Assembly: GCA_947632715.1 (NCBI GenBank)
Contig: CANRQF010000008.1
Coordinates: 1 to 34,223, forward strand
Origin: an uncultured Bacilli bacterium
GTDB taxonomy: Bacteria; Bacillota_I; Bacilli_A; RF39; UBA660
DNA: 34,223 bases
Reading direction: 5' to 3'
Under the pieces are notes generated by a model that was given only the letters and a program-made list of their open reading frames with translations, had not been told where the DNA came from and did not search any database. Of the stretch, positions 1-34,223 are shown piece by piece. Positions within the stretch are counted from its first letter, which is position 1. Each line of letters opens with the position of its first letter. A program made the position numbers and the translations under genes.

Positions 1-576
1 CCACCATATATTCATGAATCACTAAAAGAACAAGATCGTTATCAAACTGTTTATGCTAAATACTTAGGTAGTGCAGCGGCCCCAACGGCAGGATTACATT
101 TTACGAAAGAATTATTAAAAGAACTCGAAGATATGGGTGTAATTATTTGTTATGTTACTTTACATGTTGGTTTAGGTACATTCAGACCAGTGGAAGTAGA
201 AAATATTAAAGAACATCATATGCATACAGAATATTATGAAATGAAAAAGGAAGTAGCAGATATTCTTAATTTAGCTAAGAAAGAAAATAGAAAAATATAT
301 GCTGTAGGAACAACTAGTACAAGAGTATTAGAAACCGTTATGAGTAAATATCATGAATTTAGAGAATGTACAGGTAATACAGATATCTTTATATATCCTG
401 GCTATGAATTTTTAGCCATTGATGGTTTAATTACTAATTTTCATTTACCAAAGAGTACTTTGTTAATGTTAGTTAGTGCTTTATCTAAAAGAGAATATAT
501 TTTAAATGCTTATGAAGTAGCTAAACAAAATAATTATCGCTTTTTCTCTTTTGGAGATGCAATGTTTATAAAATAG
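1..576 (+). CDS. queA: QueA, S-adenosylmethionine:tRNA ribosyltransferase-isomerase (C-terminal part, 5' end outside window)
   Basis: QueA transfers and isomerises the ribosyl group of S-adenosylmethionine onto preQ1-modified tRNA, giving epoxyqueuosine in tRNAs with GUN anticodons. The reading frame is open from base 1, so the gene continues upstream of the window and the Met near base 133 is internal. The visible 191 residues open with PPYI, then the family block [20 protein letters not shown] and HFT, later TTSTRVLE, and near the end [19 protein letters not shown], all hallmark QueA segments. In Firmicutes queA is normally followed directly by tgt; here three unknown genes separate them. 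Identification is near certain from the motifs. The stop is TAG, and a promoter-like extended -10 begins in the next base, so downstream genes probably have their own transcript. Confidence 0.97.
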
Positions 577-585
577 TGCTATAAT
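577..585 (+). promoter_or_regulatory. Extended -10 promoter ahead of the unknown gene cassette
   Basis: The nine bases TGCTATAAT follow the queA stop directly and form a perfect extended -10 element (TGN plus TATAAT). No good -35 is visible at 17 bp, as is usual for extended -10 promoters. It lies 26 bases before the start of the first cassette gene. The same nine bases recur ahead of tgt. Promoter function is inferred from sequence only. Confidence 0.55.
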
Positions 586-611
586 AGTAAACCAAAGAAA
601 GGGAAATAAAT

Positions 612-1334
612 ATGCCAAATGATTTTTATGATATTGATATGATGCAAACTCTTAACGATATTGCTGAAGAATTGGATAAGAAAAATGTAAGTAGAAAAGA
701 ATTATTAAAAGAACTTGAAGATGGAGTTTATAAATTACTTGATGGTGCAGAGGAAAAGGGCCGAAAACTTGCAAAGTGTTCGACATTTAATGTTAAAGTT
801 TTAGGAGAAATTATAGCTAAATTTCTTACTGATACTGAAAACAAAAAATTTTATTTTAAGCAAATAAAAATTGAATATAACCATGCATGCTATTATGATG
901 GATTTAATGGTTTTAATGAACAAGAGATACAATATTTTGCTGAAATTTCTCATACTCATAACGTACTATTTTATAATACAATCGCTTATGATAATATTAA
1001 CGAAAATAAAATTTATTCATTAAAAGAACTAAAAGAGTTAACCTGTTTTGAATATCATTCTTATCCTAGCGACATTATAGAAATTTATAACTGCTATATT
1101 CCTTTTGATGAGTATAAACTAAATTTAGACAAACATCCTAATTTTACATTGGAAAATAAAACAAATGCTATTGATTCAAGAATTAAAATTATAGAATTTG
1201 TTGATACTTTAATTAATTATCGAATATATCATAATTTAGAAAATATTACAAAAGAAGAATTAGCAAATTTTGAACAAGAATATGTCTTAAAATATAATAA
1301 AAAAGAAGATAATAGTCGTAAATTAACAAAATAA
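612..1334 (+). CDS. Hypothetical protein, first gene of the queA-tgt cassette
   Basis: This 240-residue protein is not recognised. The ATG follows AAAGAAAGGGAAATAAAT, a usable but not perfect ribosome-binding site. The sequence is hydrophilic and acidic with no signal peptide or membrane segment, so a cytoplasmic protein is likely. It has a probable helical N-terminus (residues 10-60, rich in E, K and L), a Tyr/Asn/His-rich middle with repeated aromatic residues, and a very Lys-rich tail. It lies in the same direction as two further unknown genes, with a 56-base gap before the next. It is not obviously homologous to those two, which resemble each other. No promoter is visible between it and the second gene, so the three are probably co-transcribed from the promoter just after queA. 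Confidence 0.8.
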   Translation: MPNDFYDIDMMQTLNDIAEELDKKNVSRKELLKELEDGVYKLLDGAEEKGRKLAKCSTFNVKVLGEIIAKFLTDTENKKFYFKQIKIEYNHACYYDGFNGFNEQEIQYFAEISHTHNVLFYNTIAYDNINENKIYSLKELKELTCFEYHSYPSDIIEIYNCYIPFDEYKLNLDKHPNFTLENKTNAIDSRIKIIEFVDTLINYRIYHNLENITKEELANFEQEYVLKYNKKEDNSRKLTK

Positions 1335-1390
1335 TAAATTCTAAATGATAATTTTTGCAACATTGAGTATAGAAAAGGAGAAAGTATATT

Positions 1391-2260
1391 ATGTTTTATA
1401 AAGAATACTATGAATGGAACAAAATTGAAGAAATATACAAAACTAGAAACTTTGGTAACATTCTTCAACTTGATAATTCTGATCTTGTATGGAATTTAGA
1501 TAAAGTTGTTGAAAATAAAGAATTGTTAGAAATCATGCAAAAGAGTGTAGAAATACTTGAACATGTTCCAAATGGAATAGCAATAATTCGTTTTTATATT
1601 CACAATGACCATATGCAAACTAGAAAAGAAATATTAGATTCTGCTTCTTCTAGTTCTGTAAGTGGGAGAAACCATTACACAAATGATTTAGTGTTTTTGT
1701 ATTTAAGTAATTTTGCCATTAATAATATAGAAGAATCTATATTAATGAAATATCCTGGCAATAATAAAAAAGAAAGAATGGAAAACTTTTTAAAAGATTA
1801 TGAGGAAAAAGCAATAAAAACTGCTAAAAGAAGACTTTATGAATTAGAATTATATGTAAAACGTTATGCTTTAGCTTTAGTTGAATATTTTTATGACGTA
1901 CAATATAATGATATTCGTAATGAAAATGTGGTTAATCGTAACATATTAGATAAATATAGCGAAATATATGATAAATTTGAAACTTATAAAAATTTACCAT
2001 TAGAAAAGATATATCGAATAATTGATTTATTACAACCATTTTCTGATAAATATAAATATGGTAAAAGGGAATTTTATGGAGCAAGATATAGTGAGTATGA
2101 TAATGTATTTGAACCTTTATTTGATGGACCATACGATTTCTTAAGTCCAAATATTAGAGTTTATAATTTGTTTAATGAAGATGATGAAATAGTCGATAGT
2201 TTACTCGCCTATGGAAGAGAAGATGCAAGAATATTAAGAAAATTAGGATATAAAAAATAA
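1391..2260 (+). CDS. Hypothetical protein, paralogue of the next gene
   Basis: This 289-residue protein is unrecognised. The start is firm: AAAAGGAGAAAGTATATT precedes the ATG. No membrane segment or signal is visible. It shares at least four colinear blocks with the protein at 2303-3205: an N-terminal block with a Leu/Val-Trp-Asn/Asp pair (NSDLVWNLDKVVENKELLEI against DIDILWDIEKITLQKEFNKV), a following block ending in IIRFYI against ILRYFI, a central Lys/Arg helix (KTAKRRLYELELYVKRYALA against EIAKRRLERIKQYTLDYISR), and a late block (LEKIYRIIDLLQPF against PKEMIRIINLFNPY). This supports an ancestral tandem duplication. Tyr and Asn are abundant. The function is unknown, and no catalytic motif stands out. 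Confidence 0.8.
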   Translation: MFYKEYYEWNKIEEIYKTRNFGNILQLDNSDLVWNLDKVVENKELLEIMQKSVEILEHVPNGIAIIRFYIHNDHMQTRKEILDSASSSSVSGRNHYTNDLVFLYLSNFAINNIEESILMKYPGNNKKERMENFLKDYEEKAIKTAKRRLYELELYVKRYALALVEYFYDVQYNDIRNENVVNRNILDKYSEIYDKFETYKNLPLEKIYRIIDLLQPFSDKYKYGKREFYGARYSEYDNVFEPLFDGPYDFLSPNIRVYNLFNEDDEIVDSLLAYGREDARILRKLGYKK

Positions 2261-2302
2261 AGCCTAGATATTACTCGATATTAAATAAAGGAGGATTAAT
2301 AT

Positions 2303-3205
2303 ATGTATATTGATGATATTGATATATTATGGGATATAGAAAAAATTACATTACAAAAAGAATTTAATAAAGTTATGCAAGAAACAGTTGATTTATTATT
2401 AAAAGTTGATGGTGGTATAGATATTTTAAGATATTTTATATATGAAGATATAAATAGAGCATGTGTAACTTGTTGGGAAGAACGTTGGGGTAAGAAATAT
2501 GGTGGCAACTACGGAAAATACCCAATAAATAGAAACTATTCGTTTAAATCTATGTATAACAAATATATAGAGATATATAATGATGTGAAAGAAAAAACTG
2601 ATACAAATTTAGAAGCGTATTTTATAGATAGCTTAGAAATAGCTAAAAGAAGATTAGAACGTATAAAGCAATATACACTTGATTACATTAGTAGATTATT
2701 ATCAGGCGTTATATATGAGAGTGATGCTATTAATCAATATTCAAATTATTTAGAACGTTATTTTAGTATTAATGGAATAGATTGGAAGAAAAATAAGGAA
2801 TTTGTTCATTCACAATATGATAAAATAATAGACCCAAATACTTATTATAATCTAAATCTAACTCCAAAAGAAATGATTAGAATTATTAATTTATTTAATC
2901 CCTATTATTCATATCAAACTTCATATACTCAAAATTTTATTTGGGATAATCGCATTAATTTAGAATATTTTAGTTATTTTGGAAAATATGATAGAGAAAC
3001 ATTGCGATTGCAAGACGACATAATTTTAACCTTTGGTAAATGGGATAGAGACTTATGGAATGAAAGAGGATATGATTATTTAATAGAAGTAGAGAATTTA
3101 TCTTATTGGAAGTATATAAACCAAGAAACTTTTAAAAAATGGTATGAATTTGTACCAACTAGAAAATTAGTTAATCCAAAAGAAAATAACTTTAGACAAT
3201 GGTAG
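2303..3205 (+). CDS. Hypothetical protein, paralogue of the previous gene
   Basis: This 300-residue unrecognised protein follows the previous gene by 42 bases and has a strong ribosome-binding site (AAAGGAGG ten bases before ATG). It is the diverged paralogue of the 1391-2260 product, with conserved blocks in the same order. It differs in an insertion near residues 50-90 carrying CVTCWEERWGKKYGGNYGKY and in a longer Trp/Tyr-rich C-terminus (several W residues from about 250 on). The two close Cys residues, CVTC, could be a metal or redox pair but are absent from the paralogue. No membrane segments are seen. Transcription should end at the strong hairpin that overlaps its stop codon, making it the last gene of the cassette. 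Confidence 0.8.
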   Translation: MYIDDIDILWDIEKITLQKEFNKVMQETVDLLLKVDGGIDILRYFIYEDINRACVTCWEERWGKKYGGNYGKYPINRNYSFKSMYNKYIEIYNDVKEKTDTNLEAYFIDSLEIAKRRLERIKQYTLDYISRLLSGVIYESDAINQYSNYLERYFSINGIDWKKNKEFVHSQYDKIIDPNTYYNLNLTPKEMIRIINLFNPYYSYQTSYTQNFIWDNRINLEYFSYFGKYDRETLRLQDDIILTFGKWDRDLWNERGYDYLIEVENLSYWKYINQETFKKWYEFVPTRKLVNPKENNFRQW

Positions 3206-3234
3206 ATAGAAGTTAATGGCTTCTATCTTTTTTT
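3205..3234 (+). terminator. Intrinsic terminator of the queA-tgt cassette
   Basis: A perfect 8-bp stem, GATAGAAG with CTTCTATC, has a 7-base loop and is followed by seven T residues. The stem begins at the last base of the cassette's final stop codon. It separates the cassette from tgt, which has its own promoter just downstream. Confidence 0.85.
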
Positions 3235-3278
3235 GCAAAATTTTAAAATAACTTATGCTTTTTTTATGCCTTATAACA

Positions 3279-4711
<1,433 letters not shown>

Positions 4712-4736
<25 letters not shown>

Positions 4737-5095
4737 CCACTTTTTTTATTTACACCCATTGTACCACCTAGAAGACTCACTATAATTAGAATAATATAAT
4801 ATACTATTGTTGATATTTTAATACTTGAATTAAATAAAATAAATTTTAATATAATCATAATTAATATAAATATACTTCCAAGTAATAAGCCCTCTAATAA
4901 ACCATTTTTATGCTTTTTATAGGCATTGCTAAAAGTTAAAACAAAAAATAAGATAATATTAGCAATAAATAAGATAATAGAAGTAATGCCACTATTTAAG
5001 CCAATTAAATTGAGTAAACTAACTATAAATGTAATCATTAGTTCTAAAATTAAAAATATACTTAAGTATTTACCATAATTTATTAATCTCTCCAT
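4712..5095 (-). CDS. TIGR04086-family (YrzE-like) membrane protein
   Basis: This 127-residue protein has four hydrophobic segments (about residues 10-32, 37-56, 67-88 and 96-115) and the late motif GGTMGVNKK, matching the TIGR04086 putative membrane protein family in size and layout. In Bacillus the family member yrzE lies just after queA-tgt-yajC, so the neighbourhood agrees, although here the gene is inverted and convergent. The start ATG is preceded by TTAGGTGATTAT, the extended Shine-Dalgarno form used repeatedly in this window. It overlaps the end of the preceding plus-strand gene by 25 bases. The molecular function of the family is unknown. Family assignment is by layout and synteny. 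Confidence 0.75.
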
Positions 5096-5168
5096 ATAAT
5101 CACCTAATAAATTATAATAAAATGTTTAAAATATTATGAATAAAACCATAATATATTTAGGTGATCTT

Positions 5169-5816
5169 ATGGAAATCTTTCAAGTTTTATTTAGAACTGC
5201 TTTCTTTTATTTCTATGTTATTTTATGTTATAGATTAATGGGGAAAAGAGAAGTTGGTCAACTTGGTATCATTGATTTGATGGTATCTATTTTAATTGCA
5301 GAATTAATTGCGATATCTATTGAAAACATTAAAGATAGTATTTTATTAACTATTTTGCCTATTGCTCTATTAGTATTTTTAGAAATATTACTTGCTTATA
5401 TTTCGATTAAATCAAGAAAAGTAAGAACTTTCTTTGATGGAAAACCTTCACTTATAATTTGTAATGGTAAAATTAATTATAATGAAATGGTAAAACAAAG
5501 ATATAGTATGGATAATTTATTATTAAGTTTAAGACAAAATTCAATTAAAAATATTGATGATGTTGAATATGCTTTCTTAGAACCAAATGGTAAGTTATCA
5601 ATATTTAAATATAATTTTTTAAAAACAAAAAGTGCTTATCCAATGCCTTTAATATTAGATGGCTCTATCCAATATAAAGCATTAGATCATATTAAAAAGA
5701 ATAAAAGCTGGTTAGAATATATATTAAATAGTAAAAATTTAAAAGTAGAAGATATATTTTATTGTTTTTATAAAAAGAAGAAATTATTTATTATTAAAAG
5801 AAGTGATTTAAATTAA
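5169..5816 (+). CDS. DUF421 / YetF-family membrane protein
   Basis: This 215-residue protein belongs to the DUF421 (YetF) family: two to three N-terminal transmembrane helices (about 1-20, 30-50 and 57-80) followed by a small alpha/beta cytoplasmic domain. Family marks are RLMGKREVGQLG near residues 22-33, KSRKVRTFFDGKPSLIICNG near 80-100, NLLLSLRQNSIKNIDDVEYA near 115-135, and EPNGKLSIFK. An upstream in-frame ATG at 5136 exists, but TTAGGTGATCTT directly precedes 5169 and matches eight bases of the 16S tail complement (AGGTGATC), so 5169 is preferred. It is transcribed divergently from the YrzE-like gene and ends at a strong terminator. The family's role is uncertain; YetF-like proteins are tied to membrane and spore functions in bacilli. 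Confidence 0.88.
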   Translation: MEIFQVLFRTAFFYFYVILCYRLMGKREVGQLGIIDLMVSILIAELIAISIENIKDSILLTILPIALLVFLEILLAYISIKSRKVRTFFDGKPSLIICNGKINYNEMVKQRYSMDNLLLSLRQNSIKNIDDVEYAFLEPNGKLSIFKYNFLKTKSAYPMPLILDGSIQYKALDHIKKNKSWLEYILNSKNLKVEDIFYCFYKKKKLFIIKRSDLN

Positions 5817-5822
5817 TTATAC

Positions 5823-5846
5823 AAAAGCATACGTGTATGCTTTTTT
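5823..5846 (+). terminator. Intrinsic terminator after the DUF421 gene
   Basis: A near-perfect palindrome, AAAAGCATAC then GTATGCTTTT with two bases between, ends in six T residues, seven bases after the stop codon. Confidence 0.85.
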
Positions 5847-5887
5847 GAATGTCAAAAATTAAAATTGCAAGTTTTTTTAATTTTTGG

Positions 5888-5917
5888 TTGACAAATAAGT
5901 GTTAAGTTTTTTATAAT
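5888..5917 (+). promoter_or_regulatory. Sigma-A-type promoter for the HTH gene
   Basis: A consensus TTGACA at 5888-5893 and TATAAT at 5912-5917 are separated by 18 bp. They lie 32 bases before the start codon of the HTH regulator. This is one of the strongest consensus promoters in the window. Confidence 0.8.
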
Positions 5918-5949
5918 AATATTGTAAACGATAGAAGGTTGAGGTTGTC

Positions 5950-6720
5950 ATGGATAAGTTAAACGATTTACTACAAGAATTAGGGGTTTCAAAGGTAAAA
6001 CTTTCTAAGTATTTAGGAGTTTCAAGGCAAATGGTATATAACTATTTAGTATTAGATAGTTTGGATAAATGGCCTAAGGAAAAGAAAATTCTATTGCTAC
6101 AATTACTAGATTTAAAAGATGGTAGTAAAGAAGAATTAGAAAATATTAAAGTAGATACTGAATATTTGATGAACGTTGAAAAAAGATTAAATATTGGTGT
6201 TAAAAGTGGAAGTGATATAGATAATTTCTTAGATCTAAAAGGTCTTGATAAAGAGAGTAGAATACTTCTGAATGATATTGCTTTTATATTAAAAGAAAAG
6301 TTAGAAGATAATGTAAATGGAAGTACTCAAGCTGTTAAATATTTATATTATTCTTTGCAATCTATGGATAATGTTCCAGAAATTAAATATTTCTTAGGAT
6401 ATATGGCAAAAACAAATGGCTTTATTAATTCTGAAGAATTTGCTTTTAATGAAGATAAACAATTTATTTTTGAAGCTATTTTATATTCAGCATTAAATTT
6501 ATATAATAATGGCGGAGCAAGTAAGAGCAAAGTAATGGAAAATAGAAGACATTTTGTAGAAGAAATTGAAGCTAAAAAGGAAGAAAAATTGAGTAGAACT
6601 CAACAATTAAATACAGTAAGAATTCAAGCATTAAAAGAACTTGGCTATACGGAAATTAATTCATCAAATGCTGCTGAAGTTTTTGAAAAAATAGCAGAGA
6701 TTCAATCAAGAAAAGCGTAA
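5950..6720 (+). CDS. HTH-type DNA-binding regulator, otherwise unknown
   Basis: This 256-residue protein begins with a helix-turn-helix of XRE/Cro-like appearance at residues 3-35 (LLQELGVSKVKLSKYLGVSR then QMVYNYL), followed by Trp-Pro-Lys. The rest is a charged, mostly helical region with no membrane segment and a Lys/Glu-rich coiled stretch at about 205-225. The C-terminus (residues 225-255) looks like a small helical domain. The ribosome-binding site is GAGG five bases before ATG. The gene has a consensus promoter and is followed after 26 bases by a one-helix membrane protein, so the two are probably an operon ending at the next terminator. DNA binding is inferred from the HTH; target and ligand are unknown. 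Confidence 0.75.
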   Translation: MDKLNDLLQELGVSKVKLSKYLGVSRQMVYNYLVLDSLDKWPKEKKILLLQLLDLKDGSKEELENIKVDTEYLMNVEKRLNIGVKSGSDIDNFLDLKGLDKESRILLNDIAFILKEKLEDNVNGSTQAVKYLYYSLQSMDNVPEIKYFLGYMAKTNGFINSEEFAFNEDKQFIFEAILYSALNLYNNGGASKSKVMENRRHFVEEIEAKKEEKLSRTQQLNTVRIQALKELGYTEINSSNAAEVFEKIAEIQSRKA

Positions 6721-6746
6721 TTAATTAGTAAAGGGAAGTGCAAATT

Positions 6747-7604
6747 ATGAAAAAGAAAGATAAAAAAAATAGAGAAGTAGCAGAAATTAGAGAAACTAAA
6801 AAAGAATTAAAAAAAGAAAAAGATATTGTTTTAATAATACTTATTATTATATTAATATTAATTACTATTTCCTTAATTGTAATAAAAGTTATTAATGGTA
6901 AAACGTTAGATACTGATAGTAAAGAAATTAAAGAATTACATAATTATTTTAATACAGATGATTTAAATAATTGTAATGGCTTATTTATTTATACTGATAA
7001 AAAAATTGAATACAAAGATTTAACAGCTGATAATGCAATTTGCCTTGCTTATTATAAATCTGATATATCTAGTGCAACTGAAGAAACATATAAACCTAAA
7101 AAGAAAGAAACTTCTTGTAAAGTAGATGATTTTACATTTAAAGCTGATGAAGAAAGTAACGAATGTAATGTTACTAAAATTGATAAGAAAATAATTGATG
7201 ATACGTATAAAAAATTATTTGGTAAAGAAATTGAAAACAATGGTTCATTTAGAATTGATAATTTTAATATTTGTTATTTAAATGGTGATTATTATTATTG
7301 TGGTTTATCTGATACCTTCATTTACACGATGGGTAATGATTCAAAAATTTATCGTGTGATAAATAGAGCAGTGGAGCAAAAAGATGAAATAATTATATAT
7401 GATTATTTTGCTAAAATAAATGATGATAAATGTTATACATCATATACAAGTGATAAAGAAAATAAAGATTGTACAAAAGCATATAGTGATAACAAAAATG
7501 TTGATTTTAAATTTATGAAGAAAAATACAACTAAATATAAACATGTATTTAAAAAAGCAAGTGATGGATCATATTATTGGGTAAGTTCTAAACCAGTTAA
7601 ATAA
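6747..7604 (+). CDS. Single-pass membrane protein of unknown function, partner of the HTH gene
   Basis: This 285-residue protein starts with about 30 highly charged residues (Lys/Glu, cytoplasmic), one strong hydrophobic helix near residues 28-50, and a Cys-rich extracytoplasmic domain. An in-frame GTG nine bases upstream is too close to the AAAGGGAAG ribosome-binding site, which favours the ATG at 6747. The outer domain has about nine Cys residues (for example NNCNG, NAICLAYY, SCKVDD, NECNV, NICYL, YYCGL, DKCYTS, DCTKAY), suggesting several disulfides. No catalytic motif is recognised. Position directly after the HTH gene suggests linked expression, perhaps a sensor or a target of the regulator, but this is inference. 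Confidence 0.75.
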   Translation: MKKKDKKNREVAEIRETKKELKKEKDIVLIILIIILILITISLIVIKVINGKTLDTDSKEIKELHNYFNTDDLNNCNGLFIYTDKKIEYKDLTADNAICLAYYKSDISSATEETYKPKKKETSCKVDDFTFKADEESNECNVTKIDKKIIDDTYKKLFGKEIENNGSFRIDNFNICYLNGDYYYCGLSDTFIYTMGNDSKIYRVINRAVEQKDEIIIYDYFAKINDDKCYTSYTSDKENKDCTKAYSDNKNVDFKFMKKNTTKYKHVFKKASDGSYYWVSSKPVK

Positions 7605-7617
7605 GATATATTAATTG

Positions 7618-7645
7618 AAAGAGTAGAAGTAGACTACTCTTTTTT
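7618..7645 (+). terminator. Intrinsic terminator of the HTH / membrane protein operon
   Basis: AAAGAGTAG pairs with CTACTCTTT across a 7-base loop, and the run of T residues at 7640-7645 completes the signal. It begins 14 bases after the stop codon. Confidence 0.85.
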
Positions 7646-8174
7646 ATGTATTAAAAATTCATATTATATAGAGTAGAGTGGCTATTAATATTTTTATTAC
7701 CATATTTAGCTTATATAAAATTTTAACTCCCCTACTAATAAAATACAATTAAACTATAAGTAAATACATAAATATTTTATCACTTTTTATATTAATTATT
7801 TGTTGTTATTTTATTTAATATTTATTAAAAATAGAATATATATATCCTTATATAAAATATTAATATAGGATATATAATATATAACCTTATTAAATATATT
7901 AATTAGGATATTATTTATTCTTTTTTAATTATTAAATTCATGATTATTTTTGATTCATTATTAATTTATAGAATTAATTCATATTTAAGATCGAATTGAT
8001 AGATTGAATATAGAGCAATGGTTGACAATAATTTAAAAAATGCAAAATATTTTTTCTCGTTTTCTATTTTGCATAATGTATATTATGTTAACCAAGACTT
8101 CTGAAATAAAAAGTTAATAATATTTTGAGATAGTTTATTACTACTATTCATACAATTTATTAAGGTGATATTGT
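7646..8174. other. AT-rich non-coding stretch upstream of the ZIP transporter
   Basis: About 530 bases hold no convincing open reading frame on either strand. The left part is almost pure A and T. Between about 7836 and 7915 the motif AGGATAT and its complement ATATCCT alternate as interleaved inverted repeats. The right end (8019-8094) is a long imperfect inverted repeat described separately. A ribosome-binding site, TAAGGTGATATTGT, leads into the ZIP gene. No DnaA boxes, tRNA-like fold or known riboswitch was recognised. Confidence 0.6.
8019..8094. repeat. 76-bp imperfect inverted repeat upstream of the ZIP transporter
   Basis: The left arm starts TGGTTGACAATAAT and ends TGCAAAATA (8019-8049). 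The right arm starts TATTTTGCATAAT and ends TTATGTTAACCA (8065-8094). The outer 8 bases pair apart from one change, the inner 9 (8041-8049 with 8065-8073) pair perfectly, and the middle pairs partly. Inside the right arm a second small palindrome, CATAAT-GTAT-ATTATG, covers 8072-8087. The left arm contains TTGACA at 8022-8027, a possible -35 element with a weak -10 at 8045-8050. It could be an operator region, an RNA leader hairpin or a small miniature-element relic. Confidence 0.65.
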
Positions 8175-8921
8175 ATGTCTGTCTTTAGTTCTTTATTAAT
8201 ATCTTTTATAGCAGGTATATCTACAGTGCTTGGATCTTTTATTATCTTTTTTAATATAAAAAATAATAATATCAATAAATTTATTACTTTTTGTTTATCA
8301 TTTTCAATAGCTATTATGATAGGTATTAGTATTACTGATTTAATTCCTACATCATTATTTGATATTTTATTATCTATCCCTACTCCACTTTGTTACCTTA
8401 TAATATTATTATCTTTTTGTCTTGGCATACTTATTATCTTTATAATTAATAAATTAATGTATAATAATAATGATTCATTATATAAATTAGGGATTCTTAG
8501 TATGATTGCTCTTATTATCCATAATTTTCCAGAAGGTATTGCTACTTTTATGGGAAGTATGGAAGATGCTAGTTTAGGTATTAAATTAGGTATTGCTATT
8601 ATGTTTCATAATATTCCAGAAGGTATTTCTATTGCTGTACCAATATATTATGCTACGGGATCTAAAAAGAAAGCCATCTTACATACATTTTTATCAGGTA
8701 TTGCTGAACCTCTTGGGGCTATACTTGCTTTCATCTTTTTAAAAAATTATATTAATAGTTTAATGATTAGTATCATTCTTTTATTTGTGGCTGGTATCAT
8801 GATTACTTTATCAATTGAGGAAATGCTTCCTAAAGCAATATCATATAAAGAACACAAATTTATTTATCTTGGCTTAATAATAGGTATATTAATTATTCTT
8901 TTAAATCATTTTATATTCTAA
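8175..8921 (+). CDS. ZIP-family metal ion transporter
   Basis: ZIP proteins carry zinc, iron or manganese into the cytoplasm. The 248-residue product has about eight hydrophobic segments and the two metal-site motifs of the family: HNFPEG at residues 116-121 (helix 4) and HNIPEG at 145-150 (helix 5), each supplying His, Asn and Glu ligands. A further conserved Glu lies in SGIAEPLGA, and SIEEMLPKA near residue 215 is typical of the ZupT/GufA branch. The short loop at 94-104 lacks the His-rich stretch of some members. The start has TAAGGTGAT upstream. It stands alone behind the 76-bp inverted repeat, which may be its control region. Metal specificity cannot be read from the sequence. Confidence 0.9.
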   Translation: MSVFSSLLISFIAGISTVLGSFIIFFNIKNNNINKFITFCLSFSIAIMIGISITDLIPTSLFDILLSIPTPLCYLIILLSFCLGILIIFIINKLMYNNNDSLYKLGILSMIALIIHNFPEGIATFMGSMEDASLGIKLGIAIMFHNIPEGISIAVPIYYATGSKKKAILHTFLSGIAEPLGAILAFIFLKNYINSLMISIILLFVAGIMITLSIEEMLPKAISYKEHKFIYLGLIIGILIILLNHFIF

Positions 8922-8933
8922 CCATATATTGGC

Positions 8934-8951
8934 AAAGAAAATATTCTTTTT
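8934..8951 (+). terminator. Weak terminator after the ZIP gene
   Basis: AAAGAA pairs with TTCTTT over a 4-base loop, with T residues extending to 8951. The stem is all weak pairs apart from one G-C, so readthrough into the small downstream gene is quite possible. Confidence 0.4.
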
Positions 8952-9004
8952 AAGTAATAAAGTCTTATATTTAATCCATAATAATATTGGGAGGGAAGAA
9001 AATA

Positions 9005-9142
9005 ATGAGTAGAAACAGTAGTAATAATAGTTTAAGAAGCAACAATAGAGAAAACGCTAACAACAAGTCTCGTAGTAACAAAGAACAATCTAATAATAGT
9101 AAATGCAACAACAAAGCTCGTAGTAACAAAGAAAGTAGATAG
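9005..9142 (+). CDS. 45-residue Asn/Ser/Lys/Arg-rich small protein with an internal repeat
   Basis: This small gene has a strong ribosome-binding site (GGGAGGG, nine bases before ATG) and is followed eight bases later by a strong terminator, which supports a real gene despite its size. The protein is basic and low-complexity: almost only Asn, Ser, Lys, Arg and Glu, with one Cys (residue 34). The 9-residue unit NNKSRSNKE (19-27) returns as NNKARSNKE (35-43); the two DNA copies, at 9059-9085 and 9107-9133, differ at only two bases. It has no hydrophobic core or signal. Such composition suggests an intrinsically disordered, perhaps nucleic-acid-binding peptide. Some small spore proteins are similarly basic, but no family match is claimed. 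Confidence 0.7.
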   Translation: MSRNSSNNSLRSNNRENANNKSRSNKEQSNNSKCNNKARSNKESR

Positions 9143-9150
9143 TAAAAAAC

Positions 9151-9178
9151 AAGGAGATGATCTTAATATCTCCTTTTT
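9151..9178. terminator. Bidirectional terminator between the small-protein gene and xerD
   Basis: AAGGAGAT pairs with ATCTCCTT across a 9-base loop. A T-run follows on the plus strand, and the six A residues just before the stem give a T-run on the minus strand after one base. It lies between two convergent genes, so it can serve both. Confidence 0.8.
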
Positions 9179-10064
9179 AATTGTCATAATGAGGATGTTT
9201 CTTATAATCTTCTTGGATTTTTTCATTAGATACATGGGAATATATTTCGGTTGTAGAAATATTTTCATGACCTAATAGTTCTTGAATTATTCTTAAATCA
9301 GCACCATTATTAAGTAAATGAGTGGCAAATGAATGTCTTAAGATATGTGGTGATATTTCTTTATTAATACCACTTTTATCACATAATTCTTTTAATATTT
9401 TAAAGAATCCTTGTCTACTCATTTTATTACCATTGTAATTTACAAATATGTATTCACTACTCTTTTCTTTTAGTAAAAAATTACGATATTCATTAATATA
9501 TAAATCAAGATATTTCATGGTGATATCACTTAGAGGAATTATTCTTTCTTTTTTGCCTTTACCCATAACTTTGATTAAGTCCTCTTCTCTACTATAATTA
9601 GATAAAGTTAGATTTAATAATTCTGATATTCTTACTCCGGTGGCATATAATACTTCCATCATAGCTTTATTACGATAATCAATAGGTTTCGTAAGTTTAA
9701 TATCTAATAATTTATTTACTTCTTCTTCGGTTAAAAATTTTGGTAATCTTTTTTCTAGTTTAGGCATCTTTATATTAATACTAGGATTAACTTTAATGAT
9801 TTCAAGTTCTACCATATAATCATAAAAAGTTTTTAAAGCAGTTAAATAATGAGCTTTAGTTCTAGCACTATCTTCATTTTTATATAAAAACATTCTTATA
9901 TCATCTTCATTTAAATAAGTTATATCTTGATTATTAAAATATTCTAAGACTTTAATTAAATTATAACGATAACTAGCTACTGTATTATTAGATAATTTTC
10001 TTTCATACTTTAGATAGTCTAAATATTTTTCTATATTTTTATTTAGAATTACTTCTTTATTCAT
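9177..10064 (-). CDS. xerD: XerD-type tyrosine recombinase
   Basis: The 295-residue product has the layout of XerC/XerD, which resolve chromosome dimers at dif. The N-terminal SAM-like core-binding domain is at about 8-90 (LDYLKYERKLSNNTVASYRY), and the catalytic domain has all active residues: R145 (GVRISELL), K169 (MGKGKKER), H240 and R243 (HILRHSFATHLL), H266 (LLGHENISTT) and Y275 (EIYSHV). The motif LNNGADLRIIQELLGHENIS is closest to XerD. It lies eight bases after rdgB on the same strand and is probably co-transcribed with it. No dif site was identified here. XerC or a phage-type integrase is less likely given the length and housekeeping context. Confidence 0.9.
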   Translation of the reverse strand: MNKEVILNKNIEKYLDYLKYERKLSNNTVASYRYNLIKVLEYFNNQDITYLNEDDIRMFLYKNEDSARTKAHYLTALKTFYDYMVELEIIKVNPSINIKMPKLEKRLPKFLTEEEVNKLLDIKLTKPIDYRNKAMMEVLYATGVRISELLNLTLSNYSREEDLIKVMGKGKKERIIPLSDITMKYLDLYINEYRNFLLKEKSSEYIFVNYNGNKMSRQGFFKILKELCDKSGINKEISPHILRHSFATHLLNNGADLRIIQELLGHENISTTEIYSHVSNEKIQEDYKKHPHYDN

Positions 10065-10072
10065 AACTACCT

Positions 10073-10699
10073 TTATTTTATTTCATTTAATTTTTTTAAG
10101 GACTTCTTTAAGGCACTATATCTATATGTATTAATTAAATCTTTAGGTTCTAACGAATTAAAAGCTATATTAGTATCGTTTAACACAAATACTGAATAAA
10201 AATATGGCTTTTTTAATTCACCAAGTATTTTTGTGGCAATACTTCCTTTACTTTCGCCAAGTTCTTGATAATATTCACTATTTGGCATCATAATAGTAAC
10301 ACAACATCTATAAGTAGCATTTCTATTATGTTCGCCATCTAATTTATTTAATAATTTTATAACACATTGATATTTTGGTAAATTAGGATTTAAAGCTAGT
10401 TCTGGATCAGCATATCTTGCAGTATAAACACCAGGTTCTCCGTTTAATGCTTCAACAAATAATCCTGCATCATCCGTTATAATTGGTTTGTTAATATTAT
10501 GTTCATTGCAAAATTTTAAAATAGCATTCGCTTTAATTAAGGAGTTTTCTTCAATTGTAGAGCCAGTTTCTTCTATTTCTCCTCTATCCCAGCCAATATC
10601 TGACATACTTAAAACTTGTAAATCCAATTTCAAATCATTAATGATATTTTGTAAATCTTCGATTTTTCGCTCGTTTGTTGTTCCAAATATTATTTGCAT
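10073..10699 (-). CDS. RdgB/HAM1-family nucleoside-triphosphate pyrophosphatase, divergent C-terminal half
   Basis: The N-terminal half is typical of XTP/dITP diphosphatases, which clear deaminated purine nucleotides: TTNERKIEDL at residues 7-16, EETGSTIEENSLIKA near 43-57, and the catalytic TDDAGLFVEALNGEPGVY at 75-92 with Asp76-Asp77. The length of 208 is normal. The C-terminal half departs from the family: the usual GFGYDPIF base-pocket motif is replaced by KPYFYSVF (164-171), and the usual SHR of the specificity pocket reads TYR (191-193). A changed substrate range is therefore possible. It is the first gene of an operon with xerD. The ribosome-binding site AGGAGATGATTTT and an extended -10 lie just upstream. 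The family call is firm; the exact substrate is not. Confidence 0.85.
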   Translation of the reverse strand: MQIIFGTTNERKIEDLQNIINDLKLDLQVLSMSDIGWDRGEIEETGSTIEENSLIKANAILKFCNEHNINKPIITDDAGLFVEALNGEPGVYTARYADPELALNPNLPKYQCVIKLLNKLDGEHNRNATYRCCVTIMMPNSEYYQELGESKGSIATKILGELKKPYFYSVFVLNDTNIAFNSLEPKDLINTYRYSALKKSLKKLNEIK

Positions 10700-10718
10700 A
10701 AAATCATCTCCTATAAAG

Positions 10719-10727
10719 ATTATACCA
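10719..10727 (-). promoter_or_regulatory. Extended -10 promoter of rdgB-xerD
   Basis: On the minus strand the nine bases read TGGTATAAT, a perfect extended -10, about 20 bases before the rdgB start. No clear -35 is seen. It is divergent from the murC promoter. Confidence 0.6.
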
Positions 10728-10762
10728 TGATTTCTTAAAAAAATTAATTTTTATAACTTATA

Positions 10763-10791
10763 TTTACATTGTTTTTTTCATAGTCTATAAT
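10763..10791 (+). promoter_or_regulatory. Sigma-A-type promoter of murC-rarA-gpsA
   Basis: TTTACA at 10763-10768 and TATAAT at 10786-10791 are separated by exactly 17 bp. The element lies 18 bases before the murC start, whose ribosome-binding site is TTAGGTGAT. Confidence 0.75.
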
Positions 10792-10809
10792 ATAATTAGG
10801 TGATTATAA

Positions 10810-12123
10810 ATGAAATATTATTGCATAGGTATTAAAGGTGCTGGTATGTCTACTTTAGCACAAATATTATATGATTTAGGTAATGATGTATCAGGCTATG
10901 ATGAAGTTACTGATTATAAATTTACGGAAAAAGGATTACATGATCGAAATATTAAAATATATAATGATGATAATCATGAAATAGATAAAAATACGATTGT
11001 AACTTATTCTGTGGCAGTGCCTTTAACAAATAAAGAAATGGTTAGAGTTAAAGAGTTAGGTTTAACTATCAAAAAATATAATGAAATAGTTGGCGAAATT
11101 ACTAGTAAGTTTAACACTATTTGTGTAGCTGGTACTCATGGTAAAACAAGTACTTCTAGTATGGTTAAGCATCTTTTAGAGGGGACTATTAATCCATCAT
11201 ATTTTATTGGCTCAGGGAATGGTCATATAGAAAAAGATAGTAATGTTTTAGTTATCGAAAGTGATGAATTTAATAAACATTTTTTAACTTATCATCCTAC
11301 TAATACAATTATTACGAATATAGAAGAAGAACATATGGAATGTTATAAAGATTTAGATGATATAATTAATACCTTTAGTAAATTTGCAAATAATACAAAG
11401 GAATCTATTATTACTTGTGGTGATAATAAAAATACTCATAAATTAAAAGTAAATAATAATATTATCTATTATGGTTTTAATGAAGAAAATGAATATATAG
11501 TTAAAAATAATACTGTAACTAAAGATGGTGAAGAATTTGATTTATATCATCATAATGAATTACTTGAACATTTTAACTTACCTATCTTTGGTACGCATAT
11601 GGTTTTAAATGCCACTGCTGCAATCATTATGGCTCTAAATTATGGTGTTAGTATAAATGATATAAAAGATAGGTTAAAGACGTTTAAAAATGAAAATAGA
11701 AGGCTTTCTGAAAGTATTGTTAAAGATACAATAATAATTGATGATTATGCACATCATCCTACGGAAATAAGTGCTACTATTGATGCTATAAGAAGAAAAT
11801 ATCCAAATAAAAGATTAGTTGTGGTATTTAAACCAAATACTTATTCTAGAATTAAAGATTTTAAAGATGATTTTATTACTTCTTTAAGTAAAGCAGATAA
11901 AGTATATTTAACTAATGTTGATTCTAATAGAGAGGTTCAAAGTGATTATCCAGGAATCAATTCTTATTTAATAACTGATGGTATTAAAGATGCTGAAATT
12001 ATTTCAGAAGATGATGTAAACTCTTTAAAAAAGGAACATGGTTCAATTGTTGCATTCCTAAGTTGTGCCAGTGTTAGTCATTTAATTGAGAATTTTACTA
12101 AATTATTAAACGAGGATAAATAA
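10810..12123 (+). CDS. murC: MurC, UDP-N-acetylmuramate--L-alanine ligase
   Basis: MurC adds L-alanine to UDP-N-acetylmuramate, the first amino-acid step of peptidoglycan precursor synthesis in the cytoplasm. The 437-residue product shows the N-terminal Rossmann motif GIKGAGMSTLAQIL (7-20), the ATP-binding loop GTHGKTSTSS (108-117), the central ESDEFNKHFLTYHPTNTIIT region with a Mur-type Glu, a NATAAI motif, RRLSE, and the DDYAHHPTEI motif characteristic of MurC/Mpl. The length fits MurC. Mpl (tripeptide ligase) is an alternative but is rare outside proteobacteria. The stop overlaps the next start by one base (TAATG), implying coupling with rarA. Confidence 0.93.
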   Translation: MKYYCIGIKGAGMSTLAQILYDLGNDVSGYDEVTDYKFTEKGLHDRNIKIYNDDNHEIDKNTIVTYSVAVPLTNKEMVRVKELGLTIKKYNEIVGEITSKFNTICVAGTHGKTSTSSMVKHLLEGTINPSYFIGSGNGHIEKDSNVLVIESDEFNKHFLTYHPTNTIITNIEEEHMECYKDLDDIINTFSKFANNTKESIITCGDNKNTHKLKVNNNIIYYGFNEENEYIVKNNTVTKDGEEFDLYHHNELLEHFNLPIFGTHMVLNATAAIIMALNYGVSINDIKDRLKTFKNENRRLSESIVKDTIIIDDYAHHPTEISATIDAIRRKYPNKRLVVVFKPNTYSRIKDFKDDFITSLSKADKVYLTNVDSNREVQSDYPGINSYLITDGIKDAEIISEDDVNSLKKEHGSIVAFLSCASVSHLIENFTKLLNEDK

Positions 12124-13319
12124 TGAAAATTTTAGCAGATACTATAAGGCCAGAAAAATTATCTGATATTGTTGGCCAAGATCATTTAATTGGTAAAGAT
12201 AAAATATTAACTAATTTAGTAAAAAATAAAAAGATATTTTCTATGATATTATATGGTAAACCGGGAACAGGAAAAACTAGTATTGCCTATGCTCTATCCA
12301 AGGAACTTGGGTTAAGAACTAAATTTTTAAATGCCACGGTTAATAATAAAGAAGATTTTGATAATGCCATTAATGAAGCTAAGTTTTATGGTGATTTAAT
12401 ACTAGTAGTAGATGAAATCCATCGTATGAATAAAGATAAACAAGATTTATTACTACCCTACATAGAAAACGGAACAATTATTTTAATAGGTCTTACAACA
12501 AGTAATCCTTATCATAAAATAAATCCAGCGATTAGAAGTAGATTACAAATATTTGAATTACATGAACTTAGTGAAAATGATATTATAACTGTTTTAAAGA
12601 AAGCCCAAAAAAGCTTAGATGGAATTACAATAGATAATAAATCAATAAAAAGAATAGCTACTTTGTCAAGTGGTGATGTTCGTAGTGCTTTAAATTTACT
12701 AGAAGTAGCTTACTACTCTGCTAGTAATCATCATATAACTGAAGAAGTAATCAAAAATATTAATTCTAAACCAGTATTCTTCCATGATAAGAATGAAGAT
12801 GGTCATTATGATGTTTTAAGTGCTTTACAAAAATCTATTCGTGGTAGTGATGTTGACGCAACACTACACTATATTGCAAGGCTTATTGAAGTTGAAGATT
12901 TAGATAGTATTTATCGTCGTTTATCAGTAATAGCTTATGAAGATATTGGTCTAGCTAATCCTGGAATTGGTCCCAGACTTGATGCAGCGATTAACGCCTC
13001 AGAACGAGTTGGTTTACCAGAGGCTAGAATTATATTAAGTGAAATAGCGATAGAAATGGCTTTATCCCCTAAAAGTAATAGTGCTGTTGTAGCTATTGAT
13101 AATGCATTAAATGATATTCATAAAGGTAGTGTTGGTAATATTCCTAAACATATTATAAATGGTAATCCAGATTATAAATATCCTCATAATTATAAAAATG
13201 ATTGGGTATCTCAACAATATTTACCAGACAATTTAAAGAATGCTAAATACTATTATAAAAAAGATAATTTAGTCGAAAATAATTTAAATAAAGTTCATGA
13301 TGAAATGAGGAAACAATGA
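12123..13319 (+). CDS. rarA: RarA/MgsA, replication-associated recombination AAA+ ATPase
   Basis: RarA is a clamp-loader-like AAA+ ATPase acting at stalled replication forks. The 398-residue product has Walker A GKPGTGKT at 45-52, Walker B VVDEIHR with D97 and E98, sensor-1 region LIGLTTSNPYHKINPAIRSR with the arginine finger, sensor-2 SGDVRSALNLLE, and the C-terminal tetramerisation region with YEDIGLANPG and EIAIEMALSPKSNSA, which is diagnostic for the family. Its start overlaps the murC stop and its stop overlaps the gpsA start (ATGA). In Bacillus subtilis rarA (yrvN) neighbours tcdA (yrvM), as here. Confidence 0.95.
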   Translation: MKILADTIRPEKLSDIVGQDHLIGKDKILTNLVKNKKIFSMILYGKPGTGKTSIAYALSKELGLRTKFLNATVNNKEDFDNAINEAKFYGDLILVVDEIHRMNKDKQDLLLPYIENGTIILIGLTTSNPYHKINPAIRSRLQIFELHELSENDIITVLKKAQKSLDGITIDNKSIKRIATLSSGDVRSALNLLEVAYYSASNHHITEEVIKNINSKPVFFHDKNEDGHYDVLSALQKSIRGSDVDATLHYIARLIEVEDLDSIYRRLSVIAYEDIGLANPGIGPRLDAAINASERVGLPEARIILSEIAIEMALSPKSNSAVVAIDNALNDIHKGSVGNIPKHIINGNPDYKYPHNYKNDWVSQQYLPDNLKNAKYYYKKDNLVENNLNKVHDEMRKQ

Positions 13320-14293
13320 AAATAACAATAATTGGAACTGGAGCTTATAGCTTAGGTATAGCTTTAATGCTTAGTAAAAAAGATAATAATGAAATTGTCC
13401 TATGGACCGAAAATAAAGATAATGAAATAGAGTTTAATAATACTCACAAATTACAACATATTTTTAAAGATGTTTATTTTCCTAATAATATTAAAATTAC
13501 TTCTAGTTATGAAGATGCCTTAAAAGATACTAAATTAATATTTTTAATTACAGGTGCTAAATATATTCAAGATGTATGTAATAATATTAAACCATTTTAT
13601 AAAGATACACCAATATGTATAGCATCTAAAGGAATACATGATGATACTTTAAGTACACTTTCTACTGTGGTAAAAAACATTTTAAAAACTAAAAATATAT
13701 GTGTAATATCTGGACCAACTTTCGCTATAGATTTAATTAATAATGAACCAACAGCACTAGCTATTGCTGGTTATAATAAAAAGACTATCAATTTAGTTAA
13801 AAGAAATCTGCAAAATGATACTTTAAAATTACGAGTATCTAGTGATATTATTGGTATTGAACTATGTGGTAGCATTAAAAATGTTATTGCTATTGCCTCA
13901 GGTATTATTAAAGGTTTAGGTTATTCTGAATCTACTCAAGCATTCTTAATTAATGAATCAGTACATGATATTAAAAATATAATATATGCTCTAGGTGGTA
14001 GAAAGAAAACTATTTTATCTTTTGCAGGCATTGGTGATTTACTATTAACTTGTACAAGTACTAAATCTCGTAATTATTCTTTTGGCTATATTATTGGTAA
14101 AAATAATAATAAGAAAGAAAAAGAAGAATATTTAAAAAATAATACAGTTGAAGGATACTATGCTCTAGATTCTATTTATAAATTACTCAAGAAAAAAAGA
14201 GTTAAAATTCCTTTAATAACTCTTATTTATGATATAGTTATGAATGATAAAGATCCTCATAGTTTAGCAACATTCTTAATAACTAAACCATAG
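13316..14293 (+). CDS. gpsA: GpsA, NAD(P)-dependent glycerol-3-phosphate dehydrogenase
   Basis: GpsA reduces dihydroxyacetone phosphate to sn-glycerol-3-phosphate, the entry to phospholipid and lipoteichoic-acid synthesis. The 325-residue product has a dinucleotide-binding start GTGAYSLGIAL (7-17), slightly different from the usual GAGSWG form, then ASKGI with Lys105, SGPTFAIDL at 132-140, and the catalytic region LCGSIKNVIAIASGIIKGLG with Lys188. FAGIGDLLLTCTSTKSRNYS near 240-260 is the substrate-domain signature. The gene starts inside the rarA stop (ATGA), and its end overlaps the convergent tcdA by 11 bases. There is no room for a terminator outside the coding ends. Confidence 0.95.
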   Translation: MKITIIGTGAYSLGIALMLSKKDNNEIVLWTENKDNEIEFNNTHKLQHIFKDVYFPNNIKITSSYEDALKDTKLIFLITGAKYIQDVCNNIKPFYKDTPICIASKGIHDDTLSTLSTVVKNILKTKNICVISGPTFAIDLINNEPTALAIAGYNKKTINLVKRNLQNDTLKLRVSSDIIGIELCGSIKNVIAIASGIIKGLGYSESTQAFLINESVHDIKNIIYALGGRKKTILSFAGIGDLLLTCTSTKSRNYSFGYIIGKNNNKKEKEEYLKNNTVEGYYALDSIYKLLKKKRVKIPLITLIYDIVMNDKDPHSLATFLITKP

Positions 14294-14957
14294 TAATTAT
14301 ATCATTGATAATATAATTAGTAATTAATAAGCCAGCAACTCCAGGAGTAGTAATTAAAGAAGAGATTACTATTCCTTTTTTTAATGGAACTTCATCACTA
14401 CATACTACTGGTATTTTATTATTTAAATGATTATCTTTAACTAACTTTCTTAATTTTTTGGCTAGAGGATCATTACTTGTTTTATCAAGCCTTGATAATT
14501 TAATTTTAGTTGCATCTACTCTATTACCAACACCCATAGATGATATAATCTTAATATTATTAATACTCGCAAATTTAATTAATTCTAATTTAGTATTTAT
14601 ACTATCACAGGCATCAATTATATAATCATAATCTTTATCTAAAATATCCATATTATCTTTATTTAAAAATGTATTAATTGCTTTAACAGAAATATCTGGA
14701 TTAATTTCATTTGCCATATCTTTTGCTACATCTACTTTATTTTGATTAATTGTATTTAAATTAGCTATTAGTTGTCTATTTAAATTAGATTGTTCTACTT
14801 TATCTTTATCAATAATAGTAATATTTTGAATACCACTTCTAATTAAAGAAAAGAAGACAAAACTACCTACTCCCCCTACACCAACTAATAATATCTTTTT
14901 ACTTTTAATTAATTCTAAATTATTTTCACCAATTAATTTAATTACTCGATCATACAT
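14283..14957 (-). CDS. tcdA: TcdA, tRNA threonylcarbamoyladenosine dehydratase
   Basis: TcdA is an E1-like ATP-dependent enzyme that converts t6A37 of tRNA to its cyclic form. The 224-residue product has the nucleotide loop VGVGGVGSF (residues 25-33), then NLNRQL, DACDSINTKLELIKF, SSMGVGNRVDATKIKL and DPLAKKLRKLVK, which match the TcdA (CsdL/YrvM) pattern rather than ThiF or MoeB. The Cys residues for zinc seen in ThiF/MoeB are absent, also as in TcdA. An ATG 12 bases further upstream is possible, but GGAG lies six bases before the ATG at 14957. The gene sits directly after the 6S RNA candidate and near rarA, the same grouping as in Bacillus subtilis (yrvN-yrvM-bsrA). Confidence 0.92.
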   Translation of the reverse strand: MYDRVIKLIGENNLELIKSKKILLVGVGGVGSFVFFSLIRSGIQNITIIDKDKVEQSNLNRQLIANLNTINQNKVDVAKDMANEINPDISVKAINTFLNKDNMDILDKDYDYIIDACDSINTKLELIKFASINNIKIISSMGVGNRVDATKIKLSRLDKTSNDPLAKKLRKLVKDNHLNNKIPVVCSDEVPLKKGIVISSLITTPGVAGLLITNYIINDIITMV

Positions 14958-14970
14958 AAAATACTCCATT

Positions 14971-15145
14971 AAAAAACCTAGTGGTAGTTATTTTGATAAA
15001 GCCCGCGCTCTGGCAGGTGGTAGAACACATATCAAGTATTAGGATCCTAACACAAATTAATGGCTAGTCTTCAACACAACAAGATAATTAGTTCCCCAAT
15101 ATATCAATTTAGTCGGTTTTATATGAATAACTTACCTTTCTAGGT
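14971..15145 (-). ncRNA. ssrS: Probable 6S RNA (SsrS/BsrA type)
   Basis: On the minus strand a compact, GC-richer 175-base segment is bounded by a promoter and a T-run. The ends pair in a long interrupted closing stem: 5' ACCTAG with 3' CTAGGT, then GGTA-A-GTTATT with AATAACTACC. The interior has a large unpaired-looking region and an apical palindrome, TTAGGATCCTAA. Six T residues end the RNA at 14971-14976. Size, long closing stem with central bubble, and genomic position next to tcdA and close to rarA all match 6S RNA, which binds housekeeping RNA polymerase holoenzyme; in Bacillus bsrA lies by yrvM. A leader or riboswitch for tcdA is the main alternative. No covariance search was possible. 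Confidence 0.75.
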
Positions 15146-15151
15146 AATTTT

Positions 15152-15160
15152 ATTATACCA
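15152..15160 (-). promoter_or_regulatory. Extended -10 promoter of the 6S RNA candidate
   Basis: The minus strand reads TGGTATAAT, seven bases before the A that begins the RNA's closing stem (15145). That spacing fits a start of transcription exactly at the base of the stem. The -35 (TGTATA at 17 bp) is weak. Confidence 0.65.
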
Positions 15161-15212
15161 CAGTTTTTAATATTTATACATATATCTTAATTAATTTTAC
15201 ATTTTTATGTAA

Positions 15213-15239
15213 ATAAAAAGTACTAATTAAATAGTACTT
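15213..15239 (-). terminator. Terminator of the HerA-like gene
   Basis: On the minus strand AAGTACTA pairs with TAGTACTT across a 6-base loop and is followed by a T-rich tail. The stem overlaps the stop codon of the HerA-like gene. Confidence 0.75.
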
Positions 15240-16986
15240 ATTTCCAACAACCGGATACATCGCAGTTTGATGAGTAAGGCATTGGATTAGGCATTTCCAA
15301 TTTGACAATCATTGGTATTTTAAATGCTCCACCAAAACCTACACATGTACCTGGTTGTAAAACTTTTTGTTTTTCAACGATATCACTAGAAATATTTGGA
15401 AGCATTTCTTCAATATATTTAATATCTAATGGGTGGGTCATTTTAAATATTAAGAAATTACTACATTGAGCAATAACCGTATCACTTATTTCAACTGGTC
15501 TTTGACTAATTATATCTAAGATAACACCATATTTACGACCTTCTTTGGCAATACGATCAAATATATTATAACCAATTAAGAATGTATCACTATCTTTTTG
15601 AATATATCTATGGGCTTCTTCTAAGAATAAATGGAATGGTATACTTGCTCTTTTCTCTAATGATTTAGAATATTCAAATAATAAACGGCAAAATATTTTA
15701 ACAATTACTTTTGCATAAACATCATCTATGTCTTCTAAGTTAATATTTATAATTTGTGCTTTATGATCATTTTTCATTACTAAAGATTTTATATATTCAT
15801 CTATTGGTACGTGTTTATCTCCAGAAAAGTAGCCACCAACTTTACTAGTCATAATTGTATTTAAACGTACCTTTAAGATAATTGAATCACTATATAAGTT
15901 TTCATTATGTTGGAATCCTTCACTTATTAAAGTAAATTCTAAAGCTTTAGCAAAATCAGTTAATGTATAATAAGCATTATCTGGTACATACCATTCTGTA
16001 TTATCATCCATAATATGTTTTAATATATAATCAGTAATTAAAACACTTTCACCAAAATTACCATGAGCATCAATTTCAAAACATTCACTGAATACCCTTT
16101 GATAACCAACACCAGGAATAACACTATCAAAATTAAATTCAGGTGTATTACATACTTCAATTATGGTAAATATTTCATTTTTCTTATTAGCGGTAGTCTC
16201 ATTACTAAAAAGAATGGCAAGTAAAGCTTTAGCAATTAAATGATTTTTTAATTTTCGACTTTCTTCATTTTCTTTACTAAATATTTTAGCTAAACGAATT
16301 GTATTTTCGATAATTGGTAATTGAGAATGGGTACTTGCTTGTAATAATAATGCCCAATCGTCTAAATTAAGTAAATGTAATGGTAAATCTAGGCGGAAAT
16401 CATCAGCATCAGTAGGATTTGTAGTTATGAATTTATAATTATATTGAGCATTTATTTGATTAAGACTATGAAAAGCATTTTTATATTCACCGTAAGCATC
16501 AAAGATAAATAAGTTAGCATTAATGGGATTCATTGCTTTATTACTAAAAATATTTTGAACTATTCTTGCTACTCCACATGATTTACCAGAACCAGAGTTA
16601 CCAAATATAGCTAGGTGATTAGAAAATAAATCATTTATATTAGGACAAACTTTAAAATTTTTATAGATTGCTGAATCACCCAAAACAAAAGATTTTTCAT
16701 TATAGGTTCCGACTAATTCCATAAGTTCAGCACCATTTATTACTCTAATTGTTGAACTAAGTAATGGTTTTCTTAATACACCATTTAAATATCTTGTACC
16801 TTGATATTCACCTAAAAAACGTATTTTTATTACATCATCATTAAGTTCAATAACTTCACCTAAAATTCTTTGATTAGGGGCTTCAAATATAACATGAACA
16901 TTCATTAAATCTGAAACGACATCTTTGCTCATTTTATTTTCTACATGAGCTATATTATCACTTATATAAAGTATTTTACCGAACAT
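15238..16986 (-). CDS. HerA-like DUF87 P-loop ATPase
   Basis: HerA-family proteins are hexameric, FtsK-like ATPases that translocate or unwind DNA, usually with a nuclease partner. The 582-residue product has an N-terminal HAS-barrel-type beta domain (about 1-95), Walker A GNSGSGKS at 129-136, FIFDAYGEYKNAF (the early Asp-Gly-Glu-Tyr motif of HerA), Walker B in FHLFLEEAHRYI, and the late block ISQRPVEISDTVIAQCSNFL with the sensor Gln/Arg. No nurA-like, sirtuin-like or other nuclease gene is next to it; neighbours are the 6S RNA candidate and a CapA-like gene, each with its own promoter. It could be a housekeeping DNA-repair ATPase or a partnerless phage-defence relic. The protein ends with CDVSGCWK, an unusual Cys pair. 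Confidence 0.85.
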   Translation of the reverse strand: MFGKILYISDNIAHVENKMSKDVVSDLMNVHVIFEAPNQRILGEVIELNDDVIKIRFLGEYQGTRYLNGVLRKPLLSSTIRVINGAELMELVGTYNEKSFVLGDSAIYKNFKVCPNINDLFSNHLAIFGNSGSGKSCGVARIVQNIFSNKAMNPINANLFIFDAYGEYKNAFHSLNQINAQYNYKFITTNPTDADDFRLDLPLHLLNLDDWALLLQASTHSQLPIIENTIRLAKIFSKENEESRKLKNHLIAKALLAILFSNETTANKKNEIFTIIEVCNTPEFNFDSVIPGVGYQRVFSECFEIDAHGNFGESVLITDYILKHIMDDNTEWYVPDNAYYTLTDFAKALEFTLISEGFQHNENLYSDSIILKVRLNTIMTSKVGGYFSGDKHVPIDEYIKSLVMKNDHKAQIININLEDIDDVYAKVIVKIFCRLLFEYSKSLEKRASIPFHLFLEEAHRYIQKDSDTFLIGYNIFDRIAKEGRKYGVILDIISQRPVEISDTVIAQCSNFLIFKMTHPLDIKYIEEMLPNISSDIVEKQKVLQPGTCVGFGGAFKIPMIVKLEMPNPMPYSSNCDVSGCWK

Positions 16987-17018
16987 AATACATCATCCTT
17001 TTTATTCTAACTATTTAA

Positions 17019-17047
17019 ATTATACCTTAATTTAGATTGACAAGCAA
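17019..17047 (-). promoter_or_regulatory. Promoter of the HerA-like gene
   Basis: On the minus strand TTGCTT (17042-17047) and TATAAT (17019-17024) are separated by 17 bp, about 30 bases before the start codon, whose ribosome-binding site is AAAGGATGATG. Confidence 0.65.
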
Positions 17048-17064
17048 TAATTAATTATTAATTA

Positions 17065-18207
17065 TTAATTAATATGATCAAAAACATTAAAGTTAACACT
17101 ATTATTTTGAATTTTATTTAATACTTTAGTAGCAGAATCACCTTCTAAAACAGTTGGGCTATAATCATTGGTGTTTGTTACACTAGAAACTCTAGTTGGA
17201 TATATTTTTACTTTAGTATCAATTATTTTTTTATCTTCATATGTATATTCAATATTAAATATCATTGTATCTTTATCTTTAGGGTTTTTATTACCACCAA
17301 AGGAAAAATTAGCTAAACTATAAACTATATATTTATCTTTATAACATTCAATTCCTTGTAAAACATGAGGATGATGACCTATAACTAAATCTACCCCATT
17401 ATCAATCGCATAATGAGCTAAATAAGTTTGGATTGCACTTTGCTTATAATCTTTTTCAATTCCCCAATGAAATGACAATATTATTGAATCAACATTTAAT
17501 GCATTTAAGTCATTAATAACTTTATCAATCTTAGTAGTACATTGTTTATCTTCAATACAATGAATACCTCCTAAACCAATTCTAATATTATCTTTTTCAA
17601 AAACATAGTAATAATTATAACCAACAAAATGAATATTGGCATTAGTTAAAGTATTAACTGTATCAGTATAACCTTCATCACCATAATCTTTAATATGATT
17701 ATTAGCAATATTAACAACTTCAATACTACTATTATTTAGAATAGAAACATATGAAGGTGGTGCTTTAAAATTAAATTTTTTAGGAGTTTTGACGTTATAA
17801 TCAGTAAATGTCGTTTCTAAATTAGCAAGAGTAAAATCATCTTGTTCAAAAATACCTTTTACTCCTTTAAAAAAATGATCTTCGCCATATTTATCATAAT
17901 AATAATTAAAACTATTGGGATAACCAAAATTATCATCATAACCAATTGTACAATCACCAACAGCAGTTATATTAACATTTGTAATCTTTGGTGATACTAT
18001 ATCATTATTTTCATCTTCATGATTTTCAGTTTCTTCATCTTCATCAGTAGATGATTCATTTCCATTTTCATTAATATTATTTTTATTATCTATATTATTA
18101 TTTTTAAATAACATATTATATGAACCATATGCAAGTAATATAAATAATAATATGGAAATTAAACTAATTAGAATTATTTTTTTATCCTTCATAAAACAAC
18201 ACACCAT
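17065..18207 (-). CDS. CapA-family (PGA_cap) membrane-anchored protein
   Basis: This 380-residue protein has an N-terminal anchor helix (about 12-30), a low-complexity Asn/Glu/Asp linker (35-70), and an extracellular metallophosphatase-like CapA domain. Motifs are AVGDCTIGYD near 81-90, LANLETTFTD, VNIANNHIKDYGDEGY, ILSFHWGIEKDY, IGHHPHVLQGIE and VYSLANFSFGGN, the set typical of the poly-gamma-glutamate capsule family (PF09587). CapA proteins act in polyglutamate capsules, but most standalone homologues lack capBC and have unproven roles; none of those partners is present here. Start: the ATG at 18207 follows AGGTTGAG, while an ATG at 18192 gives a more usual MKDKKIIL anchor start. Either is possible. 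Confidence 0.88.
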   Translation of the reverse strand: MVCCFMKDKKIILISLISILLFILLAYGSYNMLFKNNNIDNKNNINENGNESSTDEDEETENHEDENNDIVSPKITNVNITAVGDCTIGYDDNFGYPNSFNYYYDKYGEDHFFKGVKGIFEQDDFTLANLETTFTDYNVKTPKKFNFKAPPSYVSILNNSSIEVVNIANNHIKDYGDEGYTDTVNTLTNANIHFVGYNYYYVFEKDNIRIGLGGIHCIEDKQCTTKIDKVINDLNALNVDSIILSFHWGIEKDYKQSAIQTYLAHYAIDNGVDLVIGHHPHVLQGIECYKDKYIVYSLANFSFGGNKNPKDKDTMIFNIEYTYEDKKIIDTKVKIYPTRVSSVTNTNDYSPTVLEGDSATKVLNKIQNNSVNFNVFDHIN

Positions 18208-18216
18208 CTCAACCTA

Positions 18217-18225
18217 AGTATAACA
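18217..18225 (-). promoter_or_regulatory. Extended -10 promoter of the CapA-family gene
   Basis: The minus strand reads TGTTATACT, an extended -10, about ten bases before the first possible start codon. The short spacing favours either a very short leader or use of the internal ATG at 18192. Confidence 0.5.
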
Positions 18226-18237
18226 TAATTATATAAT

Positions 18238-18261
18238 AAAAAAAAGCATTTACTTATGCTT
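18238..18261 (-). terminator. Terminator of the mre-rplU-rpmA operon
   Basis: On the minus strand AAGCAT pairs with ATGCTT over a 6-base loop and is followed by a run of eight T residues. The stem overlaps the rpmA stop codon. Confidence 0.85.
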
Positions 18262-18538
18262 CGTAAACGCTTACTTTCTTTCTAGATTTACCTAATCTTT
18301 CGTATTTAACAACACCATCTATTTTACTAAATAATGTATGATCTTTACCCATTCCTACATTAGTTCCTGGATAAATTTTTGTTCCTCTTTGACGATAAAT
18401 TATAGAACCAGCAGTACAAACTTGACCATCAGATAATTTAGCACCTAATCTACGTCCTCTTGAGTCACGACCATTATCAGTAGAAGATTGACCTTTTTTA
18501 TGGGCAAATCTTTGAATATCTAACTTAATAAATAACAT
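18254..18538 (-). CDS. rpmA: Ribosomal protein bL27 with a Prp-cleaved N-terminal extension
   Basis: bL27 sits by the peptidyl-transferase centre. The 94-residue product starts with an extension, [11 protein letters not shown], followed by [20 protein letters not shown], the mature L27 start. This is the Firmicutes arrangement in which the protease Prp cuts after the Phe at residue 11 so that the mature tail can reach the active site. The rest of the protein ([33 protein letters not shown]) is standard. The ribosome-binding site AGGAGAATAAAG lies inside prp, whose end overlaps the start by 14 bases. The recognition segment KLDIQRF differs slightly from the usual LxLQFF form. Confidence 0.97.
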
Positions 18539-18830
18539 CTTTATTCTCCTTTACTATAATATTTTTCGGATATTGTTTTTCTAATTCTTTTAATAACTCT
18601 AACATACTATTAATTAATTTTTTTATAACTTCATTACTACTTTTAATATGAATATATAAATCTTTATTATCTTCATATTTTATAGCATTACTATCAATAT
18701 TTAAAATACCATTAATAGTAGTATATACTATACTAGATACACTAGCACAAACAATATCATTTCCAAACTTATCATAGTTAGCATGACCACTAACTTTGAT
18801 AGTATTTTCATTATACATTACTTTAATCAT
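18525..18830 (-). CDS. prp: Prp, ribosomal-processing cysteine protease
   Basis: Prp (YsxB/DUF464) removes the N-terminal extension of L27. The 101-residue product has [20 protein letters not shown] with the catalytic pair His16 and Cys28, 12 residues apart as in the Staphylococcus enzyme. It lies between rplU and rpmA, its usual place, two bases after rplU and overlapping rpmA by 14 bases. No clear ribosome-binding site precedes its ATG, so it probably relies on coupling to rplU translation. Confidence 0.93.
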
Positions 18831-18832
18831 AA

Positions 18833-19132
18833 TTATTTGTTAATTTTCGTAACAACAAGTTTTGTATATGGTTGTCTATGACCTTGTTTTTTACGATATT
18901 TCTTTTTAGGTCTATATTTGAAAACAATAATTTTCTTGTTTTTACCATGTTTCTCTACTCTACATTCAACACTAGCACCTTTTACAGTTGGAGTACCAGC
19001 AACACCATCAACAAATAATACTTCATCAAATGTAACAGTACTACCTTCATCAGCATTTAATTTTTCAACATAGATTACATCACCAACAGTAACATAATAT
19101 TGTTTTCCACCCGTTTTAAATACAGCTTTCAT
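18833..19132 (-). CDS. rplU: Ribosomal protein bL21
   Basis: bL21 is a 50S structural protein that binds 23S rRNA. The 99-residue product begins [20 protein letters not shown] and ends with the basic tail [20 protein letters not shown], both diagnostic. The ribosome-binding site AAGGAGGT lies five bases before the ATG. It has its own strong promoter and a structured leader, so the ribosomal genes can be expressed apart from the mre/spoIVF genes upstream. Confidence 0.98.
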
Positions 19133-19231
19133 TTCATACCTCCTTATATTAATATTATTTAAGTCGCGCCCTTAAGGTAAATAATATTTTTAAACCTTTT
19201 CAGTGCGGTTTTTTCCGAAATGACTTAAAAC
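19133..19231 (-). promoter_or_regulatory. Structured 5' leader of rplU (probable L21 leader)
   Basis: The roughly 99-base transcript segment before rplU folds into a perfect 10-bp stem (AATATTATTT with AAATAATATT, 19179-19188 and 19151-19160) around an 18-base loop with the conserved-looking core CTTAAGGGCGCGACTT. Further upstream is a small hairpin, CGG-AAAAAA-CCG (19206-19217), and CACTGAAAAGG. Firmicutes rplU genes carry an L21 leader thought to allow autoregulation. The match here is by position and general layout, not by a covariance search. Confidence 0.65.
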
Positions 19232-19237
19232 ACTTAG

Positions 19238-19266
19238 ATTTTACCAAAAAACTAGTAGTTTGTCAA
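19238..19266 (-). promoter_or_regulatory. Promoter of rplU-prp-rpmA
   Basis: On the minus strand TTGACA (19261-19266) and TAAAAT (19238-19243) are 17 bp apart, with TGG before the -10 making it extended. The -35 overlaps the stop codon of the spoIVFB-like gene. Confidence 0.8.
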
Positions 19267-20027
19267 TTTTTTAGCCCAAAATATTCATTAATTATGTGAT
19301 CTTCTCTTATATATTTATTATTTTTTTTAAAATAATGTAATACATTCTTTCTTAAAGACTTTATATCTTTTGTATGATTATCTATTTTAGCATATTCAAG
19401 TTTATATAGACTTCTTTCTAGTAGAAATCTTTTAAAAACATATTTATAATTTTTAACACATAAAATGATTTTATATAATAAGAAACTACAAATAAAGTAA
19501 TTGTCAAAGTTATATTTATAATTCATGTAAACAAAGATAGTCAAAAATATTAAAGAAAAAAATATACTTAAATAATAAGAATGATGAAAAGGCAAGAAAA
19601 GTTCCATAAAACTGGTTAATAATTTATTACCATCTAAGGGAATGATTGGTATTAAATTAAAAAATAAAATAAACATATTATATTTTATAAAAAGATTATA
19701 AGTAATAATATTAAAATAATCTTTTAAAATAAATAAAAATATAAATAATATTACTTGAAATAGTATTCCTCCTAAACTTATTATTAAATCTTTAGTTATA
19801 TTACTATTTATTCTTTTATGAATTTCTGTATATCCTCCAAATGGTAAAATTTCAATTTTTATAATTTGATATTTAAAAATTTTAATAAAAAAAATATGAC
19901 CTAATTCATGAAATAAGCATATAAAAAAGATAATTAAAATATTTTTTATGAATCCACAAAATAAGCAAATTAAAATGAATATATATGTCAAATAACTAAT
20001 TTGTATTTTATTTAATATATTCCTCAT
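19263..20027 (-). CDS. spoIVFB: SpoIVFB-like M50 membrane metalloprotease
   Basis: M50 site-2 proteases cut transmembrane substrates; SpoIVFB releases pro-sigma-K in sporulating bacilli. The 254-residue product is mostly membrane helices and carries HELGH at residues 40-44 (zinc His40, His44, catalytic Glu41) and the second zinc motif NLIPIIPLDGNKL with Asp132. FGGYTEIHKRIN after the first motif is typical of the SpoIVFB branch. It lies directly after the spoIVFA-like gene (20-base overlap) and before rplU, exactly the Bacillus order. Whether this organism makes spores cannot be judged; the protein may have another substrate. Confidence 0.87.
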   Translation of the reverse strand: MRNILNKIQISYLTYIFILICLFCGFIKNILIIFFICLFHELGHIFFIKIFKYQIIKIEILPFGGYTEIHKRINSNITKDLIISLGGILFQVILFIFLFILKDYFNIITYNLFIKYNMFILFFNLIPIIPLDGNKLLTSFMELFLPFHHSYYLSIFFSLIFLTIFVYMNYKYNFDNYFICSFLLYKIILCVKNYKYVFKRFLLERSLYKLEYAKIDNHTKDIKSLRKNVLHYFKKNNKYIREDHIINEYFGLKN

Positions 20028-20610
20028 AATCGATATAAGTACCCTCTTTTTCTAAAACTAAATAATAATAATCTTCAATAGTTTCCCCTAAAAGAGTATC
20101 TTTTTCTATATAATCATACAAATTGACATTAATATTAGTTAAATTACCATAATAATAATTTATTCCATCATATCCTTGTATTATTATTGTATTACCATAT
20201 TTTTCTTTTTCCCCAATAAAGACCACTATTCCTCCATATCTACTTGCAACTGGTGTCCCCTTATTTGTTATAATTTTAATGCCATTTTCATATTTTTCAT
20301 ATTTATTTATATCATTATTACCACTAAAAACTAAATTACTATTGGCATTAATATTAGGTAAAAGTTTACCAAATTTATTTTGATACCATTTATTAATTTT
20401 AGTGAATTCAATTGAGGAATTAAAAATGTATTTATCTAATAATTCTAAATTTTTATCATCTATTTTAATTAATATTAATGTACTTATCACAAAAATTATA
20501 CTAAGTAAAATTCTAGTTATTAAAAATTTTATATATCTAATTCCTTTGTTGTTATCATTTGCTTTTTTATAATTTTTATGAGTTATTTTCATGCAATCAT
20601 CAATATTCAT
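20008..20610 (-). CDS. spoIVFA: SpoIVFA-like membrane-anchored M23-fold protein
   Basis: The 200-residue product has one transmembrane helix (about residues 26-46 after a basic N-terminus) and a C-terminal degenerate LytM/M23 fold: GIKIITNKGTPVASRYGGIV, VFIGEKEKYGNTIIIQGYDG and INYYYGNL, ending at LVLEKEGTYIDYEEYIK. The zinc-binding His residues of active M23 enzymes are missing, as in SpoIVFA, the regulator that holds SpoIVFB inactive. The start is taken at the ATG at 20610, which has GGTGG about six bases upstream, rather than a TTG 12 bases earlier. Position between mreD and spoIVFB supports the call. Confidence 0.8.
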   Translation of the reverse strand: MNIDDCMKITHKNYKKANDNNKGIRYIKFLITRILLSIIFVISTLILIKIDDKNLELLDKYIFNSSIEFTKINKWYQNKFGKLLPNINANSNLVFSGNNDINKYEKYENGIKIITNKGTPVASRYGGIVVFIGEKEKYGNTIIIQGYDGINYYYGNLTNINVNLYDYIEKDTLLGETIEDYYYLVLEKEGTYIDYEEYIK

Positions 20611-20632
20611 CTTATCCACCAATATATTATAT

Positions 20633-21025
20633 TCAGTGAACTAAGATATTATTTCTTTTATAATATAAGACATAAAATATAAAATTAATAATTAAATTAT
20701 ATCCTATATTAAAAATTATTGATTGAATATTATTAAATACTAAAGAATTACTTATAATTATATATAAAACATAATTTATGGTTATAACAAATAAATAAGA
20801 AAAGAAATTCTGATAGTTTAAGTAATTAAATAATTTATTTACTAAATATAGTATAGTTAAAGTTATTGTATTATAAAATGTATTAAATATTAATAAATCT
20901 AGGATTAAACCTGTTAATAAATAATATTTATACGATTTATGATATAAAAAAGTGATAAAAAAATAGGTATTGAATCTTGTATAATTAGTAATTAAAATAT
21001 CAAGAATTATAAGAATGTATATCAT
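20633..21025 (-). CDS. mreD: MreD-like rod-shape membrane protein
   Basis: The 130-residue product is almost entirely hydrophobic with about four to five helices and few charges, as expected of MreD, a membrane member of the elongasome. No strong motif exists in this family, so the call rests on topology and on the position directly after mreC (ATGA overlap) and before spoIVFA. The ribosome-binding site AAGGAG lies in the mreC end. It is shorter than Bacillus MreD (about 170 residues). Confidence 0.75.
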   Translation of the reverse strand: MIYILIILDILITNYTRFNTYFFITFLYHKSYKYYLLTGLILDLLIFNTFYNTITLTILYLVNKLFNYLNYQNFFSYLFVITINYVLYIIISNSLVFNNIQSIIFNIGYNLIINFIFYVLYYKRNNILVH

Positions 21026-21663
21026 AATTTCTCCTTAAGAATTGTTACATAATCAATATCTTTTACTTTAATTCGATAATCTACTTTAATTATTTTTTCA
21101 ATATTTTTATTTGCATCACTTATTTCTTTTACGAGTCCAATATAAATATTATCTCTAATATTACCTAGTCCTGAAGTATAAATCATATCACCTACTTTTA
21201 TATTACTATAATTAGAAATATTACTAACTATTAATTCATTACCTCTATACTCAAGTAATCCTATCTCATCATTAATCATTACTGATATTTTACTATTTTT
21301 ATTAGTTAATAATTTGACATTACTACTATTTTTATAGACTTTATCAATAATTCCTACTAAGGTATTATCATATATAATCGGATACTTATCTATTCCATCA
21401 TCTTTACCTCCTCTTATTGTAATTTCATTCATATAGTTATATATATCTTTATAAATAATCATACTATTAATATAATCAATATCATAAACTATATCTATAT
21501 TATTAAATTCTAATAACTTATCATAATCTTTTTTAAGTAAATTACAATCAATAGTATTATATATATTCTCTTTAAAATAATATAATTTATATAATGGTTC
21601 TTTTATTAAAAATAAAATAAATAATATTAAAAATAGATAATTATTTTTAAATATTTTATACAT
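21022..21663 (-). CDS. mreC: MreC, rod shape-determining protein
   Basis: MreC is a single-pass membrane protein that links MreB/MreD with peptidoglycan synthases. The product (213 residues from the ATG at 21663) has an N-terminal membrane helix at about 8-25, a short coiled region, and the extracellular beta domain: TIRGGKDDGIDKYPIIYDNT, LVGIIDKVYKNSSNVKLLTN and GDMIYTSGLGNIRDNIYIGL. It is shorter than the usual 270-290 residues, mainly in the coiled coil. A GTG at 21672 is an alternative start but leaves no room for the AAAGAG site. The stop TGA overlaps mreD. mreB, normally just upstream, is not in the window. Confidence 0.87.
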   Translation of the reverse strand: MYKIFKNNYLFLILFILFLIKEPLYKLYYFKENIYNTIDCNLLKKDYDKLLEFNNIDIVYDIDYINSMIIYKDIYNYMNEITIRGGKDDGIDKYPIIYDNTLVGIIDKVYKNSSNVKLLTNKNSKISVMINDEIGLLEYRGNELIVSNISNYSNIKVGDMIYTSGLGNIRDNIYIGLVKEISDANKNIEKIIKVDYRIKVKDIDYVTILKEKL

Positions 21664-22090
21664 TTTGGACACTCTTTACATAACTATTTAATATGCTTTG
21701 ATTTAAATTGTTATATAATTTATCATCTGTTGTTTTTCTTATTAATTTTTCATAATCAATTAAATCACGATAAAAATTATTATCGACTTTTATAGCATCT
21801 AAATAAACTTTAATATCATTTTGAGCTAAAAAAGTAATCATCCGATTAACAAGATCTATATCTTCATATATGGCAGTATATAATTTATATTTATCATTTT
21901 CGTAAATCATAATTCCTGACGGTAAATTATCAAGAATATTACTGGCATCATCAAATTCTTTATAAGCACTAACTTCTAGAGCATAAACTATATAGTCATT
22001 TTGATCATATATTTTCTCTTGATTTAGAAAGAAAAATGTAATTAAGATACCTAAGCTTATAACAACCAAAAATATTATTATTTTTTTCAT
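21656..22090 (-). CDS. Membrane-anchored protein of unknown function, first gene of the mreC operon
   Basis: This 144-residue protein has an N-terminal hydrophobic anchor (about 2-22) and a soluble domain presumably outside the cell. Residues 35-100 (ALEVSAYKEFDDASNILDNL, then GIMIYENDKYKLYTAIYEDI, with a following LAQNDIKVYLDAI) have the beta-alpha-beta look of a SPOR-like peptidoglycan-binding domain, with the typical pattern of comparing residues or fragments for position; this is a structural guess. It starts with TTGGTGAT as ribosome-binding site, follows its own promoter, and overlaps mreC by 8 bases. Position suggests a role in cell-wall growth. In Bacillus this slot is held by mreB. 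Confidence 0.7.
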   Translation of the reverse strand: MKKIIIFLVVISLGILITFFFLNQEKIYDQNDYIVYALEVSAYKEFDDASNILDNLPSGIMIYENDKYKLYTAIYEDIDLVNRMITFLAQNDIKVYLDAIKVDNNFYRDLIDYEKLIRKTTDDKLYNNLNQSILNSYVKSVQNV

Positions 22091-22108
22091 ATTATCACCA
22101 AGATTAAT

Positions 22109-22138
22109 ATATCACAATGAATCTAAAAAAAATGTCAA
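22109..22138 (-). promoter_or_regulatory. Promoter of the mreC operon
   Basis: On the minus strand a consensus TTGACA at 22133-22138 directly follows the T-run of the helicase terminator. The -10 is less clear: TGATAT at 22109-22114 gives 18 bp spacing. Confidence 0.5.
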
Positions 22139-22166
22139 AAAAAGAAACCTTTAAACAAGTTTCTTT
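22137..22166 (-). terminator. Terminator of the helicase gene
   Basis: On the minus strand AAAGAAAC pairs with GTTTCTTT around a 10-base loop, and the second arm runs into eight T residues. It overlaps the helicase stop codon and abuts the next promoter. Confidence 0.75.
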
Positions 22167-24838
22167 TCTAGTTTTATTTCTTTATCTTTAATGTATACAA
22201 AAGCTTTATGATAACTTAAATAAAGTAAAGTATTTAAATGATTTTCTTCTACTAATGGTATATTATTTTCCTCTAATAAAGCTATTTTTCTTTTTAAATC
22301 ATAATTAGATAATCTGACTTCTCTTTGTTCATCAACATCTATGTATCTTAATAAATCTTTTTCATAAAATAATTTACAATTATCAGAAAAATTTTTTTCT
22401 AAATTCCAAATCATCCCTATATCATTTAATAATTCTATTTTCTTTTGTTTAATCATATCATCATTTAGACTATAATCTTTATAATATAAATATCTTTGAT
22501 TTGTTAACCATTTATTTAAAGTTTTATTTTCCTTAGCATGATCATTATACATAACATTTAAGTTACCATTCTCTTCATAATAATCTTTGGCTACATTATA
22601 TGATTCTAGCCAATTAAGAAAATGCTTAGATAATTGATTGTCAGTTGTAAGATCAAGTTCATCAAGTAAATTAATTCTTTTAATATCATATTTATTATTT
22701 AAACCTTTTTCTTTATCTTTATAATAACTAAAATACATTTTCTTTTGTAAATATAACCATGAACCAATATTATAACCTTTTTTATCATAATTTATTCCAT
22801 CCATAGTTTTAAAATCTAGGGGAATATCTAAATTATTATATGCTGTTTTATATTTAACTACTAATTTATACATTTCATGCCATTTATAATCTTGTAAATC
22901 CCAAATCATCCCAATATTATTAAGTTTATCTATTTGTTCTTTGGTAATATCATTAGTAGAACTTCTAAGTTTATCCTTAGGAATAGATTTATTTTCTTTA
23001 GTATACTCTTCTTTCATTAAATAATACTTATATGCATGTCTTTGATTACCAATCCATAAACCTAAATTATAACCATCTTTAGTAATATAACTATTTTTAA
23101 TTATTAAATTTCCATGCTCTTCGTAATATTTTTGAGCTTTAGTAAACATAAAATCCCAAGCATTACCAAATACTTGCCAAATCATGTGAATATTATTTAA
23201 AAGTTCAATTTGCTCTTTTGTAATACGATAACTAGTACCATCTAGTAAAGCGCGATAATTATCTCGTTGGACACTAATCCATTTACCTAAAGGATAGCCA
23301 TTTTCATCATAGTTAATGGCATCAAAGGTTTTAAAATTCCTAGGGATACGTAAAGTTTTAAATTCATTATAATATTTTACTGCTAATTGATAATAATCTA
23401 ACCATCCTAATTTTAAATTATTATTAATATTCTTAAGTAAATCATAAACATTACTATTAATAATTTCTATATTAGCAAATACTCCTGTATTATAAGTTCT
23501 TTCAATCCTAGAATCTTCATGATTATATTCTTTCTTTTTTCTATTTAATATGTTAATAATATTATTTTGTAATTCTTGAATATAGGAAATATTTCCTGCT
23601 AAATCAATAATAGTTGGTGAAGTTAAAAGGTTAATTATATCTTCTTTAGTATAATTCTCATTAATTAAAATATCTCTTTTTTCACATATTTTAATTAATT
23701 CTTCTAATGAATATTTCCTTAATGTGTCAATTCTTTCCTTCATATTATCTCTTACACATAAACATCTTCCAAGTTGTTCATAGAAAACTATATCTGATTT
23801 AGTTTCTCTTCCCATAATAACACCATCAACATTAGGAGCATGTATTCCTTCATTATATTGATTTATAGCAAACATTATCTTAATTTTATGAGATACATCT
23901 TCTCCATTTAAATTAGTATCATTATAGAAGGCATCTCTTGCTTTTTTACCACCATCACTAGCACTACTTATACTCGTATAAAATTCAATATCATCTTCAT
24001 TATACATTTCCAATAAATAATTTTTAATAGTATTTTGTATTGCTACAATATCATTAACATTGGAAGTAGAATTAATTGGACAAAAATATATCCATTTACT
24101 TCCCATGAAAACATTTTTTTGAATGAGTTCTTTTGTTACATCCATGGAAGCAATAATTTTTTTTAATTTTCTTATTTCTTTTTGATATTTTACCTTTAAA
24201 TTGTAATTATTAGTTTTATTTAAAAACTCTTCAGTATTATCTAACATTTCTTTTAAATCAACATAAGCACTTTTATATATCATGTTCGGTAAAATGCCAT
24301 CGACAATTGCTTGTTCTAAAGGATATTCATAAACAATATTATTAGAAAATAATTCAAAACCATCGACTAAAGCCATATCTCTAACATAGGGAGTATTACG
24401 ATCTCTAATAGTATAAGCTGTAGTACCAATTATTTTCATATTATTATGATAAGAAACTAATTCATTAACATATTTACCCCATACGGGTGCTCCAATATGA
24501 TGGAATTCATCTAAAATAAGAACATCATAATCTAAATTTTTTAACTTTTCTGAAGAATAATTTGTAAGTTTAGAATAGGTTATTATCTTTAAATTAGTTA
24601 ACTCATCAAGATTACCATAATATTTTTTTAAGTTATTTAAAAAATGTTCAATTATACCTACAAATGGCTCAATTAGTAATATTTTTTTGTCTAAGTTATT
24701 TAAAATATAAGCCATTATTACATATGATTTACCCGTACCAGTAGCTTCAACTACCCCAGCAATTCTTTTACCATCATTAAAAGCTTCATTTATCTTATTA
24801 AGTGCATCTTGATTATTCTTATATAAAACTAATCCCAT
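22151..24838 (-). CDS. DEAD/DEAH-type superfamily 2 helicase with four C-terminal helicase-associated repeats
   Basis: This 895-residue protein has an SF2 helicase core: Walker A EATGTGKS at 31-38, motif II DEFH at 110-113, motif III GTTAYT at 138-143, and motif VI QLGRCLCVRD at 355-364. Residues 376-407 (YSLEELIKICEKRD, then ENYTKEDIINLL) resemble a SAP-type helix-extended-loop-helix, a nucleic-acid-binding module. The C-terminal half holds four helicase-associated (HA, PF03457-like) repeats at about 479-554, 560-646, 653-730 and 740-811, each with a W at the start, a (G)xWxxxQR core (for example LGKWISVQR and LGLWIGNQR) and mostly ending in MIW. The gene has its own consensus promoter and terminator, so it is a single-gene unit between housekeeping operons. 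Substrate (DNA or RNA) is unknown; HA-repeat helicases are often seen in accessory regions. Confidence 0.88.
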   Translation of the reverse strand: MGLVLYKNNQDALNKINEAFNDGKRIAGVVEATGTGKSYVIMAYILNNLDKKILLIEPFVGIIEHFLNNLKKYYGNLDELTNLKIITYSKLTNYSSEKLKNLDYDVLILDEFHHIGAPVWGKYVNELVSYHNNMKIIGTTAYTIRDRNTPYVRDMALVDGFELFSNNIVYEYPLEQAIVDGILPNMIYKSAYVDLKEMLDNTEEFLNKTNNYNLKVKYQKEIRKLKKIIASMDVTKELIQKNVFMGSKWIYFCPINSTSNVNDIVAIQNTIKNYLLEMYNEDDIEFYTSISSASDGGKKARDAFYNDTNLNGEDVSHKIKIMFAINQYNEGIHAPNVDGVIMGRETKSDIVFYEQLGRCLCVRDNMKERIDTLRKYSLEELIKICEKRDILINENYTKEDIINLLTSPTIIDLAGNISYIQELQNNIINILNRKKKEYNHEDSRIERTYNTGVFANIEIINSNVYDLLKNINNNLKLGWLDYYQLAVKYYNEFKTLRIPRNFKTFDAINYDENGYPLGKWISVQRDNYRALLDGTSYRITKEQIELLNNIHMIWQVFGNAWDFMFTKAQKYYEEHGNLIIKNSYITKDGYNLGLWIGNQRHAYKYYLMKEEYTKENKSIPKDKLRSSTNDITKEQIDKLNNIGMIWDLQDYKWHEMYKLVVKYKTAYNNLDIPLDFKTMDGINYDKKGYNIGSWLYLQKKMYFSYYKDKEKGLNNKYDIKRINLLDELDLTTDNQLSKHFLNWLESYNVAKDYYEENGNLNVMYNDHAKENKTLNKWLTNQRYLYYKDYSLNDDMIKQKKIELLNDIGMIWNLEKNFSDNCKLFYEKDLLRYIDVDEQREVRLSNYDLKRKIALLEENNIPLVEENHLNTLLYLSYHKAFVYIKDKEIKLEKKLV

Positions 24839-24868
24839 AAAGATCCCCTTTTTTGTAATTGCTTGTTA

Positions 24869-24897
24869 TGATACCATTTTTTCCTAGTTTAGTCAAT
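24869..24897 (-). promoter_or_regulatory. Promoter of the helicase gene
   Basis: On the minus strand TTGACT (24892-24897) and TATCAT (24869-24874) are 17 bp apart, and TGG precedes the -10. The start codon follows after 30 bases with AAAAGGGGA as ribosome-binding site. Confidence 0.75.
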
Positions 24898-24898
24898 A

Positions 24899-24921
24899 AA
24901 AAAGAAACATTTCTGTTTCCT
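24899..24921 (-). terminator. Terminator of the frr operon
   Basis: On the minus strand GAAACA pairs with TGTTTC over a GAAA tetraloop, followed by six T residues. It overlaps the frr stop codon and lies just before the helicase promoter. Confidence 0.8.
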
Positions 24922-25453
24922 ATATTTTCATTAATTCATTCTCTTTTTCTTTAACTTTTTCATCAACAATTTTATTATATTTATTAATTGCTTCTTGAAC
25001 ATCATCTAAATATAATTTTTCTTCATCTTCTGGTAATTCTTCTTTTTTAATCTTATCATTATCTTCTTGTCTTATATTACGAAGTGATATTTTAGCTTCT
25101 TCGCCAATAGATTTAGCCATTTTAACATATTCACGTCTTCTATCTTCAGTAAGTTCAGGAATAGTTAAAATAATCATTTCACCATTATTAGTAGGTGTTA
25201 ATCCTAAATTTGATTCATTAATGGCTTTTTCAATGTTTTTTAAGACACTCTTATCAAATGGCTTAATAAATAATTGTCTTGCTTCTGGAACAGTAATATT
25301 AGCCACAGAATTAATAAATGTTGGTGTACCATAATATTCAACCATTAATCCATTTAACATTGCTGGATTTGCTCTTCCAGCTCTTATACTTGTTAGTTTA
25401 TTATCTAGTGCTTCTATTACTTTTTGCATTTTTTCTTCTGTATTTAAATTCAT
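24920..25453 (-). CDS. frr: Ribosome recycling factor
   Basis: RRF splits post-termination ribosomes with EF-G. The 177-residue product is slightly shorter than the usual 185 but shows the family blocks LTSIRAGRANPAMLNGLMVE, YYGTPT, NITVPEARQLFIKPFDKSVL, GEMIILTIPELTEDRRREYV, and the helical ending LPEDEEKLYLDDVQEAINKY. The ribosome-binding site GGAGGT lies in the previous gene, which overlaps by four bases. In most Firmicutes frr follows pyrH; here it follows two membrane-anchored proteins instead. Confidence 0.97.
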   Translation of the reverse strand: MNLNTEEKMQKVIEALDNKLTSIRAGRANPAMLNGLMVEYYGTPTFINSVANITVPEARQLFIKPFDKSVLKNIEKAINESNLGLTPTNNGEMIILTIPELTEDRRREYVKMAKSIGEEAKISLRNIRQEDNDKIKKEELPEDEEKLYLDDVQEAINKYNKIVDEKVKEKENELMKI

Positions 25454-26217
25454 AGATTTACCTCCATAACTTCATTATAATCTACCTCGTTTGTTTTGAC
25501 AAGATATGATATACACAATTTATTGTATTCATTAATATATAATGCATAATTATCTAATTCATTAATTGTTTCATCAATTTTAATTGTTCCTTCTTCATTT
25601 TGAATAGTATTTAAATATTTTTTAATTTGATTTTTAATTTCTCCTAAGTTAACATTAAATTTACTTAATAAATCATCTTCAGTTAATAATTTTCCATTAC
25701 TTAGATCAAAAACATATGCTTTAACTTTATTAAATGTAATAAAATCTAAACAGCTATAATTAAAATCATTAATTACTAAACTAGCATATTTATTAGATTC
25801 ATATGTATCATAATTTCTAAACATTAAAGAAAACAAATCATCATTATCATATTTAACTAAATCTCTAGATACTAAATTACCATTTTCTAATTCTTTACTA
25901 ATATATTTTATATTATTTTTATATACTTCATTTTCATGTTCTAATGTATTAGTAAGTTCTAATTGTGTATTTAAATTAATTACAACATCTTTATAAAATA
26001 TTTCAGCTGATTCACTAATACTCTCTTCATTAGTAAAATAGAAATATTCTTTATCTTCATCTATTTTAATTTTTTCTTTTTCTTTAGTTTGATTTTTCTC
26101 TTTTTTATTATTATCATTTAATTTATAATGTGTATAGTAATATCCACCTCCTATTAAAGCAATTATTATTAATAAGAAAGTAATAAAACCTAATTTACTT
26201 TTTAAATTTTCTTCCAT
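25450..26217 (-). CDS. Membrane-anchored protein with a DUF3298-like domain
   Basis: This 255-residue protein has one N-terminal transmembrane helix (about 10-30), a Lys/Glu linker to about 55, and an extracytoplasmic domain. The segment KVKAYVFDLSNGKLLTEDDL at about 170-190 matches the NFDLktGkxLTxxDLF pattern of DUF3298 domains, found with DUF4163 in PdaC and anti-sigma factor RsiV, which binds lysozyme in some species. The match is by pattern only. Its start has TAGGAG upstream, two bases after the thioredoxin-fold gene, and it overlaps frr by four bases, so the three are an operon. Function is unknown; an envelope role is likely. Confidence 0.72.
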   Translation of the reverse strand: MEENLKSKLGFITFLLIIIALIGGGYYYTHYKLNDNNKKEKNQTKEKEKIKIDEDKEYFYFTNEESISESAEIFYKDVVINLNTQLELTNTLEHENEVYKNNIKYISKELENGNLVSRDLVKYDNDDLFSLMFRNYDTYESNKYASLVINDFNYSCLDFITFNKVKAYVFDLSNGKLLTEDDLLSKFNVNLGEIKNQIKKYLNTIQNEEGTIKIDETINELDNYALYINEYNKLCISYLVKTNEVDYNEVMEVNL

Positions 26218-26219
26218 AA

Positions 26220-26831
26220 TTATACTCCTAAATATTCATTTAATACTAATTCTAAATTTTCTTCAAACATATTTATATTATCTTTGGTAAAGTATTCATC
26301 TGGTTTAATATCTCCTTTAATATAAGAAACTTCATCATCATAAAGTAATATATTACCATTTTTAACAATTAAGATAGTTGGTGCTTGAATATTTTGAATT
26401 CCTAAATCATTTGTTGGTACATAATTATTTAAATGATTTATAATTGTTTCATAAGTACCATTTGAATTTTCTCTATCTCTTAAAAAATCATAATAATTAA
26501 TTTCTGTAATACCTACCCTTTTTGCTACTTCATCTAAGTAATAAGCATAATACTTAGTCCATTCATTTTCAGGAAATCCAAGTAATACTATACCACTTCT
26601 ACCTTGAATAATATTTAAAACATCAGTAGATGTAGCAAATTGATATAAATTATCCTTAGAAACATTATTATATATATTATTAAACTTAATGGCATCACTT
26701 TCTTCCAGTTTATCAAAATCAATTGAGCCAATAACAATAAATAAAATAATACATATGATAAATATTATTATATATGAAACCATTTGAATTTTATTTTTAA
26801 AAAATTTCTTTTTTTCTCTTTCTTTTTTCAT
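26220..26831 (-). CDS. Membrane-anchored thioredoxin-fold protein without CXXC
   Basis: The 203-residue product has a very basic N-terminus, one transmembrane helix at about 16-36 and an outer thioredoxin-like domain: GRSGIVLLGFPENEWTKYYA at about 78-97 (beta strand, then the position where CXXC would sit), EINYYDFLRD, and IQAPTILIVKNGNILLYDDE with the cis-Pro strand at about 149-168. The redox CXXC is replaced by a non-cysteine segment (FPENEW), and no Cys is present in the domain. It therefore cannot do thiol-disulfide exchange and may act as a binding or chaperone-like protein. It is the first gene of the operon with the DUF3298-like gene and frr. Confidence 0.75.
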   Translation of the reverse strand: MKKEREKKKFFKNKIQMVSYIIIFIICIILFIVIGSIDFDKLEESDAIKFNNIYNNVSKDNLYQFATSTDVLNIIQGRSGIVLLGFPENEWTKYYAYYLDEVAKRVGITEINYYDFLRDRENSNGTYETIINHLNNYVPTNDLGIQNIQAPTILIVKNGNILLYDDEVSYIKGDIKPDEYFTKDNINMFEENLELVLNEYLGV

Positions 26832-26846
26832 AATGCACCTAAGTTA

Positions 26847-26855
26847 ATTATAACA
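26847..26855 (-). promoter_or_regulatory. Extended -10 promoter of the frr operon
   Basis: The minus strand reads TGTTATAAT, an extended -10, about 16 bases before the first start codon, whose ribosome-binding site is TTAGGTG. A TTGACA at 26894-26899 lies too far upstream to pair with it. Confidence 0.55.
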
Positions 26856-26920
26856 AATTTTTTATACTTTTTTAAATACCCTAACTATTATCTTGTCAAT
26901 ATATGTAAAATAATTTTATG

Positions 26921-26944
26921 AAAAAAGCCAGCATTAACTGACTT
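26921..26944 (-). terminator. Terminator of topA
   Basis: On the minus strand AAGTCAG pairs with CTGGCTT (one G-U pair) over a 6-base loop, followed by T residues. The stem touches the topA stop codon. Confidence 0.8.
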
Positions 26945-28976
26945 ATTTATCACTATCACAATTTTCACAAACAGAAGTACCATTTTTATCTACGATTAGA
27001 TTACCACACTTAGGGCAAACATCTCCCGTTGGTTTAAACCAAGTAGCATAATCACATTTAGGATATCCAGAACAGCCATAAAATATTTTTCCTTTTTTGG
27101 TTCTTCTTAAAACAATATCTTTATGGCATTTAGGACATTCAGCCACTTTTATTACTTCTTTATTCTCTTTTTCCTCTTTTTTAATATATTTACATTTAGG
27201 ATAATTAGAACAGGCAACAAATTCACCAAACTTTCCTTTACGAATTACAAGAGCACTACCACACTCTGGACATATTTCTCCCGTTTCAGTTGGTGCTTTC
27301 TTTTCCATGTTTTTAAGAGCATCATCCATAATTGGGGCAAATTTATCATAAAATTCATGTAATACTTTAATATTATCTTTTTTAGCTTCGGCAATATCAT
27401 CTAAATCTTGTTCCATATGAGCTGTGTATTTAACATTAATGATATCACTAAAATATTCTTGTAATTTATCAGTTGTTTCAATACCCATTTCGGTTGGTAC
27501 AAATTTTTTATCTTCTATTTTTACGTAATCATGATCTTTAATTGTACTAATAATAGTAGCATATGTTGATGGTCTACCAATACCTAGACTCTCTAACTCT
27601 TTTATTAAACTACTTTCTGTATATCTACTTGCTGGTTTAGTAAAATGTTGATATTTATTAATTTCGTTAGCTACTACCACATTACTTTTATAATTTTTAA
27701 AATCTGGTATAATTTTATCTTCACTATCTTCATAATCTTGATATACTTTTAAATAGCCATCAAATGTTAAGACACTACCAGTTGTCTTAAATAGATAATC
27801 ATTATTATCAAAAATAACTGTTGTCATTTTAACTTTAGCATCAGCCATTAGAGATGCTAAACTACGAATATAGATAAGCTTATATAGTTTATATTCATCA
27901 TTACTTAAATATGGTTTAACTTCTTCTGGAGTCCTATTAATACTTGTTGGTCTAATACCTTCATGCGCGTCTTGGATATTAGCATTTTTCTTGCCAGTTT
28001 TAGCATATCCAACATATTCTTTACCATATTTTCCATTAATAAATCCCATAGTCTGTTTAATAAATTCATCAGATAAACGAACACTATCAGTACGCATATA
28101 AGTAATTAAACCAACCGTTTCATTAGCTAAATCGACACCTTCATATAATTTTTGGGCTATCTTCATTGTTTTTGAAGCCGGAAAATTAAGTTTATTAACA
28201 GCCATCTGTTGTAGTGTTGATGTTTTAAATACTTCTTTACTAGCTTTTTTGCGTTCTTTTTCATCGATATCTTTAATATTAAATGATTTATCTAACTTTT
28301 CAAGAATCTCATCAGCTTCTTTTTCCGTATTAATTTCAATATCTTTATCTTTATATTTGAAAAGTTCGGCAGTAAAATCTTTAAAATCTGCTTCAATCGT
28401 CCAGTATTCTTTTGGAACAAAAGCAAGTATTTCTCTTTCTCTATCGACAATTAGTTTAAGAGCCACAGATTGAACACGACCAGCACTTTTACCACCAGTT
28501 TTATATTGCATTAACTTACTTAATCTAAAGCCAATAATTCGATCTAGTATTCTTCTTGTTTCAGCACCTTTAACTAAATTCATATCTATCTTATTATGTT
28601 CTTTAATTGATGATAAAACAACATCTTTCGTTATTTCTCTAAATGTTACACGATCATATTTATCCTCAGGAATATTTAATTCATCTTTTAAATGCCAAGA
28701 AATTATTTCTCCTTCACGGTCAGGGTCTGTCGCAAGATATACATGTGATGCACTATCGACTAATTTTTTTAGCTCTTTAACATCTTTATTTTTACCTTTT
28801 ATTATTTCATAATTAGGTTTAAAATCATTATCAAGATCGACACCAAGGCCATATTTCCCAGTTGTAGCTAAATCTCTTATATGTCCTTTAGATGATACAA
28901 CTTTATAATCACCAGCTAAATATTTTTCAATAGTTTTACTCTTAGCAGGTGACTCTACTATAACTATATTTTTCAA
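26943..28976 (-). CDS. topA: DNA topoisomerase I
   Basis: Type IA topoisomerase relaxes negative supercoils. The 677-residue product shows the TOPRIM domain (VIVESPAKSKTIEKYL with Glu8, DPDREGE at 84-90), the catalytic Tyr293 in GLITYMRTDS, and SKGHIRDL at 29-36. The C-terminus has three Cys4 zinc ribbons (CPECG with CSNYPKC, CPKC with CSGYPKC, and CPKCG with CENC), as in many Firmicutes. The start codon is TTG with AAGGAG seven bases upstream; no ATG is available at the conserved N-terminus. The gene has its own consensus promoter and terminator. In Bacillus topA is near rnhB and rbgA (ylqF), which also appear in this neighbourhood. Confidence 0.97.
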   Translation of the reverse strand: MKNIVIVESPAKSKTIEKYLAGDYKVVSSKGHIRDLATTGKYGLGVDLDNDFKPNYEIIKGKNKDVKELKKLVDSASHVYLATDPDREGEIISWHLKDELNIPEDKYDRVTFREITKDVVLSSIKEHNKIDMNLVKGAETRRILDRIIGFRLSKLMQYKTGGKSAGRVQSVALKLIVDREREILAFVPKEYWTIEADFKDFTAELFKYKDKDIEINTEKEADEILEKLDKSFNIKDIDEKERKKASKEVFKTSTLQQMAVNKLNFPASKTMKIAQKLYEGVDLANETVGLITYMRTDSVRLSDEFIKQTMGFINGKYGKEYVGYAKTGKKNANIQDAHEGIRPTSINRTPEEVKPYLSNDEYKLYKLIYIRSLASLMADAKVKMTTVIFDNNDYLFKTTGSVLTFDGYLKVYQDYEDSEDKIIPDFKNYKSNVVVANEINKYQHFTKPASRYTESSLIKELESLGIGRPSTYATIISTIKDHDYVKIEDKKFVPTEMGIETTDKLQEYFSDIINVKYTAHMEQDLDDIAEAKKDNIKVLHEFYDKFAPIMDDALKNMEKKAPTETGEICPECGSALVIRKGKFGEFVACSNYPKCKYIKKEEKENKEVIKVAECPKCHKDIVLRRTKKGKIFYGCSGYPKCDYATWFKPTGDVCPKCGNLIVDKNGTSVCENCDSDK

Positions 28977-29016
28977 TTTTTCACTCCTTCAATAATTTAA
29001 TACTTGTCATTTATAT

Positions 29017-29045
29017 TTTATACAATGATTTTTAAATAATGTCAA
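29017..29045 (-). promoter_or_regulatory. Promoter of topA
   Basis: On the minus strand TTGACA (29040-29045) and TATAAA (29017-29022) are 17 bp apart, about 40 bases before the TTG start. Confidence 0.8.
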
Positions 29046-29068
29046 TTAATATTTAATTTTTTGCCAAT

Positions 29069-29091
29069 AAAAAAGAGATTTAAACAATCTC
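29069..29091 (-). terminator. Terminator of the rhuM-rbgA-rnhB-LTA synthase unit
   Basis: On the minus strand GAGATT pairs with AATCTC over a 5-base loop, followed by six T residues. The stem overlaps the stop codon of the LTA-synthase-family gene. Confidence 0.8.
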
Positions 29092-31119
29092 CTTTGGACA
29101 TATATTATTTTCTTTATAATAATCTTCAATAAATTCATCATCGTCATCATTATTATATTCCGTATACTTTTCTTCTAAATATTTAAAATAATTATTTTTA
29201 ATAGCCATACTACTAATTTCTATCTTATTATTTACCATATTATTAATTTCTTTTATTTCTTCATCAGTATAAGTTTCATCACCATAATACTTGATTTTAC
29301 TTTTAGCGGCATTATAATAAGCTATTTCATTTTTCCAAGAACCATCAGCAAATACTACTAATGATTTATAACTATCATCTAAAACATCACTGCCCATATA
29401 AAGTCTTGGATCATAATCTAAATTTAATAAATTAGCAAGAGTTGGTACTAAATTTATATAAGAAGTATACATATCAAATGATTTAGCTTCCATTTCGCTA
29501 TTATATATTACAAGTGGTGTTCTATCTATTTCATAATCATTTAAGTCATAATCTAAGAAAGTACTAACATGACCTTTACCTAGACTATATGGTTGATGAT
29601 CAGCAAGTAAGACAATTAAAGTATCATCTAATATACCAGCTTCTTCTAATCTATCTAACATTATTCCTAAAGCATCATCTGTAACTTTAACTTTAGATAA
29701 ATAACGACTTACGGCAGTATTATAGTTATCTTTTATAAATAATTCTTTATATAAATCACCATATGGAGATGGTACAGTATAAGGTGTATGAGGTGTTACT
29801 GTGGTAAACCAGGTCATAAAAGGTTTATCCATATCTTGACTTAATAAGATATCCATGGCTTTTTCCATAAATTCTGCATCACTTGCCCATTCACCATACT
29901 TATTACTAGCATTTACCTTTAAAGCATTAGCATTATAGTATTTACCACTACCCATATTAGTATGAATAGTATTTCTAGCATAATACCAATCATAATAATC
30001 ATGCATACTAGTAGTTGTATATCCTTTATTATTAAATAAATTAAAGATTGCTTCAAAATAAGTATTTTTCTTATAGGTATTTGATGTACAAGTATTATAA
30101 ATTGAGTAAAGACTAGTCATAGCACTAAATTCATTGTTACCAGTAGCACAACTATTACGAGGTGAATAATTATTATTAAAATGCCATCCTTCATTATATA
30201 ATTTCATAAAATTAGGAAAATATTTTTCATTGATAATACCATCATTAACACTTTCCATTAATATAACAATAACATTTTTACCTTCAAACATTCCTGTATA
30301 ATCATTATAACCAGTTACATTTTGAGAAGCAAAATATTTATTTAAAGTAGCATATTTTTTGTTATCTTCATTTTTGGCTAGTTCATCTAATAAAGATGGA
30401 ACTTCCCTTTCACTTACTATTTTATCTTCATTTGAATTAGCATATATTAAATTAAGTTCTTCTTCAACTGGAATCAAATAAGTTTTAAGATCAAGGGCTC
30501 CAAAAACTAAAGTACCAAATTGATTGACAGCAATAGTAGGAATACTAGGATTAATAAATAATTCATTATTACTTTTCGTTTGTAGTTTATCTTGCATGAA
30601 TGATGCATTAATTGTATATGTATAAATAAAAGCACTGATAAAAATTAATACTATATAAATTAAGTTATTTTTAATATTGAACTTTTGTCTTTTATATTCA
30701 AATCTTTTAATTAAAATAAAGTAAACAATTAAAATAATAAATGGAATAAATACACAAAGATATGATATCTTAAATGATTGTAAAAAATCACCGATTAAAC
30801 TAGTTACTGCTTCTAATTGACTAGACGTATTCAAAGATATGTATACACCTAAATAATTAATAAAGCCAACTTGCAAGCATGTATAAATAGCATAAAATAA
30901 AACATATATTGCTATAATTGTATTTCTTAACCATCTTTTACAAAAACTGGCAATTGAAGTTATAACTAAAGACAATAAAAAACAACTAATTAATATTCTC
31001 AAAGATGAATAACTTAAAATACTAAAATTATTTAATATTCTAAATATAATTTCAATAGTAAATGTTAGTATAGTTGTTACTATTAAACTTAATAAATAAT
31101 TATCCTTAAACTTTTTCAT
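29080..31119 (-). CDS. LTA-synthase-family sulfatase-fold phosphoglycerol transferase
   Basis: LtaS-like enzymes build the glycerol-phosphate chain of lipoteichoic acid outside the membrane from phosphatidylglycerol. The 679-residue product has about five N-terminal membrane helices (to about residue 172) and an extracellular sulfatase-fold domain. Visible features are VIVILMESVND with metal ligand Glu289, the nucleophile Thr326 in SCATGNNEFSAMTSLYS, HDYYDW, TVTPHTPYTVP, and LLADHQPYSLGKGH with Asp/His metal ligands. The C-terminus has an acidic Asp/Glu run near 660. The gene overlaps rnhB by 14 bases. A related primase or a glycerol-phosphate transferase with another acceptor is possible; paralogues cannot be told apart by eye. 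Confidence 0.88.
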   Translation of the reverse strand: MKKFKDNYLLSLIVTTILTFTIEIIFRILNNFSILSYSSLRILISCFLLSLVITSIASFCKRWLRNTIIAIYVLFYAIYTCLQVGFINYLGVYISLNTSSQLEAVTSLIGDFLQSFKISYLCVFIPFIILIVYFILIKRFEYKRQKFNIKNNLIYIVLIFISAFIYTYTINASFMQDKLQTKSNNELFINPSIPTIAVNQFGTLVFGALDLKTYLIPVEEELNLIYANSNEDKIVSEREVPSLLDELAKNEDNKKYATLNKYFASQNVTGYNDYTGMFEGKNVIVILMESVNDGIINEKYFPNFMKLYNEGWHFNNNYSPRNSCATGNNEFSAMTSLYSIYNTCTSNTYKKNTYFEAIFNLFNNKGYTTTSMHDYYDWYYARNTIHTNMGSGKYYNANALKVNASNKYGEWASDAEFMEKAMDILLSQDMDKPFMTWFTTVTPHTPYTVPSPYGDLYKELFIKDNYNTAVSRYLSKVKVTDDALGIMLDRLEEAGILDDTLIVLLADHQPYSLGKGHVSTFLDYDLNDYEIDRTPLVIYNSEMEAKSFDMYTSYINLVPTLANLLNLDYDPRLYMGSDVLDDSYKSLVVFADGSWKNEIAYYNAAKSKIKYYGDETYTDEEIKEINNMVNNKIEISSMAIKNNYFKYLEEKYTEYNNDDDDEFIEDYYKENNICPKEIV

Positions 31120-31738
31120 GTATCCTACTTCCCTCTATGATGTCTTTAACTGGTTTATAAGACATTCGATATTTATCTATTATACCATATTTTTTCATTA
31201 ATTCTAGATGTTTTTTTGTAGGATATCCTTTATGTTTAGCAAATTCATATTGTGGATACTCTTTATCTAGTTCAACCATTATACGATCTCTTGTAACTTT
31301 AGCAATAACTGAGGCAGCTGCAATCGATAAACTTAAGGCATCACCATGAATAATAGGTAACACTGGTACATCTCTATCTAATTTCATTGCATCAGTTAAT
31401 ATATAATCAGGTTTAATATTTAGATTGTTAATGGCAATATTCATTGCCTTTCTTGACGCTTCTAAAATATTTATTTTATCAATTTCTTTATTATCAACTA
31501 TACCTACCCCGATACTTATTGCATCATGCATTAAAATATCATAAAATTTTTCTCTTTTCTTTTCCGATAATTGTTTAGAATCATTTAATCCCTCTAATTG
31601 ATAATTAATTGGTAAAATAACAGCACTAGCAACAACTGGACCTACTAAAGGTCCTCTTCCTGCTTCATCTGTACCTGCTATTAACTTATATCCCTTTTTA
31701 TATAAATCTTTTTCATATGCTAATAAATCTACTTCCAT
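31106..31738 (-). CDS. rnhB: Ribonuclease HII
   Basis: RNase HII nicks RNA-DNA junctions and removes misincorporated ribonucleotides. The 210-residue product has the catalytic set: Asp24 and Glu25 in GTDEAGRGPLVGPVVASAVI, Asp116 in ILTDAM, and Asp133 in IIHGDALSLSIAAASVIAKV. LNDSKQLSEKKRE and the C-terminal YPQYEFAKHKGYPTKKHLE are also typical. Its start overlaps the rbgA stop by ten bases, matching the ylqF-rnhB order of Bacillus. Confidence 0.96.
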   Translation of the reverse strand: MEVDLLAYEKDLYKKGYKLIAGTDEAGRGPLVGPVVASAVILPINYQLEGLNDSKQLSEKKREKFYDILMHDAISIGVGIVDNKEIDKINILEASRKAMNIAINNLNIKPDYILTDAMKLDRDVPVLPIIHGDALSLSIAAASVIAKVTRDRIMVELDKEYPQYEFAKHKGYPTKKHLELMKKYGIIDKYRMSYKPVKDIIEGSRIHEKV

Positions 31739-32592
31739 CTATCTAATGTTACTCCTTTAATTTTGCCACTGATTAAATCATTATATACTTTCATACTTAC
31801 TTTTTCATAATCTACTTCATTATTTTTGTATGCTCCTATTTTTCTAGCAATTACCTCATACATATATTCTACATCATTATTATCAATTCCATATAAATTT
31901 TTGGCTATATCTTTATAATTAGAATATAAAATATTTAAAATATGAATACATACTTCATCCATATTAAGTATTTCTTTTTTTATTCCTCCCGTTGCTGCGA
32001 TATTAAGAGCTTGTTCATAGTCATCAAGTTTAGGCCAAAGAATTCCTGGTGTATCCAAAAGTAATAAACCAACATCAGTTTTTAAATATTTTAGATCTTG
32101 AGTTACCCCTGGTTTATTTTCAACTTTTGCAATATTTTTACCAATTATACGATTAATTAAAGTACTTTTTCCAGTATTTGGAATACCTATAATTAAGCTT
32201 TTAATATCTTTCTCTTTTAATCCTTTACTTTTTCTCTTATCTTGAATTTCTTTAGTTAATTCTTTAGTTAAATCAATTATCTTTTTATAATCATTACTAT
32301 CTTTTAAATCTACAATTAAAACATGGTACCCTTCATTTTGATAATATTTAGCCCATTTATTTGTTTCATTTATATCACATAAATCTTTTTTAGTCATAAT
32401 TAATATTCTTTGTTTATTTTTTATTAATGTATCTATGTCTTGAATTTTACTTGATTTAGGAATTCTTGCATCAATTACTTCATAAACAATATCAATATTC
32501 TTTAATTCTTCCTCTATTTTTCTTCTAGTTTTTGCCATATGGCCTGGATACCAGTTGATTACGCTTTTATTAAGAACATTATTTTCATTCAA
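31729..32592 (-). CDS. rbgA: RbgA (YlqF), ribosome biogenesis GTPase
   Basis: RbgA is a circularly permuted GTPase needed for late 50S assembly. The protein (about 287 residues) shows NWYPGHMAKTRRKI near the N-terminus, then G4 TKKDL, G1 GIPNTGKSTLINR, and G3 DTPGILWPK, in the permuted order G4-G1-G3, followed by the C-terminal helical domain. Start choice is uncertain: TTG at 32592 has GGTGAT six bases upstream, the ribosome-binding form common in this window; a GTG at 32604 has no good site. Either way it overlaps the end of rhuM, so translation is probably coupled. Confidence 0.93.
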   Translation of the reverse strand: MNENNVLNKSVINWYPGHMAKTRRKIEEELKNIDIVYEVIDARIPKSSKIQDIDTLIKNKQRILIMTKKDLCDINETNKWAKYYQNEGYHVLIVDLKDSNDYKKIIDLTKELTKEIQDKRKSKGLKEKDIKSLIIGIPNTGKSTLINRIIGKNIAKVENKPGVTQDLKYLKTDVGLLLLDTPGILWPKLDDYEQALNIAATGGIKKEILNMDEVCIHILNILYSNYKDIAKNLYGIDNNDVEYMYEVIARKIGAYKNNEVDYEKVSMKVYNDLISGKIKGVTLDRWK

Positions 32593-33622
32593 TTTTATCA
32601 CCACTACTTTTACTTTCCTCTATTAACAAATCAAAATCTGATTTATATAATTTATCTTGTTTAATTCTATATTTTTCAAATTCTGTTAATGCTTTATCAC
32701 AAGCAATTTCATGTGATATTTTTCCAGCATCTTTTAAAATATCTCTATCATCTGAAAGTAAGAATTTATCTATTCTTGTCGCCCAATCTTCCATTGTCAT
32801 AGGTATATGTCTTCTTGCTCGATTTTCTGCAATTTCTAAAAATGCACTAACAATTCCTTCTAAATCTTTAATTTCTTCTTCAGATAAATAATTTTTAGCA
32901 ATAATAACATCTGATTCCATTATTTTTCCATTAGGTGAATTTTTCCATGATGTTAAGCCCATATGGTCTTTATCAGCATCTACTCTATCATATATTATTT
33001 CGGCAACAGTTTGGTTTGAAACAGCGTAATGCATTTTATTTTGAACTTTTTTAAAAAAATCTATAGAAAGAGGAGATTTAGAGTCATAATCAATACTTGT
33101 TGCATATATATCTGTTACTTTTTGATAAAATCTTCTTTCCGATAACCTTATTTCTCTTATTTCTTCAAGTAACTTTTCAAAATAATCTTTATCAATAAAA
33201 GAACCGTTTTTCATTCTTTCTTTATCTAATACATAACCTTGAATCGTAAAAGTCTTTAAAACACTAGTAGCCCATCTTCTAAATTGAGTAGCCTTAATTG
33301 AATTCACTCTGTATCCAACGGAAATTATTGCATCTAAATTATAAAATTCTGTTTGATATTTTTTCCCATCTTCAGCAGTATGTTCCAAAATGGAACATAC
33401 TGATTTTCTATCCAATTCATTTTCTTTAAAAATATTATTCAAATGTTTTGTAATAGCTGGTCTTTGAACATCAAATAATTCAGCCATTGCTTTTTGAGTC
33501 ATCCATAAAGTTTCATTTTCATATCTTACTTGAATACCTTTTTGAATACCTTTATCTTTTTCTTGTACTTTAAAAGTAATAAACTCTTCAGCACTACTTC
33601 TAATTATTAAATCTTTTGCCAA
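32585..33622 (-). CDS. RhuM-family protein
   Basis: RhuM (PF13310, virulence RhuM) proteins are widespread in genomic islands and of unsettled function. The 345-residue product has the family's N-terminal region with an HTH-like segment (LWMTQKAMAELFDVQRPAIT then KHLNNIFKENEL), the EFYNLDAIISVGYRVNSIKA block, QFRRWATSVLKTFTIQGYVL, and the C-terminal AEIIYDRVDADKDHMGLTSW. The full length matches the family. The start is TTG with AAAAGGAGATGATAAA before it. It overlaps rbgA, an odd place for an island-type gene. The coding region contains a perfect 27-base palindrome (33376-33402). A truncated second copy lies upstream. Confidence 0.88.
   Translation of the reverse strand: MAKDLIIRSSAEEFITFKVQEKDKGIQKGIQVRYENETLWMTQKAMAELFDVQRPAITKHLNNIFKENELDRKSVCSILEHTAEDGKKYQTEFYNLDAIISVGYRVNSIKATQFRRWATSVLKTFTIQGYVLDKERMKNGSFIDKDYFEKLLEEIREIRLSERRFYQKVTDIYATSIDYDSKSPLSIDFFKKVQNKMHYAVSNQTVAEIIYDRVDADKDHMGLTSWKNSPNGKIMESDVIIAKNYLSEEEIKDLEGIVSAFLEIAENRARRHIPMTMEDWATRIDKFLLSDDRDILKDAGKISHEIACDKALTEFEKYRIKQDKLYKSDFDLLIEESKSSGDKIE
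33376..33402. repeat. Perfect 12-bp inverted repeat inside rhuM
   Basis: CAGTATGTTCCA and TGGAACATACTG are exact complements separated by AAA. The repeat lies in frame inside the rhuM coding region, where it encodes SVCSILEHTA. It could form a stable mRNA hairpin or serve as a protein-binding palindrome. Confidence 0.85.
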
Positions 33623-33679
33623 TTTATCATCTCCTTTTCATATGTTCTTAAACAATCTTCTACATTTTACTTGTATAAG

Positions 33680-33693
33680 AAGAATTAATTCTT
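33680..33693. repeat. 14-bp palindrome between the two rhuM-type genes
   Basis: AAGAATTAATTCTT is a perfect palindrome in the 72-base gap between the truncated and the intact rhuM. It may be an operator for the intact gene, since RhuM has an HTH-like segment. No T-run follows, so it is not a clear terminator. Confidence 0.4.
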
Positions 33694-33694
33694 A

Positions 33695-34159
33695 CTAATT
33701 TCTATTTTCATCTTTAACTTCTAATAATTCTACTTCTTTTATAAATTTATCAAAATCTGATATATATAGCTTATCCTGTTTTAATCTATATTTATCATAT
33801 TCTTTATAGGCTAACTCTTGTGCAACTTTTTGAGATATCTTACCAGCATTTTTTAATATCTCTTTTCCATTAAATTGTAAAAAAGCATTTAATCTATTTA
33901 TCCAATCATTCATAGTCATTGCATTATGATTTTCTGCTTGATATTCAGCATAATCTAAATACATTGTAACAATTCTATTTAAATTTTTTAGTTCTTTTTC
34001 ATTTAAATAGTTTTTGGCTACATCAACATCGTATCTATAAATTGGACCATTTGGTGACTCTTTCCAATTAGTTAAACCCATATTTTCTTTTTCTGAATCT
34101 ACTCTATTATAAATTATTTCTGCTGCTGTATAACCGATAACTGCTCTCAAATGACACAT
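33695..34159 (-). pseudogene. Truncated RhuM-family gene (C-terminal half)
   Basis: These 154 residues align with the C-terminal half of the intact RhuM product next to it: TAAEIIYNRVDSEKENMGLT against TVAEIIYDRVDADKDHMGLT, SPNGPIYRYDVDVAKNYLNE against SPNGKIMESDVIIAKNYLSE, MTMNDWINRLNAFL against MTMEDWATRIDKFL, and KQDKLYISDFDKFI against KQDKLYKSDFDLLI. The N-terminal HTH-like half is missing. Upstream in the same frame there is a stop six codons before the ATG, and no good ribosome-binding site precedes the ATG. Divergence between the copies shows they are old paralogues rather than a recent duplication. Expression as a short protein cannot be excluded. Confidence 0.75.
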
Positions 34160-34223
34160 TTTTATTTCCGTTATTTTTTAAATCATATTTATACTCTTGA
34201 CCTATTTTTAAAACAAACCTTAA

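What the first reader, a model, noticed from the sequence alone, without database searches (positions are those of the whole stretch)
612..3234. Three-gene unknown cassette with an internal paralogue pair inserted between queA and tgt
Seen: queA and tgt, normally adjacent, are separated by three unrecognised genes in the same direction, with their own extended -10 promoter and a strong terminator. Genes two and three share at least four colinear sequence blocks, so one is a diverged tandem duplicate. Inference: a self-contained accessory cassette, possibly with interacting paralogues. The sequence gives no function, and no catalytic motif is visible.
Basis: partly seen in the sequence, partly recalled or inferred. 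Interest (0 to 1): 0.6.

Follow-up and report, generated by a model that had tools for sequence, protein, structure and literature searches.

The report
Recombining tandem-array accessory gene cassette
Between two housekeeping genes of a small-genome gut bacterium lies a variable spot holding fast-changing genes of an undescribed protein family that is copied in tandem and reshuffled by recombination, a pattern best known from genes that protect bacteria against rivals' toxins, although the function here is unproven.

Summary
Three co-directional ORFs (g1 612-1334, g2 1391-2260, g3 2303-3205) lie between queA and tgt and end in a terminator. g2 and g3 are true diverged paralogues (13 SD above shuffles). 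None matches Pfam, NCBIfam, PHROGs, PADLOC or PDB sequences.

The "inserted between normally adjacent genes" reading needs correcting. In 20 of 27 scorable genus-mates queA-tgt already carries an unrelated opposite-strand ~150-aa gene; in 7 the genes touch. Only one four-species clade carries g1, and g2+g3 occur in just two of its members.

g1, not the g2/g3 pair, is the main novelty. It belongs to a sparse family found only in the window's own taxonomic family (42 of 385 genomes). At queA-tgt it forms tandem arrays of 1, 4, 2 and 1 copies with a conserved 3' end and a variable centre. Recombination between copies is significant, and silent divergence of g1 between species is about five times lower than in queA/tgt, so alleles have moved recently. 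A second array on C23 shows the same pattern.

The closest analogue is the recombining esaG/tipC type VII immunity arrays. My best guess is an orphan immunity-type array (confidence 0.38). The function is inferred; anti-phage defence is the main rival.

The parts
1..576 (+). queA, 3' part (left flank)
   Evidence: ORF listing and synteny with full-length queA in L019/L020/L021
577..585 (+). TGCTATAAT, candidate extended -10 element of the cassette
   Evidence: sequence; conserved in four sister species; not supported by the scan with a -35 box
612..1334 (+). g1: 240 aa, undescribed family; N-terminal helical/coiled part, conserved S-T-F-(D/N)...G motif, variable centre, conserved C-terminal helices
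   Evidence: family built from 20 members; 42 of 385 genomes; tandem copies in sister species
1391..2260 (+). g2: 289 aa, paralogue of g3
   Evidence: present only in G000 and G006
2303..3205 (+). g3: 300 aa, paralogue of g2
   Evidence: present only in G000 and G006
3204..3234 (+). intrinsic terminator (11-bp stem, T run)
   Evidence: 1 found, 0.2 expected; also seen after g3 in G006
3279..3287 (+). TGCTATAAT, candidate extended -10 of tgt
   Evidence: same element before tgt in relatives whose junction is occupied, absent where queA and tgt touch
3308..4435 (+). tgt (right flank)

Best explanation
The queA-tgt junction is a variable spot that, in one four-species clade, holds a birth-and-death array of g1 genes; in two of the four species a tandem g2/g3 pair follows. 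Shown: g1 copies are duplicated and lost, recombine through their conserved 3' ends (less clearly their 5' ends), keep a divergent centre, and have been exchanged between species recently. Inferred: this is a specificity repertoire in a molecular conflict. Most likely g1 proteins are small cytoplasmic immunity-type proteins whose conserved ends form the scaffold and whose variable centre binds a partner, such as a toxin delivered by a neighbouring gut bacterium. They would be orphan here, because no toxin or T7SS is encoded alongside. g2/g3 are read as a second, fast-evolving paralogue pair serving the same kind of task.
For: Copy number at the same site is 1, 4, 2 and 1 in four sister species. 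Paralogous copies are 56-78% identical in nucleotides in the centre but about 88-100% in the last ~34 codons; G017 copy 2 is 99-100% like the window's g1 in the middle but 100% like its own neighbour copy at the 3' end. MaxChi breakpoint at codon 232: left 119 of 124 sites match one parent, right 0 of 15, 0 of 2000 permutations as extreme; four more triplets show breakpoints, three of the five near codons 232-233. A second array in the same genomes (C23) repeats this: centre 44-65% between unlike copies, 3' ends 88-95%. g1 silent divergence between G000 and G017 is 0.078 against 0.35 (queA) and 0.395 (tgt), Fisher p 1.6e-7. g2/g3 between G000 and G006: dN/dS about 0.8, silent changes about 5-fold rarer than in queA/tgt (p 1e-10). 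Proteins are acidic (pI 5.1-5.4), hydrophilic and Cys-poor. The same design, conserved end blocks with recombination between tandem paralogues and copy-number change, is reported for the T7SS immunity genes esaG and tipC (PMC9484751). T7SSb EssC is common in the family (41 of 80 genomes over cut-off), so T7SS-bearing relatives exist that could attack these cells.
Against: No toxin partner, no LXG protein over cut-off in any of the 80 genomes and no EssC over cut-off in the four species carrying the array. EssC is not significantly commoner in g1-positive genomes (26 of 43 against 15 of 37, p 0.12). Only one g1 copy lies beside a WXG100 cluster (L103), while near relatives of it sit elsewhere. 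No similarity to any immunity family in Pfam, NCBIfam or PADLOC. The structure model is of low to middling confidence (pLDDT 59.8) and matches no known fold. Recombining tandem arrays also occur in other gene classes, such as staphylococcal lpl lipoproteins (PMC9484751).
Confidence: 0.38

Rival explanations
1. An anti-phage defence locus: g1 (and g2/g3) sense or block phage factors, the variable centre tracking phage variants, and the cassettes exchange between strains as defence genes do.
For: Patchy, variable spot, recent exchange between species and elevated dN/dS in g2/g3. Some relatives of g1 lie right after tRNA genes, and one tandem pair follows a gene with a weak AbiEi-like N-terminus.
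Against: No PADLOC match for any of the three proteins or for 20 family members above chance level; no nuclease, NTPase or membrane effector motif seen in Pfam scans; neighbours of the dispersed copies are mostly housekeeping or unknown genes; tandem homogeneous arrays are not typical of known defence effectors (own knowledge).
Confidence: 0.25
2. A lineage-specific paralogous family with an ordinary cellular role (for example an adaptor or scaffold protein with a coiled-coil N-terminus) that duplicates and recombines simply because tandem copies do so; no conflict is involved.
For: No partner, no toxin, no catalytic motif; g1 itself is under purifying selection (dN/dS about 0.28-0.41). Tandem arrays recombine in other gene families too (PMC9484751).
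Against: Presence is patchy (42 of 385 genomes), at unrelated loci, with silent divergence much lower than the flanking genes, which an ordinary vertically inherited gene would not show.
Confidence: 0.25
3. A toxin-antitoxin type module, with g1 as antitoxin and g2/g3 as toxins, or the reverse.
For: Same-direction genes under a common terminator; acidic proteins; accessory distribution.
Against: g1 occurs alone, in arrays and without g2/g3 in most places; three genes of 240-300 aa without any known TA domain.
Confidence: 0.08

Closest known systems
EsaG (Staphylococcus aureus) and TipC (streptococcal) T7SS immunity gene arrays (PMC9484751)
   Same: Non-identical tandem paralogues of one family; conserved nucleotide blocks at the ends (5' and 3' blocks in tipC; three blocks in esaG) with variable parts between; recombination through the conserved blocks; copy number differs between close relatives; can be orphan
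   Different: No sequence relation found; no T7SS or toxin gene in the carrier genomes; immunity function not shown; lies between queA and tgt
Orphan (acquired) immunity gene islands of gut bacteria (cited in PMC9484751)
   Same: Immunity-like repertoire without the cognate effector, in gut bacteria, exchanged between species
   Different: Those islands carry many unrelated immunity families, whereas here one family is repeated; no known immunity domain; no toxin match
S. aureus tandem lipoprotein (lpl) arrays (as described in PMC9484751)
   Same: Copy-number change by recombination between tandem paralogues through a shared block
   Different: Lipoproteins on a genomic island with a central conserved block; here hydrophilic proteins, a variable centre and conserved ends

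Membership tests
T7SS immunity arrays (EsaG/TipC type) | Tandem non-identical paralogues with copy-number variation between close relatives | tested here: met
   1, 4, 2 and 1 copies at queA-tgt and 2, 3 and 1 at the C23 locus among sister species
T7SS immunity arrays (EsaG/TipC type) | Conserved blocks at gene ends and recombination between paralogues through them | tested here: met
   identity profile and MaxChi permutation tests
T7SS immunity arrays (EsaG/TipC type) | Sequence or fold membership in a known immunity family | tested here: inconclusive
   no hit in Pfam, NCBIfam or PADLOC; fold search of a pLDDT 59.8 model found nothing
T7SS immunity arrays (EsaG/TipC type) | Linked T7SS or polymorphic toxin gene in the genome (not required for orphan arrays) | tested here: not met
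   no EssC over cut-off and no LXG in G000, G006, G017, G004; genomes are 82-92% complete drafts
T7SS immunity arrays (EsaG/TipC type) | Neutralises a toxin by binding it | not testable with these tools
   needs an experiment
Known anti-phage defence systems | Match to a described defence protein | tested here: not met
   PADLOC-DB 2.0 scans of the three proteins and of 20 g1 relatives
Phage- or plasmid-borne cargo | Homologues on phage, plasmid or viral records | tested here: not met
   no match in phages, plasmids or viral contigs

The most novel reading that the evidence does not exclude
g1 defines a new family of conflict (immunity or defence) proteins confined to one family of small-genome gut Bacilli, maintained as recombining tandem repertoires at several chromosomal spots, with alleles trading between species; g2/g3 would be a second new family tied to it.
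Probability: 0.5. Interest if true: 0.6.

Novelty: new variant of a known kind. Interest (0 to 1): 0.42.

Why it matters
These bacteria are uncultured, with genomes near 1.2 Mb, and little is known of how they survive attack in the gut. A protein family that no profile library holds, yet which is repeatedly duplicated, reshuffled and exchanged between species, is a sensible place to look for their immunity or defence genes. The conserved-ends, variable-centre design says which part to test for specificity.

Tried and rejected
Family scans of the three proteins and of 20 g1 relatives against Pfam, NCBIfam, PHROGs and PADLOC gave only sub-threshold, mutually inconsistent hits. PDB sequence searches: nothing credible for g2 alone or for profiles of g1 and g2/g3. 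AlphaFold: g1 pLDDT 59.8; g2 44.9, all-helical and unusable. Foldseek PDB and BFVD and the VIA second look for g1 gave no credible match; the SMC-head and PBP rows (Z 2.0-2.4) are at noise level. Profile comparison of g2/g3 with g1, and of both with the alternative occupant gene, found no relation. Viral, phage and plasmid collections were all negative. A T7SS link was tested and not supported as a statistical association. Conserved flanks show that some distant g1 copies move next to tRNA genes, but the window's cassette shares no such flanks, so that route was not extended to it.

Full report
Observation. The window opens inside queA and continues with three co-directional ORFs and tgt. g2 and g3 are paralogues beyond doubt (BLASTP E 7e-7; 13 SD above shuffles); g1 is unrelated to them. 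A strong terminator follows g3. An extended -10 sequence lies directly after the queA stop and is kept in the sister species, but no -35 supports it. GC and GC3 of the three genes resemble the rest of the window, so composition gives no sign of foreign origin.

Where it occurs. In 38 genomes of the genus, g1 is found in four (G000, G006, G017, G004), always at queA-tgt. g2 and g3 occur only in G000 and its nearest sister G006 and in none of 372 genomes sampled from the family apart from the window's own. Among 27 other genus members whose junction could be read, queA and tgt touch in 7 and are parted by an unrelated opposite-strand gene of about 150 aa in 20; the four g1 species form one clade on the tgt tree. 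So the junction is a variable spot whose occupant changed, not a single insertion into an otherwise intact pair. Relatives with the other occupant also carry a tgt promoter-like TGNTATAAT, which is lacking where the genes touch.

g1 is a family. A profile from the close copies plus three distant ones found members in 42 of 385 genomes drawn from the order, every hit lying in the window's own taxonomic family; a class-wide draw found it in 7 of 296, again only in that family. Members share an N-terminal helical part, a Y-S-T-F-(D/N)...G motif, a divergent middle and a C-terminal F-(I/V)-(D/N)...(I/V)-x-Y-(R/K) helix region. They sit at unrelated loci, sometimes in tandem: two and three copies next to a sortase gene on C23 and its counterpart in G017, and a pair in G072. 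Two are fused to a ~200-aa C-terminal extension (L095, L104). One sub-lineage (L099-L103) is carried with about 90-250 bp of shared upstream sequence, and three of those insertions begin right at tRNA 3' ends.

How it evolves. At queA-tgt the four species hold 1, 4, 2 and 1 g1 copies. The copies are alike at the 3' end (about 88-100%) and very different in the centre (56-78% between unlike copies). In G017 the second copy is 99-100% identical to the window's g1 in the middle but 100% identical to its own neighbour at the 3' end; the breakpoint is at alignment codon 232 (119 of 124 sites against 0 of 15; 0 of 2000 permutations). The C23 array shows the same pattern. The window's g1 allele has silent divergence of 0.078 from G017, against 0.35-0.68 in queA, tgt and two further conserved genes, p 1.6e-7 against queA+tgt. 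Such low silent divergence is best read as recent exchange of the allele between species. g2/g3 show few silent but many amino-acid changes between G000 and G006 (13 silent against 46 replacement codons; queA+tgt 69 against 7), dN/dS about 0.8. That is weak constraint or diversifying selection; with one pair of genomes the two cannot be told apart.

What it most likely does. Shown: an accessory, recombining, horizontally exchanged repertoire of an undescribed protein. Inferred: conflict. The closest documented parallel is the T7SS immunity arrays esaG and tipC, where end blocks recombine and the variable parts are thought to set toxin specificity (PMC9484751). g1 meets the architectural features of that class but fails or cannot be tested on the functional ones: no known immunity fold, no toxin partner, and no EssC over cut-off in the carriers. 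It works like such an array in its evolution; membership is not claimed. If g1 is an immunity protein, it is an orphan in these genomes. Anti-phage defence is the main rival, and an ordinary lineage-specific family the null.

Limits. All genomes are draft MAGs, one per species; array copy number in MAGs can be miscounted, though the queA and tgt flanks on the same contigs argue against contamination. The host lineage is 'uncultured Bacilli' by record title for the rabbit-gut sister genomes; any closer placement would be my inference. The g1 model (pLDDT 59.8) is too weak to exclude a known fold.

Noticed in passing
queA-tgt junction of 20 genus-mates, e.g. L029, L031, L035, L047: An unrelated opposite-strand gene of about 150 aa, without a Pfam match above cut-off, occupies the same junction in most of the genus and is missing in others; it is highly diverged between species.
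   Followed up: partly
L100, L102, L103 (upstream of the g1 homologue): g1 homologues of one sub-lineage start immediately after tRNA 3' ends, with a shared hairpin-like sequence (AACTCGGACT...AGTTCGAGTT) and shared downstream sequence, as if moved as a unit.
   Followed up: partly
L062 2236-4970: A gene with a weak AbiEi-like N-terminus is followed by two tandem g1 homologues in the same direction.
   Followed up: no
L095 246-1745, L104 3754-5214: g1 domain fused to a ~200-aa C-terminal part of unknown kind; in L104, and with an unfused g1 in L098, it stands divergently beside an orthologous LysR gene.
   Followed up: no
G165:C9 (L103 400-2351): A g1 homologue lies about 3 kb from a cluster of WXG100-like genes and a YukD-like gene, with EssC on the same contig; EssC is common in this family (41 of 80 genomes) although no LXG domain passes its cut-off.
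   Followed up: partly
window about 7810-7940: A roughly 125-bp stretch matches several places on both strands in the sister genomes at 70-79% identity, possibly a dispersed repeat.
   Followed up: no
window 32585-34159: A RhuM-like gene is followed upstream by a shorter ORF repeating its C-terminal part, apparently a partial duplication.
   Followed up: no
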